This document shows positions 1-64,000 of a stretch of 64,000 nt of DNA, piece after piece; within the stretch, counting starts at the first letter, position 1, and every line of letters starts with the position of its first letter. Origin of the DNA: Acidimicrobiales bacterium. GTDB taxonomy: Bacteria > Actinomycetota > Acidimicrobiia > Acidimicrobiales > CADCSY01. Where the stretch lies: positions 128,037 to 192,036 of the forward strand of contig JAUJNB010000001.1 in the NCBI GenBank assembly GCA_030446545.1. The letters run 5' to 3'. The notes under the pieces are model-generated. The model had not been told where the DNA came from. It searched no databases and saw nothing but the letters and a program-made list of their open reading frames with translations. The translations under genes were made by a program, and so were the position numbers.

Positions 1-54
1 ACCGCCGGGCGTACCCACCGCCACCGGCTGTCCCTCCTCGCCGGGACCCGCCAT
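1..54 (-). CDS. Start of an unidentified protein, cut by window edge
   Basis: An ATG at the right end of this stretch opens a frame of 18 codons that runs off the left edge. It lies 11 nt downstream of the HIT gene on the same strand. In mycobacteria the gene after thrS and the HIT protein is the phosphatidylinositol phosphate synthase pgsA, so that is the positional guess. The visible residues (rich in Gly, Pro and Glu) carry no recognisable motif, and the gene cannot be identified from them. Confidence 0.3.
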   Translation of the reverse strand, partial: MAGPGEEGQPVAVGTPGG

Positions 55-65
55 GATCGCCAAGG

Positions 66-599
66 CTAGGAGCTTCCTTCCGGGCAGGGCCAGGCGGCAC
101 GGAGGCGGGACCAGGTGGTGGGCAGCGCTTCGGGGAGCACCCGGGCCTCGGCCACCGTGGTCATGAAGTTGGTGTCACCGTCCCAGCGAGGGAGGCAGTG
201 CACGTGCAGGTGCCCGGGGATGCCGGCTCCACCGGCCCGGCCCAGGTTGGCGCCCACGTTGAGGCCAGCCGGCCGGTAGGCGGCCTTCACCGCAGTGATC
301 CCGGCGATGAGGGCGGCCAACAGCTCGGCCCCCTCATCGGCGTCCAGCGCCTCGATGTCGGCCAGGTGGCGAATGGGCATGAGCATCAGGTGCCCGCTCG
401 TGTAGGGGTAGGCGTTGAGGATGACCGCCACGTGGTCCCCCCGCCACAACACGTAGGTGGCCTCGTCGGGCTCCCCGCTGGCCAGGATGCGACAGAACAC
501 GCAGGAGGCCATTTCGGCCGGCCGATCGTCGCGCTCCTCCGGCGCAAGGAGGTACTCTCCCCGCCAGCCCGCCCACAACCGCTCGATGGGCACGCTCAC
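66..599 (-). CDS. HIT family nucleotide hydrolase/phosphorylase
   Basis: A 177-residue protein of the histidine triad family, which acts on nucleotide phosphoanhydrides or phosphoramidates such as Ap4A. The triad is seen as HLHVHCL near residue 132, preceded by the usual N-terminal CVFC pair (about residues 33-36) that can bind zinc. The start is GTG, overlapping the thrS stop as GTGA, so the two genes are translationally coupled. thrS followed by this HIT protein is a known actinobacterial order. The preferred substrate cannot be told from the sequence. Confidence 0.88.
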   Translation of the reverse strand: MSVPIERLWAGWRGEYLLAPEERDDRPAEMASCVFCRILASGEPDEATYVLWRGDHVAVILNAYPYTSGHLMLMPIRHLADIEALDADEGAELLAALIAGITAVKAAYRPAGLNVGANLGRAGGAGIPGHLHVHCLPRWDGDTNFMTTVAEARVLPEALPTTWSRLRAAWPCPEGSS

Positions 600-2538
600 C
601 CGGTGGGGACGGCGGCCTCGACCCGCAACCGGGCGACGAAGTCGTCGACACCCACGTTGCGCTCGACCCCGCCCTCCCGCCCGTTGACGCCCACGGTGGC
701 GCCGGCCACGTCGTCGTCGCCCACGACCAGCACCCAGGGCAACTTCTCCACCTTGGCCCTCCGGATGCGCCCCCCCAGGTTGTCGGAGGCGTCGTCGAGC
801 TCGGCCCGGAACCCCTCGGCACCCAGGCGCTCCACCACGGTGTGGGCGTAGGCCTCGTGGTCGTCGCCCACGGGCAGGACCCGGACCTGCACCGGGGCCA
901 GCCAGGTGGGGAAGGCGCCGGCGTAGTGCTCCACCAACACCCCGAAGAAGCGTTCGATCGAGCCGAACAGCGCCCGGTGGATGACCCTCGGCACGTGGCG
1001 GGCGTTGTCGGCCCCCACGTACTCGAGGCCGAAGCGGCCGGCGAGTTGGAAGTCGACCTGGAGCGTCGACATCTGCCAGCGCCGCCCGATGGCGTCGCGC
1101 ACGTGGACGTCGATCTTGGGGGCGTAGAAGGCGCCTTCCCCCTCGGCCACCACGAAGTCGATCCCGGCCGACTCCAGCGCGCGGCGCAGGGCCTCAGTAG
1201 CGGTGTCCCACTCGGCCGGCTCACCCACGAACTTGTCGGGCCGGGTGGCCAACTCGGCCTCGAACCGGTCGAAGCCGAAGGTCCGCAGCAGCCGCAGCAC
1301 GAAGCTCAACAGGCTGGCCAGTTCGTCACCCAGCTGATCGGGGGTGCAGAAGATGTGGCTGTCGTCCTGGGTGAAGCCGCGGGCCCGCAGTAGGCCGTGG
1401 AGCACCCCCGAGCGCTCGAAGCGGTAGACCGTGCCGAACTCGAACAACCGCAGCGGCAGCCGGCGGTACGACCGCTGCTGGGAGCGGTAGATCAACATGT
1501 GTATGGGGCAGTTCATGGGTTTGGGGTAGTAGGTGGCCCCCTCCAGCTCCATGGGGGGGTACATGCCCTCGGCGTACCACTCGAGGTGGCCGGACTGCTC
1601 GAAGAGGGCCGACTTGGCCAGGTGCGGGGTGGACACGAACTCGTAGCCGGCCGTGAGGTGGGCGGCACGTGAGTAGTCCTCCATGATCTTGCGCACCAGC
1701 CCGCCCTTGGGGTGGAACACAGGGAGGCCACCGCCGATCTCGGGGGGGAAGCTGAACAGGTCGAGCTCGGCGCCCAGCTTGCGGTGATCGCGCTTCTCGG
1801 CTTCGGCCAGTTGCTCGAGGTGGGCCTGCAGGGCCGACTTGGACTCCCAGGCCGTGCCGTAGATCCGTTGCAGCATGGGGCGGTGCTCGTCGCCCCGCCA
1901 GTACGCCCCGGCCACCTTCTGCAGCTTGAAGTGGCCCAGGCGCCTGGTGGTGGGCACGTGCGGGCCCCGGCACAGGTCGACGAAGCGCTCAGTGTTGCGG
2001 TAGGCGCTGACGCCGCCGCCCTCGGCCCCCTCGGCGGCGTCGACCCCCTCGATGATCTCCCGCTTGTAGGGCTGGTCGGCGAACAGGGCCAGCCCTTCGT
2101 CCCGGCTGTGCTCCTCCCGCACGAAGGGTTGGGCCTCGGCCACGATCTCACCCATGCGGGCCTCGATGCGCTCCAGGTCGTCGTCACTGAAGGTGGCCCC
2201 GCCCGGCAGCTCGAAGTCGTAGTAGAAGCCGTTGTCGATGGGCGGCCCGATGGCGAAGTGGGCGCCGGGGAAGAGGTCGAGCACGGCCTGGGCCAGCACG
2301 TGGGCGGTGGAGTGACGCAGCACGACCCGGCCGGCGTCGCTGTCCTGGGTCAGGACGGACACCGAGGCCCCGTCGACCAGGGGGTGGCCAGGTCGACCTC
2401 GGCGCCGTCGATGGTGCCGGCCACCGCCGCCTTGGCCAGGCGGGACCCGATGGATGCGGCCAGGTCGGCCACGGTGGCCCCCTGAGGCAGGGAGCGGGGC
2501 GACCCGTCGGGCAGGGTCACGGAGACGGAGTCGGCCAC
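596..2538 (-). CDS. thrS: Threonyl-tRNA synthetase (one frameshift)
   Basis: Charges tRNA-Thr in the cytoplasm. Domains in order are an N-terminal TGS domain (encoded about 2380-2538, starting at GTG 2538), the SAD editing domain with [11 protein letters not shown], the class II catalytic core and the anticodon-binding domain. Catalytic motif 2 is visible (VYRFE...RGFTQDDSH) and the zinc ligands are the Cys of MNCPIH, the His of DDSH and the His of GDDH. The TGS part is in a different frame from the rest: a five-G run on the + strand (2380-2384) is one base short, and adding one base joins the two frames into a normal ~647-residue enzyme. Since the gene is essential, an assembly error is the likely cause. 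Confidence 0.93.
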
Positions 2539-2608
2539 CGGTGGATGGTACCGGGCGGTTCCGGCCGCTTTCGATCCGCTTTCGCGGGGCGCCCGCCCCC
2601 GTCCATTC

Positions 2609-3724
2609 TCAGCGGAGGTCGATGCCGAGGAGGGCGGCGCCGGCGCTGACCCCCCGACCCGACGAGGCGGCGTCGTCGAGGGCGGCGATGGCCCCGGGGG
2701 TGTCGAGGTCGTCGTCGAGGGCGGCCCGCACGCCGTCGAGACCACCCTCGCCCGGACCGGCCGAGCGCCAAAGGTCGAGTCGGGCGGCGGCGGCAGCCAA
2801 CAGGGCGTCGGTCCAGTCCCAGTCGACCCGGTAGTGCTGGCCGACGATGGCCAGGCGAATGACCATGGCCTCCCAGTCCTTCAACAGGTCGCTCACGAAC
2901 ACGAGGTTGCCGAGTGACTTGGACATCTTGGTGCCGTCGAGGCCGACCATGGCCGTGTGCATCCAATGGCGTACGAAGGGCTCCTTGGTGACGGCCTCCG
3001 ACTGCGCCGCCTCGCACTCGTGGTGGGGGAAGATCAGGTCACAGCCTCCTCCGTGGAGGTCGATGGTGGTGCCCAGTTCCCGGAGGGCCAGGGTGGAGCA
3101 CTCGATGTGCCACCCGGGGCGGCCCGAACCCCACAACGAATCCCAGGCCGGCTCGCCGGCGCCCGAGGGCTGCCACAGCACGAAGTCGAGGGGTTGTCGC
3201 TTGTGGGGATCGTCAGGGTTGCCGCCCCGGTCGGCGGCCTGGGCCAGCATGGTGGCCTCGTCGAGGTGGGCGACCTGGCCGAAACGGGGGAAGGTGGACA
3301 CGTCGAAGTAGACGGAGCCGCCGGCCTGGTAGGCGTGGCCCACGTCGAGGACCATGCCGATGAAGCCCCGGATGTCGGCGATGGCCGAGGTGGCCCTGGG
3401 CTCGCTGAACACCGGCAGGGTGGCCAGGTCGCGCATGTCACCCTGGAAGCGGGCCGTCTCGGCCCCGGCCAGGTCGAGGTAGTGCACGCCGAGCTGGCGG
3501 GCCTTGTCGAGCAGGGGGTCGTCGACGTCGGTGATGTTGCGCACCACCCGGGTCTCGTGCCCGAGGTCGCGCAGGCGCCGCTGCAACACGTCGTAGGCCA
3601 GGTAGGTGGCGGCATGGCCCAGGTGGGTCGAGTCGTAGGGCGTGATCCCGCAGGTGTACATGGTGACCAACGGCGGGGGCTCGAAGGCCACCACCTCCTG
3701 GCGGGCGGTGTCGTAGAGACGCAC
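2609..3724 (-). CDS. mshC: Mycothiol ligase MshC (cysteinyl-tRNA synthetase paralogue)
   Basis: Joins L-cysteine to glucosaminyl-inositol, the ATP-dependent third step of mycothiol synthesis. It has the class I synthetase fold: [17 protein letters not shown] holds a zinc-ligand Cys and the HIGH-type motif, [12 protein letters not shown] the second zinc-site segment, and TKMSKS the second ATP motif. The ITPYD wording and ~371-residue length fit MshC; true CysS is about 460 residues and has a long anticodon domain. The open frame extends another 177 codons upstream over the F420 reductase gene, but GTG 3724 directly before RLYDT matches the family N-terminus and follows the upstream stop by 11 nt. 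A divergent cysS is the alternative. Confidence 0.85.
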
Positions 3725-3735
3725 GGCGCCGGCGG

Positions 3736-4395
3736 CTAGGTGGCGTCGATGCCGGTGAGCTTGATGGCCACGCGCGTCTTGTAGCGGACGTTGAGTTGGA
3801 GCAGCACGGCGGCGAAGGCCTCGATGGGGGCGGCGTTGGAGAGCTCGCCGGCGTCGAGTGGGCGCAGGCCGGGGATGTGGCGCACGACCTCGGCGGTGGC
3901 CTCGGTGGCACCGGGGTGGTCGGAGCAGATGAGCACGTCGGAGTCGATGGCGTGGTCGAGGGCGGCCAGCTCCCGGGCCGGGAGGTGGTGGAAGGCGGCA
4001 GCCACCCGGGCACGGGGGACGGCAGCCTGGACGTTGCCCGCCACCGAGCCTCGGGGCGGTACGAGGGGCTGGAACTCGTGTCCCACCCGGGCCAGGGCGT
4101 TGGCCATGGACACGACCACCTTGCCGTCGAGCACGTGCTCGACCGACCGGGCCGTGGTGGCCGCCGCGTCCCACGGGGTGGCGATGACGACGAGGTCGGC
4201 CTCGGCCGCCTGCTCGTTGTCGGCCCCGTCGATGGGCAGGGCCCGGTCGGGCCACTTGGCCACCAACTCGTCCCGGACCTCCAGCGCCCGGGCCCGGTCC
4301 CGGGAGCCGATGACGACGTCGTAGCCGACGGAGGCCAGGCGAGCGGCCAGGGCCCGGCCCGCAGGTCCCGTTCCCCCGAGGACGGCGATGTTCAC
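3736..4395 (-). CDS. npdG: F420-dependent NADP reductase
   Basis: Transfers hydride between reduced coenzyme F420 and NADP+. The N-terminus is a Rossmann nucleotide-binding loop (GGTGPAGRALAARL, residues 7-20), followed by a GSRD loop at 31-34 suited to the NADP phosphate. The AFHHLPA and SNAAPIEAF segments further on match the F420-binding half of the family. Length 219 residues is normal. GTG start at 4395. It directly precedes mshC, so both are probably co-transcribed, pairing two actinobacterial redox cofactors. Confidence 0.88.
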   Translation of the reverse strand: MNIAVLGGTGPAGRALAARLASVGYDVVIGSRDRARALEVRDELVAKWPDRALPIDGADNEQAAEADLVVIATPWDAAATTARSVEHVLDGKVVVSMANALARVGHEFQPLVPPRGSVAGNVQAAVPRARVAAAFHHLPARELAALDHAIDSDVLICSDHPGATEATAEVVRHIPGLRPLDAGELSNAAPIEAFAAVLLQLNVRYKTRVAIKLTGIDAT

Positions 4396-4479
4396 CGTGG
4401 CAGCCTACGAGGCCGGGCCGGGATCGGCCACGCCCTCGGCGGGCTAACGTTCCCCGAGCGCGACCGGTCGGAGGATGAG

Positions 4480-5259
4480 ATGTTGTTGGAGGGCAAGCGC
4501 ATCCTGGTCACCGGGGTACTCACCGACGACTCCATCGCCTACGCCGTGGCCGTGCGGTGCCAGGAGCAGGGGGCCGAGCTGGTCCTCACCGGCGCCGGGA
4601 GGGGGCTGTCGCTCACCCGCCGTACCGCCCGAAAGCTGGGCCCCGAACCACCGGTCCTCGAGCTCGACGTGACCGACGCCGGCCACCTGGCCGCGCTCGC
4701 CCCCGGGCTCAGGGAGCTCGGTTGGGACCGGGTCGACGGGGTCGTCCACGCCATCGGCTTCGCCCCCGCCGCCTGCCTGGGCTCGGGGATGTTCGCCGCC
4801 GGGTGGGACGACGTCTCCGTCGCCCTGCAGGTCTCGGCCTACAGCCTCAAGGCCCTGACCGAGGCGGTACTGCCCCTGATGAGTCGGGGCGCCAGCGTGT
4901 TGGGTCTCGACTTCGATGCCTCGGTGGCCTGGCCCGCCTACGACTGGATGGGCGTGGCCAAAGCTGCCTTCGAGTCCACCAGCCGCTACCTGGCCCGGGA
5001 CCTGGGCGAGCGGGGCATCCGGGTCAACCTGGTGGCGGCCGGGCCCATCCGCACCGTGGCCGGCCGTTCCATCCCCGGCTTCTCCACCTTCGAGGACGTG
5101 TGGGCCCGGCGGGCACCCCTCGGCTGGGACGTCGACGACGCCGACACCGTGGCCCGCTCCTGCGTCGCCCTGCTGTCCGACTGGTTCCCGGCCACCACCG
5201 GCGAGATCGTCCACGTCGACGGTGGTTTCCACGCCGTGGGCACCAGCGCCGGCGAGTAG
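4480..5259 (+). CDS. inhA: NADH-dependent enoyl-ACP reductase, InhA/FabI type
   Basis: Reduces the trans-2-enoyl group in the last step of each fatty-acid elongation cycle. This atypical short-chain dehydrogenase (259 residues) closely resembles mycobacterial InhA: LEGKRILVTGVLTDDSIAYAVA at the N-terminus, VHAIGFAP in the middle, a Phe145/Tyr154/Lys161 triad in DFD...AYDWMGVAK, and LVAAGPIRT before the substrate loop. The start is ATG 4480, chosen because the family begins just before LEGKRIL and the longer upstream frame lies over the divergent npdG gene. It is divergent from npdG, with an 84-bp gap that probably holds both promoters. Confidence 0.92.
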   Translation: MLLEGKRILVTGVLTDDSIAYAVAVRCQEQGAELVLTGAGRGLSLTRRTARKLGPEPPVLELDVTDAGHLAALAPGLRELGWDRVDGVVHAIGFAPAACLGSGMFAAGWDDVSVALQVSAYSLKALTEAVLPLMSRGASVLGLDFDASVAWPAYDWMGVAKAAFESTSRYLARDLGERGIRVNLVAAGPIRTVAGRSIPGFSTFEDVWARRAPLGWDVDDADTVARSCVALLSDWFPATTGEIVHVDGGFHAVGTSAGE

Positions 5260-5272
5260 GGAACGCCGGGCG

Positions 5273-6163
5273 GTGGACGACCGGGAGGTGGCCGAGGCCT
5301 TCGCCGCCGGCGGGGCCCGTCAGGCGTTCGGTGACAAGCTGCACATCGAAGGCGACTGCCTGGTGTTCGACGGCTGGTGGGAAGCCGCCTTCCGGGTGTC
5401 GCCCACGACCTTCGCCGTGCGCGACGAGGAACCGCCCGAACCCACCGACACCCTCGACCAGCTCCGGTCCCGGCTCGGGTCGGCTGGCCTCCGGCCGGTC
5501 GACGCCAACCCCGCCCTCCTCGTGGCCATCACCTACACCGCCATCGACCTGGGCGCCGCCGACTGGGCGCTGTGGTCGAGGGACTCGGCCAGCGCCGAGG
5601 CCGCCCTGGCGGCCCGGGCCGGCCACGACACCTTCCTGTCCGACGCGCCCTCGGCCACCACCTCCGGCGGACCCTTCACCGACGCTCCTTTCGCCACTGC
5701 CTCCGGCGGCCCCTTCGGAGGCGGTGACCCGGGTGGCGACCTCCACAACGAATCCCCCTTCGGCGCCCACCCGTTCGGCACCGGCGACGCCTCCGATTAC
5801 GCCGCCGAGATGGGCGGCGCCCGCCGCAGCGCCGGTCTGCCGGCCCTGGTGGTCCTCACGGTCGGGCTCGATGACGAGATCGCCTCGGCCATGGCCGAGT
5901 CGCTCCCCGACTGCCGCATCGAGGCCCGGGCCCTGGGCGAGCTCGACGTCCACGGCTGTGCCGCGTTGATGCCCAACCTGGTCCTGGTCGACGCCACGTC
6001 CGTGGAGGGCGAGGCCTTCGTCGTCGACCTCCGGGCTGCGGGTCGCTCGGCCCCGCTCGTGGCCGTGCACGCCGGCGGGCCGCTCGCCGGCGCCGACGCC
6101 ACCGTCGACCCCGCCGCGGCCCCGGCGGAGTGGGCCGAGCACCTTCGCGCCCTCCTCCCGTAG
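5273..6163 (+). CDS. Uncharacterised protein with Gly/Pro/Phe-rich linker
   Basis: I do not recognise this 296-residue protein. Residues 1-110 look like a compact soluble domain (GTG start 5273). Residues ~120-175 are a low-complexity linker with two 13-residue tandem units (DAPxATxSGGPFx) and further PF-containing segments. Residues ~190-296 alternate hydrophobic strands and helices (LPALVVLTVG, NLVLVDATS, PLVAVHAGG), resembling a degenerate response-regulator receiver fold without an obvious phosphoacceptor; that resemblance is only inference. It starts 13 nt after the InhA gene, so the two may be co-transcribed. Confidence 0.65.
   Translation: MDDREVAEAFAAGGARQAFGDKLHIEGDCLVFDGWWEAAFRVSPTTFAVRDEEPPEPTDTLDQLRSRLGSAGLRPVDANPALLVAITYTAIDLGAADWALWSRDSASAEAALAARAGHDTFLSDAPSATTSGGPFTDAPFATASGGPFGGGDPGGDLHNESPFGAHPFGTGDASDYAAEMGGARRSAGLPALVVLTVGLDDEIASAMAESLPDCRIEARALGELDVHGCAALMPNLVLVDATSVEGEAFVVDLRAAGRSAPLVAVHAGGPLAGADATVDPAAAPAEWAEHLRALLP
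5642..5719 (+). repeat. Two 39-bp in-frame tandem units
   Basis: Two adjacent 39-nt units (5642-5680 and 5681-5719) encode DAPSATTSGGPFT and DAPFATASGGPFG in the linker of the uncharacterised protein. The units differ mainly at third codon positions, so the duplication is old and selected at protein level. Confidence 0.7.
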
Positions 6164-6219
6164 CCGCCGGCGAATCTCCTCGCCTGCCGGCCGCCGCCCA
6201 CGCCCGAGCCTCCCAGTAA

Positions 6220-6274
6220 GCACGTCTCATGCGCGTCAGTGCCAGGCGACGGCAATTTCACCCACGAGACGTGC
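6220..6274. repeat. Palindromic element with inner hairpin (element 1)
   Basis: Arms GCACGTCTCATG (6220-6231) and CACGAGACGTGC (6263-6274) pair at 11 of 12 positions around a 31-nt loop. The loop holds a second small stem, TGCC...GGCA. It lies between the uncharacterised gene and the MarR regulator, 115 nt before the GTG start. It could be a terminator, a regulator site or a dispersed palindromic element; its architecture matches the elements at 53.0 and 53.9 kb. Confidence 0.65.
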
Positions 6275-6388
6275 CTTGACGTCGGCGCCGAGAACCGGCG
6301 CCGAGCTTCAGCCCCCTTGACCGGCTCGCGCAGCACCGGTCCTGCTGGGCACGACCGTCCCCTCCTTTTCATTCGATACCCTAATGAT

Positions 6389-6880
6389 GTGCAGGCTGAA
6401 GGAACCGTCCACGTCTCCGTGCGGGCCGCCCGGGCTGCGGCTCGGCTGTCCCGGCAGCTGGAGCGGGCGCTGGCGCCGGTGGAGCTGTCGCTCCCCCAGT
6501 ACCGCCTGCTCGCCCTCCTCGACGACTCCGACGAGTTGGCGTCCGCCCTCGCCGGGCTGTTGTCCGTGCGCCCGCCCAGCGTCACCGCCCTGGTCGACGG
6601 GCTGGTGCAGCGAGGCCTGGTGGAGCGACGGGCATCGGAGCACGACCGACGCTGCGTCACCCACGTCCTGACCAACACCGGCCGGGCCGTCCTGACCACG
6701 GGCGACCGGGTCGTGGCCGATCGCCTGGCCAACCTGGTCCACCACCTTCCCGGCACCAGCGGAGGCACCGCCCTCGAAGGTCTGGAGCGCTGGGGCGACG
6801 CCCTCGACGCCGCCCGGGACGCTGCTCACCCGCCGCCCAGGCCCCCCAACCCGCCCCCGGTCCCGTTCTTTCGGCGCTGA
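6389..6880 (+). CDS. MarR family transcriptional regulator
   Basis: A 163-residue winged-helix protein: helical dimer segment (VRAARAAARLSRQLERAL), recognition region (LPQYRLLALLDD...ARLLSVRPPSVTALVDGLVQRGLVERR-like) and the wing with DRRCVTHVLT. The frame is open from 6239, but GTG 6389 puts the start where the family begins; the 50 upstream codons cover the palindrome at 6220-6274 and are not conserved-looking. It ends 10 nt before the first exporter gene, so it is probably the ligand-responsive repressor of the ABC pair. The C-terminus is Pro-rich. Confidence 0.83.
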   Translation: MQAEGTVHVSVRAARAAARLSRQLERALAPVELSLPQYRLLALLDDSDELASALAGLLSVRPPSVTALVDGLVQRGLVERRASEHDRRCVTHVLTNTGRAVLTTGDRVVADRLANLVHHLPGTSGGTALEGLERWGDALDAARDAAHPPPRPPNPPPVPFFRR

Positions 6881-6890
6881 CGCCCAGCAG

Positions 6891-8725
<1,835 letters not shown>

Positions 8726-8726
<1 letters not shown>

Positions 8727-10663
8727 TGATCGGCGGTGGCCACCACCACCACAGTGGCCACGGGGGCTCCCGGGGCGCCCCCATCGGCCTGCCCTTCGCC
8801 GGGGTCCCCTCAGAACTGCGCCGGCGCTACGACGAGCTCGTGGCCGAGGAGCCCGACATCCCTCTCGACGAGGAGGCCGTCGACTTCTCGCCTCGGGTCC
8901 CCGAGAACGAGCGCCGACCCTTCACCCTGCGCCGCTTCCTCGTCCCTCACTGGCGGGCCCTGCTGGGTGCCCTGGCCCTGGTCGTGGTCGAAACCAGCGC
9001 CGGTCTGGTCGGCCCCGTGCTGACCCAGATCGGCATCGACGACGGGATAGGCCGAGGGAACTTCGGCGTCCTCCTCGCCACCGCCCTGGCCTACGTTTTG
9101 GCCATCGTGGTCAGTGTGGCCACCGGTGCCTTGCGCATCGCCTGGACCGGACGGGTGGGTGAGCGCCTCATGCTCGCCCTGCGGGTGCGGGTCTTCGCCC
9201 ACCTCCAGCGGCTGTCCTTGGGGTGGTTCACCGCCGAGAGGTCGGGGCGGGTCCTGACCCGCATGACCAGCGACATCGACGCCCTGTCGGCGCTGTTCCA
9301 CGACGGCATCGTCAACATGGCCGTGCAGGCCCTGACCATCGTGGTGGTGTCGGTGGCGTTGTTCAGCTACGACACCACCCTCGCCCTGGTCACGGTGGGC
9401 GTGGTGGTGCCGGCCATGGTCGTGGCCACGCTCCGGTTCCGCACCGCCTCCGATGCCGGCTACCGCGCCGTGCGCCACCACATCGCCGAGGTGCTGTCGG
9501 ATCTGCAGGAGAGCCTGGCCGGCATGCGCCTGATCGCCGCCCACAACCGTCAGGCCCACAACGTGGCCCGCCACCGCGCCATCCTCGGCCGCGCTCGGGC
9601 CGCCAACGTCTACACCGGGCGCGTCGGCGCCCTCTACGGCCCCGGCAGCGAGCTGGTGGCGGTCCTGGGACAGGCCGCCGTCCTGGTGGTGGGTGGCCAG
9701 CGGGTGCTGTCGGGCCGTCTCAGCGTGGGGGAACTGGCCGCCTTCATCCTCTTCATCGCCACCTTCTTCGCCCCCATCCAACAGCTCGTGCACCTCTACA
9801 CGACCTATCAGGCCGGCCAGGCAGCGGCGGCCAAGCTGCGGGAGCTGCTGGGCACCGAACCGGGGGTGGCCGAAGGTCCCAACGCCACCGTCCTGCCCCT
9901 GGTGCAGGGTGAGGTCCGCCTGGAGTCGGTCAGCTTCGCCTACGACGCCGGCCCGGACGACGAGGCGGTGGTCCTGCACGACGTCGACCTCACCATCCGC
10001 CCCGGCGAGACCTTCGCCCTGGTCGGGCCCACCGGCGCGGGCAAGTCAACCATCGCCAAGCTGGTGACCCGCTTCTACGATCCCAGCGAGGGCAAGGTGC
10101 TGATCGACGGCCACGATCTGGCCTCCGTCACCCTCGACTCCCTCCGACGCCAGCTCGGGATCGTCCCCCAGGAGCCATTCCTCTTTGCCGGCTCGGTGCG
10201 GGACAACATCGCCTTCGCCCGGCCCGACGCCACCGACGACGAGCTGGCCGAGGCCTGCCGGGTGCTCGGCATCGACGACCTCGTCGAGCGGCTGCCCCAA
10301 GGGCTGGACACCCCGGTGCACGAGCGGGGCTCGTCGCTGTCGTCGGGACAACGCCAGCTGCTCGCCCTGGCCCGGGCCTTCGTCGCCCGCCCCCGGGTGC
10401 TGGTGCTCGACGAGGCCACCTCGAGCCTGGACCTGCGCTCGGAGGCCGTCGTGGAGCGGGCACTCGACGTGCTCCTCGAGGGCCGGACCGCCATCGTCAT
10501 CGCCCACCGCCTGGCCACCGCTATGCGGGCCGACCGCATCGGCGTGGTCGACGGGGGCCGGATCGTGGAGGTGGGCACCCACGACGAGTTGGTGGCCGCC
10601 GGAGGCCGCTACGCCACCCTCCACGCCGCCTGGGCCCGGGCCTCGGCGTGCTCGGGTCCCTGA
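8726..10663 (+). CDS. ABC exporter half-transporter, catalytic partner
   Basis: The second half of the exporter, 645 residues if read from ATG 8726, which overlaps the previous stop by one base (GTG 8723 is also possible). A His/Gly-rich N-terminus (GGGHHHHSGHGG) might bind metal. The membrane domain spans ~75-370. In the ATPase domain Walker A is GPTGAGKST (~433), the Q-loop is normal (PQEPFLF) and Walker B ends in the catalytic Glu (VLVLDEATS), but the signature is LSSGQ. Its altered signature faces the partner's altered Walker B in a heterodimer, so one ATP site is canonical and the other is not. Confidence 0.9.
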
Positions 10664-10677
10664 GGACCCGGAACGGG

Positions 10678-11121
10678 TCAGCTCGTCACCAGGGCCAGAA
10701 GGCGGGGGCGGCAGCGGGCCACCTCGTCGTGGAGCTTCTTCTCGAGCACGGGCCCGAACATGCCCCCGCTGTAGTGCAGGTGCATGGTGAGGCGGCTCCC
10801 GGCCCCGGCCACCGGCTCCACCGTGGCCTGGAGCACCCAGTCGGAGTGCTCCCGGCCGTCGTGCTCGAGCCGTTGAAAGCGGGCCACCCGAGGCGCGTCG
10901 TGGACACTGCGGACCATGCGCAGCCGCTTGGAGCGGGACAGGGGGCCGATTCGGGCCCGCAGGTCGACCGACCACGCCGGCCCCGGGTCGCCCTCCACCG
11001 GGGGCTCAGGCTCGGCCCGGGGGACCAGATCGAGCCAGCGCGGGTAACGGGCCAGGTCGTCGACCCAGGCGAAGAGCACCTCCGGCGCGCAGGGCGCCTC
11101 CAGGTTGACGTCGACCTCCAC
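10678..11121 (-). CDS. SRPBCC (START-like) domain protein
   Basis: A 147-residue protein of the polyketide cyclase/START-like fold, which binds small hydrophobic ligands. It opens with VDVNLEAPCAPEVLFAWVDDLARYPRWLDLV, the usual first strand and helices with the W-L contact, and ends with a long amphipathic helix (EKKLHDEVARCRPRLLAL). It converges on the exporter operon with only 14 nt between stop codons. The ligand is unknown. Confidence 0.8.
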   Translation of the reverse strand: MEVDVNLEAPCAPEVLFAWVDDLARYPRWLDLVPRAEPEPPVEGDPGPAWSVDLRARIGPLSRSKRLRMVRSVHDAPRVARFQRLEHDGREHSDWVLQATVEPVAGAGSRLTMHLHYSGGMFGPVLEKKLHDEVARCRPRLLALVTS

Positions 11122-11254
11122 AGCGGAGATTCCTAGCGCGTTGGCCGCGCCCTGAGCACGTTCGGGTACCGGCTTCCACCGTGGTCGTGGATAACGTCGC
11201 CCGGTGCAGCACCACGCCAGGGAACGCGATCAAGAGGGTCCTGCGGGAGCGACC

Positions 11255-11329
11255 ATGGATGCCTGGGCAACCGTGGACCTCTTCGTCGTCCCCGTCCGTG
11301 ACCCATCCCAGGAAAGGGCCCCACGTTGA
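11255..11329 (+). CDS. Possible 24-codon upstream ORF overlapping the antiporter start
   Basis: ATG 11255 follows a GGGAG ribosome-binding sequence and opens 24 codons (MDAWATVDLFVVPV...) ending in TGA at 11327-11329. The stop overlaps the TTG start of the antiporter (11326-11328) as TTGA. That layout would suit translational coupling. There is no protein-level support, and a chance ORF is possible. Confidence 0.35.
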   Translation: MDAWATVDLFVVPVRDPSQERAPR

Positions 11330-13476
11330 CCATCATCGAGCCGCTCGGCGAGCACGCACTCCTGTTGTTCCTCCTGCAGTTCGTCCTGTTGCTGGTGGTG
11401 GCCAGGGCGCTCGGCCAGGTGGCTGCCCGCCTGGGACTCCCCTCGGTGGTGGGCGAGCTGCTGGCCGGCTTCCTGCTCGGCCCGACGCTGTTCGGCAACC
11501 TCGCCCCTGGCCTCCAGGCCTACGTCTTCCCCCAGGAGGAAGCCCAGGTCCACCTCCTCGAGGTGGTGTCGTGGTTGGGGGTGATCATGCTGTTGATCCT
11601 CACCGGGCTGGAAACCGATGTGGCCCTCATTGCCCGCAAGGGCAAGAAGGCCGCCGCCATCTCCCTCGGTGGCATCGTCGTCCCCTTCGCGTCCGGGGTC
11701 GCCCTCGGCTTCATGATCCCCGAGGACTTCCTCAGTGCACCCGACCAGCGGCTGGTGTTCGCCCTGTTCATCGGCACGGCCATGAGCATCTCGGCCATCC
11801 CCGTCATCGCCAAGGTCCTCATGGAGATGAAGATCATCCGCCGGGACATCGGCCAGATCACCCTGGCCGCGGGCATGATCGACGACACCATCGGTTGGAT
11901 CCTGCTCTCGGTGGTGGCCGGCTTGGCGGCCAGCGGCCAGATCGACCCCGCCACCGCCGGGAAGTCGATCATCTCGGTGTTGGCCATCCTGCTGATCGCC
12001 TACTCGCTGGGGCGCCGGGCGGTCAGCCTGCTCATGCGCACCCTCCACAACCACGTGGGCGGCGACACGGTGATGATCACCGCCCTCATGTCCCTCGCCC
12101 TCGCCTTCGCCGTGGTCACCCAGGCGTTGAAGCTCGAAGCCGTGCTCGGGGCCTTCATCGCCGGGATCCTGGTCGGTCAGGTCAAGCGCTTCGACGAACG
12201 GCTGCGCCACATCTTCGAGCAGGTCACCCTCGGCATCTTCGCCCCCGTCTTCTTCGCCGCGTCGGGCCTGCGGGTCGACCTCGGGGCGCTGGCCCAGCCC
12301 CGGGTCCTCACGGTCGGGCTGGTCGTGCTCACCATCGCCATCGCCGGCAAGTTCATCGGTGCCTACATCGGCGCCCGGGCCACCCGGTTGGGCCACTGGG
12401 AGGCACTGTCACTGGGTGCGGGGATGAACGCCAGAGGCGCCATGGAGATCATCGTGGCCACCATCGGGCTGAGCCGGGGGATCCTCAACCCGGAGATGTA
12501 CTCGATCATCCTCATGGTGGCCATCGTGACGTCGCTGATGGCGCCGCCGCTGCTGCGCTGGACCCTCTCCCACGTGGTGCCCACCGAAGAGGAACAGCAA
12601 CGGCTGGAGAGCGAGGAGCGCCGGCGGGAGAGCTTCGTGAGCAACCTGAAGCGGGTCTTGCTCCCCGTTCGTGACGGTGCTCCGTCGGAGATCGCAGCCA
12701 AGTTGGTCGGCCTCCTGGTCAAGGAGGAAGAGGTCGAGGTCACCAACCTGCAACTGCAGGCCAACGACGGCGGTGGCGGTGAAGGAGCGCGCATCAAGGA
12801 GTTGGTCAAGTCGGAGGTCGATGACGTGCGCACCGTGCGCCGAGAGGCCACCGACCATGCCTCGGAGGTGATCGTGGTCGAGGCTCAGAAGGGCTACGAC
12901 CTCTTGGTGCTGGCCGCCACCGAGCGGTCGTCCAACGGCGACGGGCCGTTGTTCGGCCGCCTGGTCGACGACGTGGTGCAGGACTCCCCGTGCTCGGTGC
13001 TGGTGGTCAGCACCCACGCCGAGGACGAGGCCGCCCCGTATCTCGAGCGACTCTCGGGGGGGCACATCATGGTGCCCATCTCCGGGTCCGACTACGACCG
13101 CCACGCCGCCGAGGTGGCCTTCGCCCTGGCCGCCGGTCGGGACACGGTCGTCGACCTTGTGCACGTCGTCAGCGGGCCCCAGCACGCCGGGCGCATGGAC
13201 GACGGGGTGGCCATCCAGCACGCGGTGGACATCGGCGAGGACATCCTGGCGGGGATCGCCGAGCTCGGACGGGCCGTCGGGGCGACCATCACCACCGATG
13301 TGTTGGTGGCCGACCAACCTGAGCACGCCATCGTCGAGCGAGCCGAACGGAGGGGCGACCTGGTGGTGCTCGCCAGCGGTCGCAAGCCGGTCACCCAGCG
13401 GGCCTTCTTCGGCCACCGTATCGACTACGTGGTGGCCCACGCCACCTGCCCGGTGGTGGTCGTCAGCCTCCGCTGA
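11326..13476 (+). CDS. Kef-type cation/proton antiporter with UspA tail
   Basis: A 716-residue membrane protein. Residues ~10-430 form the CPA2 antiporter domain with about 12 helices, including LPSVVGELLAGFLLGPTLFG and the ion-binding acid pair in AGMIDDTIGWI. Residues ~440-716 are cytoplasmic, with two universal-stress-type domains; the segments SPCSVLVVS and CPVVVVSLR end each one. The family exchanges K+ or Na+ for H+, and UspA domains often bind nucleotides, so adenylate-state gating is an inference. The start is TTG 11326, preceded by AGGAAAGGG at good spacing. Confidence 0.88.
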   Translation: MTIIEPLGEHALLLFLLQFVLLLVVARALGQVAARLGLPSVVGELLAGFLLGPTLFGNLAPGLQAYVFPQEEAQVHLLEVVSWLGVIMLLILTGLETDVALIARKGKKAAAISLGGIVVPFASGVALGFMIPEDFLSAPDQRLVFALFIGTAMSISAIPVIAKVLMEMKIIRRDIGQITLAAGMIDDTIGWILLSVVAGLAASGQIDPATAGKSIISVLAILLIAYSLGRRAVSLLMRTLHNHVGGDTVMITALMSLALAFAVVTQALKLEAVLGAFIAGILVGQVKRFDERLRHIFEQVTLGIFAPVFFAASGLRVDLGALAQPRVLTVGLVVLTIAIAGKFIGAYIGARATRLGHWEALSLGAGMNARGAMEIIVATIGLSRGILNPEMYSIILMVAIVTSLMAPPLLRWTLSHVVPTEEEQQRLESEERRRESFVSNLKRVLLPVRDGAPSEIAAKLVGLLVKEEEVEVTNLQLQANDGGGGEGARIKELVKSEVDDVRTVRREATDHASEVIVVEAQKGYDLLVLAATERSSNGDGPLFGRLVDDVVQDSPCSVLVVSTHAEDEAAPYLERLSGGHIMVPISGSDYDRHAAEVAFALAAGRDTVVDLVHVVSGPQHAGRMDDGVAIQHAVDIGEDILAGIAELGRAVGATITTDVLVADQPEHAIVERAERRGDLVVLASGRKPVTQRAFFGHRIDYVVAHATCPVVVVSLR

Positions 13477-13715
13477 GCGGCGTCGGTTCCCGGTCCGAGC
13501 AGCCGGCGGCGCCGACCCAGCATCGACGACCGCCCCGCTGTCCTGGCGGCCGCTCACCTCCCTGAAGCGTTGCTGGAGGTACCGGTTCAGGCGCCATGGC
13601 CACCGATGGTCGGGCTCGGCGAAGCCGGTTCTGGACACCCACCCGGCCGGCACGGCACACTACCGAGCGCCCCTGCCTCCCCGGCCCCGCCGCCGGGTCG
13701 AGGCGGGGGTGCTTC
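13477..13715. other. Region without a convincing gene
   Basis: A frame is open from ATG 13596 into the downstream ATPase gene, but the encoded residues are Arg/Pro-rich and lack any domain character. I see no clear promoter, terminator or RNA in this stretch. Confidence 0.4.
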
Positions 13716-14201
13716 GTGCCCGTGCCGGTCGAGCCGCGGTCGAGGATCCACTGCCAGGTCCTTTCCCGCCGTTCGCCCTGGACGCTTGCGGGGGAGGGTG
13801 GAGCCATCGAAGCCCGACGACTGTTCTACGGGGATGCCAGCAGCGTGGGAGAGACCCGCCTGTTCGTGCGCGACGTCCTGGCCGAGACCAACGCCTCGCC
13901 CGACCTGGTCGACTCCGCCGTGCTGCTCGTCAGCGAGCTGGCCACCAACGCCGCCCTCCACGCCCGAACCGACCTGCAGGTCACGGTCCGCTTCGAGGAA
14001 CACAAGCTGTGGGCCGAGGTGAAGGACTGGAACACCCGCATGCCCCAGCCCTGCCACACCCCGACCGACGCCACCAGCGGGCGGGGGCTGCAACTGGTCG
14101 AGGCCCTCGCCCTGCGCTGGGGCACCGAGCGCGACCACGACGGGAAGCGGGTCTGGTTCATGCTCCAAGCCGACGGGGCCCCGTCCGGCAACGGGATGTA
14201 G
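13716..14201 (+). CDS. Anti-sigma-type (RsbW/SpoIIAB-like) ATPase domain protein
   Basis: A small GHKL ATPase of the anti-sigma/serine kinase type. The conserved core runs from IEARRLFYGDASSVGETRLFVRDVL through the N-box LLVSELATNAALHA and the G1 box VKDWNTRMP to SGRGLQLVEALALRWG. Such proteins sequester or phosphorylate partners in partner-switching networks; no sigma factor or anti-anti-sigma gene is nearby. The start is uncertain: GTG 13716 and 13722 are in frame, ATG 13596 would add 40 unlikely residues, and a good GGGGGAGGG sequence sits just before the domain at an ATC codon. Confidence 0.72.
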   Translation: MPVPVEPRSRIHCQVLSRRSPWTLAGEGGAIEARRLFYGDASSVGETRLFVRDVLAETNASPDLVDSAVLLVSELATNAALHARTDLQVTVRFEEHKLWAEVKDWNTRMPQPCHTPTDATSGRGLQLVEALALRWGTERDHDGKRVWFMLQADGAPSGNGM

Positions 14202-14486
14202 GCCCCGGGACAGCGGGCGACGACCGCGGCGACCTGGCCCTCGCGCTCCGGGCCAGCGTGTCGCTGCCCGACATCTTGCCAGCCGGTCCAGTCGGGGACC
14301 GACCTGCTGGTCGGCCGTCCTGTCGAACAACCTCCCGATCGATGTGAGGGCTCGGCTCGGGGAGTCGGTCGGGTGGTGGCGTCGACCTGCGCCGGCAGAT
14401 CGAGCGCCTCCCGGACTGCCGCCGTCCGGCCAGCGGCCAGGTGGGCCACCTCGGCCCGTCGTGACGGCGCCGAAGTAGCCCACCGC
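14202..14486. other. Non-coding gap between convergent genes, one hairpin
   Basis: No credible gene. A 7-bp stem, CTGGCCC/GGGCCAG (14234-14256, 9-nt loop), lies shortly after the ATPase stop and may serve as a terminator. Nothing else is recognisable. Confidence 0.4.
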
Positions 14487-15545
14487 TCAGGGCTCGAGGA
14501 GCCAGACCTCGGTCTCCCCCAGTGCGTCCTGGAAGGAGTGGGCCAGACGGCCGACGACGGGATCCTGGCGGTTCCAGACCACCACGGCCTCGTCGGCGTG
14601 GCGGGCCAGCCAGGCGTCGCGTCGGCCCAAAGCGATGCCGGCCTGCTGCTTGGTCCCGGGCGCCTTGGCCTGGACCACCACCTGGCTGCGGGCGCCGGCC
14701 AGCAGCTCTTGATAGCGCCGCCGGCCGGCCTCGGGCCACACCGAGTCCTGGCCGGGGAAGGCCAGCACAGCCACGTAGGGGACCTCCGCCTCGGCGGCCG
14801 CCTCGGCCCCCAGTTGCTCGGCGCCCAACCCGAGGCCGGTGAGAACCACCAGGTCGGACCGGATCTCGGCGGTGGCGGCGAGGATCTCCACCAGCTTGTT
14901 GCGCACGCGCTCGGTCACCGGGTTGGGGTCATAGCCTCCCAGCTCGGGCGGCCGGTGTCCGGCTACGGCCACCAGGTGTCCGACCGGCACGTCGTCCCTC
15001 GAGCCGGGCCCGACCGACCGGTCTGCGTCAGCCCGCCCGCCTGCAGCGACCCCGCCGGTGGAACCGGCCCTTCCCGGCACGTCGGCCGGGCCCAGCGCCT
15101 CGGGCCGGCCCTCCCCCGACCGGCCCTGCTGCATGGTGGCCGCCTCCACGGCCAGGCGGTCGACCAGGTCGTTCATAAGGTCCCCGGAGTGGCCCTTGAC
15201 CCAGCGGAAGCTGACATCGCCCCGCCCCCGCACCAGCTCGATGAGCGGTTCCCAGAGGTCACGGTTGGCCACCGGCTTCCGGGCCTTGTTCATCCAGCCC
15301 CGGGCCAGCCACCCCTCCCACCAGCGGTCCCGAAAGCAGTTGACCACATAGGTGGAGTCGCTGACCACGACCAGCTCGCCGTCGAGGGCGCGCACGGCCT
15401 CGAGGGCGGCCTTGATCTCCATGCGCTGGTTGGTGCTGGGGTCCTCCACCCCGCTGGCGTAGCGCCCGCCCGCCACCGCCCAGGCCCACCCCCCGGGACC
15501 GGGGTTCCCCAGGCAGGCGCCGTCGGTGTACGCGCTCGTCGCCAC
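14487..15545 (-). CDS. RNase HI fused to a SLOG-family domain
   Basis: A 352-residue two-domain protein. Residues 1-138 are RNase HI, which cleaves RNA in RNA-DNA hybrids: Asp8 in YTDGACLGNPGPGGW, Glu43 in NQRMEIKAALEAV, Asp63 in VVSDSTYVVN and Asp129 in NDLVDRLA form the active site. A Gly/Ala-rich linker follows (~140-188). Residues ~190-352 match the YpsA/DUF1273-like branch of the SLOG superfamily (GHRPPELGGY, GLGLGAEQLGAEAA, PGQDSVWPEAGRRRY, HADEAVVVWN), which are nucleotide- or ligand-sensing Rossmannoid domains. Both halves keep their motifs, so the fusion looks functional. A nucleotide-regulated RNase H is inference only. Confidence 0.85.
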   Translation of the reverse strand: MATSAYTDGACLGNPGPGGWAWAVAGGRYASGVEDPSTNQRMEIKAALEAVRALDGELVVVSDSTYVVNCFRDRWWEGWLARGWMNKARKPVANRDLWEPLIELVRGRGDVSFRWVKGHSGDLMNDLVDRLAVEAATMQQGRSGEGRPEALGPADVPGRAGSTGGVAAGGRADADRSVGPGSRDDVPVGHLVAVAGHRPPELGGYDPNPVTERVRNKLVEILAATAEIRSDLVVLTGLGLGAEQLGAEAAAEAEVPYVAVLAFPGQDSVWPEAGRRRYQELLAGARSQVVVQAKAPGTKQQAGIALGRRDAWLARHADEAVVVWNRQDPVVGRLAHSFQDALGETEVWLLEP

Positions 15546-15616
15546 CGGACGGACCCTACCGGGGGGCCTGCCGGCAAGAAGGAGCGAAGCGGGGCGGGGG
15601 CTGACACCATGGGGGC

Positions 15617-18306
15617 ATGATCTTCGACGGGTTCGTCCAGCAGGTCCCCGACATCGATCCCACCGAGACCGGCGAGTGGCTCGACAGCCTCGACGCCGTG
15701 GTGGACGCCCGGGGCAAGAACCGGGCCCGCTTCCTCGTGGCCAAGCTGTTGGAGCGTTGCCGGGCGCTCCAGGTGGGCTTCCCGGCCACAGTCTCCACCC
15801 CCTACGTCAACACCATCCCGGCCGAGGAACAGGCCTGGTTCCCCGGTGACGAGCACATCGAGCGCCGCATCCGGGCCTACGTACGCTGGAACGCGGCGGT
15901 CATGGTGCTGCGGGCCAACAAGGCGGCCGAGGGCATCGGAGGCCACCTGGCCACCTTCGCCTCCTCGGCGGCGCTCTACGAGGTGGGCTTCAACCACTTC
16001 TTCCGGGGCAAGGACGGTGGCCTGGCCGGCGACCAGATCTACTTCCAGGGCCACGCCGCCCCCGGCTTCTACGCCCGGGCCTACCTCGAGGGCCGCCTCG
16101 ACGAGAGCCACTTGGACCACTTCCGCCAGGAGGTCGGCGGCGGCGGGCTGTCGAGCTATCCCCATCCCCGGCTCATGCCCGACTTCTGGGAGTTCCCCAC
16201 CGTCTCCATGGGCATCGGCCCCATCAACGCCATCTACCAGGCCCGCTTCAACCGCTACCTGCGCAACCGGGAGATCGCCGACACCAGCGCCTCGAAGGTG
16301 TGGTGCTTCGTGGGCGACGGCGAGTGCGACGAGCCCGAGACGCTGGGCGCCCTCTCCATCGCCTCCCGGGAGCAACTCGACAACCTGATCTTCGTGGTCA
16401 ACTGCAACCTGCAGCGCCTCGACGGCCCGGTGCGGGGCAACGGCAAGATCATCCAGGAGCTGGAGGCGGTCTTCCGGGGGCGGGCTGGAACGTCATCAAG
16501 GTGATCTGGGGCAGCCGTTGGGACGAGCTGTTGGCCCGCGACACCGACGGCGTGCTGCTCAACAAGATGACCACCACCGTCGACGGCCAGTTCCAGAAGT
16601 ACTCGGTGGAGTCGGGCGCCTACATCCGGGAGCACTTCTTCGGCCCCGATCCCCGCCTGCGCCGACTGGTCGACCACCTCTCCGACGACGAGCTGCGCAC
16701 CTTGCCCCGGGGCGGCCACGACTACCCCAAGCTCTACGCCGCCTACAAGGCCGCGGTCGAACACGAGGGGTCGCCTACCGTCATCCTGGCCAAGACCATC
16801 AAGGGGTGGACGCTCGGCCCCGACGTCGAGGGCCGCAACTCCACCCACCAGATCAAGAAGATGCTGGGCCCGGCCATCAAGGGCTTCCGCGACCGGCTCC
16901 ACATGGAGAACGAGATCTCCGATGAGGCCCTGGAGTCGGGGAACCCCCCTATTTCCGGCCCGAGCCCGGGTCGGCCGAGCACGACTACATGATGAGCGCG
17001 CCGCCACGCCCTCGACGGGTCGCTGCCCAAGCGGGTGGTGCGACGCTCGCGCCAGGCCAGCGTGCCCGACGACAAGGTCTTCGCCGAGTTCCGCCAGGGC
17101 TCGGGCACCCAGGCGGCGTCGACGACGATGGTCTTCGCCCGCATGCTGCGCAACCTGGTGCGCGACGAGCAGGTGGGCCGCCGTGTCGTGCCCATCATCC
17201 CCGACGAGGCCCGCACCTTCGGCCTCGACTCGTTGTTCCGCGAGATCGGCATCTACGCCGCCCTGGGCCAGCAGTACGAGCCGGTCGACGCCGACCTGTT
17301 GCTCACCTACCGGGAGTCCAAGTCGGGCCAGATCCTCGAGGAGGGCATCACCGAGGCCGGATCCATGGCCAGCCTGACCGCTGCCGGCACGGCCTACGCC
17401 ACCCACGGCGTGACCATGCTGCCCTTCTACATCTTCTACTCCATGTTCGGCTACCAGCGCACCGGCGACCTCATCTGGGCCTTCGCCGACTCCCGGGGAC
17501 GGGGCTTCATGCTCGGCGGCACCGCCGGGCGCACCACCCTCAACGGCGAGGGCCTCCAGCACGAGGACGGCCACAGCCCCCTGCTGTTCTCGGTGGTCCC
17601 CAACTGCGCCGTCTACGACCCCGCCTTCGCCTACGAGCTGGCCGTGATCATCGCCGACGGGTGCCGGCGCATGTACGCCGAGCGCGAGGACCTCTTCTAC
17701 TACCTGACCCTCTACAACGAGAACTACCCCATGCCGGAGATGCCCGAAGGGGCCGAGGCCGGCATCCTGCGGGGCCTCTACCGCTTCATCGGGGCACCGC
17801 CCGAGCCGACGGTGCGGGCCACCATCCTGTTCTCGGGGACGGCCTGCCTGGCCGCCCGGGAGGCCCGCAACGAGTTGGCCGAGCACTACGACGTGGGGGC
17901 CGAACTGTGGTCGGCCACGTCCTACAAGGCCCTGCGGGAGGAGGCCTTGTCGACCGAGCGGTGGAACCGCCTGCACCCCTCCCATTCGCCCCGCACGCCC
18001 TGGGTCACCGAGGTGCTCTCCGACGCCGAAGGTCCCTACATCGCCGTCACCGACTACATGAAGGCCGTGCCGGACCAGGTCGGGCGCTGGGTCCCGGGCA
18101 CCTTCGTGCCGCTCGGTACCGACGGCTTCGGTCGCAGCGACACCCGCGAGGCCCTGCGCCGCCACTTCGAGACCGACGCCGGGCACGTGGTGGTGGCGGT
18201 CTTGTCAGCGCTGGCTTCCGAAGGGCAAGTCAAGGAGTCGGCCGTTTCTGACGCGATCTCCCGTTACTCGGTTGATGTCGAGGCGATTGATCCTCGTCTG
18301 GCGTGA
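15617..18306 (+). CDS. aceE: Pyruvate dehydrogenase E1, homodimeric type (three frameshifts)
   Basis: Thiamine-diphosphate enzyme that decarboxylates pyruvate in the pyruvate dehydrogenase complex. The order is conserved: an N-terminal segment with YVNTIP and FQGHAAPG, the ThDP motif [13 protein letters not shown]...[20 protein letters not shown], then [17 protein letters not shown] and [12 protein letters not shown] in the C-terminal half. The reading frame breaks near 16486 (G run), near 16946 (C run) and near 16995; restoring one base at each of the first two, and correcting the third, yields a normal ~895-residue enzyme. The gene looks otherwise intact to its C-terminus, so assembly error is favoured over decay. 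Confidence 0.87.
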
Positions 18307-18590
18307 CCCACTCTTGCCCCCAGCCGGGCGGGTCCTGTCACCGAGCTGACTCCTTCCCTTCCCGCGCCTCGCTTCGCTCGGGCGGGCGGGCCCCTTCCTC
18401 GGTGCCACCCGCCCGGCTTCGCTTTGCTCGCCAGCGCGGCTGTGCTGTTGGGCTGGAGGAGGTGTCACCCCGTTGAGGGGCGACACCTCCTGAGGCGGCT
18501 GGGCAGAGCTGGCTGGGCTGGGCGGTGCCCTCTTGGTCCGTGATCGGCGCTGGGCAGGCTCGGCGGCGGGCGGTGGCCCCGGCAGCGGGG
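18307..18590. other. Gap between convergent genes with repeat fragments
   Basis: No gene seen. It contains the CGAGCTGAC and CTCGCTTCGCTCGG words shared with the structured repeats at 46.4 and 55.7 kb (around 18347-18380), followed by the strong hairpin at 18457-18491 and Gly-rich GC sequence. Confidence 0.5.
18457..18491. terminator. Strong hairpin, probable bidirectional terminator
   Basis: Arms AGGAGGTGTC and GACACCTCCT pair perfectly, with a nested CCCC/GGGG stem around GTTGA. It sits between the convergent aceE and methyltransferase genes. No U-tract follows, as is usual in such GC-rich genomes. The nested design resembles the palindromic elements elsewhere in the window. Confidence 0.6.
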
Positions 18591-19141
18591 TTACGGCCTC
18601 GTGGCGGTGATGAGCCAGGCCGAGGAGCCCAGAAGGACGCCCTCGTCGGTCTGGTGGGCCTGCACGACGGCGTGGAGGGAGTCGAGGGCGTGGGCCCGGG
18701 TCTCGGCGTCGAGGTCCTCGGTGAGGCCCTTGACCAGGCCGAGGGTGCCCAGGAAGGCGATTGCGTCGTCGGCCCCGGCGCCGGAGTCGACCGGTTCGGC
18801 GACCTCCTCGATACGGGCGAAGCCCGCATCTTCGAGGACGCAGCGGACGTGGGCGGCGTCGGCCTGCTCGAAACGCACGTTGGCCAGGCCTTCTTCCTAC
18901 GCTCGGCGCCGAGCGAGCTCCAACATGGGCAAGGAGAGATCGACGCCGAGGACCGAGCCGGACGATGCCAGCCGAGCAACCTGGCGCTGGACCCACCGCT
19001 TCCGCAGCCGATGTCGAGGACGTGGTCGGTTTCGGCGAGGGGCACCGCCTGCAGGAACCGCCTCCAGTGACGCCGGGCGACCCCCTCGTAGCGCTCGGGG
19101 TGCTGGCTCCATTGCGCTCCCTCAGCACCGTTCCAGGCCAC
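18591..19141 (-). pseudogene. Broken class I SAM methyltransferase
   Basis: From GTG 19141 the gene encodes a normal methyltransferase N-terminus (WNGAEGAQWSQHPERY...VLDIGCGSGGSSA, the SAM motif I). It then changes frame twice (near 19000 and 18895), passes motif II (VLGVDLSLPMLELARRR) and reaches FEQADA. There it jumps directly to the C-terminal part (CVLEDAGFARIEEVAEPVD...SSAWLITATRP). The usual catalytic middle, roughly 90 residues with the FHW or FD motif, is missing. Frameshifts plus internal loss argue for real decay, though mis-assembly cannot be excluded. Confidence 0.72.
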
Positions 19142-19218
19142 GCCATCTCCACGTTGGCGGTCTGCAAGGGACCTCCCGCTCGGGGCGGTGACGGGGAGGC
19201 TCACGGTACCGTGTCGCC

Positions 19219-19803
19219 ATGGACGGGGGGACACGGTTCTTCATCACCGGCGACGAGGACGCCGACGGACTGCTCGGGCGGGACCCGCTCGCGTTGTTGT
19301 TGGGCATGATGCTGGACCAACAGGTGCCCATGGAGTGGGCCTTCGCCTCGCCGGCCAAGTTGGCCGACCGGCTGGGAGGCTCGCTCGACGCCGGGGCCAT
19401 CTCGGCCATGGAGCCAGAGGCCCTGGAGGTGGCGTTCAAGGAGAAGCCCGCCCTCCACCGGTACCCGGGCTCGATGGCCCGGCGGGCCCATGAGTTGTGC
19501 CGTCACCTGGTCGAGCACTACGACGGCAGGGCCGAGGCGGTGTGGACCGGCGCCGACACCGGGGCCGAGCTGCTCGAGCGGCTGTCGGCCCTGCCCGGCT
19601 TCGGCTCCGAGAAGGCCCGCATCTTCCTGGCCGTGTTGGCCAAACGTCGGGGCGTCCGCCCGACCGGCTGGGAGGAGGCCGCCGCCCCTTTCTCCGACGA
19701 CCAGCGCCGCTCGGTGGCCGACGCCACCTCCCCCGAGACCCTCCAGGAGGTCCGGGCCTTCAAGGCGGCCAAGAAGGCGGCCGGCAGGGGCAAGGCCGAC
19801 TGA
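19219..19803 (+). CDS. HhH-GPD family protein (base-excision repair fold)
   Basis: A 194-residue helix-hairpin-helix protein. MLDQQVPMEWAFASPAKLADRLG is the N-terminal part, and LSALPGFGSEKARIFLAVLAKRRG (about 121-144) is the HhH DNA-binding hairpin with its following helix. It resembles the short, uncharacterised actinobacterial HhH-GPD proteins rather than EndoIII or MutY: there is no iron-sulfur cysteine cluster. I cannot place a catalytic Lys/Asp pair with confidence. The Lys-rich tail (FKAAKKAAGRGK) could help DNA binding. It is divergent from the broken methyltransferase. Confidence 0.75.
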   Translation: MDGGTRFFITGDEDADGLLGRDPLALLLGMMLDQQVPMEWAFASPAKLADRLGGSLDAGAISAMEPEALEVAFKEKPALHRYPGSMARRAHELCRHLVEHYDGRAEAVWTGADTGAELLERLSALPGFGSEKARIFLAVLAKRRGVRPTGWEEAAAPFSDDQRRSVADATSPETLQEVRAFKAAKKAAGRGKAD

Positions 19804-19863
19804 TCGTCAGGCTCCCGGGTGGGTAGGGGTTCCCCCGATCGACGACCAAGAGGAGGACACCTA

Positions 19864-20094
19864 ATGGGTGACACCGGACCCGAGAGCGGCGCCAAGGGTG
19901 CAGCCGAGGGCATCAAGGGCAGGGCCAAGGAAGCGGCCGGCGCGTTGAGCGGCAACGAGAAGATGGAGCGCGAGGGCGAGGCCCAACAAGAAAAGGCCGA
20001 ATCCCAACGAGAGGTGGCCGGCAAGGAGGCCGAGGCCGAGAAGGCCAGGGCCGAAGCGGCGGGTCACGAGTCCGAGCAACGGGCCAACCAGTAG
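19864..20094 (+). CDS. CsbD-like stress protein
   Basis: A 76-residue, highly charged and helical protein of the CsbD/YjbJ type: KGAAEGIKGRAKEAAGALSGNEKMEREGEAQQ carries the family's KG.AKE..G..TGN..L..EG pattern, followed by a Glu/Ala/Lys-rich coil. Such proteins are induced in general stress in bacilli and enterobacteria; the molecular role is unknown. ATG 19864 follows AGAGGAGG at suitable spacing, which decides the start over the longer upstream frame. Confidence 0.8.
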   Translation: MGDTGPESGAKGAAEGIKGRAKEAAGALSGNEKMEREGEAQQEKAESQREVAGKEAEAEKARAEAAGHESEQRANQ

Positions 20095-20119
20095 CAGGAC
20101 TCCCACCACCCCGGGCCGG

Positions 20120-21427
20120 CTACCCGTCGGCCCGGGGCGAGGCCCTCCGCCGAATCCCGTAGCCGAGGGCCCCGACCCCGAGGACGGCGGCACCGGCCAG
20201 GATCGATCCCAGAGGAAGGCTGACGGCCAGCACGAGGCACCCGGCCACCCCGACCGGTGCCCACCAGCGGCGCCAGCGACGCTGTTCCGGTGACAAGGTG
20301 AAGGCCGACACGTTGGCGATGGCGTAGTAGACGAGCACGTTGAAGGCGCTGAAGCCGATAGCTCCCCGCACGTCGGCCACCAGGACCACCGCCACCACCA
20401 CGGCGGCCACCACCAGTTCGGCCCGGGCCGGCACGCGGGTCCGGGGATGGACCGCGGCCAGCCACAGGGGGAGCTCCCGATCGGCGGCCATGGCGAAGGT
20501 GGTGCGACCCACTCCCGCCACCAGGGCCAGGAGCACGCTGAGCGAGGCCACAGCCGCTCCCAGGCGCACGGCCGGCGCCCACCCGGCCAGTTCACCGACC
20601 GACACGGCGGCGACGAGCGGTGCGGAGGAGCCGGCCAACACCTGGGCGCCGGCGGCGGCCAGGGCGCTGACCCCCACCGCCCCGTAGACGACCAGCGTGA
20701 GGCCGAGGGCCAGGAGGATGGCCCGGGGGATGGTGCGGACCGGGTCGACCACCTCCTCTCCCAGGGTGGCGATGCGGGCGTAGCCGGCGAAGGCGAAGAA
20801 CAACAGGCCCGCAGCTTGGAGGACGCCACCGATCCCACCGGGGCCCACGGAGGCGAGGTCCAGACGGCCCAGGTCGGCGGAGCCCCCCCACCAACACGCC
20901 ACCACCACCAGGGCGAGCACACCCACCACCACCGTCACCAGGACTCGGGTGGCTCGGGCGGTGCGGCTGATCCCCCCCAGGTTCAGCCCGGCCACCCCCG
21001 CCACGGCGAGCACCGCCAGCGGGCGGGTCAGCGACGGGGCCGCATAGGCACCGAAGGTCAGGGCCATGGCCGCGCAGCTCGCCGTCTTGCCGGTGACAAA
21101 GGCCCAGCCCGCCAGCACCCCCCAGCCCCGGCCCAGCTGACGCCGGCCGTAGACGTAGGTCCCACCCGACTCCGGGTGCACGGCAGCCAATTGAGCCGAC
21201 GAGGTGGCGTTGGCGCCGGCGACCAGTGCGGCCAAGGCCAGGCCCCAGAGCAGTCCCGTCCCGGCCGCTCCAGCCGCAGGGCCAAAGGCGGCGAACACCC
21301 CCGCCCCCAGCATGGCCCCGAGGCCAACCACCACCGCGTCACCGGTTCTGAGCCGCCGGGCCAATCGGCTGGGAGCCGGCTCTTCCCCGCCCTGGGGCCC
21401 TCGCGGCCCGGCGTCGCCCGATCTCAC
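20120..21427 (-). CDS. APC superfamily amino-acid permease
   Basis: A ~435-residue permease with 12 predicted helices. The first helix carries GLGAMLGAGVFAAFGPAAG, the APC substrate-backbone motif, and LLFFAFAGYARIATLGEEVVDP (helix 6 and after) is the conserved FxGFE-like region. It probably takes up amino acids, but the substrate is not readable. GTG 21427 is used as start; TTG 21445 is also in frame and would add six residues. It converges on the CsbD-like gene with 25 nt between. Confidence 0.83.
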   Translation of the reverse strand: MRSGDAGPRGPQGGEEPAPSRLARRLRTGDAVVVGLGAMLGAGVFAAFGPAAGAAGTGLLWGLALAALVAGANATSSAQLAAVHPESGGTYVYGRRQLGRGWGVLAGWAFVTGKTASCAAMALTFGAYAAPSLTRPLAVLAVAGVAGLNLGGISRTARATRVLVTVVVGVLALVVVACWWGGSADLGRLDLASVGPGGIGGVLQAAGLLFFAFAGYARIATLGEEVVDPVRTIPRAILLALGLTLVVYGAVGVSALAAAGAQVLAGSSAPLVAAVSVGELAGWAPAVRLGAAVASLSVLLALVAGVGRTTFAMAADRELPLWLAAVHPRTRVPARAELVVAAVVVAVVLVADVRGAIGFSAFNVLVYYAIANVSAFTLSPEQRRWRRWWAPVGVAGCLVLAVSLPLGSILAGAAVLGVGALGYGIRRRASPRADG

Positions 21428-21509
21428 GGTTGGCCGGAGCCGCAATCGTCAGTAAGGCAGGACGGGCCAGGAGGAGAAAACGGGCGAGAGGGAGGAGGGC
21501 CAGCCGGGA

Positions 21510-22306
21510 TCAGGTGGCGCCGGGGCCGGCGCCGCGGTCACCTACGACGACCGGCGGACCGGACTGCCGCTCGAGCCACCCGATGAGGACGGCCACGGCC
21601 CGGGGGTCGTGGCGCAGCCCGTGACCGGCGCCGTTGATGATCCGCAGCTCGGCGCTGCCGTGGCAGTCGGCCAGCGCCCGGGCGTCGAGGGCGGGGACCA
21701 TGTCGTCGTCGGAGCCCTGGATCAACAGCAGGGGCCGTGGCGCCAACTTGGCCACCCGGGCCAGAGGACGAAGCTCTTTGAGCTGGCGCGCCCACTCGTC
21801 CATCCGAGGGGGAAGTCGGCGTGGCGTACCACCCCGATCGCCCGGGTGTGCTCGAGGAAACGCCGGGGGTGGGCCGCCCAGTCGTCGAAGTCGGCTCGGG
21901 CCGAGAGGGCGGCCACACCCCGCACCCGCTCGTCCTCTCCCGCCTCGCAGATGGCAAGGGAGCCGCCCGTGCTGGCGCCCACCAACCAGACGCCGTCCAC
22001 CAGCCCGCTGGCGAGGAGGTGGTCCACGGCGGAACGCAGGTCGGTCAGCCAACCCCCGAGCGAGAAGTCACCCTCGGAGGCACCCGTTCCCCTGAAGTTG
22101 AAACTCAACACGGTCCAACCGGCTTCGGCGGCCAGCCGGTCGGCCAGGGCCGGATAGGTCTGGCCGGACGAGGCGCCCCCGAGCGCACCGGTGGGAAAGC
22201 CGTGACAGACCACGAGACCGGGGCGACCGGGAGCGACAGCCGACGCCGGCGGCTGGGCCAAGTGGCCGTCCAGACGCAGTCCCTCGGACCGGATGACGGT
22301 CTCCAC
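21510..22306 (-). CDS. Alpha/beta hydrolase (one frameshift)
   Basis: A ~265-residue serine hydrolase of the dienelactone hydrolase/acyl-peptidase-like type. The oxyanion segment is VVCHGFPTG, the nucleophile elbow GASTGG, the acid in QGSDDDMVP and the His in GAGHGLRHD. The frame changes at a five-G run on the + strand (21808-21812): the front part ends in a false reading and the true continuation (RMDEWARQLKELRPLARV) is one frame over. Restoring one base gives a complete enzyme. GTG start at 22306. Substrate unknown. Confidence 0.82.
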
Positions 22307-22546
22307 CGCGCGTCACGCTACCGCCACCCCAGCCGCCACGGGCATCTCCGGTCGAGGCCTCCTCCGCACGCGACGAGAGGAGCGCCGGAGCGCTCCCCTC
22401 GTGTCCTGCACACATTGCCGAAATAGACCCGATCAGCCGTTGGATACCAGGTGGACCACTTCCTGGCCGAACTGTCCGGGGGTGGTTGGCGAGGACTCGC
22501 CAGGTGGTCCGGCTGCCGCAACTAGCGGCCAACCACCTCCAGGGTC
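22307..22546. other. Upstream region of the hydrolase gene, no gene seen
   Basis: No credible coding frame. It contains related AGGTGGACCAC / GCCAGGTGGTCC words in both orientations and a TGGCGAG/CTCGCCA stem near 22487-22502, so it may fold, but no known RNA class is recognised. The hydrolase promoter should lie in the right-hand part nearest 22306. Confidence 0.35.
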
Positions 22547-23173
22547 CTACAAGGTTTGCTCAGCTGGACCACCTCCTTTCTCTGGTGCGCTCATGATATC
22601 GCCACCCTCCGCCGGATCGCCAGCACCTTTTTCCTCGACCACACTGTCGTCCGTCGCCCCGTTTCGCCCCCCGCCCACCGGCACCTCCCGGTCCAGGTCG
22701 GCCGGTCCCACCGCCCCGATCAGTTCCAGGTAGGCCAGATGGGCGTCCAGCACGGCCCGGATCTGATCGTCGGTGTACTCCAGACCCTCGGCCTCGGCTC
22801 GGGTACGCACCGCCACCACCGCCTCCTCCTCGCCCATGACCGTGAGCGGCGAAGGAGGCAGGCGACCGACGTCACCGTCGCCACCGTCGCCACCGCCGGC
22901 CTCACGGCCGGCCGTTCCGGCGGCATCGAGGGCCACGACCGCGGCCGACTGGAGGTCGGCCAGGTTCCAGCGCAGCATGCGCCGGACGTCGTCGTGGCTG
23001 AGCACCGCCGAGATCTCGAACGGGATGCGGTCGGCCACCGAGGCCACCGCCTCGTCGAGATCGAAGACGGGTCGCGGCACCTCCACCGACAGGCGGACGG
23101 ACTCCCGCCCGATGACCACCGCGGCGATCACGAAGACCACCACCAGAGCGACAACGGCGAAGGCCACCAGCAT
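22547..23173 (-). CDS. Membrane-anchored conserved actinobacterial protein
   Basis: A 208-residue protein with one N-terminal transmembrane helix (residues ~2-22, LVAFAVVALVVVFVIAAVVIG) and a soluble remainder. The segment RPVFDLDEAVASVADRIPFEISAVLSHDDVRRMLRWNLADL and later DDQIRAVLDAHLAYLELIGAVGP are helical and look conserved; between them is a Gly/Asp-rich linker. I do not know the function. It is divergent from the metallo-hydrolase gene. Confidence 0.68.
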   Translation of the reverse strand: MLVAFAVVALVVVFVIAAVVIGRESVRLSVEVPRPVFDLDEAVASVADRIPFEISAVLSHDDVRRMLRWNLADLQSAAVVALDAAGTAGREAGGGDGGDGDVGRLPPSPLTVMGEEEAVVAVRTRAEAEGLEYTDDQIRAVLDAHLAYLELIGAVGPADLDREVPVGGGRNGATDDSVVEEKGAGDPAEGGDIMSAPEKGGGPAEQTL

Positions 23174-23200
23174 GGGCTGTCGATCCTACCGAGGGGGACG

Positions 23201-23842
23201 ATGGCTACCCTCGTCCCGGTGCGCTCGCTCCACCACCAGGACGACCGAGTCGAGGTGCACCAGGTCGTGGTGGGCCGCCTCGACACCAACGTGTGGGTCC
23301 TTCGTTGCCGGCGGAGCGGCCACGCCGTGCTGGTCGATGCCGCGGCCGAGCCCGAGCGACTGTTGGCGTGGGCCGGCGCCCTCGGCGTGCGGGCCGTCAT
23401 CCAGACCCACGGCCACTGGGACCACGTGGGGGCCATCCCCGCTTTTCGCCAGGCCGGCTACCCGGTGCGAATAGCGCCCGCCGACGAAGCCATGGTGCCC
23501 GACGCCGGTCACCTCGGTCTCGACGTCGACCTCGAGGACGGTTCGGACATCGAGGTGGGGGAGCTGCGGCTGCAGGCCGTGGCCACCCCCGGCCACACCC
23601 CGGGCTCGATGTGCTTCCGCCTCGACGACTCGGCCCTCGTGTTCGCCGGTGACACGCTCTTCCCCGGTGGCCCCGGCGCCACCGGGGGCGATCCCGAGCG
23701 CTTCGCCACCATCCTCGAGGCCATCGAGAGACAACTGTTCACGCTGCCTGCGCAAACCTTGGTGCTGCCCGGCCACGGTGCCGACACCACCATCGGCGCC
23801 GAGCGACCCCATCTGGCCGAGTGGTCGGCCCGCGGCTACTGA
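23201..23842 (+). CDS. Metallo-beta-lactamase fold hydrolase (glyoxalase II-like)
   Basis: A 213-residue MBL-fold enzyme with the metal-binding motif HGHWDH (the HxHxDH signature) near residue 70, a further His in TPGHTPGS, the bridging Asp in FAGDTLFPG and a final His in LPGHGADT. The set supports a dinuclear zinc or iron site and hydrolysis of a thioester-like substrate, as in glyoxalase II and mycothiol-dependent relatives. ATG 23201 follows GAGGGGG. Confidence 0.85.
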   Translation: MATLVPVRSLHHQDDRVEVHQVVVGRLDTNVWVLRCRRSGHAVLVDAAAEPERLLAWAGALGVRAVIQTHGHWDHVGAIPAFRQAGYPVRIAPADEAMVPDAGHLGLDVDLEDGSDIEVGELRLQAVATPGHTPGSMCFRLDDSALVFAGDTLFPGGPGATGGDPERFATILEAIERQLFTLPAQTLVLPGHGADTTIGAERPHLAEWSARGY

Positions 23843-23903
23843 GAGGCTGCGCGGGAGGCCGAGCCGTGGTCCGAGTGGCCGGCGCAACGGCCGCCAACCC
23901 GCG

Positions 23904-25482
23904 TCAGGTGGCGCGACGGCGGCTCAGGGCGTCGAGGAACTCGGGTTGGCGGGGCGTGAGCCAGCTCAGCGCATGGCCCAGCCCGGTGCGCCAACAGAGG
24001 TAGCCCCACGCCAGGACCAGCGGGACGACCAGCACCAGCCCGGGACGCCACCACAGCACGGCCACGGCGACGGCCACGGCCACCGGGACCAGGAGCACCG
24101 CCTGCATGAAGAGGGCCAGCAGCTGGAACAACCCGCTGGTGCAGCCCTGGCCGGTATTGGTCGCGAACAGATTGGCGCTGGAGGTGGGCATGGGCTGGGG
24201 GGCCCGGGCCGAGATCACGTTGCCCACCCCGATGGTCACCCCCAACACACCGACCGAGAGGAGCAGCGCCACCGGAACCCACGCCCAGCCACCGCTCAGC
24301 GCAGCCAGGGCCACGGCCACCGCCGCCAACACGGCCATCTCCCACACCACCAGGGCCAGGTTCTTGCCGGCCAGGTCAGCGCCCACGTCGGTGCCCGCCA
24401 CCACGTGCATCCAGTGGGCACCGCCTTCGAAGCCGTACTGGTTCAGGCTGGCCAGACCACCCCACGCGGCCAAGCCACACGTGGCCAAGACGATCTCGGG
24501 CCGCTCATCCAAGCCTCCGAGCGCGACGCCCACGGGCAAGGCGATGGCGAAGAGCACCCAGACGAGCGTGCCCGCCCGTTGGCGCGGGTCCCTCCCGTAG
24601 TAGCGCAGCTCCTTGGCCGCCACCGCCCCTCGCCGGTTGCGGGGCAGCCAGGCCCAGGCCGGGGCGAAGAGCTCCGGCGCCCGTCGGCCCGCTCGTGCGG
24701 TCTCCGGGAACGCAGCCGTGGTGAGGAGCGTTCCAGGCTCGCCATCCACCACCGAGCCAGCAGCCCCACCACGAGCGCCGCCCCCGCCAGCGAGGTCAGT
24801 GCCTCCCCCGGCTCACCTGCCCGGGCGGCCAGCACGGCCCGGGCGGCCAGGCCGGGAGGCGACCACTCCAGCACCGCGGCCAGGGTGTCCAGGCCGTCGC
24901 GACCGACGCCGGCGAGGAGCTGGAACGACTGGGGCACGACCACCGCCACCAACACGCCGACCAGAACGGTCAGGTCCCGGCCCCGGCGCGATCGCAGCGC
25001 CCCCGACAGCACCGTCGTCAAGGTCCTGGCCCCCACGATGCACAGGGCGAACTCCACGACCACGGCGGCCACGACCACCACCGCCCCGGGACCGGGCGGG
25101 GCCAGGCCGACGACGGCGCCGGAGACCACGATGGCGGTGGCGGCGGCACCGATGCCCACCGACGAGGCCGCGAGGAGCCCGGCCGCCAGCTGCCGGCGGG
25201 CCAGGGGAGCAAGGCCAGGCGGGCCGGGTCGAGCGTCTCGTCGGAGCCGAAGCCGAGCAGCGGCCCCACCAGCCAGCCGAGGAAGAGCAGGAAGAAGACC
25301 CCGATCGTGGTCGGGCGGGCCAGCTCGGGGTTGCTCCGGGTGAGCGCCAGGAGCACGAAGCCACCCACGGCGAGGGGAACGGCGTAGACGACGCCGAGCA
25401 CCAGGCCCATCTTCTGTTGCCAACCCAGCCGGAAGCCGTTGGCCACCAGCCGCAGCTTCAGGCGGGCGAAGATCCATACCAT
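23904..25482 (-). CDS. ABC-2 type transporter permease (two frameshifts)
   Basis: An integral membrane protein of ~525 residues when read through. It begins [21 protein letters not shown] at ATG 25482, inside the end of the ATPase gene, and contains about ten hydrophobic helices, ending in LTPRQPEFLDALSRRRAT. The frame changes near 25.21 kb (C run) and near 24.74 kb; the pieces join naturally in order. It is the membrane partner of the adjacent ATPase, forming an exporter of unknown substrate. Confidence 0.75.
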
Positions 25483-26228
25483 CCGAGCGCTCCCTGGTCG
25501 ACGTCTCGGGCTCCCACCAGCTCGACGAAGGCATCCTCCAGGCTGGCCCCGCCACGGACGTCGTCGATCGGCCCGGTCGCCATCACCCGACCGGCGTGCA
25601 TCACCGCCACCTGGCTGCACAGGCGCTCCACCAGGTCCATGACGTGGCTGGAGAGCACCACCGTCGCCCCCGCTCGACGGCTCCTTCCAGCACCGAACGG
25701 ATGACCCGGGACGAGACCGGGTCGATGGCCTCGAAGGGCTCGTCGAGGAACAGCACGCGAGGGGCGTGGAGCAGCGCGGCGGCCAGGGCGATCTTCTTGT
25801 GCATGCCGTGGCTGTAGTCGACCACCAGGGTGCCGGCGTCTTCGGCGAGGCCCAGCACCTCGAGCAGCTCGCTGGCCCGCTCCTCGACCAGGTCGGGGGC
25901 GAGTCCCCGGAGCAGACCGGAATAGGTGAGCAGCTCGGCGCCGGTCAGGCGCTCGAAAAGCAGGAGATCCTCGGGCAGCACGCCGATGCGGGCCTTCACC
26001 GCGGTGGCCTCGGCCCGCACGTCGAGCCCGTCGACCACGATCCCCCGGCGTCGGGGCGCAGCAGGCCGGTCACCATGCGCAGCGTGGTGGTCTTGCCCGC
26101 CCCGTTGGGGCCGACCAGGCCGAAGAGCATCCCGGGGGCACCTGGAGGTCGATGCCGTCGACGGCCACCTTGTCGCCGAAGCGCTTGGTCAGCCCCCGCA
26201 GGGCGACGGCTGGCGGCAGGGCGGCCAT
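25458..26228 (-). CDS. ABC transporter ATPase (three frameshifts)
   Basis: Read across three single-base losses in G/C runs (near 26133, 26043 and 25668) this is a standard ~255-residue ABC-2 ATPase. It begins [19 protein letters not shown] (ATG 26228), with Walker [11 protein letters not shown], then [15 protein letters not shown], a signature variant YSHGMHKK, Walker [13 protein letters not shown] and the switch His in [11 protein letters not shown]. The 3' end overlaps the permease start by 25 nt. All three breaks have the same form, which supports sequencing error over decay. Confidence 0.78.
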
Positions 26229-26252
26229 GGCGCCCCTCCCCGCCCGTGGAGC

Positions 26253-26789
26253 TCAGCCCTCCAACTGGCCTCGCACGGCGCCGGCCGGGAAGTCGGCGTT
26301 GTGGACGTTGACGTAGAACCCGGTTGGGTCGGCCCTGATCTGGTCCACCAGCTCGGCCTGGCCTTCGGCGCAGGCGTCGAGCGAGCCTTCGCTGGGGGTC
26401 TCGAGCGGCAGCACCACGTCGCCGGCCTCACCCACCTCGCCCCGGTGGATGTGGGCGGCGGTGGCCGGTTGGATGCCGTCGATGCCGATGAAGTCGTAGC
26501 AGATCGTGCCGGCGGCCTCGCCCTGGGGCTCCAGGTAGACGTGCGCCTGCCCGGCGCCGTCCTCGTCACCGGGGCCGGGGACCTCGGCCGCCCCCGTGAG
26601 CTCGATCGGCCCGAAGGTCGCCGGTTGCCCTCCGGCGGCGTCCTCGGGTGCACTGGAGTCGGTGGTGGTGGTGGTGGTGGTGGTGGCGTCGGTGGGCACG
26701 TCGATGGCGGGGTCCTGGTCGGAGCCGCAGGTCACCAGCACCAACGAGGCGGCGAGGGTGGAGGTGGCGAGGAGTCGTCGAGGGTTCAC
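26253..26789 (-). CDS. CHRD-domain lipoprotein
   Basis: A 178-residue secreted protein. An N-terminal signal ([20 protein letters not shown]) ends in a lipobox-like LVTC, so Cys21 may be lipidated; Thr just before the Cys is unusual. A run of eight Thr residues follows, then the CHRD domain (residues ~58-177) with [34 protein letters not shown] and [20 protein letters not shown] domains are extracellular beta-rich modules of unclear bacterial role. It is divergent from the sufC operon. Confidence 0.82.
26661..26690. repeat. GGT trinucleotide microsatellite in coding sequence
   Basis: About eight GGT/GTG-phase triplets encode the Thr run after the lipobox of the CHRD lipoprotein on the minus strand. 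Tracts of this kind can change length by slippage without breaking frame, varying the tether length. Confidence 0.7.
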
Positions 26790-26819
26790 CTCCCGATGGT
26801 ACCGCCCGGCGCGGCACGG

Positions 26820-26895
26820 CCGAGCGAGGGAGCCGCCTCCGGCGGCACGGTGGCTCTCGAGGCCAGCACAAGCTCGCTTCGCTCGGTTGCGCCGG
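26820..26895. repeat. Fragment of the structured repeat family
   Basis: Holds the GCCGCC-TCC-GGCGGC stem (26832-26846) followed by ACGGTGGC, matching the third stem of the copy at 46.4 kb, and the word CTCGCTTCGCTCGG. It lies between the CHRD gene and the sufC promoter; the other stems are missing. Confidence 0.5.
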
Positions 26896-26901
26896 CCTTT
26901 C

Positions 26902-26924
26902 CACTATCCCGGTAGTGCTAATAC
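26902..26924 (+). promoter_or_regulatory. sufC-S-U promoter with inverted-repeat operator
   Basis: The inverted repeat CACTA-TCCCGG-TAGTG (26902-26917) lies directly before a good -10 hexamer, TAATAC (26919-26924). The GTG start of sufC is only 10 nt beyond the -10, so the transcript is probably leaderless. The repeat occupies the spacer, where a repressor would block polymerase. A matching CTA-N6-TAG motif lies in the sufB promoter region. A SufR/Rrf2-type regulator is the natural candidate, though none is encoded in this window. Confidence 0.55.
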
Positions 26925-26933
26925 ACTGGCGAG

Positions 26934-27700
<767 letters not shown>

Positions 27701-27713
<13 letters not shown>

Positions 27714-28951
27714 CCTTCGACGACACCCTCGACGTGGCCCGGGTGCGAGGCGACTTCCCCGTCTACGACCGGCGCCGGGAACCGCCCCTGGTCTACCTCG
27801 ACTCGGCTGCGTCCTCCCACAAGCCCCGGGCCGTCCTCGAGGCCATGGACGACTACTACCGCACGACCCACGCCAACGTGCATCGGGGCGTCTACGCCAT
27901 GGCCGAGGAGGCCACCGCCCGCTTCGAGGCGGCCCGAGCCAGCGTGGCCCGCTTCATCGGCGCGTCCTCGACCCGGGAGGTGCTGTTCTCCAAGAACGCC
28001 ACTGAGTCGCTCAACCTGGTCGCCCACGCCTGGGGGCGGGCCAACCTCCGGCAGGGCGACGTGGTGGTCCTCACCGAGATGGAGCACCACGCCAATCTGG
28101 TTCCCTGGCTCCTGCTGGCCGACCAGCTCGGCCTCCGGCTCCGCTACCTCGGGATCACCGACGGCGGGCTGCTCGACACCACCGACCTGGAGACCACCCT
28201 CCAGGGCGCCCGCCTGGTGAGCTTCACGGCCATGTCCAACGTGCTCGGGACCCTCACGCCCGTGCGCCACATCGCCGACGCGGCCCACGCCGCCGGGGCG
28301 GTGGTGGTGGTCGACGCCAGCCAGTACGTGCCCCACCTGGCCACCGACGTGGCCGCGCTCGGCTGTGACTTTCTGGCCTTCACCGGCCACAAGATGCTCG
28401 GTCCCACCGGCATCGGCGTCCTGTGGGGTCGAGAGGCCCTGCTCGACGCCATGCCTCCCTTCCTCGGCGGCGGCGAGATGATCAGCGACGTCCGTCTCGA
28501 CGGCTTCACCTGCAACGAGCTGCCCTGGAAGTTCGAGGCGGGCACGCCTCCCATCGCCGAGGCCATCGGCCTGGGGGCGGCGGTGGACGAGCTGGACCGC
28601 TACGGGATGGATGCCGTCCGGGCCCACGAGGTGGCGCTGACGACCTATGCGCTGCGCACCCTCGGCCAGCGCTACGGCGACGACCTGGTGGTGCACGGGC
28701 CTTCGGACCCCTGCGCTCGGGGCGGTGTCCTGTCGTTCGGGTTCCGGGGAATCCACCCCCACGACATCTCCCAGGTGCTCGACCAGGCCGGGGTGTGCGT
28801 GCGGGCCGGTCACCACTGCGCCAAGCCGCTGATGCGCCGACTGGGTGTGGGCGCCACCGCCCGGGCGTCGTTCTACGTCTACAACGACGAGTCCGACGTC
28901 GACGCCCTGGCCGACGCCCTGGACTCCTGCTCCGACCTGTTCTGCCTGTAG
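27701..28951 (+). CDS. sufS: Cysteine desulfurase SufS
   Basis: A PLP-dependent group II cysteine desulfurase that supplies persulfide sulfur for cluster assembly. The Schiff-base Lys is K231 in FTGHKMLGPTGIG, the cofactor-contact His in EMEHHANLVPW is seen, and the catalytic Cys is C373 in RAGHHCAKP. Length 416 residues is typical. Its start overlaps the end of sufC and sufU follows 16 nt later. Confidence 0.94.
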
Positions 28952-28967
28952 GAGGCTGCCCACACCC

Positions 28968-29464
28968 ATGGCCGGACTCGAAGATCTCTACCGCGAGATC
29001 ATCCTCGACCACTACCGCAATCCCCGGAACCGCGGCGAGCTCGACTGCCCTCCCGCCCGGCGGGCCGAGGGCTTCAACCCGCTGTGCGGCGACGAGATCG
29101 TCATCTACCTCCAACTCGACGACGAGCGCCGGGTGACCGACCTCAAGATCGGTGGCCAGGGGTGCTCCATCAGCCAGTCGTCAGCCTCGATGATGTCCCA
29201 GGCGGTCAAGGGCCGGACGGTGGAGGAGGTGCGGGCTTTGAACTCGGCGTTCAAAGCGCTCATGACCATCCACGAGTCCCGTCTCGACGGTGACGGCAAC
29301 GAGATCGGCGGCGAAGCGGGGGAGACGGCAGCGGCACCGACACCCCGGTGCCCGACCCCAACGTGAGCCTGGGCGACCTGGCCGCCCTCCAGGGCGTGGT
29401 CAAGTTCCCGGTGCGGATCAAGTGCGCCACCCTGGCTTGGAACACCCTCACCCAGGCCCTGTAG
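28968..29464 (+). CDS. sufU: SufU zinc-dependent sulfurtransferase (one frameshift)
   Basis: Accepts persulfide from SufS and passes it to SufBCD. The three zinc-ligand cysteines are in [16 protein letters not shown] and (after the frame change) RIKCATLAW, with the Asp of the CGDE motif. The frame changes at a CCCC run near 29343; restoring one C continues [17 protein letters not shown] to TAG 29464, giving ~165 residues. ATG 28968 follows TAGGAGG with a rather long 12-nt spacing. Confidence 0.88.
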
Positions 29465-29471
29465 CGAGCGT

Positions 29472-30117
29472 GTGGTCCTGACCGACGCCACGGTGATCGG
29501 CCAGGTGCGGTCGGTCAACGTGGGGGCCGCCCGCTCGGTGGAGCACCGGGGGCGCCAGCAACGCACCGCCATCTGGAAGTTGCCCGTCGAGGGCCGGGTG
29601 GCGGTACGCGGCGTGAACCTGGCCGGTGACGAACAGGGGGACCGACGGCTTCACGGGGGACCCGACAAGGCCGTCTACGCCTACTCCTCGCTCGACTACG
29701 ACTGGTGGGCCGACCAGCTGGGCGGCCGACTGGAACCGGGGACTTTCGGCGAGAACCTCACCCTCGACGGCGTCGATCTCAGTGCTTCGATCGTGGGTGA
29801 GCGGTGGCTGGTCGGCACCACCGTGGTGGAGGTGTGCCAGCCCCGCACACCCTGTTGGAAGCTGGGCCTGCGTATGGGCGATGACCGCTTTCCGGCCCGG
29901 TTCACGGCGGCCGGCCGCCCCGGGGCCTACCTGCGCATCGCCCGGGAGGGCGAGGTGGGGTGCGGGGGACGAGGTGGTGGCGTTCCACCGCCCGGACCAT
30001 GACGTCACCATCGCCCTGGTGGCCAGGGCCAGGCGGGACCCCTCGATCGCCCCCCTGTTGTTGGCCGCCCCTGAGCTGCCGGCCCACATCCTGGCCTGGG
30101 CCGGCGACCAGGCCTGA
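29472..30117 (+). CDS. MOSC domain protein (one frameshift)
   Basis: A YiiM-like MOSC domain protein of ~215 residues. RRLHGGPDKAVYAYSSLDYDWW, GTFGENLTLDG and EVCQPRTPCWKLGLRMGD carry the domain motifs, with the Cys of QPRTPCWKL as the conserved cysteine. MOSC domains handle sulfur and molybdenum cofactor chemistry. The frame changes in the G-rich stretch near 29960; the true end is DEVVAFHRPDHDVTIALVARA...LAWAGDQA. GTG start, 7 nt after the sufU stop, so it belongs to the suf transcript. Confidence 0.8.
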
Positions 30118-30118
30118 C

Positions 30119-30155
30119 CGGTCGGCGGTCGGCGGTCGGCGGTCGGGCGTCGGCG
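30119..30155. repeat. Heptamer tandem repeat between convergent genes
   Basis: About five copies of GGTCGGC, the last two slightly altered, fill the gap between the MOSC and pterin dehydratase stop codons. The period of seven is out of phase with codons, consistent with non-coding sequence. Confidence 0.75.
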
Positions 30156-30157
30156 GG

Positions 30158-30439
30158 TCAGGCCAGGCGGTCGGCGGCCTCGGCCAGCTCGACGCAAGCG
30201 GCGGTGATGCCTCCGGCGGCGTGGCTGGCGATGTCGAGGGTCACGGTGTTCCAGGAGTTCGACCAGTCGGGGTGGTGGTTCATCCTCTCGGCCACCATGG
30301 CCAGGCGGGTCATGAACCCGAAGGCGGTGACGAAATCGGTGAAGGCGAGCTCCTTGTGGAGCTTGCCGTCGACCACGGTCCACCCGTCGAGGCGATCGAG
30401 GTGCTCCCGGAGGTCGGCGTCGCTCAGCGTGTCGGTCAT
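30158..30439 (-). CDS. Pterin-4a-carbinolamine dehydratase
   Basis: A 93-residue PCD/DCoH family protein. The active-site pattern is seen in ERMNHHPDWSNSWNTVTLDIASHAAGGIT, with the conserved His pair and HPDW. Such enzymes recycle hydroxylated tetrahydropterin or act in pterin cofactor synthesis. It starts in an ATGA overlap with the second sufC and is therefore the last gene of the sufD operon, an odd partner for Fe-S assembly. Confidence 0.88.
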   Translation of the reverse strand: MTDTLSDADLREHLDRLDGWTVVDGKLHKELAFTDFVTAFGFMTRLAMVAERMNHHPDWSNSWNTVTLDIASHAAGGITAACVELAEAADRLA

Positions 30440-31214
30440 GGTGCCGTCGCCACGCCGGGGCCCTCGCCCTCGGGCTCGGCGCCGTCGGTCTCGGCATAGC
30501 CGGCGTAGCCGGTGGTCTCCAGCTGATCGGCCAGCTCAGAGCCGCCGCTGGCCACGATCCGTCCCTTGGAGAGGACGTGGACCTGGTCGGGGCGCAGCTC
30601 GGTGAGCAGGCGCCGGTAGTGGGTGATGGCCAGCACGCCGAGGCCCCGCTCCTCGGTCTCGGCCTCCACCCGCCGGGCCACCAGGCGCAGGGCGTCGATG
30701 TCGAGGCCGGAGTCGACCTCGTCGAGGATGGCGATGCTCGGCTGCAGCACGCCGAGCTGCAGCGTCTCGTTGCGCTTCTTCTCCCCTCCCGAGAGGTCCA
30801 CGTTGAGGGGCCGGGCCAGGAAACGCTCGTCGAACCCGATGCGCTCGGCTTCGGTGCGCATGCGTGCGGCCACGTCGCCCCCGCCCCGACCCACGGCCAC
30901 CAGGGCCTCTTCCAGCATGTCGGCCAGGGCCACCCCGGGCACCTCGGTGGGGTACTGCATGGCCGAGAACAGCCCGGCCGCGGCCCGCTGCCACGGGGCC
31001 ATGGCCAACAGGTCGGCGCCGTCGAGGGTGATGGCGCCGGCCACGACGTGGTAGCCCGGTCGGCCCATGACGACGTGGGCCAGCGTCGACTTGCCTGAGC
31101 CGTTGGGGCCCATGACCGCATGCACCTCACCGCTGCGCACGGTGAGGTCGACGCCCCGCAGGATCTCCTTGCCCCCACCGCGGCCCGCAGGCCGCTGATC
31201 ACCAGCTCAGCCAT
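30436..31214 (-). CDS. sufC: SufC Fe-S assembly ATPase (second copy, one frameshift)
   Basis: A second SufC, ~258 residues. It has Walker A GPNGSGKST, the signature LSGGEKKRNE, Walker B IAILDEVDSGLDIDALR and the switch His in ITHYRRLL. The N-terminus MAELVISGLRAAVG is joined to KEILRGVDLTVRSGEVHAVMG by adding one G to a five-G run near 31172. Its start overlaps the Rieske gene by 8 nt. Position after sufD and the Rieske gene matches the usual actinobacterial operon, so this is probably the ancestral copy. The acidic C-terminal tail (ETDGAEPEGEG) is absent from the first copy. Confidence 0.9.
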
Positions 31215-31554
31215 CGACGACCACCCACACGTCGTCGCCCTCGACCACCACGTCGTAGGTGGGCACCGGCTTGGTGGCCGGCAGGGTGTCGGGCTCACCG
31301 GTCTCGAGCGAGAAGCTGCTGCCGTGCTTCCAACACTCGATCTGGCGGGTGTCGGGATCGACCTCGCCCTCGCTGAGGGAGTAATCGGCGTGGCTGCAGA
31401 CATCGCCGATGGCGTAGAAGTCGTCGCCGACACGCACCAGGGCGATCTTGTGGGGACCGACGACGAAACGTCGGCTGGCGTTGGGCTCCACCTCGGACGC
31501 CGCACACAGCCGATGGCGCGGCACGGTTCGTTGCGACGCTCGGAACTCAGGCAC
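31207..31554 (-). CDS. Rieske [2Fe-2S] ferredoxin of the suf operon
   Basis: A 115-residue Rieske ferredoxin. The cluster ligands are the Cys and His of DVCSHADYSLSEG and of IECWKHGSSFSLETG (CxH...CxxH). GTG 31554 overlaps the sufD stop; the longer frame to 31599 lacks support. A ferredoxin of this type between sufD and sufC is a standing feature of many actinobacterial suf operons, where it is thought to supply electrons or to be a client. Confidence 0.9.
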   Translation of the reverse strand: MPEFRASQRTVPRHRLCAASEVEPNASRRFVVGPHKIALVRVGDDFYAIGDVCSHADYSLSEGEVDPDTRQIECWKHGSSFSLETGEPDTLPATKPVPTYDVVVEGDDVWVVVDG

Positions 31555-32905
31555 CGGCCCCCACCTCCTCGGCCCCGACATCGCCCTCCACCCCTGCATT
31601 CACGCCGGCGTCCACGCCGGCCTCGAGGTCGAGCTCACGGCGGGCCAACTTGGCTGCGATCTCGGCCCGCAGGGCAGGCACGGCGGCGGGCACGGCCAGG
31701 CGATCGAGGACCTCTTCGAAAAAGCCCAGCACGATCAGCCGCTCGGCCGCAGCGGGCGGGACGCCCCGGCTCTCCAGGTAGTAGCGCTGGTCCTCGTCGA
31801 CGGGGCCCACGGCCGAGGCGTGACTGCAGCGCACGTCGTTGTTCTCGATCTCCAGGTTGGGCACCGACTCGGCCCAGGCCCCCTGGGACAGCTTGATGTT
31901 GCGGTTGGTCTGGAAGGCGTCGACCCCGGCGGCCGCCTTGGCGATGTGGATCATGCCGGTGTACACCGAGCGGGACCGACCCTGCACCGCCCCCTTGAAC
32001 AGCAGGTTGGAGGTGGTGCGGGGGGCCACGTGGTCCTGCAGGCTGCGGAAGTCGTGCATCTGGTCCTGCTCGCCGAAGTAGACGGCCAGCATCTCGCCCG
32101 AGCTGCCCTTGCCGGCCAGAACCGACTCGACCTCGAGGCGGCCGTAGTCGGCCCCGAGCGCGACCATGGCCGTGCTGAAAGCAGCGTCGCGCTCGACTCT
32201 GCTGACCTGGCGCCCGAGCTGCCACACGCGTGGACCGAGCATCTGGGCGTTGACGTAGCGCAGGCGGGCGGCGGGGCCGGCGTGAAGCTCCACCACCGGG
32301 AACACCAGGGCATCCACGTCGGGGGAGGCGCCGTGGTCGTAGACGGCCACCTCGCTGTTCTCGCCCGCCTCCACCATCAGGTGGGGGAACGTGGCCGAGT
32401 GGTCGGCGTCGGTCCAGTGCAGTACCGCGACGGGGTCGGCCACCACCACACCGCGGGGAACCCGGACCAGGACGGCCTCAGCCAGAAAAGCATCGTGGAG
32501 CAGGCCGAAGGCATTGGTCGCCTCGCCCGTCACCGACGCCAGCATCGACCCCTCCGGATCGAGCTCGGTCAGGCGACCGACCTGTACCCCGGCGGCGGTG
32601 GCGGTCTCGTCCACCTCGACGTGGACGACCTGCCCGTTCACGACCATCACGGTTGCCGAGCATCGGCCCAGTCGGGCCACCACCGGCGCCAGACCGGCGG
32701 GAACGCCGTCGTCGGTGGGCAGTTCGTCGACGAAGGGGAGGTAGTCGGCCAGGTCCAGCTCGGGGATGCGGCTGTAGCGCCACACCTCCTCCTCGACAGT
32801 GGGAAGGGGCGTCGACGTGAAACGTCGGAACGCCGCCTCACGGCGGCGTACCAACCATGCCGGCCCGGCCAGCCGACCAACGGCTTCAGCGGTGAAGGAA
32901 TTCAG
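31547..32905 (-). CDS. sufD: SufD scaffold protein, non-standard start
   Basis: A beta-helix scaffold subunit of SufBC2D. Landmarks are EEEVWRYSRIPELDLADY near the N-terminus and MHDFRSLQDHVAPRTTSNLLFKGAVQGRSRSVYTG with SQGAWAESVPNLEIENNDVRCSHASAVGPVDEDQRYYLESRG in the core. No ATG/GTG fits: TTG 32854 would cut off FTAEAVGRLAGPAWLV, which matches the normal SufD N-terminus. A CTG at 32905, preceded by GAGAGG, restores it (452 residues). A base error at that codon is equally possible. The acidic Ala/Gly-rich C-terminus overlaps the Rieske start. Confidence 0.87.
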   Translation of the reverse strand: MNSFTAEAVGRLAGPAWLVRRREAAFRRFTSTPLPTVEEEVWRYSRIPELDLADYLPFVDELPTDDGVPAGLAPVVARLGRCSATVMVVNGQVVHVEVDETATAAGVQVGRLTELDPEGSMLASVTGEATNAFGLLHDAFLAEAVLVRVPRGVVVADPVAVLHWTDADHSATFPHLMVEAGENSEVAVYDHGASPDVDALVFPVVELHAGPAARLRYVNAQMLGPRVWQLGRQVSRVERDAAFSTAMVALGADYGRLEVESVLAGKGSSGEMLAVYFGEQDQMHDFRSLQDHVAPRTTSNLLFKGAVQGRSRSVYTGMIHIAKAAAGVDAFQTNRNIKLSQGAWAESVPNLEIENNDVRCSHASAVGPVDEDQRYYLESRGVPPAAAERLIVLGFFEEVLDRLAVPAAVPALRAEIAAKLARRELDLEAGVDAGVNAGVEGDVGAEEVGAGA

Positions 32906-32987
32906 GAGAACCTCTCTCGAGCGTGGGGAGGAGCTGTCTCCCCCGGCGCCGCGAGCCTACCGGGCGGGGCTTGGGCGACCTCTGGCC

Positions 32988-33962
32988 CTACGAGGACCGG
33001 CGCCTGCCGCGCAACGGTCGCTGCCGGCGGGGACGGCCCGCTCCCTCGTCGGTGACCATCGACCCGTCGCCCGCCGCAGGCTGCTCCCCGCTCGGCTGGG
33101 ACGACGGGCCGCCCCACGCCCGGCTCTCGGAGTCGCTCCACCCGTCCGAGGTGGATGCGGGGCGGGCACCGTAGGAGTCGGACCGGTCCTCCTGGCGGGC
33201 CGGCACCGGCTCCTGGTCGGCGGGCCGCCGGCCCATGGACTCCTCGACCACCGGTCCCTGCGTCGCCACCTGCTGGGTGGCCCACGGCCGTCGGGCCCGG
33301 TGGTCGGACTGCTCCGGTTCAGGGCGGTGGTAATCGTCGGTCCGACGCATCTCGGCCTCGGTCACCTGCTGGCGGGCCGTCGCCTCGGGGCCGACGCTGG
33401 GGTCGAACGCCCGGGCCGCCAGCTTGCCGTGCCAGCGCTCACCCAGAACTCCGCCGAGTACGGCTCCGGCGATCATGGCCACCAAGGCCACGATCCCGGC
33501 CACGGTGGCGATGGTGCCGTAGTCGGCCCCGGAGGTGGGGACACCGATGACCCGGAGGTTGGCCGCCGCGTTCTCGGTCTCCGTCTGGGTGCTCACCACC
33601 AGGGCGATCACGGCCCCGATGACAACGGCCAAGACGAAGACGAGCCCGCCGTTGAGGGCTCCCGCCCGCCGGGCCAGGCGCCCGGCGATGTAGCCACCGA
33701 AGAAGTACGACAGGAAGAGCACCAGCGCGGCCACGACCGCGCTTCCGATCCCCAGCTGCTCGTAGTCGTTGGCCGTGAGGGTGGCCGTGTCGATGCCCAC
33801 CGCAGCCAGGATCGCCCCCACGATGGCCAGCAGGATGGCAAAAGAGGAAAATGCCACCAGCGTCCCGGCCAGGACGCTCACCAACGAGACCGGGCCCATG
33901 CCCGCGTCCCGTACGAACATCTTGCGATCTCTGCCGCTCTCCACCTTCTGTCGTCCACGCAT
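32988..33962 (-). CDS. Four-helix membrane protein with charged tail, unknown
   Basis: A 324-residue protein with four predicted membrane helices (roughly 25-55, 70-93, 102-124 and 148-172), the first pair containing VSVLAGTLVAFSSFAILLAIVGAI and the second FFGGYIAGRLARRAGALNGG. It ends in a long, hydrophilic, Arg/Asp/Pro-rich tail that is probably cytoplasmic and disordered. It resembles small Gly-zipper membrane proteins of actinobacteria of unknown role. It interrupts the sufB-sufD order. Confidence 0.68.
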   Translation of the reverse strand: MRGRQKVESGRDRKMFVRDAGMGPVSLVSVLAGTLVAFSSFAILLAIVGAILAAVGIDTATLTANDYEQLGIGSAVVAALVLFLSYFFGGYIAGRLARRAGALNGGLVFVLAVVIGAVIALVVSTQTETENAAANLRVIGVPTSGADYGTIATVAGIVALVAMIAGAVLGGVLGERWHGKLAARAFDPSVGPEATARQQVTEAEMRRTDDYHRPEPEQSDHRARRPWATQQVATQGPVVEESMGRRPADQEPVPARQEDRSDSYGARPASTSDGWSDSESRAWGGPSSQPSGEQPAAGDGSMVTDEGAGRPRRQRPLRGRRRSS

Positions 33963-34041
33963 GGGGCCGCCTCCCTCGTCGGTACTCGTGGCGCGAAGCT
34001 GCCCTTTTCGAGGCGGCGGGAAACCAAGCCCGCGTCCGCCG

Positions 34042-34419
34042 TCAGCGCGGGCGACGGCCTCGGATCCGCCCGAACGCCCGACGCCACCAAGGCGACCCCT
34101 TCAGGGGCCGGCGGGACCGCTCGGCCTCCACCTCGGCCAGGATGGCCGGACCGGCGGCATTGAGGATCTCCTCGGCTTCGTCGAGCAGACGACCCACGCC
34201 CTCGCCCACGCCCACCCCCGGGGGCTCGGGAGGCGTCGGCGGCGCCACCATGGTCCCGTAGCTCCACGCCGCGTCAGCCAGACGCCGCTCGAACCGCGGG
34301 CAGTGCTCCGGACAGCGCCACGGTGCCTCCGGCGCCAGGTCCAGATGGCACTTGCGCACCGTCTCGCCGTTCGCATAGGAGCGACTCTCGAAGTGCTTGC
34401 ACTCCACCCGCATCGGCAT
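34042..34419 (-). CDS. Small Cys/His-rich protein, putative metal binding
   Basis: A 125-residue protein I do not recognise. The first 45 residues hold a conserved-looking set of ligands: CKHFESRSY, VRKCHLDLAPEAPWRC and PEHCPRFERR (four Cys plus two or three His), consistent with a zinc or Fe-S site. A Pro/Gly linker, an acidic helix (LLDEAEEILNAAGPAILAEVEAE) and an Arg-rich tail follow. Its place among suf genes makes an Fe-S role worth considering, but that is only context. Confidence 0.62.
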   Translation of the reverse strand: MPMRVECKHFESRSYANGETVRKCHLDLAPEAPWRCPEHCPRFERRLADAAWSYGTMVAPPTPPEPPGVGVGEGVGRLLDEAEEILNAAGPAILAEVEAERSRRPLKGSPWWRRAFGRIRGRRPR

Positions 34420-34739
34420 GAGGTCAGTTTACGACCCCGCCTCACTACGCCACGGCCGCCCGACAACCCTCGGGACCAGCCAAGGCGCCGCCGCCCCGGC
34501 CCGAGTGTTGGCGGCCGTCAGCATTGCCCGGTGCGGCCACGACGGTTCCCGGTGGCGGACATCTCGTTGCGCGGCGTCGTCGGTGAGCGGGCCCGCAGGA
34601 TGCGAAGAACGGTCGCTCCCGGACGGGTTGCCGGGTGGGGTTGCATGGCCGCGGGCTCGGGACCGATGAGAAATGGCGGCAGCGCCGGTCTGACTACCGT
34701 CCGCCAGGTACCTGGGACCGCAGCAAGGGAGAGCAACCT

Positions 34740-35306
34740 GTGAGACCGCTCCGATACTCGATCAACGTCACCCTCGACGGCTGTTGCGATCACCAGGTGA
34801 TGATCCCGGACGAAGAGTTGCATCGCCATTTCGCCGACGAGCTGGAACGAGCCGATGCCCTGCTCCTTGGCCGGGTGACCTACGAGATGATGGAGGCGGC
34901 GTGGCGGCAGCCGGTGACAGGAACGTGGCCTGACTGGATGGCTGATTGGATGATCCCCTTCGCCCGGACGATCGACGGGGCGAAGAAGTACGTCGTGTCG
35001 GGCACCCTGGACCGGGTCGATTGGAACGCGGAGCTCGTCCAGGGTGACCTGGGGGAAGCCGTTCAGCAGCTCAAGGGGGAGCCTGGTAGAGGCCTGTACG
35101 TGGGAGGCATGACCCTCCCGCTGGCCTTGGCGGATCTGGGATTGATCGATGAGTACGAGTTTGTCGTGCACCCCATCCTGGCGGGCCACGGGCCGACGTT
35201 GTTCGCCGGCCTGAGCGAGCGGCTCGAGCTGAGGCTCGTGGGCCGCCAGGAGTTCCGGGCGGGGGCGGTCGCTCTGCGTTACCGGCCCAGTCGAGTCACG
35301 ACTTGA
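34740..35306 (+). CDS. Dihydrofolate reductase family (RibD C-terminal) protein
   Basis: A 188-residue NADPH-binding protein of the DHFR/RibD-C fold: RYSINVTLDGCCDH at the first strand, LLLGRVTYEMMEAAWRQP, KKYVVSGTL and LYVGGMTLPLALADLGLIDEYEFVVHPILAGHGPTLF. These standalone actinobacterial reductases are mostly uncharacterised. GTG 34740 follows AGGGAG. It is the only rightward gene between sufD and sufB. Confidence 0.85.
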   Translation: MRPLRYSINVTLDGCCDHQVMIPDEELHRHFADELERADALLLGRVTYEMMEAAWRQPVTGTWPDWMADWMIPFARTIDGAKKYVVSGTLDRVDWNAELVQGDLGEAVQQLKGEPGRGLYVGGMTLPLALADLGLIDEYEFVVHPILAGHGPTLFAGLSERLELRLVGRQEFRAGAVALRYRPSRVTT

Positions 35307-35611
35307 AGGTCGACTGCCCCGGGGACGCGGGGCCTCGCCGCTCCGCCACAACGCCGATGTCGACCCAGGCGTGCCCTCGAACGCCGGGTTGGGATGTACA
35401 CAACGGCGGTCCCGGGCACAGCGGCATGAGTGCAGAACCGGCGATCTCCGAACGGCCATGCGGCGGCGGTGGCAGCTCGTCGACGCCCTCGGCCCAAGGT
35501 GGAGCAGCTGGTGGATGGTGGGTGGCCCGTAGGGAGGGGGCCCCACGGCTGCGCAGCAGTCGAAGGGGAGGGACCCTGAGGGTCAGGACCCGCCATCCAC
35601 CAGCGGGGGTG
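35307..35611. other. Gap between convergent genes with nested inverted repeats
   Basis: No gene. Arms CTGGTGGATGG (35508-35518) and CCATCCACCAG (35592-35602) enclose 73 nt that contain a GACCCT/AGGGTC palindrome and GGGGCCCC. The structure lies just before the sufB stop and may end transcription in both directions. Confidence 0.45.
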
Positions 35612-37008
35612 TCAGCCCACCGACCCTTCCATCTGCAACTCGATGAGCCGGCTCCACTCGATGGCGTACTCCATGGGCAGGGTGCGGGTCACCGGCTCGA
35701 TGAAGCCGTTGACGATCATCCCCATGGCCTGCTCCTGGGAGAGACCCCGGCTCATCAGGTAGAAGAGCTGGTCGTCGCCCACCTTGGACACGGTGGCCTC
35801 ATGGCCCACCACCGCGCCGCGCTCACCGATCTCCATGTAGGGATAGGTGTCCGAGACGCTGTGCTCGTCGAGGATCAGGGCGTCGCACTGCACGTGGCTC
35901 TTGCAGCCGTGCGCCCCTTCCTCCACCCGGACCAGACCCCGGTAGCTGGTGCGCCCGCCGTCCTTGGAGATCGACTTGGAGACGATCCGGCTGGTGGTCT
36001 CGGGGGCGGCGTGGGTCATCTTGGCCCCGGCGTCCTGATGCTGGCCCTCGCCGGCGTAGGCCACCGAGAGCACCTCACCCGAGGCCTTGGGGCCGACCAT
36101 CACCACGGCCGGGTACTTCATGGTGAGGCGGCTGCCGATGTTGCCGTCGATCCACTCCATGTGGCCCTCGGTCTCCACCCGGGCCCGCTTGGTGACCAGG
36201 TTGAACACGTTGTTGGACCAGTTCTGGATGGTGGTGTAGGTCACCCGGGCCGAGGGCCTGACCACGATCTCCACCACGGCCGAGTGCAGCGAGTCGGTGG
36301 TGTACACCGGGGCCGAGCACCCCTCGATGTAGTGCACCTTGGAGCCTTCGTCGGCGATGATCAGCGTGCGCTCGAACTGGCCCATGTTCTCGGCGTTGAT
36401 GCGGAAGTAGGCCTGCAGCGGCATCTCCACCTCGACCCCGGGGGCACGTAGATGAACGACCCGCCCGACCACACCGCGGTGTTGAGGGCGGCGAACTTGT
36501 TGTCGTTGGCGGGGATGATCTTGCCGAAGTACTGGCGCACCAGCTCCGGGTGCTCACGCATGGCGGTGTCCATGTCGCAGAAGATCACGCCCTGGGCCTC
36601 GAGGTCGTCCCGGTTCTTGTGGTACACCACCTCGGACTCGTACTGGGCGGTGACGCCGGCCAGGTATTTGCGCTCGGCCTCGGGGATGCCCAGCTTCTCG
36701 TAGGTGGCCTTGACCGATTCGGGCAGGTCGTCCCAGGCGTCGACCTGCTTGTTGGTGGGCTTGATGTAGTAGTAGATGTTGTCGAGGAAGATCTCCGACA
36801 TGTCCCCGCCCCAGGTGGGCATGGGCCGCCGCTCGAAGTGCCGCAGGGCCTTGAGCCGACGGTTGCGCACCCAGTCGGGCTCGCCCTTCATCCACGACAT
36901 CTCGTTGACGATGTCAGCGTCGATCCCTCGCTTGGGCTTGAAGACGTACTCTTCGGCGTCGCTCCATCCGAGCTTGTAGCGTCCGAGATCCAGATCGGTG
37001 ACTGCCAT
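35612..37008 (-). CDS. sufB: SufB scaffold protein (one frameshift)
   Basis: The main Fe-S scaffold subunit, ~465 residues when read through. N-terminal [21 protein letters not shown], then [17 protein letters not shown] and [11 protein letters not shown]; after the break come [32 protein letters not shown] and [27 protein letters not shown], which includes the conserved Cys/Asp/His region. The frame changes in the CCCCCGGGG stretch near 36440. ATG 37008 follows AGGAAGGA. It is separated from sufD by four unrelated genes. Confidence 0.91.
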
Positions 37009-37050
37009 CGGGCTGTCCTTCCTCACGCTTGCTAGCGGACAGGAGTTTCT

Positions 37051-37064
37051 CCTACGTGGATAGT
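37051..37064 (-). promoter_or_regulatory. CTA-N6-TAG motif in the sufB promoter
   Basis: On the + strand the sequence CCTACGTGGATAGT matches the complement of the sufC operator (CTACCGGGATAGT) at 11 of 13 positions without gaps, and both share the half-sites CTA/TAG six bases apart. It lies 43-56 nt upstream of sufB, next to a possible TACTAT -10 box, and overlaps the assumed GTG start of the divergent oligopeptidase. Confidence 0.45.
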
Positions 37065-39242
37065 AACAATCCTACCCGGCCGGGTCATCCCCCCACGCCC
37101 CCGGTCGCCCGGCGGGTGGAGACCAAGCGGGAGCGCCACGGTGATGTGGTGGTGGACGAGTACGGCTGGCTGCGTACCCAGGAGAAGGACGACCCCGAGG
37201 TGCGGGCCTACCTGGAGGCCGAGAACGCCTGGACCGAGGTGTCGCTGGCGCCCGTGGCCGACCTGCGGGAGGGGCTGTTCGAGGAGATCAAGGGCCGGAT
37301 CCAAGAGACCGACCTGTCGGCGCCGGTGCGCAAGGGCGCCTGGTGGTACTACTCCCGCACGGAGGAAGGGGCCCAGTACCCCATCCACTGCCGCAAGGCG
37401 GCCGGTGACGGGGACGACGGCCACGGACCCGCCGACGACGCGGTCGAACAGGTCATGCTCGACCAGAACGCGGAGGCGGGTGACGCCGAGTTCTTCGCCG
37501 TGGGCGCCTTCGACACCACGCCCGACGCCTCGGTGCTGGCCTGGTCGTCGGACACCGACGGCGACGAGGTCTACACCATGCGCTTCCGCGACCTCACCAC
37601 CGGGGCCGAGCTGGACGACGTCATCGAGGGCACCTACTACGGCACGGCCTGGGACGCCGACGGCGAGACGTTCTTCTACGTCCGCCCCGACGAAGCCATG
37701 CGTCCCTACCAGCTCTGGCGCCACCGCCTGGGTACGCCGGCCGGCGACGACGTCCTGGTCCACACCGAGGAAGACGAGCGCTTCTTCCTCGGTGTGGGCA
37801 CCACCAAGGACGAGCGCTTCCTGGTGCTCGGCATGGGGAGCAAGGTCACCAGCGAGGTGTGGGTGCTCGACGCCTCCGACCCGACCGGTGCCTTCCAGGT
37901 GGTCGAGCCCCGGCGCCAGGACGTCGAGTACAGCCTCGAGCACTGGAACGACCGTTTCGTCATCGTCACCAACGCCGACGGGGCCGAGAACTTCAAGTTG
38001 GTCTCGGCGCCGGTGAAGTCGCCCGGCCACCGGCACTGGACCGAGGTCATCCCCGCGAGCGACGACGTCACCCTCAGCGGGGTCGACGTCTTCGCCCGCC
38101 ACCTGGTCATCTTCGAGCGGTCCGAAGGTCTGCGCCGTATCCGGGTCCGGGCGCTGTCGGGCGACGGTCTCGACGGTGACGACCACCTCATTGACCAGCC
38201 CGAGGCGGTGTCCACGGCCGGCGGTGGGGCCAACCCCGAGTTCGACAGCCGGGTGCTGCGCTACGGCTACACCTCGATGGTCACCCCGTCGTCGGTGTTC
38301 GACTACGACATGGACACCCGGGAGCGCACCCTGCTCAAGCGCCAGCCTGTGCTCGGCGGCTACGACCCCGACCGCTACGTGACCGAGCGCCTCTGGGCCA
38401 CCGCCGACGACGGCACCGCCGTGCCCATCTCGGTGGTGCGCCGGGCCGACCGCATGCGCGAGGTCAACGCCCCGGCCCTGCTCTACGGCTACGGGTCCTA
38501 CGAGGCCAGCATGGACCCGGGCTTTTCCTCGGCCCGGCTCAGCCTGCTCGACCGGGGCTTCGTGTTCGCCATCGCCCACGTGCGGGGTGGGGGTGAGATG
38601 GGCCGCCGTTGGTACAACGAGGGCAAGCTGTTGCATAAGCGCAACACCTTCACCGACTTCATCACCTGCGCCCGCTACCTGGTGGAACAGGGCTGGACGT
38701 CGCCGTCGAAGTTGGCCATCCGGGGGGGCAGCGCCGGTGGCCTGCTGGTGGGCGCGGTGCTCAACCTCGCCCCCGAGGCCTTTGGCGCAGCGGTGGCCGA
38801 GGTGCCCTTCGTCGATGTGGTGGAAGCGATCCTCGACGCCTCCCTGCCGTTGACCGTCCTCGAGTGGGAAGAGTGGGGAAACCCGGTGGAGTCGGCCGAG
38901 GCCTACGCCTACATGAGGGGCTACGACCCCTACCTCAACGTGTCGGACCGGCCTTACCCGCCGCTGTTGGTGACGGCCGGGATCAACGATCCCCGGGTCC
39001 CCTACTGGCAGCCGGCCAAGTGGGTGGCCCGCCTGCGGGCCACCGCGCCCGACGCCCGGGTGTTGCTCAAGACCGAGATGGGAGCGGGCCACATGGGACC
39101 GTCGGGCCGCTACGACGCCTGGCGCGACGAGGCCCTGGTGTACGCCTTCCTCCTCGACGCCCTGGGCGTGGCCTCGCCGGGCCCGACCGGGACTTCTCCG
39201 GGCCCCTTCGCCCTCGACCCGCCCGGCCCCTTCGCCTCGTAG
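37056..39242 (+). CDS. S9 family prolyl oligopeptidase (oligopeptidase B-like)
   Basis: A 728-residue serine peptidase. The N-terminal beta-propeller begins DEYGWLRTQEKDDPEVRAYLEAEN, a typical S9A opening; the C-terminal alpha/beta domain has the nucleophile in IRGGSAGGLLVGA, the Asp in TAGINDPRVPYW and the His in GAGHMGPSGRYD. It cleaves short peptides after basic residues or proline. GTG 37056 is the best start after AGGAG, but it overlaps the suf motif; a GTG at the VETKRER segment is an alternative. Confidence 0.9.
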   Translation: MDSNNPTRPGHPPTPPVARRVETKRERHGDVVVDEYGWLRTQEKDDPEVRAYLEAENAWTEVSLAPVADLREGLFEEIKGRIQETDLSAPVRKGAWWYYSRTEEGAQYPIHCRKAAGDGDDGHGPADDAVEQVMLDQNAEAGDAEFFAVGAFDTTPDASVLAWSSDTDGDEVYTMRFRDLTTGAELDDVIEGTYYGTAWDADGETFFYVRPDEAMRPYQLWRHRLGTPAGDDVLVHTEEDERFFLGVGTTKDERFLVLGMGSKVTSEVWVLDASDPTGAFQVVEPRRQDVEYSLEHWNDRFVIVTNADGAENFKLVSAPVKSPGHRHWTEVIPASDDVTLSGVDVFARHLVIFERSEGLRRIRVRALSGDGLDGDDHLIDQPEAVSTAGGGANPEFDSRVLRYGYTSMVTPSSVFDYDMDTRERTLLKRQPVLGGYDPDRYVTERLWATADDGTAVPISVVRRADRMREVNAPALLYGYGSYEASMDPGFSSARLSLLDRGFVFAIAHVRGGGEMGRRWYNEGKLLHKRNTFTDFITCARYLVEQGWTSPSKLAIRGGSAGGLLVGAVLNLAPEAFGAAVAEVPFVDVVEAILDASLPLTVLEWEEWGNPVESAEAYAYMRGYDPYLNVSDRPYPPLLVTAGINDPRVPYWQPAKWVARLRATAPDARVLLKTEMGAGHMGPSGRYDAWRDEALVYAFLLDALGVASPGPTGTSPGPFALDPPGPFAS

Positions 39243-39299
39243 TCGTCAGCCCCCGGTCCCGCTCACTGTCTCATGTCCTCCCTACTCCTTGGCACGTAG

Positions 39300-39884
39300 T
39301 TCCGAAGAGCCGGGAGTTTCGTTCCCCAGACGTCCGAGATCAGGCTGGAGAGCAGCACAGGCTCATCTCCAGGGACCAGTTGGCGGGAGCCGGGGTTCCG
39401 CCGAGCACCCGGCGGCGCTGGTGCCTGGACGACCAACGGTGCGCCTGGCGCCCCAGATGTACCTCTTCCCCGAGCTGCTCGACAACCGCTCCCACCTGAC
39501 CGCCGCCTGCCTGTCGTCCCCCGGCGCGGTCGCCTCCCACCGGGACGGCCGCCGACCTCTGGAAGAGGAACCGGTTCGCCAACATCCGTGGAGCTGCCCA
39601 ACGGGGGAATCGTGTGGCTCGACTCCGCCTATCCCGACAAGCTGCTGTTTCTGGAGACTTGCGGCTGGGGCCCACACCGAAACCGGCGGGCGTTCGTGCG
39701 GGACCACCGCCGGGAGAACCAGGTCGTGCTCCTGAGCCGGAAGCCGCTCGGCTTCACCTGGGACGACGTGACCCTCCGGCCCGAGGAGATGGCGGCCGAG
39801 GTGGAGGCTGCCCGGGCGGCGGCGCGGGGTCCCGAGGTGCGCCCCAGAATCGGCGCCGGCGCTCGCCGGGGAGGACGAGCATGA
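39300..39884 (+). pseudogene. Remnant of an AbiEi/DUF559-type protein
   Basis: Pieces in three frames follow the order of the common actinobacterial AbiEi-antitoxin/DUF559-like protein: an N-terminal helix-turn-helix (HRLISRDQLAGAGVPPSTRRRW), MYLFPEL, ACLSSPGAVASHR, then VELPNGGIVWLDSAYPDK and GWGPHRNRRAFVRDHRRENQVVLLSRKPLGFTWDDV. The nuclease-like core, normally similar to IEYDGW, reads FLETCGW and has lost its Asp. The middle ~80 residues are missing. Frameshifts, deletion and the lost catalytic residue together make this a genuine pseudogene. A shortened ORF from GTG 39587 (98 codons) is still open. Confidence 0.65.
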
Positions 39885-40639
39885 CAAGGGAGTGGGACGC
39901 GGCCACCTACGACCGGGTGGCCCTTTCCCACCATGACTGGGCCACCGTGGTCCTCGACCGCCTGACGCTCGACGGGGACGAGACCGTGCTCGACGCCGGC
40001 TGTGGCAGCGGCAAGGTGACCGAGCAGCTCCTGGCTCGGCTTCCCCGAGGCCGGGTGGTGGCGCTGGACGGCTCGGCCCGCATGCTCGTCCAGGCCCGCC
40101 GGCGGCTGGCCGCCCACCTCGACCGGGTGACGTTCGTCCATGCCGACCTGGCCCGGTCCCTCCCGGTCGAACCCGTCGACGCGGTGGTGTCGTCGGCCAC
40201 CTTCCACTGGATCGCCGATCACCGGGCCCTGTTCACCAACCTGGCGGCCATCCTTCGGCCGAGCGGCAGGCTGGTGGCTCAGTGCGGCGGCCTGGGCAAC
40301 GTCGCCTCGGTGCGGCGGGCCGTCTCGGCCGTCCGCCCCCTCCTCCCCGACCCCTGGCACTTCGCCACGCCCGAGGACGCCGGGGCCGACCTGGCGGCCG
40401 CCGGGTTCGTGGACGTCCGCACCTGGCTCACCCCCGCCACCGTCGCCGTGCCCGCCGACGACATGGAGAGCTACCTGGCCAGCGTGGTGCTGGGCTCCCA
40501 CCTCGAGCACGTCGCCGAGGCCGAACGGTCCGACTTCGTCCGGGCCGTGGCCGATCGCCTCCCCGGGCCCGAGATCGACTACGTCCGCCTCAACGTGGTG
40601 GGCCGATCGGGCCGAGGATCGGTCGGCGGTGCCACCTAG
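39881..40639 (+). CDS. Class I SAM-dependent methyltransferase
   Basis: A 252-residue methyltransferase resembling trans-aconitate methyltransferase. Motif I is VLDAGCGSGKVTEQLL, then VVALDGSARMLVQARRRL, the acidic loop THVHADLARSL-like and the FHWIADHRALFTNLAAILRPSGRLVAQCGG segment typical of Tam-like enzymes. ATG 39881 follows GGGGAGGA. Its substrate is not known. Confidence 0.85.
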   Translation: MTREWDAATYDRVALSHHDWATVVLDRLTLDGDETVLDAGCGSGKVTEQLLARLPRGRVVALDGSARMLVQARRRLAAHLDRVTFVHADLARSLPVEPVDAVVSSATFHWIADHRALFTNLAAILRPSGRLVAQCGGLGNVASVRRAVSAVRPLLPDPWHFATPEDAGADLAAAGFVDVRTWLTPATVAVPADDMESYLASVVLGSHLEHVAEAERSDFVRAVADRLPGPEIDYVRLNVVGRSGRGSVGGAT

Positions 40640-40649
40640 CCTCCGCCGC

Positions 40650-41369
40650 ATGACCGAGATCGGATGGCTCGACGGGGACTGGGATCGATGTCTCGCCGTG
40701 GTCGCCCACCCCGACGACATCGAGTACGGCCTCTCGCTGGCCGTCTCCCGATGGACATCGGAAGGCCGGTGGGTGGGGTACGTGCTGGCCACCGCCGGCG
40801 AAGCCGGCATCGACGGCATGGAGCCCGAGCAGGCCGGCGCCCTCCGCCAGGAGGAGCAGCGCCGAGCGGGGGCAATCGTCGGCGTCTCGACGGTCGAGTT
40901 CCTGGGCTACCCCGACGGGGTGATCGAAGCGGGGTTGGCGCTTCGCCGTGACCTGGCCCGGGCCATCCGCATCCATCGGCCCGACGTCCTCGTCTCCCTC
41001 AATCCCCGCCTCACCTGGGGAGGCACGACGCTGAACATGGCCGACCATCGCATCCTCGGGACCGCCCTGGCCGACGCCGCCCGCGACGCCGGGAACCGCT
41101 GGATCTTCCCCGAGCTCGTCGGCGAAGGTCACGAGCCGTGGGCCGGATGCCGTTGGGTCGCCTACGCCGCCTCTCCCGAACCCACCCATGCCGTGGACGT
41201 CACCGGCCACCTCGACGCCGGCGTCCGCTCACTCGAGGAGCATCGCTGCTACATCGAGGGGCTCGGCACCGATTTCGACGCCCGGTCGTTCCTCGAGACC
41301 GCGGCGCGTGGCGCCGGCGCTCCCCTCGGGGTCGAGCTGGCCCTGACCTTCGAGGTCCTGCAGCTCTAG
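40650..41369 (+). CDS. PIG-L/LmbE family deacetylase
   Basis: A 239-residue zinc-dependent deacetylase. The metal motif AVVAHPDDIEYG (AHPDD) is near residue 18 and the later His/Asp set is in LNMADHRILGTALADAA. The family removes N-acetyl groups from sugars and includes MshB and mycothiol S-conjugate amidase. A role in mycothiol metabolism is possible given mshC at 3 kb, but the sequence does not prove it. It starts 10 nt after the methyltransferase stop. Confidence 0.85.
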   Translation: MTEIGWLDGDWDRCLAVVAHPDDIEYGLSLAVSRWTSEGRWVGYVLATAGEAGIDGMEPEQAGALRQEEQRRAGAIVGVSTVEFLGYPDGVIEAGLALRRDLARAIRIHRPDVLVSLNPRLTWGGTTLNMADHRILGTALADAARDAGNRWIFPELVGEGHEPWAGCRWVAYAASPEPTHAVDVTGHLDAGVRSLEEHRCYIEGLGTDFDARSFLETAARGAGAPLGVELALTFEVLQL

Positions 41370-41432
41370 CGGCGGAGACCCGGGCCAGCCACCCACCGAT
41401 CGTGGCCTCGACGGCTACCTCCGTTTCCAGCT

Positions 41433-43337
41433 TCAGTCCTGGTCGAGCTCCGCCTCCGCCTCCCGCTCGTCCAACGTGGCGGTCCGGGACCCTCCCACCG
41501 ACGCGGTGTCGCGGAGGTCGATGACCCCCACCTCGGTGGAGCCGGAACCGAAGGCGTCTTGGCCCGAGAGTTGGGGCCGGGCCAGGGCCGACACCTCGGC
41601 CTCGCGGACGACCTCCAGGATCTCGTCCCCCACCAGCTCCTCCCGGGCCAACAAGGCGTCACGCAGAGCCTCGAGGATGTGGCGGTTGGACCGGACCAGG
41701 CGCTCAGCCGTGGCCTTGGCCTGGTCGAGCAGCCCGTCGACGGCCGCGCGGCCGGCTTCGTCGGCCAGCACCTTGGCCACCGTGTTGGCGGCGCCGCCGA
41801 CCGCCGCCGCTTCCCAGCTCACCAGGGATCCCCCCATCCCCAGGGTGCCGACCATGGAAGCGGCGGCGTCGGTGGCGGCGGCGAGGTCGCCCGCCGGTCC
41901 CGTACCGGCCTCGCCGAAGTAGGTCTCCTCGGCCACCATCCCGCCCATGGCGATCTGGATGCGGGCCACGATCTCCGAGCGGGTCTTGGTGAAGCGCTCC
42001 TCGAGATCGGAATGCGCCAGCAGGCCGAGGGCGTCCTTCCGCTTGATGATCGACAGCACCTCCAGCTTGCGGTCCTTGCCGACGAGGTAGGCCACGGTGG
42101 CGTGCCCGGCCTCGTGGGTGGCGATGCGCCGGCGCTCCTCCTCGGTGTACTCCACCGGCTGGCGCAGCCCGATCTCCTCGGTCATCTTGGCCTGCTGCAG
42201 GTCGTGCCAGTCGAGCCCCTCGGCCCCCCGGCGCAGGGCCCACACCAGGGCCTCGTCGAAGAGGTGCTCGATCATCACCGGTGAGTAGCCCGCCGTCATG
42301 GCGGCCAGGCTGTCGCGGCGCACGGAGTCGTCGAGGTCGGCCACGTGGGCCTTCTTGGCCAGGTAGTAGTCGATGATCTCCCGCCGGTCGCTGCGTCCGG
42401 GGAGGCCGAAGTGGACGCTGCGGTCGAAACGCCCGGGCCGCACCAGAGCGGGGTCGAGGTCGGCGGCCCGGTTGGTGGCGCCCACGATCAGCACGTTGGC
42501 CGTGGTGGGCCGGGGCTTGCGCAGGGCCGTCGCCGGAGGCAGGTAACGGTTGACCAGGTCGACGCACCATCCCCGCAGACGGGTGGAGCGGGGGGGCTCG
42601 TCGAAGCTCTGGAGTTGGATGAGCAGCTCGTTGACCACGCCGGCCACGCCGTCGCGCTGACCGCCCCCGCCCATGCCCGAGCGGGAGCCACCGATGGCGT
42701 CGATCTCCTCGATGAAGCCGATGGCCCCGCCCTCCTTGCGGGCCGCGGTACGCAGAGCTCGGAAGTAGCTGCGGATCTTGCGGTTGGTCTGGCCGTAGTA
42801 CATCGACTGGAAGGCTGACGACGACACGAACAGGAAGGGAACGCCGGCCTCGGCGGCCATGGCCTTGGCCATGTAGGTCTTGCCCGTCCCCGGCGGCCCC
42901 TCGAACAGGATCGCTCGCCGGGGCGTGCCGCCCATGCGCTCGCGGAAGGTCTTGTAGGCCAGGAACAGGTTGAGGGTGCGCACCACCTCGTCCTTGACGA
43001 TGCCGGCGCCCTTGACGTCGTCGAGGCCGATGTCGATCTCGCTCGGCCGGTAGAGCACGTGGGGTGAGCGCCCGGCGCCCATCATGGGCCCCACCACCAC
43101 CACGCCGATCATGGCCACGATGGCGAGGACGGGCAGCAGCTCGACGAATCCGGCGGGCACGGCCGGCAGGACCGGCTCGCCGGAGAGGGCATGAAGCCAC
43201 AGCCACCCCGCGACGAGGGCGACCAGCACGGTCAACCACCGCAGCCGGCGGCGTCGGGCCCGTTCCCGGGCCGCGGCCACGTCGGCCAGGGCGCTGCCCA
43301 GCACCTCCCCTTGACCGAGGCTTGCGATGTCGCTCAT
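41433..43337 (-). CDS. FtsH-like membrane AAA+ metalloprotease
   Basis: A 634-residue protease. Two N-terminal membrane helices (~34-51 and 63-86) are followed by an AAA+ domain with Walker A GPPGTGKT, a pore loop FQSMYYGQ and second region of homology GATNRAADLDPALVRPGRFDR. The zinc site is HEAGH (~430), with a later Asp in GPAGDLAAATDAA. It differs from ordinary FtsH: Walker B reads FIEEID rather than FIDEID, and about 35 extra residues (DEPPRSTRLRGWCVDLVNRYLPP...) lie between Walker B and the arginine fingers. There is no FtsH periplasmic domain between the helices. I consider it a separate actinobacterial branch. Confidence 0.87.
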   Translation of the reverse strand: MSDIASLGQGEVLGSALADVAAARERARRRRLRWLTVLVALVAGWLWLHALSGEPVLPAVPAGFVELLPVLAIVAMIGVVVVGPMMGAGRSPHVLYRPSEIDIGLDDVKGAGIVKDEVVRTLNLFLAYKTFRERMGGTPRRAILFEGPPGTGKTYMAKAMAAEAGVPFLFVSSSAFQSMYYGQTNRKIRSYFRALRTAARKEGGAIGFIEEIDAIGGSRSGMGGGGQRDGVAGVVNELLIQLQSFDEPPRSTRLRGWCVDLVNRYLPPATALRKPRPTTANVLIVGATNRAADLDPALVRPGRFDRSVHFGLPGRSDRREIIDYYLAKKAHVADLDDSVRRDSLAAMTAGYSPVMIEHLFDEALVWALRRGAEGLDWHDLQQAKMTEEIGLRQPVEYTEEERRRIATHEAGHATVAYLVGKDRKLEVLSIIKRKDALGLLAHSDLEERFTKTRSEIVARIQIAMGGMVAEETYFGEAGTGPAGDLAAATDAAASMVGTLGMGGSLVSWEAAAVGGAANTVAKVLADEAGRAAVDGLLDQAKATAERLVRSNRHILEALRDALLAREELVGDEILEVVREAEVSALARPQLSGQDAFGSGSTEVGVIDLRDTASVGGSRTATLDEREAEAELDQD

Positions 43338-43454
43338 GCACACGCTCCGTGGTCGTTGGCTACGTGGAGCGAGGGTAGCGGGCGCCACCACCCCTGCGAA
43401 AGGGCTTCCCGCCAACCGTCATGAGGCCGTAACCAGTCCGTAGGCTGGCCCGAC

Positions 43455-43604
43455 ATGGTCATTCTCGCCCTCGATTGGTACATCTGGGCGGCCATCGGCC
43501 TGTTGTTCGCCTACGCCTTGGGCCGGCGTCTGTGGCGGTCGTGGCGGCTGAGACGGCGGGCCCGGGGCGACCGCAAGACCGGCTACGCCTCGAAGCGCCC
43601 GTAG
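43455..43604 (+). CDS. Small single-helix membrane protein
   Basis: A 49-residue frame from ATG 43455 to TAG 43604. It begins with a membrane helix (VILALDWYIWAAIGLLFAYALG, residues 2-23) and continues with a strongly basic tail (RRLWRSWRLRRRARGDRK), the positive-inside pattern of a real membrane protein. The last 22 nt overlap the 3' end of the flavin reductase on the other strand. Function unknown. Confidence 0.55.
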   Translation: MVILALDWYIWAAIGLLFAYALGRRLWRSWRLRRRARGDRKTGYASKRP

Positions 43605-44071
43605 CCGCCCCGGTAGAACACGAGCGGACCGTCCCCCTCGGTCACGTCGAGGTCGTGCACCCGGCCCACGCAGATCTCGTGGTCACCGCCGTCGTGCACC
43701 ACCTCCACGGCGCAGTCGACCCACCCGAGGACGCCGTCGAGCCGCGGTGCCCCCGAGGGAGCCGGCGTCCAGCCCACGCCGTCGAAGCGGTCGGCGCCGC
43801 GCCTGGCGAAGACTCGTGAAAGCGCTTCTTGGTCCTCGGCCAGGATGTTGACGCAGAAGGCGCCGGCCGAGCGGATCCGGGCCCAGCTGGTCGAGCGACG
43901 GTCGGCGCAGAACGAGACGAGGGGCGGGTCGAGAGACACGGCCGTGAAGGAGTTGACCGACAACCCGACCGGGCCCGACGCCGTCCGGGCGGTGACCACG
44001 ACGACGCCGGTGGGAAAGTGGCCGAGCACCAGGCGGAACTCGGCCGCCTGGAAACCGGAGGTGTCGCCCAC
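43583..44071 (-). CDS. Flavin reductase-like domain protein
   Basis: A 162-residue FMN-binding split-barrel protein. FRLVLGHFPTGVVVVTARTASGPVGLSVNSFTAVSLDPPLVSFCADRRSTSW is the family signature, followed by GAFCVNILAEDQEALSRVFA and DHEICVGRVHDL. Such proteins supply reduced flavin to monooxygenases, or act directly on F420 or FMN. GTG 44071 is taken as start. Confidence 0.88.
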   Translation of the reverse strand: MGDTSGFQAAEFRLVLGHFPTGVVVVTARTASGPVGLSVNSFTAVSLDPPLVSFCADRRSTSWARIRSAGAFCVNILAEDQEALSRVFARRGADRFDGVGWTPAPSGAPRLDGVLGWVDCAVEVVHDGGDHEICVGRVHDLDVTEGDGPLVFYRGGYGRFEA

Positions 44072-44108
44072 CCGTCGAGTGTCACACCTGCGACCCGGGC
44101 TTGACCAC

Positions 44109-45689
44109 ATGCGGCCCTATCGTCACCGGATGGACGTCGACGGGCGGGTGGTGCTGGCCGAGCTCACGCGGGCCCGCCGTCGGCGCCGGCTGGACCGCGT
44201 CGACTGGTTCGACTCGTTCTACAACGCCTATCTGACCGCGCTGGCCGTGGGTGTCGCCACCATCGTGGGCTCTTCCTTCGTCCCCGACGAGGTGGTGCCG
44301 CCCGCCACCGCGGCCCGGGTGGTGGCCGAGGGCCCCGCCCTGCTCGGCGTGGGCATCGCCGTCCTCACCGGCCTGGGTGTGCGCTCGGGGGGAAGGGGCG
44401 GCCCCCTGGCCCTGGAAGCGCCCACGGTCCAGCACGTGCTGCTGGCCCCCGTCGACCGGGCCGCCGCCCTTCGGGGGGCGGCCGTGCGCCAGCTCCGCTT
44501 CGGGGCATTCGCCGGTGCCGTGATCGGTGCGGTGGCCGGCCTGCTGGCGGCCCGCCGCCTGCCCGTCGACCCGTTGGCCTCGGTGTTCTTCGCCGCCCTG
44601 GCCGCCGCCCTGGTGGCGGTGAGCGTGGTGGGCGCGGCGTTGGCCGCCTCCGGCCGACGGTCCTCGCCGGCCACCGCCAGCCTGGTGGCCCTGGTCCTGG
44701 TGGTGGTGGCCGGGGTCGACGTGGTGGCGGGCTCCACGCTGTCGCCTCCCGCCCTGCTCGGGCGTCTGGCCCTGGCCGGCCTGGGCTTCGAACCCGTCGC
44801 CCTGGTCGGAGCCGTGCTCGTCGTCATCGTGGCCGGCTTCGGCCTGGCCGGCGTGGGCGGCACCTCGCTGGAGGCGGCCCGGCGACGAGCGGGGTTGGTG
44901 TCGGAGCTGCGCTTCGCCGTGACCCTCCAGGACCTGCGGACGGTGGTGCTGCTGCGTCGTCGTCTGGCCCAGGAGCGGCCCCGGGCCCGCCCCTGGATCC
45001 GCTTCCCCTCCTCCCGGCCGGGACGGCTGCCCACCTGGCGACGGGGCTGGGCCGGTATCGCCCGCTTCCCCGCCGTGCGGATCGTGCGCATGGTCGTCCT
45101 CGGCGGGGTGGCCGGCGCCGCTCTGGTGGGCGCCTGGGCCGGCACGTCCACCCTGGTCATCGTGGCCGGCGTCGCCCTGTACGTGGCCGCCCTCGACGCC
45201 GTGGAACCCCTCGCCCAGGAGATCGACCACCCGGACCGTTGGGCCGGCCTCCCCCTCGCCCCGGGTGGCCTCCTGCTGCGCCACCTGCCGGCATCGCTGG
45301 TGGTGATGCTGGCCATCTGCGGGGTGGCCGGCCTGGCCGCCTCGGTGTTGGGAGCTGCCTCCGAAGCGCTCCCCCTGGCCCTGGCCCTGGTCGTTCCGGT
45401 GGCGGCGGCGGCCACCACCGCCGCCGCAGCCAGCACCGCGCAGGGAATGGCCCAGGTGAAGCCGTCGGTGGCGGTGGTCCCCGAAGCGGCCGGCACCGCC
45501 CTGGTGTTTCGCAACGGCTGGCCCGTGACCCTCGTGGTGATCTCGCTGTTGCCGGTCTTGGCCGCTCGAGTGGCGGTGGACGACGGGGTGCCCGGCGCTC
45601 CCGTCGCTGCGGCGGCCGCCACCATTCCCCTGCTGCTGGTGGCCATCGCACTGTTCTGGTTGTCCCGCCGGGCCCCGGCCCGGCTGTGA
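44109..45689 (+). CDS. Multi-helix membrane protein, ABC exporter subunit
   Basis: A 526-residue integral membrane protein (ATG 44109; ATG 44130 is also possible) with about 12 hydrophobic segments and a charged loop near residues 300-350. The Ala/Val/Leu-rich helices carry no specific motif. Its stop overlaps the start of an ABC ATPase gene, so it is taken as the permease of that pair. ABC-2-like export is inferred from context. Confidence 0.75.
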   Translation: MRPYRHRMDVDGRVVLAELTRARRRRRLDRVDWFDSFYNAYLTALAVGVATIVGSSFVPDEVVPPATAARVVAEGPALLGVGIAVLTGLGVRSGGRGGPLALEAPTVQHVLLAPVDRAAALRGAAVRQLRFGAFAGAVIGAVAGLLAARRLPVDPLASVFFAALAAALVAVSVVGAALAASGRRSSPATASLVALVLVVVAGVDVVAGSTLSPPALLGRLALAGLGFEPVALVGAVLVVIVAGFGLAGVGGTSLEAARRRAGLVSELRFAVTLQDLRTVVLLRRRLAQERPRARPWIRFPSSRPGRLPTWRRGWAGIARFPAVRIVRMVVLGGVAGAALVGAWAGTSTLVIVAGVALYVAALDAVEPLAQEIDHPDRWAGLPLAPGGLLLRHLPASLVVMLAICGVAGLAASVLGAASEALPLALALVVPVAAAATTAAAASTAQGMAQVKPSVAVVPEAAGTALVFRNGWPVTLVVISLLPVLAARVAVDDGVPGAPVAAAAATIPLLLVAIALFWLSRRAPARL

Positions 45690-46414
45690 CGGCGCCGATG
45701 GGCAGGCCCACCTCCGGGGCGGGCCACGCCGGGCCGGCGGTGGCCGTGCTGGCCACCTCCAGGCTGGGCAAGGACTACGGCGACGGCTTCGGTCTCCAAC
45801 CCGTCGACCTCAGCCTCGGCCCAGGCGAGTTGGTGGTGCTGGTAGGCCCCAACGGGGCCGGGAAGTCGACCCTCATCGGCCTGTGCGCCGGCCTGTTGGA
45901 GCCCACCGAGGGCGAGGTTCGGGTAGGAGGCGAGCCCGCGGGCTCGCTCGGCGCCCGCACGGCCACGTCGTACCTGCCGGACACGCCTGTGCTCTACGAC
46001 GATCTGAGCGTCGACGAGCACCTGGAGTACGTCGCCCGCCTGCACGGGGTCGACGACTGGCGTCCCCTGGCCGACGACCTGCTGGAACGTCTCGACCTGG
46101 TGGCGCGGGCCGACGATCTCCCCTCCCGCTTCAGCCGGGGGATGCGCCAGAAGGTGTCCCTGGCTCTGGCCCTGGTGCGCCCCTTCGAGCTGCTGCTGGT
46201 CGACGAACCCTTCGTCGGCCTCGACGCACCCAGCCAGGCCACCCTGGTCGAGCTCCTGCTCGCCGCAGTGGCCGATGGTGCCACCGCCTTGGTGTCGACC
46301 CACCAGCTCGATCTGGCTGACGAAGCCGGCCGTTGCCTGGGCCTGCGCGACGGCGAGCTCGTCCACGACGGCCCCTCGAGCCGTGCGCAGGTGCTGTCCC
46401 TGGTCACTGGCTGA
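45686..46414 (+). CDS. ABC transporter ATP-binding protein
   Basis: A 242-residue ATPase: Walker [13 protein letters not shown]-loop region TSYLPDTPVLYDDLSVDEHLEYVARLHG, signature variant FSRGMRQK, Walker B LLLVDEPFVGLD and switch His in STHQLDLADEA. The FSRGM form is usual in ABC-2 exporters. GTG 45686 overlaps the previous stop (GTGA), coupling it to the membrane protein gene. Confidence 0.88.
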   Translation: MTAPMGRPTSGAGHAGPAVAVLATSRLGKDYGDGFGLQPVDLSLGPGELVVLVGPNGAGKSTLIGLCAGLLEPTEGEVRVGGEPAGSLGARTATSYLPDTPVLYDDLSVDEHLEYVARLHGVDDWRPLADDLLERLDLVARADDLPSRFSRGMRQKVSLALALVRPFELLLVDEPFVGLDAPSQATLVELLLAAVADGATALVSTHQLDLADEAGRCLGLRDGELVHDGPSSRAQVLSLVTG

Positions 46415-46423
46415 CCCCACCTT

Positions 46424-46597
46424 TCGGCCTCACTCGCTTCGCTCCGTCCGCCCGAGCTGACGGTGTGAAGGACGCCGGCAGAGCCGGCGACCTTCACGCT
46501 GACCACTTCCCGGGCGAGCTCCGCTCGCCTAGGCCGCCAGCCAGAGGGGGCCGCCTCCGGCGGCGCGGTGGCCGGCGGCCTTTGGCGCAGTCGTGGC
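46424..46597. repeat. Structured dispersed repeat, copy A
   Basis: Lies between convergent genes. It begins TTCGGCCTCACTCG and carries three perfect stems: GTGAAGG-AC-GCCGGC/GCCGGC-GA-CCTTCAC (46465-46497), GGCGAGC/GCTCGCC (46513-46529) and GCCGCC/GGCGGC (46550-46564). Sequence and order match copy B at 55.7 kb. It may act as a bidirectional terminator or be a mobile non-coding element. Confidence 0.75.
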
Positions 46598-46610
46598 CGG
46601 CGGTAGCGCG

Positions 46611-47531
46611 TCAGGGCAGGCGTAACGACCCGTCGTCAGCAACGACGGCCAGGCCATCGGCCACCAGGCCGGCGGCCACACGTTGGGCCCGGAGCGGCTC
46701 CTGGGGCCAGCCACAGGCGACCGGCAGGGCCGCCACCGTCACCGGCCCGGCCCGCAGGGCGTCGACCAGACGGCCCCGACCCTGGCGATCGGACCCGGCG
46801 AAGGCCGACTGGGGACCGCTGACGCCGGCCGAGCCGTCGGCTGGATCCGGACCGGTGTGGCCGCCGCCGGCCCACACGCAGCCGCCGACGGTCGCACCGA
46901 CCGGCGGGGCCGCCAGGGGGCACTGGCCGCAGCGCGGCCGGCGGCGGGTGCACACCGTCGCCCCCAGGTCGAGCATGGCCTGGTTCCAGGCCCAGCCCCG
47001 ACCGGGCGGTACCACGGAGTCGGCCAGGGCCTGGGCCTCGACCGGTGCCAACCGTCGGCCGGCCACGGCACGGGCCAGCACGCGGGCCGCGTTGGTGTCC
47101 ACCACCCCGACGTCGTGCTCGAAGGCGAAGGCCGACACGGCCCGGGCCGTGTAGGGACCCACCCCCGGGAGCGACCGCAACTGGTCGAGACCCTCCGGTA
47201 GGGCCCCCTCGAAGCGGTCGACCACGACGGCTGCGGCCATGTGGAGGTGCACTGCCCGGCGGTTGTATCCCAGTCCGGCCCACGCCCGCACCACCTCCCC
47301 CACCGGGGCCAGGGCACAGGCCGCGGGCGTGGGGAAGCGAGCCAGGAAGCCCACGTAGCGAGGCATCACCCGGGCCACCTGGGTCTGTTGCAGCATGAGC
47401 TCGCTGACCAGGACCGACCAGGGATCCCGGGTGTGTCGCCAGGGCAGGTCCCGACGGACCCGGTCGCCCCACTCCGACAGGGCGGCCTGGAACGGCGTGA
47501 GCAGGACGGGGAGGCTCAGCGGCGGTGGCAC
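46611..47531 (-). CDS. mutY: A/G-specific adenine glycosylase MutY
   Basis: Removes adenine mispaired with 8-oxoguanine. Catalytic Glu44 is in SELMLQQTQ, the HhH hairpin in LRSLPGVGPYTARAVSAFAF (~118-137) and catalytic Asp145 in VVDTNAARV. The [4Fe-4S] ligands are C194-x6-C201-x2-C204, but the fourth Cys is C218 after a 14-residue step, where five intervening residues are usual. Length 306 residues is near that of mycobacterial MutY. The 3' end lies near the repeat at 46.4-46.6 kb. Confidence 0.87.
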   Translation of the reverse strand: MPPPLSLPVLLTPFQAALSEWGDRVRRDLPWRHTRDPWSVLVSELMLQQTQVARVMPRYVGFLARFPTPAACALAPVGEVVRAWAGLGYNRRAVHLHMAAAVVVDRFEGALPEGLDQLRSLPGVGPYTARAVSAFAFEHDVGVVDTNAARVLARAVAGRRLAPVEAQALADSVVPPGRGWAWNQAMLDLGATVCTRRRPRCGQCPLAAPPVGATVGGCVWAGGGHTGPDPADGSAGVSGPQSAFAGSDRQGRGRLVDALRAGPVTVAALPVACGWPQEPLRAQRVAAGLVADGLAVVADDGSLRLP

Positions 47532-48268
47532 CAGAAGACATCGGTGTGATGGGGCAGGGTGAAACGCTCGGGGAACCCGGCGACCAGGTGGCGCACCTGG
47601 TCGACCAAGGTGGCCTGCCGAGGCTCGGGCCAGTTGGCGATGTAGCTCGTCGATCGCACCCGGTCAACCAGGCTCTCGACGTCGAGCTCGTGGGGGTTGG
47701 CGAACTGCCGATGATGCAGGGGGGTGAATGCGTCGACGGCGGCCACCGACTCGGCCCAATCGAGCCCGTCGACGTACTGCGGTATCGGCTGGGTGCGCCA
47801 TTGCATGAGGTCGTTGAGACGTGCCACCCAGGGGACGGACTCGTCGCGCTGGTTCCACAGCATGGCCAAGCCCCCGTTGGGACCGAGCACGCGCGCGATC
47901 TCCGCCAGAGCCTCACCGCGGTCGAACCAGTGGAAGGCCTGGGCCGCGGTGACAGCGTGGACCGATTCGGGAGCCAGCGGCAGGGCCTCCGCGGTTCCGG
48001 CCACGACATCGACGCCGGGAACCACCGCCACCAGCGTTGTGCGCATGGCCGTCACCGGCTCGACGGCGACCACCCGAGCCCCGGTGGGCACGAGCAGGCG
48101 AGTCAGCTTGCCCGTCCCGGCGGCCAGATCGACCACGGTCGTCGACGGGCCGACACCCAACTCGTCCACCACGCAGGCCACCGCCTCGCCGGGGTACGAC
48201 GGCCGCCCTCGCTCGTACGCCTCACTGGCGACCGCGTAGGCCTGAGCGGCGGTGTCGTGGATCTTCAC
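47516..48268 (-). CDS. Class I SAM-dependent methyltransferase
   Basis: A 250-residue methyltransferase: AYERGRPSYPGEAVACVVDELG, motif I VVDLAAGTGKLTRLL, VVAVEPVTAMR, GTAEALPLAPESVHAVTAAQAFHWFD and later ALAEIARVLGPNGGLAMLWNQRD. This pattern is typical of actinobacterial enzymes annotated as class I methyltransferases acting on small molecules. It overlaps mutY by 16 nt and the SGNH hydrolase gene by 4 nt. Confidence 0.86.
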   Translation of the reverse strand: MKIHDTAAQAYAVASEAYERGRPSYPGEAVACVVDELGVGPSTTVVDLAAGTGKLTRLLVPTGARVVAVEPVTAMRTTLVAVVPGVDVVAGTAEALPLAPESVHAVTAAQAFHWFDRGEALAEIARVLGPNGGLAMLWNQRDESVPWVARLNDLMQWRTQPIPQYVDGLDWAESVAAVDAFTPLHHRQFANPHELDVESLVDRVRSTSYIANWPEPRQATLVDQVRHLVAGFPERFTLPHHTDVFWCHRR

Positions 48269-49074
48269 CCACCCAGCATGGCCGAGCGTCGCACCCCGTC
48301 GAGGACGGCGTCAGCCCAGCGGCGGTAGCCGGCATCGGAAGGGTGGTAGCGGTCGGCGGAGAAGAACCGGTCGGGGTCGGCCCGAAAGATGGGACCGGTC
48401 TCCCCGGCGATGTCGACGTAGACGCTCTCGCTGTCGGTGGCCACGTCCCGCACCAGGTCGTCGAGATGATCGCCCCGGAGCCCGGCCACCGCCCGCAGCG
48501 GTTGGGCCAGCCGGGGGATGGCCCCCATGTCGGGCACGCCCAGCACCACCACGTCGGCCGAACCGGGCAGCCCCGACACCAGGCGCCGGTACCAACCCTC
48601 GAAGTCGTCCCCCGACGTCAGGTGGGTGACGTCGTTGGCCCCGACCGAGACGAACACCACGTCGGGCCGGAGCCCGGCCACGGCCGGGAGCTGGTGCTCG
48701 ACCACGTCGGCCACGGTGGCGCCACTGCGGGCCAGCACCACCATCCGGACCGGGCGGCCCAGGCCGGCCATCACCAACGAGGGCAGGGCCGCCGCCTCGT
48801 CCGAAGCCCCCACGCCCGAGGCGGTGGAGTCCCCCAGCCACACCACGTCCAGGGACGACGCCGAGCCCGGTCCGAGCGGGGTGTCCAGGTCCAGCGGCGG
48901 GCGGCCCGGCTCCCCTCCCCGTCGGGCCACCACCGCCTCCAGGACGAGGACGGCGAGCACGGAGAACGGGACCGCCACCACCACGACGGCCACCCGGTGC
49001 CGGCGGCGTCGCCGGTGGGGACGCCTCGGAGCGACGGCTGGGGGCACGGTCGCGGCAGGGTACCGGGTAGACAT
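48265..49074 (-). CDS. Membrane-anchored SGNH/GDSL hydrolase
   Basis: A 269-residue esterase-like protein. An Arg-rich N-terminus and one membrane helix (~27-49) are followed by the SGNH blocks: VVWLGDSTASGVGA (catalytic Ser), VLARSGAT, SVGANDVTHLT (Asn) and FSADRYHPSDAGY (Asp/His). It is probably anchored and faces outward. The start codon lies five bases from the divergent channel gene's start. Confidence 0.85.
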   Translation of the reverse strand: MSTRYPAATVPPAVAPRRPHRRRRRHRVAVVVVAVPFSVLAVLVLEAVVARRGGEPGRPPLDLDTPLGPGSASSLDVVWLGDSTASGVGASDEAAALPSLVMAGLGRPVRMVVLARSGATVADVVEHQLPAVAGLRPDVVFVSVGANDVTHLTSGDDFEGWYRRLVSGLPGSADVVVLGVPDMGAIPRLAQPLRAVAGLRGDHLDDLVRDVATDSESVYVDIAGETGPIFRADPDRFFSADRYHPSDAGYRRWADAVLDGVRRSAMLGG

Positions 49075-49079
49075 CGGCG

Positions 49080-50219
49080 ATGGAGATCGTGGAGTGGCTG
49101 GCGGTGCTGGGCGGGGCCACGCTGGCCCTGCTCGTGGTGGTCGACATCTTCCTCACCACGTTGCACCCCGACATCGACGGGATCGTGGCCTCCCAGTTGC
49201 AGCGAGCGGTATGGATGACCTTTCTGGCCGTCGAACGCCGCCGCCAGTGGGAGCGCCGGGTCATGGCCCTGGCCGGTCCGGTGATGATGGCCGCCACCTT
49301 CCTGGCCTGGATCACCTTGTTCGTCGTGGGCTACGCCCTGGTGGTGTGGCCCTACCTGGACACCTCCTTCCGGGCCGAGCCCGATCTCGAACCCCTCGGG
49401 TTCACCGAAGCCCTGTACTTCGCGGGCAACACCGTCACCGTGCTCGGCCACGGCGACATCGCCCCCATCACCGCGACCTTCCAGTTCCTCACCGTGGCCG
49501 CCGCCCTGAGCGGCTTCGCCATGCTCACCGGCACCGTCGCCTACCTCATCGAGGTGCTGAGCAGCCTGCACGACCGGGTCCGCATGGCCCTGCGCATCCG
49601 GGCCGACGCCGCCGGCCAGCTCGACGGCGTCGTCATCCTCGCCGACTGGCTGGGCGACGAGGAGGTGGGCGACGTGCGCGAGCGGCTGGAAGCCTGGGCC
49701 GATCTGCTGCGCGACGCCCAGGACGAGCTGCAGCGCTTCCCCATGGTGGCGCTGTGCATCCGCTCGATCGACGTCGAGCAAGACCCCGAGCCGGCCGCTC
49801 GGGCCGCCGCCGACGTGGCCATGGCGGCCCGCCTCCTCGCCGCTGACGAGGGCTACCGGCGCCTCCGCCCGGCCGCCCGCGCCCTCGACCTGGCCGTCAC
49901 CCGATTCATGGTGGTCACCGGCAGCCAGTACCTGCGTCGGGGCGTGGTGGCCCGCCTGCGGGCGGGTGAGGCGGAGGCCGAGGACGAGGAGAAGGTCGAC
50001 GACATGCGCCGGCGCCTGCAGGAGCACTTCGGGTGCCTCAACGGTCCGGCGGGCGAGGAGCTTGACCACGCCCGGGCCCTGGCCTGTCGCTCACGCCTGT
50101 ACCTGGGCGCCTTCCACGGTCTCACCTCCTCGGAGATCCCCGAGGCCGACGACGAGGCGGAGCCGCCCGGGGTGACAGCGGCGGCCGAGGTGGCCAGTGC
50201 CCCCGGCGCCCCCTCGTAG
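49080..50219 (+). CDS. Two-helix ion channel protein with atypical filter
   Basis: A 379-residue protein with helices at ~5-27, 64-92 and 128-158. The pore-like segment is ALYFAGNTVTVLGHGDIAP, corresponding to the K+ channel filter region, with LGHGD where TVGYGD is usual. The remaining ~220 residues are cytoplasmic and helical (VGDVRERLEAWADLLRDAQDELQRF and others), not an RCK domain. Ion selectivity is uncertain. Confidence 0.75.
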   Translation: MEIVEWLAVLGGATLALLVVVDIFLTTLHPDIDGIVASQLQRAVWMTFLAVERRRQWERRVMALAGPVMMAATFLAWITLFVVGYALVVWPYLDTSFRAEPDLEPLGFTEALYFAGNTVTVLGHGDIAPITATFQFLTVAAALSGFAMLTGTVAYLIEVLSSLHDRVRMALRIRADAAGQLDGVVILADWLGDEEVGDVRERLEAWADLLRDAQDELQRFPMVALCIRSIDVEQDPEPAARAAADVAMAARLLAADEGYRRLRPAARALDLAVTRFMVVTGSQYLRRGVVARLRAGEAEAEDEEKVDDMRRRLQEHFGCLNGPAGEELDHARALACRSRLYLGAFHGLTSSEIPEADDEAEPPGVTAAAEVASAPGAPS

Positions 50220-50240
50220 AGAGGCCCCGCCGACAAGCGA

Positions 50241-50299
50241 GGCCGTGGCTGGTGCGGCCCCGCCGGCGAGGCCGGCGAGAGCGCGAGCGCAGGGCCACG
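50241..50299. terminator. Hairpin between convergent genes
   Basis: Inner stem CGCCGGC-GAG-GCCGGCG (50261-50277) within outer arms CGTGGC (50244-50249) and GCCACG (50294-50299). It separates the channel gene and ilvD, so it could end both transcripts. The GCCGGC core resembles the first stem of the structured repeats. Confidence 0.55.
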
Positions 50300-50324
50300 C
50301 CCGATCGGCCCGGGCTCCAGCCTC

Positions 50325-52019
50325 CTAGGCCTCGGTGATGGCGCCCCGCTCCGCCCCCGAAGCCAACCGAGCGTACTTGGCCAACACGCCTGAGGTGTAG
50401 CGGGGCGCCGGCAGCTTCCACTCGGTGCGCCGGCGGGCCAGCTCGGGGGCGGCCACGTCGAGGTCGACGGTGTGGGCCTCGGTGTCGATCACGATGCGGT
50501 CGCCGTCGCGCACAAAGGCGATGGGGCCGCCGTCGACCGCCTCGGGAGCGATGTGGCCGACGCAGAACCCGTGGGTGCCACCCGAGAAGCGCCCGTCGGT
50601 GACCAGGGCGCAGTCGCCACCCCGGCCCGCCCCTTTCATGGCCCCGGTGACGGCCAGCATCTCCCGCATGCCCGGCCCGCCCTTGGGACCCTCGTAGCGG
50701 ATCACCACCACTTCACCGGGCCGGACGGCCCCGGCCAGGATCGCCTCCATGGCGCCGTCCTCGCCGTCGAAGACCCGGGCCGGACCGTCGAAGTGGGTGA
50801 AGTCGATGCCGGCCACTTTGACCACGCCGCCCTTGGGGGCCAGCGACCCGGTGAGCACGGCGATGCCGCCGCGGGCGTGGACGGGGTCGGACAGCGGGTG
50901 GATCACGGCGCCGTCGGGGGCCGACGGACGGAGGTCGGCCAGGTTCTCGGCCATGGTCCGACCGGTGACGGTGAGGCAGTCACCGTGCAGCAGGCCGGCC
51001 TCCAGCAACTCGGCCAGCACGACGGGAACCCCGCCGATGCGGTCGATGTCGGCCATGTGGTAGCGGCCCTGGGGCCGGACGTCGGCGATGTGGGGCACTT
51101 TGGCCGCCACCGCGTTGAAGTCACCCAGGGCCAGCTCGACGCGGGCCTCGGCCGCGATGGCCAGCAGGTGCAACACGGCGTTGGTGGAACCGCCCAGGGC
51201 CATGACCACGGCGATGGCGTTCTCGAAGGCCTCCTTGGTCATGATCTGGCGGGGGCGGATCCCCGCCCGCAGGAGCCCCACCACCGCTTCGCCACTGGCC
51301 CGGGCGATGGTGTCGCGACGGGGGTCGGGGGCCGGCACGCTGGCGCTGCCGGGCAGCGACATGCCGAGGGCCTCGGCCACCGCGGCCATGGTGTTGGCCG
51401 TGAACATCCCGGCGCAGGCGCCTTCACTCGGACAGGCGGCCCGTTCGATCTCGCCCAGCTCATCTTCGGTCATGGTGCCGGCGGCACAGGCGCCCACCGC
51501 CTCGAACACGCTCACGATGTCGAGGGACCTGTCGTCGTGGCGGCCGGGCAGGATGGACCCGCCGTAGACGAAAACCGAGGGGACGTTCACCCGGGCGGCG
51601 GCCATGAGCATGCCGGGCAGGCTCTTGTCGCAGCCGGCGAAGGTCACCAGGGCGTCGAAGCGCTCGGCGTGCATCATGGTCTCCACCGAGTCGGCGATCA
51701 CCTCCCGGCTCACGAGGGAGGCGTGCATGCCCTCGTGTCCCATGGAGATGCCGTCGGACACGGCGATGGTGGTGAACTCGAGGGGAAAGGCGCCCGCCGC
51801 CCGCACCCCCTCCTTGGCCGCACCGGCCAGGCGGGCGAGAGGCATGTTGCACGGCGTGACCTCGTTCCACGACGAGCACACCCCGACCTGGCCCTTGCCC
51901 CAGTCGTCGTCGCCCATGCCCACCGCCCGCAACATGGCCCTGGCCGGCGCCCGTTTCAGGCCGTCGGTGACCTCGTGGCTACGGGGCTTCATGTCGGGCG
52001 GCTGCGGGTCGGAGGCCAT
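50325..52019 (-). CDS. ilvD: Dihydroxy-acid dehydratase
   Basis: Dehydrates dihydroxy acids in isoleucine and valine synthesis. This 564-residue IlvD/Edd enzyme carries the iron-sulfur ligands in [21 protein letters not shown] and [12 protein letters not shown], and the conserved [19 protein letters not shown] near the C-terminus. ATG 52019 is chosen since the family begins shortly before [11 protein letters not shown]; the longer frame extends over the divergent ABC promoter. It is a client of the Fe-S machinery found at 27-37 kb. Confidence 0.94.
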
Positions 52020-52083
52020 GGGGCCGAGGGTAGCCAGGCCCGACCGCCACGTGACCGCCGTTTCGGGACCTAGCGTCGGGCCG

Positions 52084-53070
52084 ATGCGCGCTGTCGTCCG
52101 GGCCACCGGCTTGGTGAAGCACTGGGGCGCCACCACCGCCCTGGCCGGCGCCACCTTCGAGGTGGGCTCCGGCGTCACGGGGTTGTTGGGCGCCAACGGG
52201 GCCGGCAAGACCACCCTGCTCGGCCTGGTCCTCGGGCTTCATCCGCCCGATGCGGGCAGCATCGAGGTGCTCGGCCTCGACCCCACCGCCGCCGGTCCCC
52301 AGGTCCGGGAGCGCATCGGCTACGTCCCCGAGCACGAGGCCCTGGCCCCCGACGTGCGGGCCCACGACCTGGTCCGCCACCTGGCCGAGGTGCACGGCCT
52401 GCCCTCCCGGGAAGCGACGGCCCGGGCCAGTGACGCCCTGTGGCTGGTGGGCCTGGGCGAGGAGCGTCTCCGCCCGGTGGGCACCATGTCCACCGGGCAG
52501 CGCCAGCGGGTGAAGCTGGCCGTGGCCCTGGCCCACGACCCCGCCCTGCTCCTGTTGGACGAGCCCACCAACGGCCTCGATCCCATGCAGCGGGAGGACA
52601 TGCTCGACCTCATCCGACGCATCGGCTCCGAGCTCGGGATCGACGTGGTGCTGTCGTCGCACCTGCTCGAGGAGGTGGAGCGCACCTGCGACGCCACCGT
52701 CATCCTGGCCGAGGGACGAGTGGTGGCCAGCGGCACCTTGGAGGTTCTGCGCTCCGGGGGCTCGGGCCTGGTGGTCGACGTCGACGGTCGGGCCGAGCTC
52801 CTCGCCGGCCGCCTGCGGGCCGGGGGCCTCGACGTCCACGTCGACGGGCTGCGACTGGTCGTCGACGGTCCGGCCGACGTCGGGGCCGACGCCGTGCGGG
52901 ACGCAGCCGCCGCCCACCGGGTGGGACTGCGCCGGGTGCAGGCCCGCACCGCCACCCTGGAGGACGTCTTCCTGTCCGCCGACCAAGGTCCGCCGACTCC
53001 CGTTCTTGCGTCGCAGACCGGCAACAGGTGCCGCCTGCAGACGCAAGAACGGGTGAGGGGGTGGGCCGGC
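52084..53070 (+). CDS. ABC-2 transporter ATPase, open into the next gene
   Basis: An ATPase of about 310 residues (ATG 52084): Walker [14 protein letters not shown], signature [10 protein letters not shown], Walker [13 protein letters not shown] and switch His in [11 protein letters not shown], then a C-terminal domain ending [14 protein letters not shown]. No stop follows; the frame reads through the palindrome at 52999-53053 (as [20 protein letters not shown]) and joins the permease at GTG 53071. Either the two are fused, or a stop was lost. First gene of a four-gene ATPase-permease-ATPase-permease cluster, divergent from ilvD. Confidence 0.85.
52999..53053. repeat. Palindromic element with inner hairpin (element 2), in frame
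   Basis: Perfect 14-nt arms CCCGTTCTTGCGTC (52999-53012) and GACGCAAGAACGGG (53040-53053) around 27 nt that hold GCAG/CTGC and CGGCA/TGCCG stems. It lies between the ATPase domain and the permease start, 18 nt before GTG 53071, and is translatable without a stop in the ATPase frame. Confidence 0.75.
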
Positions 53071-53933
53071 GTGAGTGACGCCCGCATCCTCGACCGGGGC
53101 TACCGCCGCTACGACGGACCCCGCCTCGGGGTACGGGGCGCCGTGCGCAGCCTGGCCTGGCACAGCGCCCTGCGGGCCTTGGGCCTGCGCCGCACGTTCT
53201 GGGCCAAGCTCCTGCCGCTGGCTTCGGTGGGCATCGCCTACGTGCCGGCACTGGTGTTCGTGGGCGTGGCCGCCCTGTTGCCCGCCGCCCTCACCGAAGG
53301 GGGCGGCCTGCTGCCCGACTACGCCGACTACTACGGCTTCATCAGCGCCGCCATCGTGCTGTTCGTGGCGCTCGTGGGCCCCGAGGTGCTCTGCCCCGAC
53401 CGTCGTCACCGGATGCTGGGGCTCTACCTGGCTTCCCCCTCACCCGCGACAGCTACCTGGTGGCCAAGGTCCTGGCCGTGGTGCCGGTGTTGGCGCTGGT
53501 CACGCTGGGACCACCGCTGCTGCTGCTCGTCGGCTTGACCTTCGCCGAGGCCGGCCCGGCCGACTTCGGGGAGTTCATCGGGGTGCTGGCCCGCATCGTC
53601 GCCGGTGGCCTGGTCGTCTCCGCCGCCTACACCGCCGTCTCGCTGGCCGCGGCCAGCCTCACCGAGCGCCGGGCGGTGGCCTCGGCCGGCGTCATCCTCG
53701 TGCTGCTCGTGTCGGGGGTGGCCACGTCGGCCCTGGTGGGCACCGGGTTCGACGAACGGCTCCTGCTCCTCAACCTGGCGGTGGTCCCCTTCGAGCTGGT
53801 GCAGCGCATCTACGGCCGGGCCGGTCAGATCGACGTGTCCACCGTGGAGCTGGTGGTGGCCAACCTGGCCTGGACCGTGGGGGCGGCGTCGCTGCTGCGG
53901 TCGCGCTACCACCGCCTGCGGATCACCCGGTGA
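53071..53933 (+). CDS. ABC-2 transporter permease (one frameshift)
   Basis: A ~287-residue permease from GTG 53071 (SDARILDRGYRRYDGPRLG, the typical opening of this family) with about six helices. The frame changes at a CCCCC run near 53436; restoring one C continues LTRDSYLVAKVLAVVPVLALV to TGA 53933. It is bounded by palindromic elements on both sides. Confidence 0.82.
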
Positions 53934-53941
53934 GGGCCCGA

Positions 53942-54015
53942 AGCGAAACTACCTGGGCGTTTCCAGGGCGGTTGACCTGCGCGTTCGTCACTCCAATGGC
54001 CCAGGTAGTTTCGCT
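53942..54015. repeat. Palindromic element with inner hairpin (element 3)
   Basis: Perfect 17-nt arms AGCGAAACTACCTGGGC (53942-53958) and GCCCAGGTAGTTTCGCT (53999-54015) around a 40-nt loop with an inner TGAC/GTCA stem. It lies between the permease stop and the next ATPase start, and the frame of that ATPase is open through it. Confidence 0.75.
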
Positions 54016-54036
54016 CCGGGTCCTGAGGCGGTCCCG

Positions 54037-54963
54037 GTGATCGAGGTCAGCCACATCTCCAAGTGGTTCGGTGACGTGGTGGCCGTGTCCGACGTCAGCT
54101 TCGCGGTCGGGCCCGGGGTCACGGCCCTGCTCGGCCCCAACGGTGCCGGCAAGTCCACCGTGCTCCGGCTGCTCTGCGGCCTCACCCGACCGTCGCAGGG
54201 CACGGTCCGGGTCTTCGGTGCCGATCCCCGGCACGACCCGGCGCGGTTCCGGCGCCTGGGCCTGGTCCCCCAGCAAGAGGCCCTGTTCGAGGGCATCCGG
54301 GCCCGGGACTTCGTCACCCTGGCGGCCGAGCTCCACGGCCTGGAGGGGGCCGGGGCCGCCGCCGCCCGGGCCCTGCGCGAGGTCGATCTCGACCCCGACG
54401 ACAGCCGGTCGCTCGCCACCTACTCCAAGGGCATGCGCCAGCGGGTGAAGGTGGCCCAGGCCCTGGTGCACGACCCCGAGCTGCTCGTGCTGGATGAGCC
54501 CCTCGACGGCCTGGACCCCCGCCAGCGCCTCCATCTCATCGCCCTGTTCCGGCGCCTGGGCAAGGAGGGTCGCGGCGTGTTGGTGTCCAGCCACGTGCTC
54601 GACGAGGTGGAGCGCTTCGGTTCCCGGGTGCTGGTCATGGCCCAGGGACGCCTGGCCGCCGAGGGCGACTTCCACGCCATCCGGGAGCTCATGGACAACC
54701 GCCCCCACCGCTTGCGGGTGCGCACCGACCGGCCCCATGCGCTCGGGTCGGCCTTGCTGGCGTCGGCCACCGTGGTGGGCGTGTGGGTGGCCGCCCCCGA
54801 TGAAGTGGTGGTCGACACCCTCGACGTGGCCGGCTTCCGGCTGGCGGTGGCCCCGGCGGCGTGCGCGGCCGGAGCCCGACTGCTGGAGCTGGTGCCCCTC
54901 GACGACGACCTCGAGAGCGTCTTTCGCTACCTGGTGGGCGCTGGATCCCGAAACGGCCGATGA
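54037..54963 (+). CDS. ABC-2 transporter ATPase
   Basis: A 308-residue ATPase from GTG 54037: Walker A LLGPNGAGKSTVL, RLGLVPQQEALFEGIRARDFV, signature YSKGMRQRVK, Walker B LLVLDEPLDGLD and switch His in SSHVLDEVERF, with a C-terminal domain ending LESVFRYLVGAG. The upstream frame is open back to 53605 through element 3, but GTG 54037 before IEVSHISKWFG is the family start. Confidence 0.88.
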   Translation: MIEVSHISKWFGDVVAVSDVSFAVGPGVTALLGPNGAGKSTVLRLLCGLTRPSQGTVRVFGADPRHDPARFRRLGLVPQQEALFEGIRARDFVTLAAELHGLEGAGAAAARALREVDLDPDDSRSLATYSKGMRQRVKVAQALVHDPELLVLDEPLDGLDPRQRLHLIALFRRLGKEGRGVLVSSHVLDEVERFGSRVLVMAQGRLAAEGDFHAIRELMDNRPHRLRVRTDRPHALGSALLASATVVGVWVAAPDEVVVDTLDVAGFRLAVAPAACAAGARLLELVPLDDDLESVFRYLVGAGSRNGR

Positions 54964-54984
54964 GCCCTGACCGGCGAGCTTGAC

Positions 54985-55689
54985 GTGACCACCCTGTACC
55001 GCACCTTTCTCGCTACGCAGGTCACCAAGGGGCGGCTGGCCGGCCTGGGTGCCCTCGGGGCGCTGGCCGTGCTGCTGGGCGTGGCCGTGGGGGCCGGCGA
55101 CCGCACCGATCCGGTCACCGGGGGCATCGGCCTGGTCAGCTCCTACGGCCTGGCCCTGTTCGTGCCGGTGACCACCCTGGTGTTCGCCTCGGCGGTGCTG
55201 GGCGAGCCCAACGAGGACGGGACACTGGTCTACCTGTGGCTGCGGCCCGTGGCCCGCTGGCGCCTGGTGGCGGTGGCCGTGGCCGCCGCCCTCACCGTCG
55301 CCCTGCCCTTGGTGGTGCTGCCCATGACCCTGGCCGCGGCGGCCACCGGCGCCGGCGCCGGCCTGGTGGTGGCCACCCTGGTGGCGACCAGTTTGGCCAC
55401 GCTGGCCTACGCCGGCGTCTTCACCTGGTTGGGCCTGCGGGCCCGGCGGGCCCTGCTGTGGGGGCTGGCCTACATCCTGGTGTGGGAAGGCTTCGTCGCC
55501 CGGGCCGGCGGGACGGCCTCGCTCCTGGCCATCAGGGCCCACGCCCGCTCGCTGCTGGCCCGCCTGGCCGACGGGCCCCCCGACCTGGTGGAGGTCTCGC
55601 TGGCCACCTCGATTGCGGTGCCCCTCGCCGCTGCCACCGTGGCCCTCGCCCTCACCGTCCGGCGCTTGTCACACCAAGACGTTCAGTGA
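54985..55689 (+). CDS. ABC-2 transporter permease
   Basis: A 234-residue permease with six helices, beginning TTLYRTFLATQVTKGRL (GTG 54985) and carrying SYGLALFVPVTTLVFASAVLGEPNEDGTLVYLWLRPVARW, the usual ABC-2 intracellular loop. It follows its ATPase by 21 nt and closes the cluster. Confidence 0.85.
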   Translation: MTTLYRTFLATQVTKGRLAGLGALGALAVLLGVAVGAGDRTDPVTGGIGLVSSYGLALFVPVTTLVFASAVLGEPNEDGTLVYLWLRPVARWRLVAVAVAAALTVALPLVVLPMTLAAAATGAGAGLVVATLVATSLATLAYAGVFTWLGLRARRALLWGLAYILVWEGFVARAGGTASLLAIRAHARSLLARLADGPPDLVEVSLATSIAVPLAAATVALALTVRRLSHQDVQ

Positions 55690-55692
55690 CCT

Positions 55693-55899
55693 CTTCGGCC
55701 TCACTCGTTCGCTTCGCTCACTCCGTTCACCCGAGCTGATCGTGCTCCGGACGCCGGCAGAGCCGGCGACCGGAGCGCTGACCACTCATTTGGCGAGCTG
55801 CGCTCGCCTGGGCCACCAGCCAGAGGCGGCCGCCTTCGGCGGCGAGTGTGGCCAGCGGCCACTCCCCCTTCGGCCGGTGCCCGGAGCACGGTCAGCTCG
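55693..55899. repeat. Structured dispersed repeat, copy B
   Basis: Same order as copy A: TTCGGCCTCACTCG, stem GCTCCGG-AC-GCCGGC/GCCGGC-GA-CCGGAGC (55744-55776), stem GGCGAGC/GCTCGCC (55792-55808) and stem GCCGCC/GGCGGC (55829-55843). Additional outer arms CGAGCTGATCGTGCTCCGG (55732-55750) and its near-complement (55881-55899) enclose it; the right arm includes the copA stop codon. Between convergent genes. Confidence 0.75.
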
Positions 55900-58216
55900 C
55901 CCCCGAACCTCCGGTTCGGGGGCGATGTCCGGAACGGAAGGTGGCCAATCGCAGGGAATTGGACACTACGAAGACGCTGGAGAAGGCCATGGCGGCGCCG
56001 GCGATGAGGGGATCGAGGTAGCCCAGGGCGGCCAGGGGCAGGGCGGCCACGTTGTAGCCAAAGGCCCAGAACAGGTTGCCCTTGATGGTCCGCAGCGTCC
56101 GGCGGGACAGGCGGATGGCATCGCCCGCGGCCCGCAGATCGCCGGAGATGAGGGTGAGGTCGGATGCCTCGATGGCCACGTCGGTCCCCGTGCCGATGGC
56201 CAGGCCCAGGTCGGCCTGGGCCAGGGCGGGGGCGTCGTTCACGCCGTCGCCCACCATGGCCACCACCCGGCCCTCGCCCTGCAGCCGCCGCACCACGTCG
56301 GCCTTGTCGGCGGGCAGCACGTCGGCGATCACCTCCTCGATGCCGACCTGGGCCGCCACCGTCCGGGCGGTGGTCTGGTTGTCGCCGGTGAGCAGCACCG
56401 GGCGCAACCCGAGGGCCCGCAGGCGGCTGACGGCTTCGGCACTGGTGGGCTTCACCGTGTCGGCCACGGTGACGAGCACACGGACCTCGCCGTCCCACCC
56501 GGCCACCACCACCGTGCGCCCGTCCGCCTGCGCCTGCTCTCGGGCCCGCTCCAGCTCGGGACCCATGGTCATCCCCCGCCCGGCCAGCAGGGAGGGCCGA
56601 CCGGCGACGACGGTATGGCCGTCGACCACGCCCTCGACGCCCAGGCCCTCCCGATTGGCGAAGGAGGCCACGGTGGGCAGAGTCTCCACCCGGCGGCGGG
56701 CGGCCTCGGCGATGGCCCGGGCGATGGGGTGCTCCGAGGCGTCCTCCAGGGCGCCCACCAGACGCAGGGCGACGTCGGCGTCGGCCCCGGGCGGGACGAC
56801 CACGTCGACCACCGCCATGGCACCGGTGGTGACGGTGCCGGTCTTGTCCAGCACGACGGTGTCGACCCGACGGGTGGACTCCAGCACTTCGGGGCCCTTG
56901 ATGAGGATGCCGAGCTGGGCTCCCCGGCCCGTGCCCACCAACAGCGCCGTGGGCGTGGCCAGCCCGAGGGCGCAGGGGCAGGCGATGATGAGCACGGCCA
57001 CCGCTGCGGTGAAGGCGTAGGACGTCGACTCGTTGGTCAGCCAGAAGCCGAGGGTGGCCACCGACAGCGCGATCACCACGGGAACGAACACGGCCGAGAC
57101 CCGGTCGGCCAGGCGCTGCACCGGGGCCTTGCCCGTCTGGGCCTCGGTGACCAGACGCCCGATCTGGGCCAGGGCGGTGTCGGCCCCGACCCGGGTGGCC
57201 CGCACGACCAGGCGCCCGCCGGCGTTGACGGTGGCGCCAGCCACCTCGTCGCCGGGGCCCACCTCCACGGGAACGCTCTCACCGGTGAGCAGCGATCGGT
57301 CGACGGCGGACGATCCCTCCTCCACCACGCCGTCGGTGGCGATCTTCTCCCCCGGGCGGACCACGAAGCGCATGCCCACGGCCAGGTCGCCCACGGGCAG
57401 TCGGCGCTCGGCCCCATCGGCACCGAGCACCGAGACCTCCTTGGCCCCGAGCTCGAGGAGCGCCTTGAGGGCGGCTCCGGAGCGACGCTTGGCCCGGGCC
57501 TCGAAGTAGCGCCCGGCCAGGATGAAGGTGACGACCGCAGCGGCCACCTCCAGGTAGATCTCGCCGATGCCGGCGCCGGGCTCGAGGGTGACGTTGAAGC
57601 TCATGCGCATGTCCACCGCACCGGCACCGAGGAAGAACAGGGCCACCACCGACCACACCCAGGCGACGATGGCGCCCAGCGAGATGAGCGTGTCCATGGT
57701 CGCGGTGCCGTGGCGGAGATTGGCCCAGGCCGCCTTGTGGAAGGGCCATCCGCCCCACACCACCACGGGGGTGGCCAGCTGCAGGACGAGCCACTGCCAG
57801 TAGTCGAACTGCAGCGCCGGGATCATGGAGATGGCCAGCACGGGCACGGTGAGAACGGCGGAGACGATGAGGCGCCGGCGCAGCGACGCGGTGGGGTCGG
57901 CCTCGGCGGGACTTTGCCCGTCGGGGGCGTCGCCGGTCGGTGCCGGTCGGGGCGGGACGGCCTGGTAGCCGGTCTCGGCCACCACCGCGGCCAGCCCCTC
58001 GATGTCGATGCGGGTGGGGTCGAAGTCGACCGAGGCCCGCTCGGTGGCGTAGTTGACGCTGGCCTCGACGCCGTCGACCTTGTTGAGGCGCTTCTCGATG
58101 CGCCGGGCGCACGAGGCACAGGTCATGCCCTCGATGGGCAGCTCGAGGTGCTCGGTGGCCGATGGGGCCTGCGTCCCGGTGGTGGTGGCCGTCGTCGCTT
58201 CGGTCTCGGTGGTCAT
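55892..58216 (-). CDS. copA: Copper-exporting P1B-type ATPase
   Basis: A 774-residue Cu(I) exporter. One N-terminal metal-binding domain ([14 protein letters not shown], Cys33 and Cys36), eight membrane helices with the CPC motif in [13 protein letters not shown] (~413), the phosphorylation site DKTGTVTTG (~455), HP dipeptide in [12 protein letters not shown] and [16 protein letters not shown] (~655). The short Cys-free start is followed by the metal domain without a second copy. Last gene of the cop operon; ATGA overlap with the gene upstream. Confidence 0.94.
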
Positions 58217-59163
58217 CGGGGCACCTCCACGGTGAGGGCCACGGTGCGGACCGTCCCCTCGTGGGCGAACTGCAGGAACAACCGGTAGGCGCCGGCCGAC
58301 GGGAAGGTGCCGGCGAAGGCGATCTCCCCCGGGTCGCCGGCCGGGTCGTCGGTGGGGTGCAGGTGCAGGTAGGCCAAGTCGCCCTGGCGCAGACCCACCA
58401 GATGGCCCCGGGCCCCGAGGTAGGGCTCGAGATCACCCACCGCAACGCCGTCGCGGGTCACGCTGAAGCGCAGGTCGAGCTCCTGGCCGGCCGCGGGCGA
58501 CGGTGAGTCGAGGGTCACCTCGTAGCCGTCGACCACCGCCTCGGTCGACGGCGCCGGCAGCGGCTCGGGGGTGAAGTTCCCGGGGGCGAACAGATCGGTG
58601 CCGAGCGTGTGGGGACGCCCGTCGACGGTGACGTCGGCATAGGCGCGGTAGGCACCGGCGCCAGGCAGGGTCAGGGGCGTGGACCAGGTGCCGTCGGCCG
58701 CCATCTCGGGGTGGAGGTGTTGGAAGCCCGACAGGTCCCGACCCACGACGATGAGGTGGAGGGCGACCCCACCCTGTTCGGGGTCGAACGTGGTCACCGG
58801 CTGCTGGTCGGCGCCGAGCACCCGGAACCGCAGCTCGGCCTGCTCGCCGGCGGGCCGGACCGTGTCCTCGACCACCAAGCGAAGCTCACCGTCGGCCACC
58901 GCCAATCCGCCCACGGTCGGGGCGGCGTGGCCGCCGCCGGCGGTCGCCTCGTGGCCACCGTCGGCCGACGCGGCGGGGGCCATACCGGTGTCGCCGCTCG
59001 CCTGGTGGCCGGGCTCGGTGTCACCCGACGCACCGTGGCCCATGGTCCCCGCCGGCGCAGGGCCTTCGTGCACCGGGCCCACGGCATTGCCCGCGGCCGT
59101 GGCCACGCCGAACACCAAAGCCAGCCCGCCGACGAAGACGCCCAAGCGCAGCGGGGCGTTCAC
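58213..59163 (-). CDS. His-rich exported protein with YtkA-like domains
   Basis: A 316-residue protein between copZ and copA. An N-terminal signal or anchor ([21 protein letters not shown]) precedes a His/Gly/Met-rich stretch (~43-85: [35 protein letters not shown]) that could bind copper outside the membrane. Two beta-sandwich repeats follow ([20 protein letters not shown]...[26 protein letters not shown] and the similar C-terminal part), as in YtkA-like proteins. Periplasmic/extracellular copper handling is inferred. GTG start in GTGA overlap with copZ. Confidence 0.78.
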
Positions 59164-59363
59164 GGGACCGAATATCCGGCTTCGACGATGGCCCGGCGTA
59201 CGGCCTCGTCGTCGGCGTCACCGCTCACCGTCACCCGACCGCTGGCCAGGTCCACCTCGACCGACTCCACACCGGGGACGTCACCGACCTCTTCGCTCAC
59301 CATGGCCACGCAGCTGTGGCAGGTCATCCCCTCGACCTCGTAGGAACGTTCGGTACCGCTCAT
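59160..59363 (-). CDS. copZ: HMA-domain copper chaperone CopZ
   Basis: A 67-residue heavy-metal-associated domain protein that passes Cu(I) to CopA. The metal motif is GMTCHSCVAMV (Cys15, Cys18), with His between the cysteines instead of the usual Ala or Gly. The rest (VPGVESVEVDLASGRVTVSGDADDEAVRRAIVEAGY) is a normal ferredoxin-like fold. ATG 59363 follows GGAGAGGAG. First gene of the operon. Confidence 0.93.
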   Translation of the reverse strand: MSGTERSYEVEGMTCHSCVAMVSEEVGDVPGVESVEVDLASGRVTVSGDADDEAVRRAIVEAGYSVP

Positions 59364-59385
59364 GTCGGTGCTCCTCTCCGTAGGT

Positions 59386-59400
59386 TACCCGGGGGGGGTA
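59386..59400. promoter_or_regulatory. CsoR-type operator, start-proximal
   Basis: TACCCGGGGGGGGTA, a G-tract palindrome of the kind bound by the copper repressor CsoR, between the copZ -10 box and the ribosome-binding site. Confidence 0.7.
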
Positions 59401-59410
59401 TCAGGGCCTC

Positions 59411-59439
59411 ACCTTACCCCTGGCACCCCGGCTTGACAA
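59411..59439 (-). promoter_or_regulatory. copZ promoter
   Basis: On the minus strand, -35 TTGTCA (59434-59439) and -10 TAAGGT (59411-59416) are exactly 17 bp apart. A CsoR-type palindrome lies on each side, so a bound repressor would block initiation when copper is low. Confidence 0.65.
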
Positions 59440-59796
59440 CTACCCCGGGGGGGTATCCTCCGCCTTCTCAGCACCTTCAGCCTCTTCGTCGGAGGGCAGG
59501 AAGGCGCCGGCCAGCCCCAGGGCCAGGGCGGCGACCACCACCACTCCGGCGTTGATCCGCCGTCGCCCACCGGTGTCGGCACAGGCGTCGTCGGGGTTGC
59601 CCACGATGGTTCCGGCGGGGGTGTCCGGGTCGGCCCGAGAGCCCGACAGGGCGTTGCTGCACTCGATCACCCCGGCGAAGGTGAAGGGCAACAGGAGGTA
59701 GATCAGGGCGGCGACGATGGCCACCGCGGCGGCCAGGGGGACGAAGCGCTGGCGGGCGCTGGCCTCGGGCTCCCAAGGCTTGGGCAGACGTTGCAT
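59440..59796 (-). CDS. Small two-helix membrane protein, unknown
   Basis: A 118-residue protein with two hydrophobic segments (~16-38 and ~84-104), a loop containing two Cys (VIECSNALSG and DDACADTGG) that may form a disulfide outside, and an acidic tail (DEEAEGAEKAEDTPPG). It lies directly upstream of the cop operon on the same strand, and its TAG stop is in the distal CsoR-type site. Function unknown. Confidence 0.68.
   Translation of the reverse strand: MQRLPKPWEPEASARQRFVPLAAAVAIVAALIYLLLPFTFAGVIECSNALSGSRADPDTPAGTIVGNPDDACADTGGRRRINAGVVVVAALALGLAGAFLPSDEEAEGAEKAEDTPPG
59441..59455. promoter_or_regulatory. CsoR-type operator, promoter-distal
   Basis: TACCCCGGGGGGGTA immediately upstream of the -35 box of copZ. 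The stop codon of the membrane-protein gene upstream lies within it. No csoR gene is present in the window. Confidence 0.7.
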
Positions 59797-59847
59797 GCCC
59801 CAGTATCCCCCGAGCCCGAGGGATCCCGCGCTCGTAGCCTCGCCGGC

Positions 59848-61167
59848 ATGGCCCTGGCCCGTCCGCTGGCCCACCCCTACGACCGCCAGATCCTCGGTCT
59901 GGCCGTCCCTGCCCTCGGGGCCCTGGCCGCCGAGCCGCTCTACGTCCTGGCCGACACCGCCGTGGTCGGCCGCCTCGGCACCCCCCAACTCGGGGGGCTG
60001 GCCGTGGCCGGCACCCTGATCCTCACCGGCTACGCCCTGTTCAACTTCCTGGCCTACGGGACCACCGCCTCCGTGGCCCGTCGCCTGGGCTCGGGCGATG
60101 CGGCCGGGGCTGCCCACGAGGGGGTGCAGGGCATGTGGCTGGCGCTGGGCATCGGCCTGGCCCTCGGCCTGCTCGGCTGGGCCCTGGCACCCCAGGCGGT
60201 GGCCGTGATGGGAGCGACCGGCCCGGTGGCCACCAACGCCTTGGTGTACCTGCGCATCAGCCTCGTCGGGGTGCCCGCGCTCCTGGTGACCCTGGCCGGC
60301 ACCGGCTACCTGCGCGGCCGCCAGGACACCCTGACCCCGCTGGTGGTCACCGGCCTGGCCGTGGCCGCCAACCTGGCCATCGAGCTGGTGGCCATCTACG
60401 GCTTCGGCTTCGGCATCGGCGCATCCGCCCTGGCCAGCGTGGTGGCCCAGGTGGGCTCGGCCGGGGCCTACGTGTGGTGGGTGGCGCGCGACGTCGCCGC
60501 CCTGGGTGTGGGGGTTCGGCCCGACTCGGCGGCCATCCGTCGCCTGGCCCTGGTGGGAAGGGACCTCTTCGTGCGCACCGCCGCCCTCCGTCTGGCCCTG
60601 ACCGTGGCCACGGCGGTGGCGGCCCGCCTCGGCCCCGTCGATCTCGGGTCCCACCAGATCGCCTTCGAGGTCTGGGCGTTCCTGGCCCTGGTGCTCGACT
60701 CCCTCGCCATCGCGGCCCAGGCCATGATCGGCCGGTTGCTCGGTGCCGGCGACGGGGTGGGTGCCCGAGCGGCCGCCCGGCGCATGTTGGTGTGGGGAGT
60801 GGGCGCCGGCGCCCTGTTCGCCCTGGCCGTCGGCCTGGCCCGTCCGGTCCTGCCCCAGCTGTTCAGCGACGACCCGGCCGTGGTGGCCCTGTGCAGCTTC
60901 GTCCTCGTCTTCGTCGCCCTGCTGCAGCCGCTCAACGCCGTCGTCTTCGTCCTCGACGGGGTCCTCATCGGTGCCGGTGACATGCGCTTCCTGGCCCGGG
61001 CCATGGCCGGCGCCGCCGTGGTCTTCGTCCCCACCGCCGTCGCCGTGCTCGCCCTCGACGCCGGCATCGGCTGGCTGTGGGCCTCGCTCGGCCTGCTCAT
61101 GGCCACCCGGGCCACCGCTCTGCTGTGGCGCTTCCGGGGCACCGCCTGGGTGGTCGAGGGTGCCTAG
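59848..61167 (+). CDS. MATE family efflux transporter (DinF-like)
   Basis: A 439-residue antiporter with 12 helices in two halves. The MATE/DinF features are AVPALGALAAEPLYVLADTAVVGRLGT near the N-terminus and DLGSHQIAFEVWAFLALVLDSLAIAAQAMIG in the second half. Export of cationic compounds with H+ or Na+ entry is known for the family. ATG 59848. Its stop overlaps that of the tetR gene by 4 nt. Confidence 0.9.
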   Translation: MALARPLAHPYDRQILGLAVPALGALAAEPLYVLADTAVVGRLGTPQLGGLAVAGTLILTGYALFNFLAYGTTASVARRLGSGDAAGAAHEGVQGMWLALGIGLALGLLGWALAPQAVAVMGATGPVATNALVYLRISLVGVPALLVTLAGTGYLRGRQDTLTPLVVTGLAVAANLAIELVAIYGFGFGIGASALASVVAQVGSAGAYVWWVARDVAALGVGVRPDSAAIRRLALVGRDLFVRTAALRLALTVATAVAARLGPVDLGSHQIAFEVWAFLALVLDSLAIAAQAMIGRLLGAGDGVGARAAARRMLVWGVGAGALFALAVGLARPVLPQLFSDDPAVVALCSFVLVFVALLQPLNAVVFVLDGVLIGAGDMRFLARAMAGAAVVFVPTAVAVLALDAGIGWLWASLGLLMATRATALLWRFRGTAWVVEGA

Positions 61168-61811
61168 GTGGCTGCCTCGACGCCGCAGGGCCGCCGGTCG
61201 ACCAGGACCCCGCCGAGCACGGTGTCGACGATGGCCGCGGCCAGGCCGGCGCCCAGCGGCCGGCCGGTGACCAGGACCCGGGTGAACACCGGGCCGGACA
61301 GCAGGTCGAGGACGAGCTCGACGTCGACATCGGCCCGCAGCTCGCCTCTCGCCGCCGCCCGGCGCAAGGCGTTGCGCACGGGGCCCCGGCGGGCATCGAT
61401 GAAGGCGTCCAGGCGGGACCGGAGCTCGGGGTTGCGGGCGGCCTCGTCGACCGTGGCCGGCAGCAGGCCCCCCACCGGCGTGTTGCCCATGACCCACACC
61501 AGGCCACCGAGAAGGGTGACCAGGTCGTGGCGCAGGTCGCCGCTGTCGGGGTCGGGCGGGCACGGGCCCATGGCACCGCCTGCGGCCAGGAGGAGCTCCT
61601 CCCGGCTGGCCCAGCGACGGTAGATGGTGGCCTTGCCCACGCCGGCCCGCTCGGCCACCGCCTCGACCGACGTGCCGGCGAAGCCCTCCTCGCACAGCAG
61701 CTCCACGGTGGCGTCGAGGATGGCCTGGTCGAGGTGGGGGTCGCGGGGCCGCCCGGGTCGACGGTCGGCCTCGACGGCATCACCCCCCACTCGGCGCTCC
61801 GCTCGGCTCAC
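61164..61811 (-). CDS. TetR/AcrR family repressor
   Basis: A 215-residue regulator. The helix-turn-helix is in ILDATVELLCEEGFAGTSVEAVAERAGVGKATIYRRWASREELL (~30-73), followed by a helical ligand domain. GTG 61811 overlaps the MFS pump stop as GTGA, so pump and regulator are co-expressed and it probably represses them. A GTACGGTAC palindrome sits 7-15 nt before the pump start (63443-63451) as a possible half of its operator. Confidence 0.88.
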   Translation of the reverse strand: MSRAERRVGGDAVEADRRPGRPRDPHLDQAILDATVELLCEEGFAGTSVEAVAERAGVGKATIYRRWASREELLLAAGGAMGPCPPDPDSGDLRHDLVTLLGGLVWVMGNTPVGGLLPATVDEAARNPELRSRLDAFIDARRGPVRNALRRAAARGELRADVDVELVLDLLSGPVFTRVLVTGRPLGAGLAAAIVDTVLGGVLVDRRPCGVEAAT

Positions 61812-63436
61812 GCCGGCGCTGGGGCGGCATCAGCGGTGGCCGGCGTGAGGTCGACGACGGCAACGTCGTCGCCGGGCTCGTCACCCGACACCGCCCTGGC
61901 CTTGCCGGGCAGGAAGGCGACAGCCACCACCGCGCCCACGAGGGCCACCCCGGCCGCCGCCAGAACCCCGGTGCCCATGGCGTCGACAAAGGCGGTGCGG
62001 GCCGCCAGGGCCACGCTCTCCCCGAGAGGCCCACCCATGCCGGCGGCCAGGCCCAGGGCGGCACCCAGTGACTCGCCGGCGACCGCCAACGTCTCGCTCG
62101 GCACGGGCAGCCCCCGCAACGAGGTGGCCATCGACGAGGCATAGCCCGACGCCAACAGGCTGCCCAGGACGGCCACGCCGAGGGCCCCGCCCAGCTCCCG
62201 GGTGGTGTCGTTGACGGCTGAGCCCACCCCGGCCTTGGCCGGGGGCAGCGAGCCCATCACCGACTCGGTGGCCGGCGCCATCACCAGGCTGATTCCCAGT
62301 GCCAGCACCAACATGGCGACCAGCAGGGAGCCGTAGCCCGATCCGGCGTCGAGTGTGGAGGCCAGTACCAGGCCGAGGGCGGCGACCACCAGTCCGGCGG
62401 TGACGACCACCTTGGTCCCGATCCGCTCCACCAGACGAGCGCTGATGGGCGACACCACCCCCATCACCAGCGAGATCGGCAACAGGCGCAGGCCCGCCTC
62501 CAGGGCGCTGTAGCCCAGCACGAACTGCAGGAGCTGGGTGAACAGGAAGAAGGAACCGAACAGGGCGAAGAACACCAGGGCGATGGAGGCGCTGGCGGCA
62601 CTGAAACGGGGGTCGGCGAAAAAGGCGACATCGAGCATGGGGTGGGGGATGCGACGCTCCCACCAGATGAAGACGCCGAGCAGCACCACCGCGCCCAGGA
62701 ACGAGACGACGGTCAACGGGTCGGTCCACCCCCTGACCGGTGCTTCGATGATGGCCCACAGCAGGGCGCCGATGGTGGCGACGGACAGGACGGCGCCGGT
62801 CACGTCGAGGCGGGTCTCCGACGGGTCACGCGACTCGGGGAGCAGCAGACGTCCCGAGACCAGGGCCAGGAGCACGATGGGCAGGTTGATCAGGAAGACC
62901 GAGCCCCACCAGTAGTGCTCGAGCAGCCAACCGCCGACAACGGGCCCGAGAGCCACGCCCATGCCGGCCATGCCGGCCCAGATGGCGATGGCCCGGGCCC
63001 GCTCCACCGGGTTCTTGAACAGGGCGATGATGATCGACAGGGTGGCGGGCATGACGAAGGCGGCGCCCAGGCCCATGACGGCCCGGGCCCCGATGAGCTG
63101 CCCGGAGGTGCCGGACAGGGCGGCCAGGCCCGAGGCGATGGCGAACACCACCAGCCCCGCCTGCAGCGCTCGGCGCCGGCCGAAGCGGTCGCCGAGAGCA
63201 CCGGCGCAGAGCAGGAGGCCGGCGAAGACGATGACGTAGGCGTCGACCATCCACTGCAGGTCGGTGGTGGTGGCCCCCAGCTCGCGCACCAGGGTGGGGA
63301 GGGCCACGTTGAGCACGGTGTTGTCGAGGACGATCAGCACCAGGCTGAGGCACAGCACGGCCAGGGCCATCCAGCGGCGGGGATCCGGCGCCCCGTCAGG
63401 TCCGGAAGTTCCGATACGGACCGGCAGCGTTTCCAT
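61808..63436 (-). CDS. MFS multidrug transporter, DHA2 (14-helix) family
   Basis: A 542-residue drug:proton antiporter of the EmrB/QacA type. Motif D1/A are visible in LIVLDNTVLNVALPTLV and GALGDRFGRRRALQAG, and motif C in GMAGMGVALGPVVGGWLLEHYWWGSVFLINLP. ATG 63436 is chosen because the family starts shortly before RRWMALAVLCLSLVLI; the frame is open for another 129 codons without protein character. Confidence 0.9.
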   Translation of the reverse strand: METLPVRIGTSGPDGAPDPRRWMALAVLCLSLVLIVLDNTVLNVALPTLVRELGATTTDLQWMVDAYVIVFAGLLLCAGALGDRFGRRRALQAGLVVFAIASGLAALSGTSGQLIGARAVMGLGAAFVMPATLSIIIALFKNPVERARAIAIWAGMAGMGVALGPVVGGWLLEHYWWGSVFLINLPIVLLALVSGRLLLPESRDPSETRLDVTGAVLSVATIGALLWAIIEAPVRGWTDPLTVVSFLGAVVLLGVFIWWERRIPHPMLDVAFFADPRFSAASASIALVFFALFGSFFLFTQLLQFVLGYSALEAGLRLLPISLVMGVVSPISARLVERIGTKVVVTAGLVVAALGLVLASTLDAGSGYGSLLVAMLVLALGISLVMAPATESVMGSLPPAKAGVGSAVNDTTRELGGALGVAVLGSLLASGYASSMATSLRGLPVPSETLAVAGESLGAALGLAAGMGGPLGESVALAARTAFVDAMGTGVLAAAGVALVGAVVAVAFLPGKARAVSGDEPGDDVAVVDLTPATADAAPAPA

Positions 63437-63587
63437 ATTCAGGTACGGTACGCCCGCGAGGGCCACGGGGCAAGGCCTCCGTCCGGATTCTTCTGTCCCC
63501 GGAACCGCAGGGAGCGTCTCGCTCCTGGGCCCGGCACGGGGGGACAGCGGCCAGAACGGCGGGACGGAGCGGAACAGCCGGGCCGGC

Positions 63588-64000
63588 TCAGTGGGTGGCG
63601 GCGGCCCGCTGGCCGAGCAGGGCGGTGACGGCCTTGCCGTCGGCCTGGCCCTTGGTGGCCCGCATGACCTGGCCCACGAAGAACCCGGTGACCTTGGCGT
63701 CGCCGGCCAAGAACCGGCCCCAGGCGTCGGGGTTGGCGGCGATGGCCTCGTCGACGGCACCGGCCAGCTCGTCACCGGCCATGGCCTCGTAGCCGAGGGC
63801 GGCGGCCACCACCGCCGGATCACCGCCGGTGGCCACCAGCTCGGCCAGCACCGCTTTGGCCTGGGTGGCGGTCAGGGCTCCGTCGGCCTCCATGCGGGTC
63901 AGGCCGGCGAAGCCGGCCACGTCGAGGCCACCCTTGCCCCCGGCCAGGTCGTGCTCGGCGTGGACGACGAGACGCTGGGCATCCCCACCGGCGGCCAGGG
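63588..64000 (-). CDS. gatB: Glu-tRNA(Gln)/Asp-tRNA(Asn) amidotransferase subunit B, C-terminal part
   Basis: The last ~137 codons of gatB; the gene continues past the right edge. It covers the C-terminal GatB/YqeY tRNA-binding domain: FAGLTRMEADGALTATQAKAVLAELVATGGDP, then GRFLAGDAKVTGFFVGQVMRATKGQADGKAVTALL. The GatCAB complex amidates misacylated tRNA. The frame is open across the edge with no stop. Confidence 0.9.
   Translation of the reverse strand, partial: LAAGGDAQRLVVHAEHDLAGGKGGLDVAGFAGLTRMEADGALTATQAKAVLAELVATGGDPAVVAAALGYEAMAGDELAGAVDEAIAANPDAWGRFLAGDAKVTGFFVGQVMRATKGQADGKAVTALLGQRAAATH

Follow-up and report, generated by a model that had tools for sequence, protein, structure and literature searches.

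REPs of the GTAG and CGTC super-families are short multicopy palindromes found near the 3' ends of genes (Di Nocera et al. 2013, PMC3733652). They occupy convergent and unidirectional sites, often less than 20 bp from gene ends, and some lie in-frame within ORFs; CGTC families have no dedicated transposase, and RPE-4 and RPE-6 have been classed as CGTC repeats (PMC3733652, which makes no mention of Actinobacteria). The RPEs of Rickettsia (Ogata et al. 2000/2002), as outlined in PMC10969869, are about 150 bp in length, encode a conserved peptide and are situated in ORFs in nearly half of cases. Acidimicrobium ferrooxidans is covered in the RepRanger paper, whose default setting takes palindromes of ≤32 nt (PMC12306157). 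Our literature search found no description of repeats of the kind reported below in Acidimicrobiia and, as far as searched, the 51-nt palindrome characterised here represents a repeat family that has not been described before.

The palindrome lies at an ABC transporter ATPase-permease junction in a 64,000-nt stretch of DNA (the window) from a metagenome-assembled genome, G000, of 2.57 Mb in 44 contigs and 71% completeness (Table 1). The original prediction of a perfect 14-nt inverted repeat with inner stems was borne out, with arms at 52999-53012 and 53040-53053. The 51-nt core consists of CGTTCTT, a 16-bp inner stem, the loop and AAGAACG. The complete hairpin, inner stems included, has a folding energy of -51.2 kcal/mol (z = -7.3), a value that none of 200 shuffled sequences equalled. 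The palindrome arm occurs exactly twice within the window. No match above the gathering score was obtained in Rfam, where only below-threshold chance matches were returned. The 3' end of the hairpin is 17 nt upstream of the permease GTG, with a purine-rich, Shine-Dalgarno-like stretch in between, and the GTCCGCCGAC direct repeat on the other side belongs to an extra, frame-changing flank that is absent from relatives.

Table 1. Coordinates of features in and around the ABC transporter operon (window positions).
Feature	Position	Strand	Remarks
ABC transporter ATPase (PF00005)	52084-53070	+	Includes the palindrome; frame open as far as the permease start
10-nt direct repeat GTCCGCCGAC, 14-nt spacing	52974-52997	.	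Directly upstream of the element
Palindrome of the original prediction	52999-53053	.	Core plus 2 paired flanking bases per side
Core of the dispersed palindromic element	53001-53051	.	23-bp stem, 5-nt loop, ends CGTTCTT/AAGAACG
ABC permease, GTG start (287 aa in relatives)	53071-53933	+	Split by a frame break near 53437
Permease pieces produced by the frame break	53071-53538 and 53460-53933	+	
Second, unrelated dispersed palindrome	53933-54024	.	Follows the permease stop and precedes the next ATPase
Second ABC ATPase (PF00005)	54037-54963	+	
Second ABC permease (PF12730)	54985-55689	+	

The second palindrome of the operon has 26-nt arms that are 92% complementary, with the ends TGAGGGCCCG and CGGGTCCTGA, and is present in about 6-8 copies in the genome. 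The sequence CCCGGTGA stands at both of its ends, like a target duplication, and the sister genome G001 has a GTGA overlap at the position where the window carries this palindrome.

The palindrome at the first junction is a dispersed repeat rather than a feature of the ABC operon. Searches with the 73-bp region or with a covariance model located approximately 25 related places in G000. An alignment of 21 copies drawn from several genomes has 86% of the cells in its stem paired, against 34-42% with the partner shifted, and the stem covariation score of 0.253 lies above those of all 500 shuffles (0.100 when shuffled). Both the palindrome and the repeat family exceed chance. A scan of contigs from 84,980 species found the form with 12-nt arms limited to Acidimicrobiia/Actinomycetota MAGs; the named carrier genomes are all Acidimicrobiia or unspecified Actinomycetota MAGs. 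Within the order, the pattern CGTTCTT-N34..39-AAGAACG is present in 34 of 298 genomes, with up to 28 copies per genome, and the reversed pattern, used as a control, gave counts near zero; some of the single matches in this survey are non-palindromic and are probably due to chance. When the total length was allowed to vary from 30 to 60 nt, nearly all of the matches listed were still 51 nt. Hairpins of 51 nt with these ends are found across several lineages of the order, and the interior of the stem is specific to each genome, nothing beyond the length and the 7-nt ends being common to all. Beyond the order, a 396-genome sample of the phylum yielded hairpins of this shape in a few genomes, many single matches being attributable to chance. 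No plasmid-borne copies of the element were found.

The genomic context of 70 copies was surveyed in nine genomes, with genes called by a simple codon-usage script. Convergent gene pairs flank 26 copies, tandem pairs 31 and divergent pairs 4, while 7 copies were called within ORFs and 2 are at contig edges; one of the divergent calls and one of the tandem calls are actually copies inside ORFs (loci L160 and L149). Against a baseline of 16% convergent and 15% divergent gene pairs (G001 and the window), convergent contexts are in excess (26/61, p about 5e-7) and divergent contexts are depleted. Most copies lie just beyond stop codons, at a median distance of 15 nt from gene 3' ends, with a minority inside genes and in frame. 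Such in-frame copies occur in HypF, between conserved blocks; in CcmF, whose G001 ortholog lacks it; in an ImuB-like protein; at the C-termini of YceD and of an Fe-S protein; and twice in the ABC ATPase. In two sister genomes (G011 and G008; loci L323 and L331) the element encodes the C-terminus of an ImuA-like protein. This ImuA-like copy is common to two genomes of one genus and seems to be inherited. In genome G203 a 51-nt copy with a stop-free frame has a MoaD-like segment on one side and, downstream, a membrane-protein segment (L340, 1075-2337), possibly a second case of two ORFs joined via the element. The ImuA, ImuB and MoaD names come from reading of the sequence, without a family search.

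The intragenic copies use all three phases. Of the 186 reading frames running through 31 family copies, 143 are stop-free owing to the high GC content of the copies. An uninterrupted frame across the element is thus to be expected and is not by itself evidence of selection. The absence of a stop from the ATPase frame of the palindrome, as originally predicted, is real as far as the GTG at 53071, but is not beyond what chance provides.

Comparison with relatives argues for insertion. In the approximately 0.93 Mb of G001 taken for comparison, nine places could be aligned to both flanks of a copy from G000 or G002, and the palindrome is lacking from every one of them. The cleanest of these empty sites corresponds to the G002 copy at the ABC junction, an insert that amounts essentially to the 51-nt unit; a clean target-site duplication was not seen in the nine alignments. 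The codons for EDVFL, the last conserved in the ATPase, are separated from the permease start by 20 nt in G001 and by 29 nt in G003, both without the palindrome, and by 68 nt in G002, which has it. All three spacings are 2 mod 3, and in each genome the start codon of the permease shares bases with the ATPase TGA, as GTGA or ATGA. The core, at 17 codons, is frame-neutral: the G002 copy is read as 17 extra ATPase codons and the stop/start overlap is kept. In the window the corresponding spacing to GTG 53071 is 96 nt, which is 0 mod 3, and therefore no ATPase stop is encountered. This change of frame derives from about 25 further bases, among them a tandem duplication of 14 nt and a flank rich in G. 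The suggestion that an in-frame palindromic element like those of Rickettsia had been inserted is thus supported by the dispersed family, the empty sites and the in-frame copies in proteins, and it withstood examination of the junction in G001 and G003, where the palindrome is lacking and the stop precedes or overlaps the permease start.

The window copy is closest to copies from G000 (0.88) and the G002 junction copy to those of G002 (0.90). That each is nearest to the copies of its own genome suggests two independent insertions or within-genome homogenisation. The occupation of this junction in G000 and G002, with an empty site in G001, calls for two insertions or a loss, and this counts against the explanation we prefer.

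Whether the ATPase and permease are truly fused is a separate question. The single continuous frame proposed for both genes does not hold, as the shared frame ends at 53538, inside the permease. Relative to the 287-aa permeases of G001, G002 and G003, a run of C near 53437 is one base short in the window, and from there the remainder of the permease continues in a different frame (53460-53933). Alignment of G001 proteins with G000 DNA revealed 16 frame breaks in 65 kb of coding DNA (about 1 per 4 kb), compared with none in 23 kb when G002 was used, and most of the G000 breaks are single missing bases beside G/C runs, a pattern that we take as the mark of an uncorrected long-read assembly. Since the assembly is rich in such 1-nt gaps, the missing ATPase stop may be an artefact, the true locus consisting of the element plus a normal overlap as in G002. 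This reading falls somewhat short of an even chance. One such gap lies in the adjacent permease, the junction contains a G run, and G002 combines the palindrome with an intact overlap; on the other hand, the extra junction sequence, with its 14-nt duplication and G-rich flank, looks real and could itself shift the frame. Less probable, and in our judgement unlikely, is that the insertion created a true fusion with the ATPase first, or a fused frame in which the permease also starts at its GTG. The two domains do share a stop-free frame in the window, and in three relatives of the same genus the genes are closely adjacent, with the stop at or overlapping the start. But the permease frame breaks 366 nt downstream, G000 carries its burden of frame breaks where G002 has none, and gain or loss of a single base anywhere in the junction would restore a stop in one of the other two frames (GTGA or GTGAGTGA). 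An ATPase-permease fusion is therefore possible but unproven, and this error-prone assembly cannot decide it, whereas the in-frame insertion of the palindrome is supported.

The position of the copies could also be accounted for if the hairpins were transcription-termination or mRNA 3'-end-stabilising elements under selection, repeated through selection and gene conversion, with the ABC copy a misplaced or attenuating terminator. The closeness to gene 3' ends, the convergent excess and divergent depletion, the strong RNA fold and the covariation of the stem are all consistent with this idea, which we nevertheless regard as possible rather than probable. The bases after the 3' arm are G-rich, and the absence of any T run there in the flanks listed led us to reject an intrinsic terminator, which would have a U-tract. 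The copies are also patchy between sister species, with empty sites, and some are inside ORFs, and an identical preference for gene ends has been reported for mobile REPs (PMC3733652). A hairpin dedicated to translational coupling at the start of the permease, the other role originally proposed, is very improbable. The short distance from hairpin to GTG, with its Shine-Dalgarno-like stretch, and the GAGGAG and GTG that directly follow the hairpin in G002 would fit such a role, but the element is a genome-wide repeat and relatives couple the two genes by a 4-nt overlap (GTGA or ATGA) with no hairpin at all.

The explanation that we consider likely is that a REP-like, dispersed 51-nt hairpin element has multiplied within Acidimicrobiia genomes, was inserted at the ATPase/permease junction and is read there as extra C-terminal residues of the ATPase. 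The element would copy itself as DNA, by means of a putative mobilising enzyme. Most insertions would be lost; the survivors would be those just past stop codons, where the mRNA 3' end may carry a hairpin without harm or even to advantage, and those in loose stretches of protein that could tolerate 17 stop-free codons. At the ABC junction the insertion would have occurred next to the ancestral stop/start overlap, adding a tail to the ATPase with probably no dedicated role in the operon; as the overlap is kept in G002, translational coupling should continue there.

No mobilising enzyme was found. The Y1 transposase family PF01797 is absent from G000 (71% complete), G001, G002, G148 and other carriers tested, G216 being the only tested carrier to have it, and a RAYT/IS200 origin was rejected on this search. 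A Pfam scan of 100 neighbour proteins detected no recurrent mobiliser; a DUF559/MTES_1575 nuclease was considered for this role and dismissed, being carried by only 2 of the 100. At one G000 locus (L144, 3001-4083; contig C22:33322-34404) two 51-nt copies flank an AbiEi_4/DUF559 (MTES_1575) nuclease-like gene, an arrangement that resembles a REP pair around a RAYT gene.

The element resembles REPs in being a short palindrome in many copies, intergenic and placed near gene 3' ends, with occasional in-frame use. It differs from them in having no conserved unpaired GTAG or CGTC tag, the CGTTCTT/AAGAACG ends being paired in every genome; a CGTC that occurs internally in the G000/G002 subfamily is itself paired and is absent from other genomes. 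It is also longer, with a fixed length and fixed 7-nt paired ends and a stem interior that is free to vary between species, and the Y1 transposase that accompanies REPs with RAYT is missing from G000, G002 and most tested carriers. Like RPEs, as these are described in the literature cited above, it is found in frame in unrelated protein genes (HypF, CcmF, the ATPase, YceD and the ImuB-like protein) and lengthens the protein. Those descriptions also set it apart, as it is only 51 nt long, uses all three frames, lies in ORFs in only about 10-15% of cases and belongs to another phylum; a single preferred frame with a conserved peptide was not observed. With MITEs it shares its shortness, inverted repeats, dispersal and non-coding nature, but no parent transposon or clean target-site duplication was found for it, and its interior is not conserved. 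In attC-like sites the end motifs have the opposite arrangement to those of the 51-nt element, and an attC reading was set aside. The element thus behaves like REPs and RPEs, but with no conserved tag, preferred frame or peptide, or RAYT found, we have not filed it as a member of either. It is conceivable, if rather doubtful, that it represents a new class of mobile hairpin, a 51-nt unit with fixed 7-nt ends and a replaceable complementary stem, inserted repeatedly in-frame and recognised by a putative enzyme that reads its ends and length.

These results show that palindromes have been inserted in frame, in the manner of RPEs, in Acidimicrobiia, a group distant from the Rickettsiales. The element is an unusually clean palindromic repeat, constant in length and ends with a fast-turning stem, and its spread between sister species can be traced site by site. 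Should the element prove mobile, this would point to a hairpin-mobilising enzyme not described so far.
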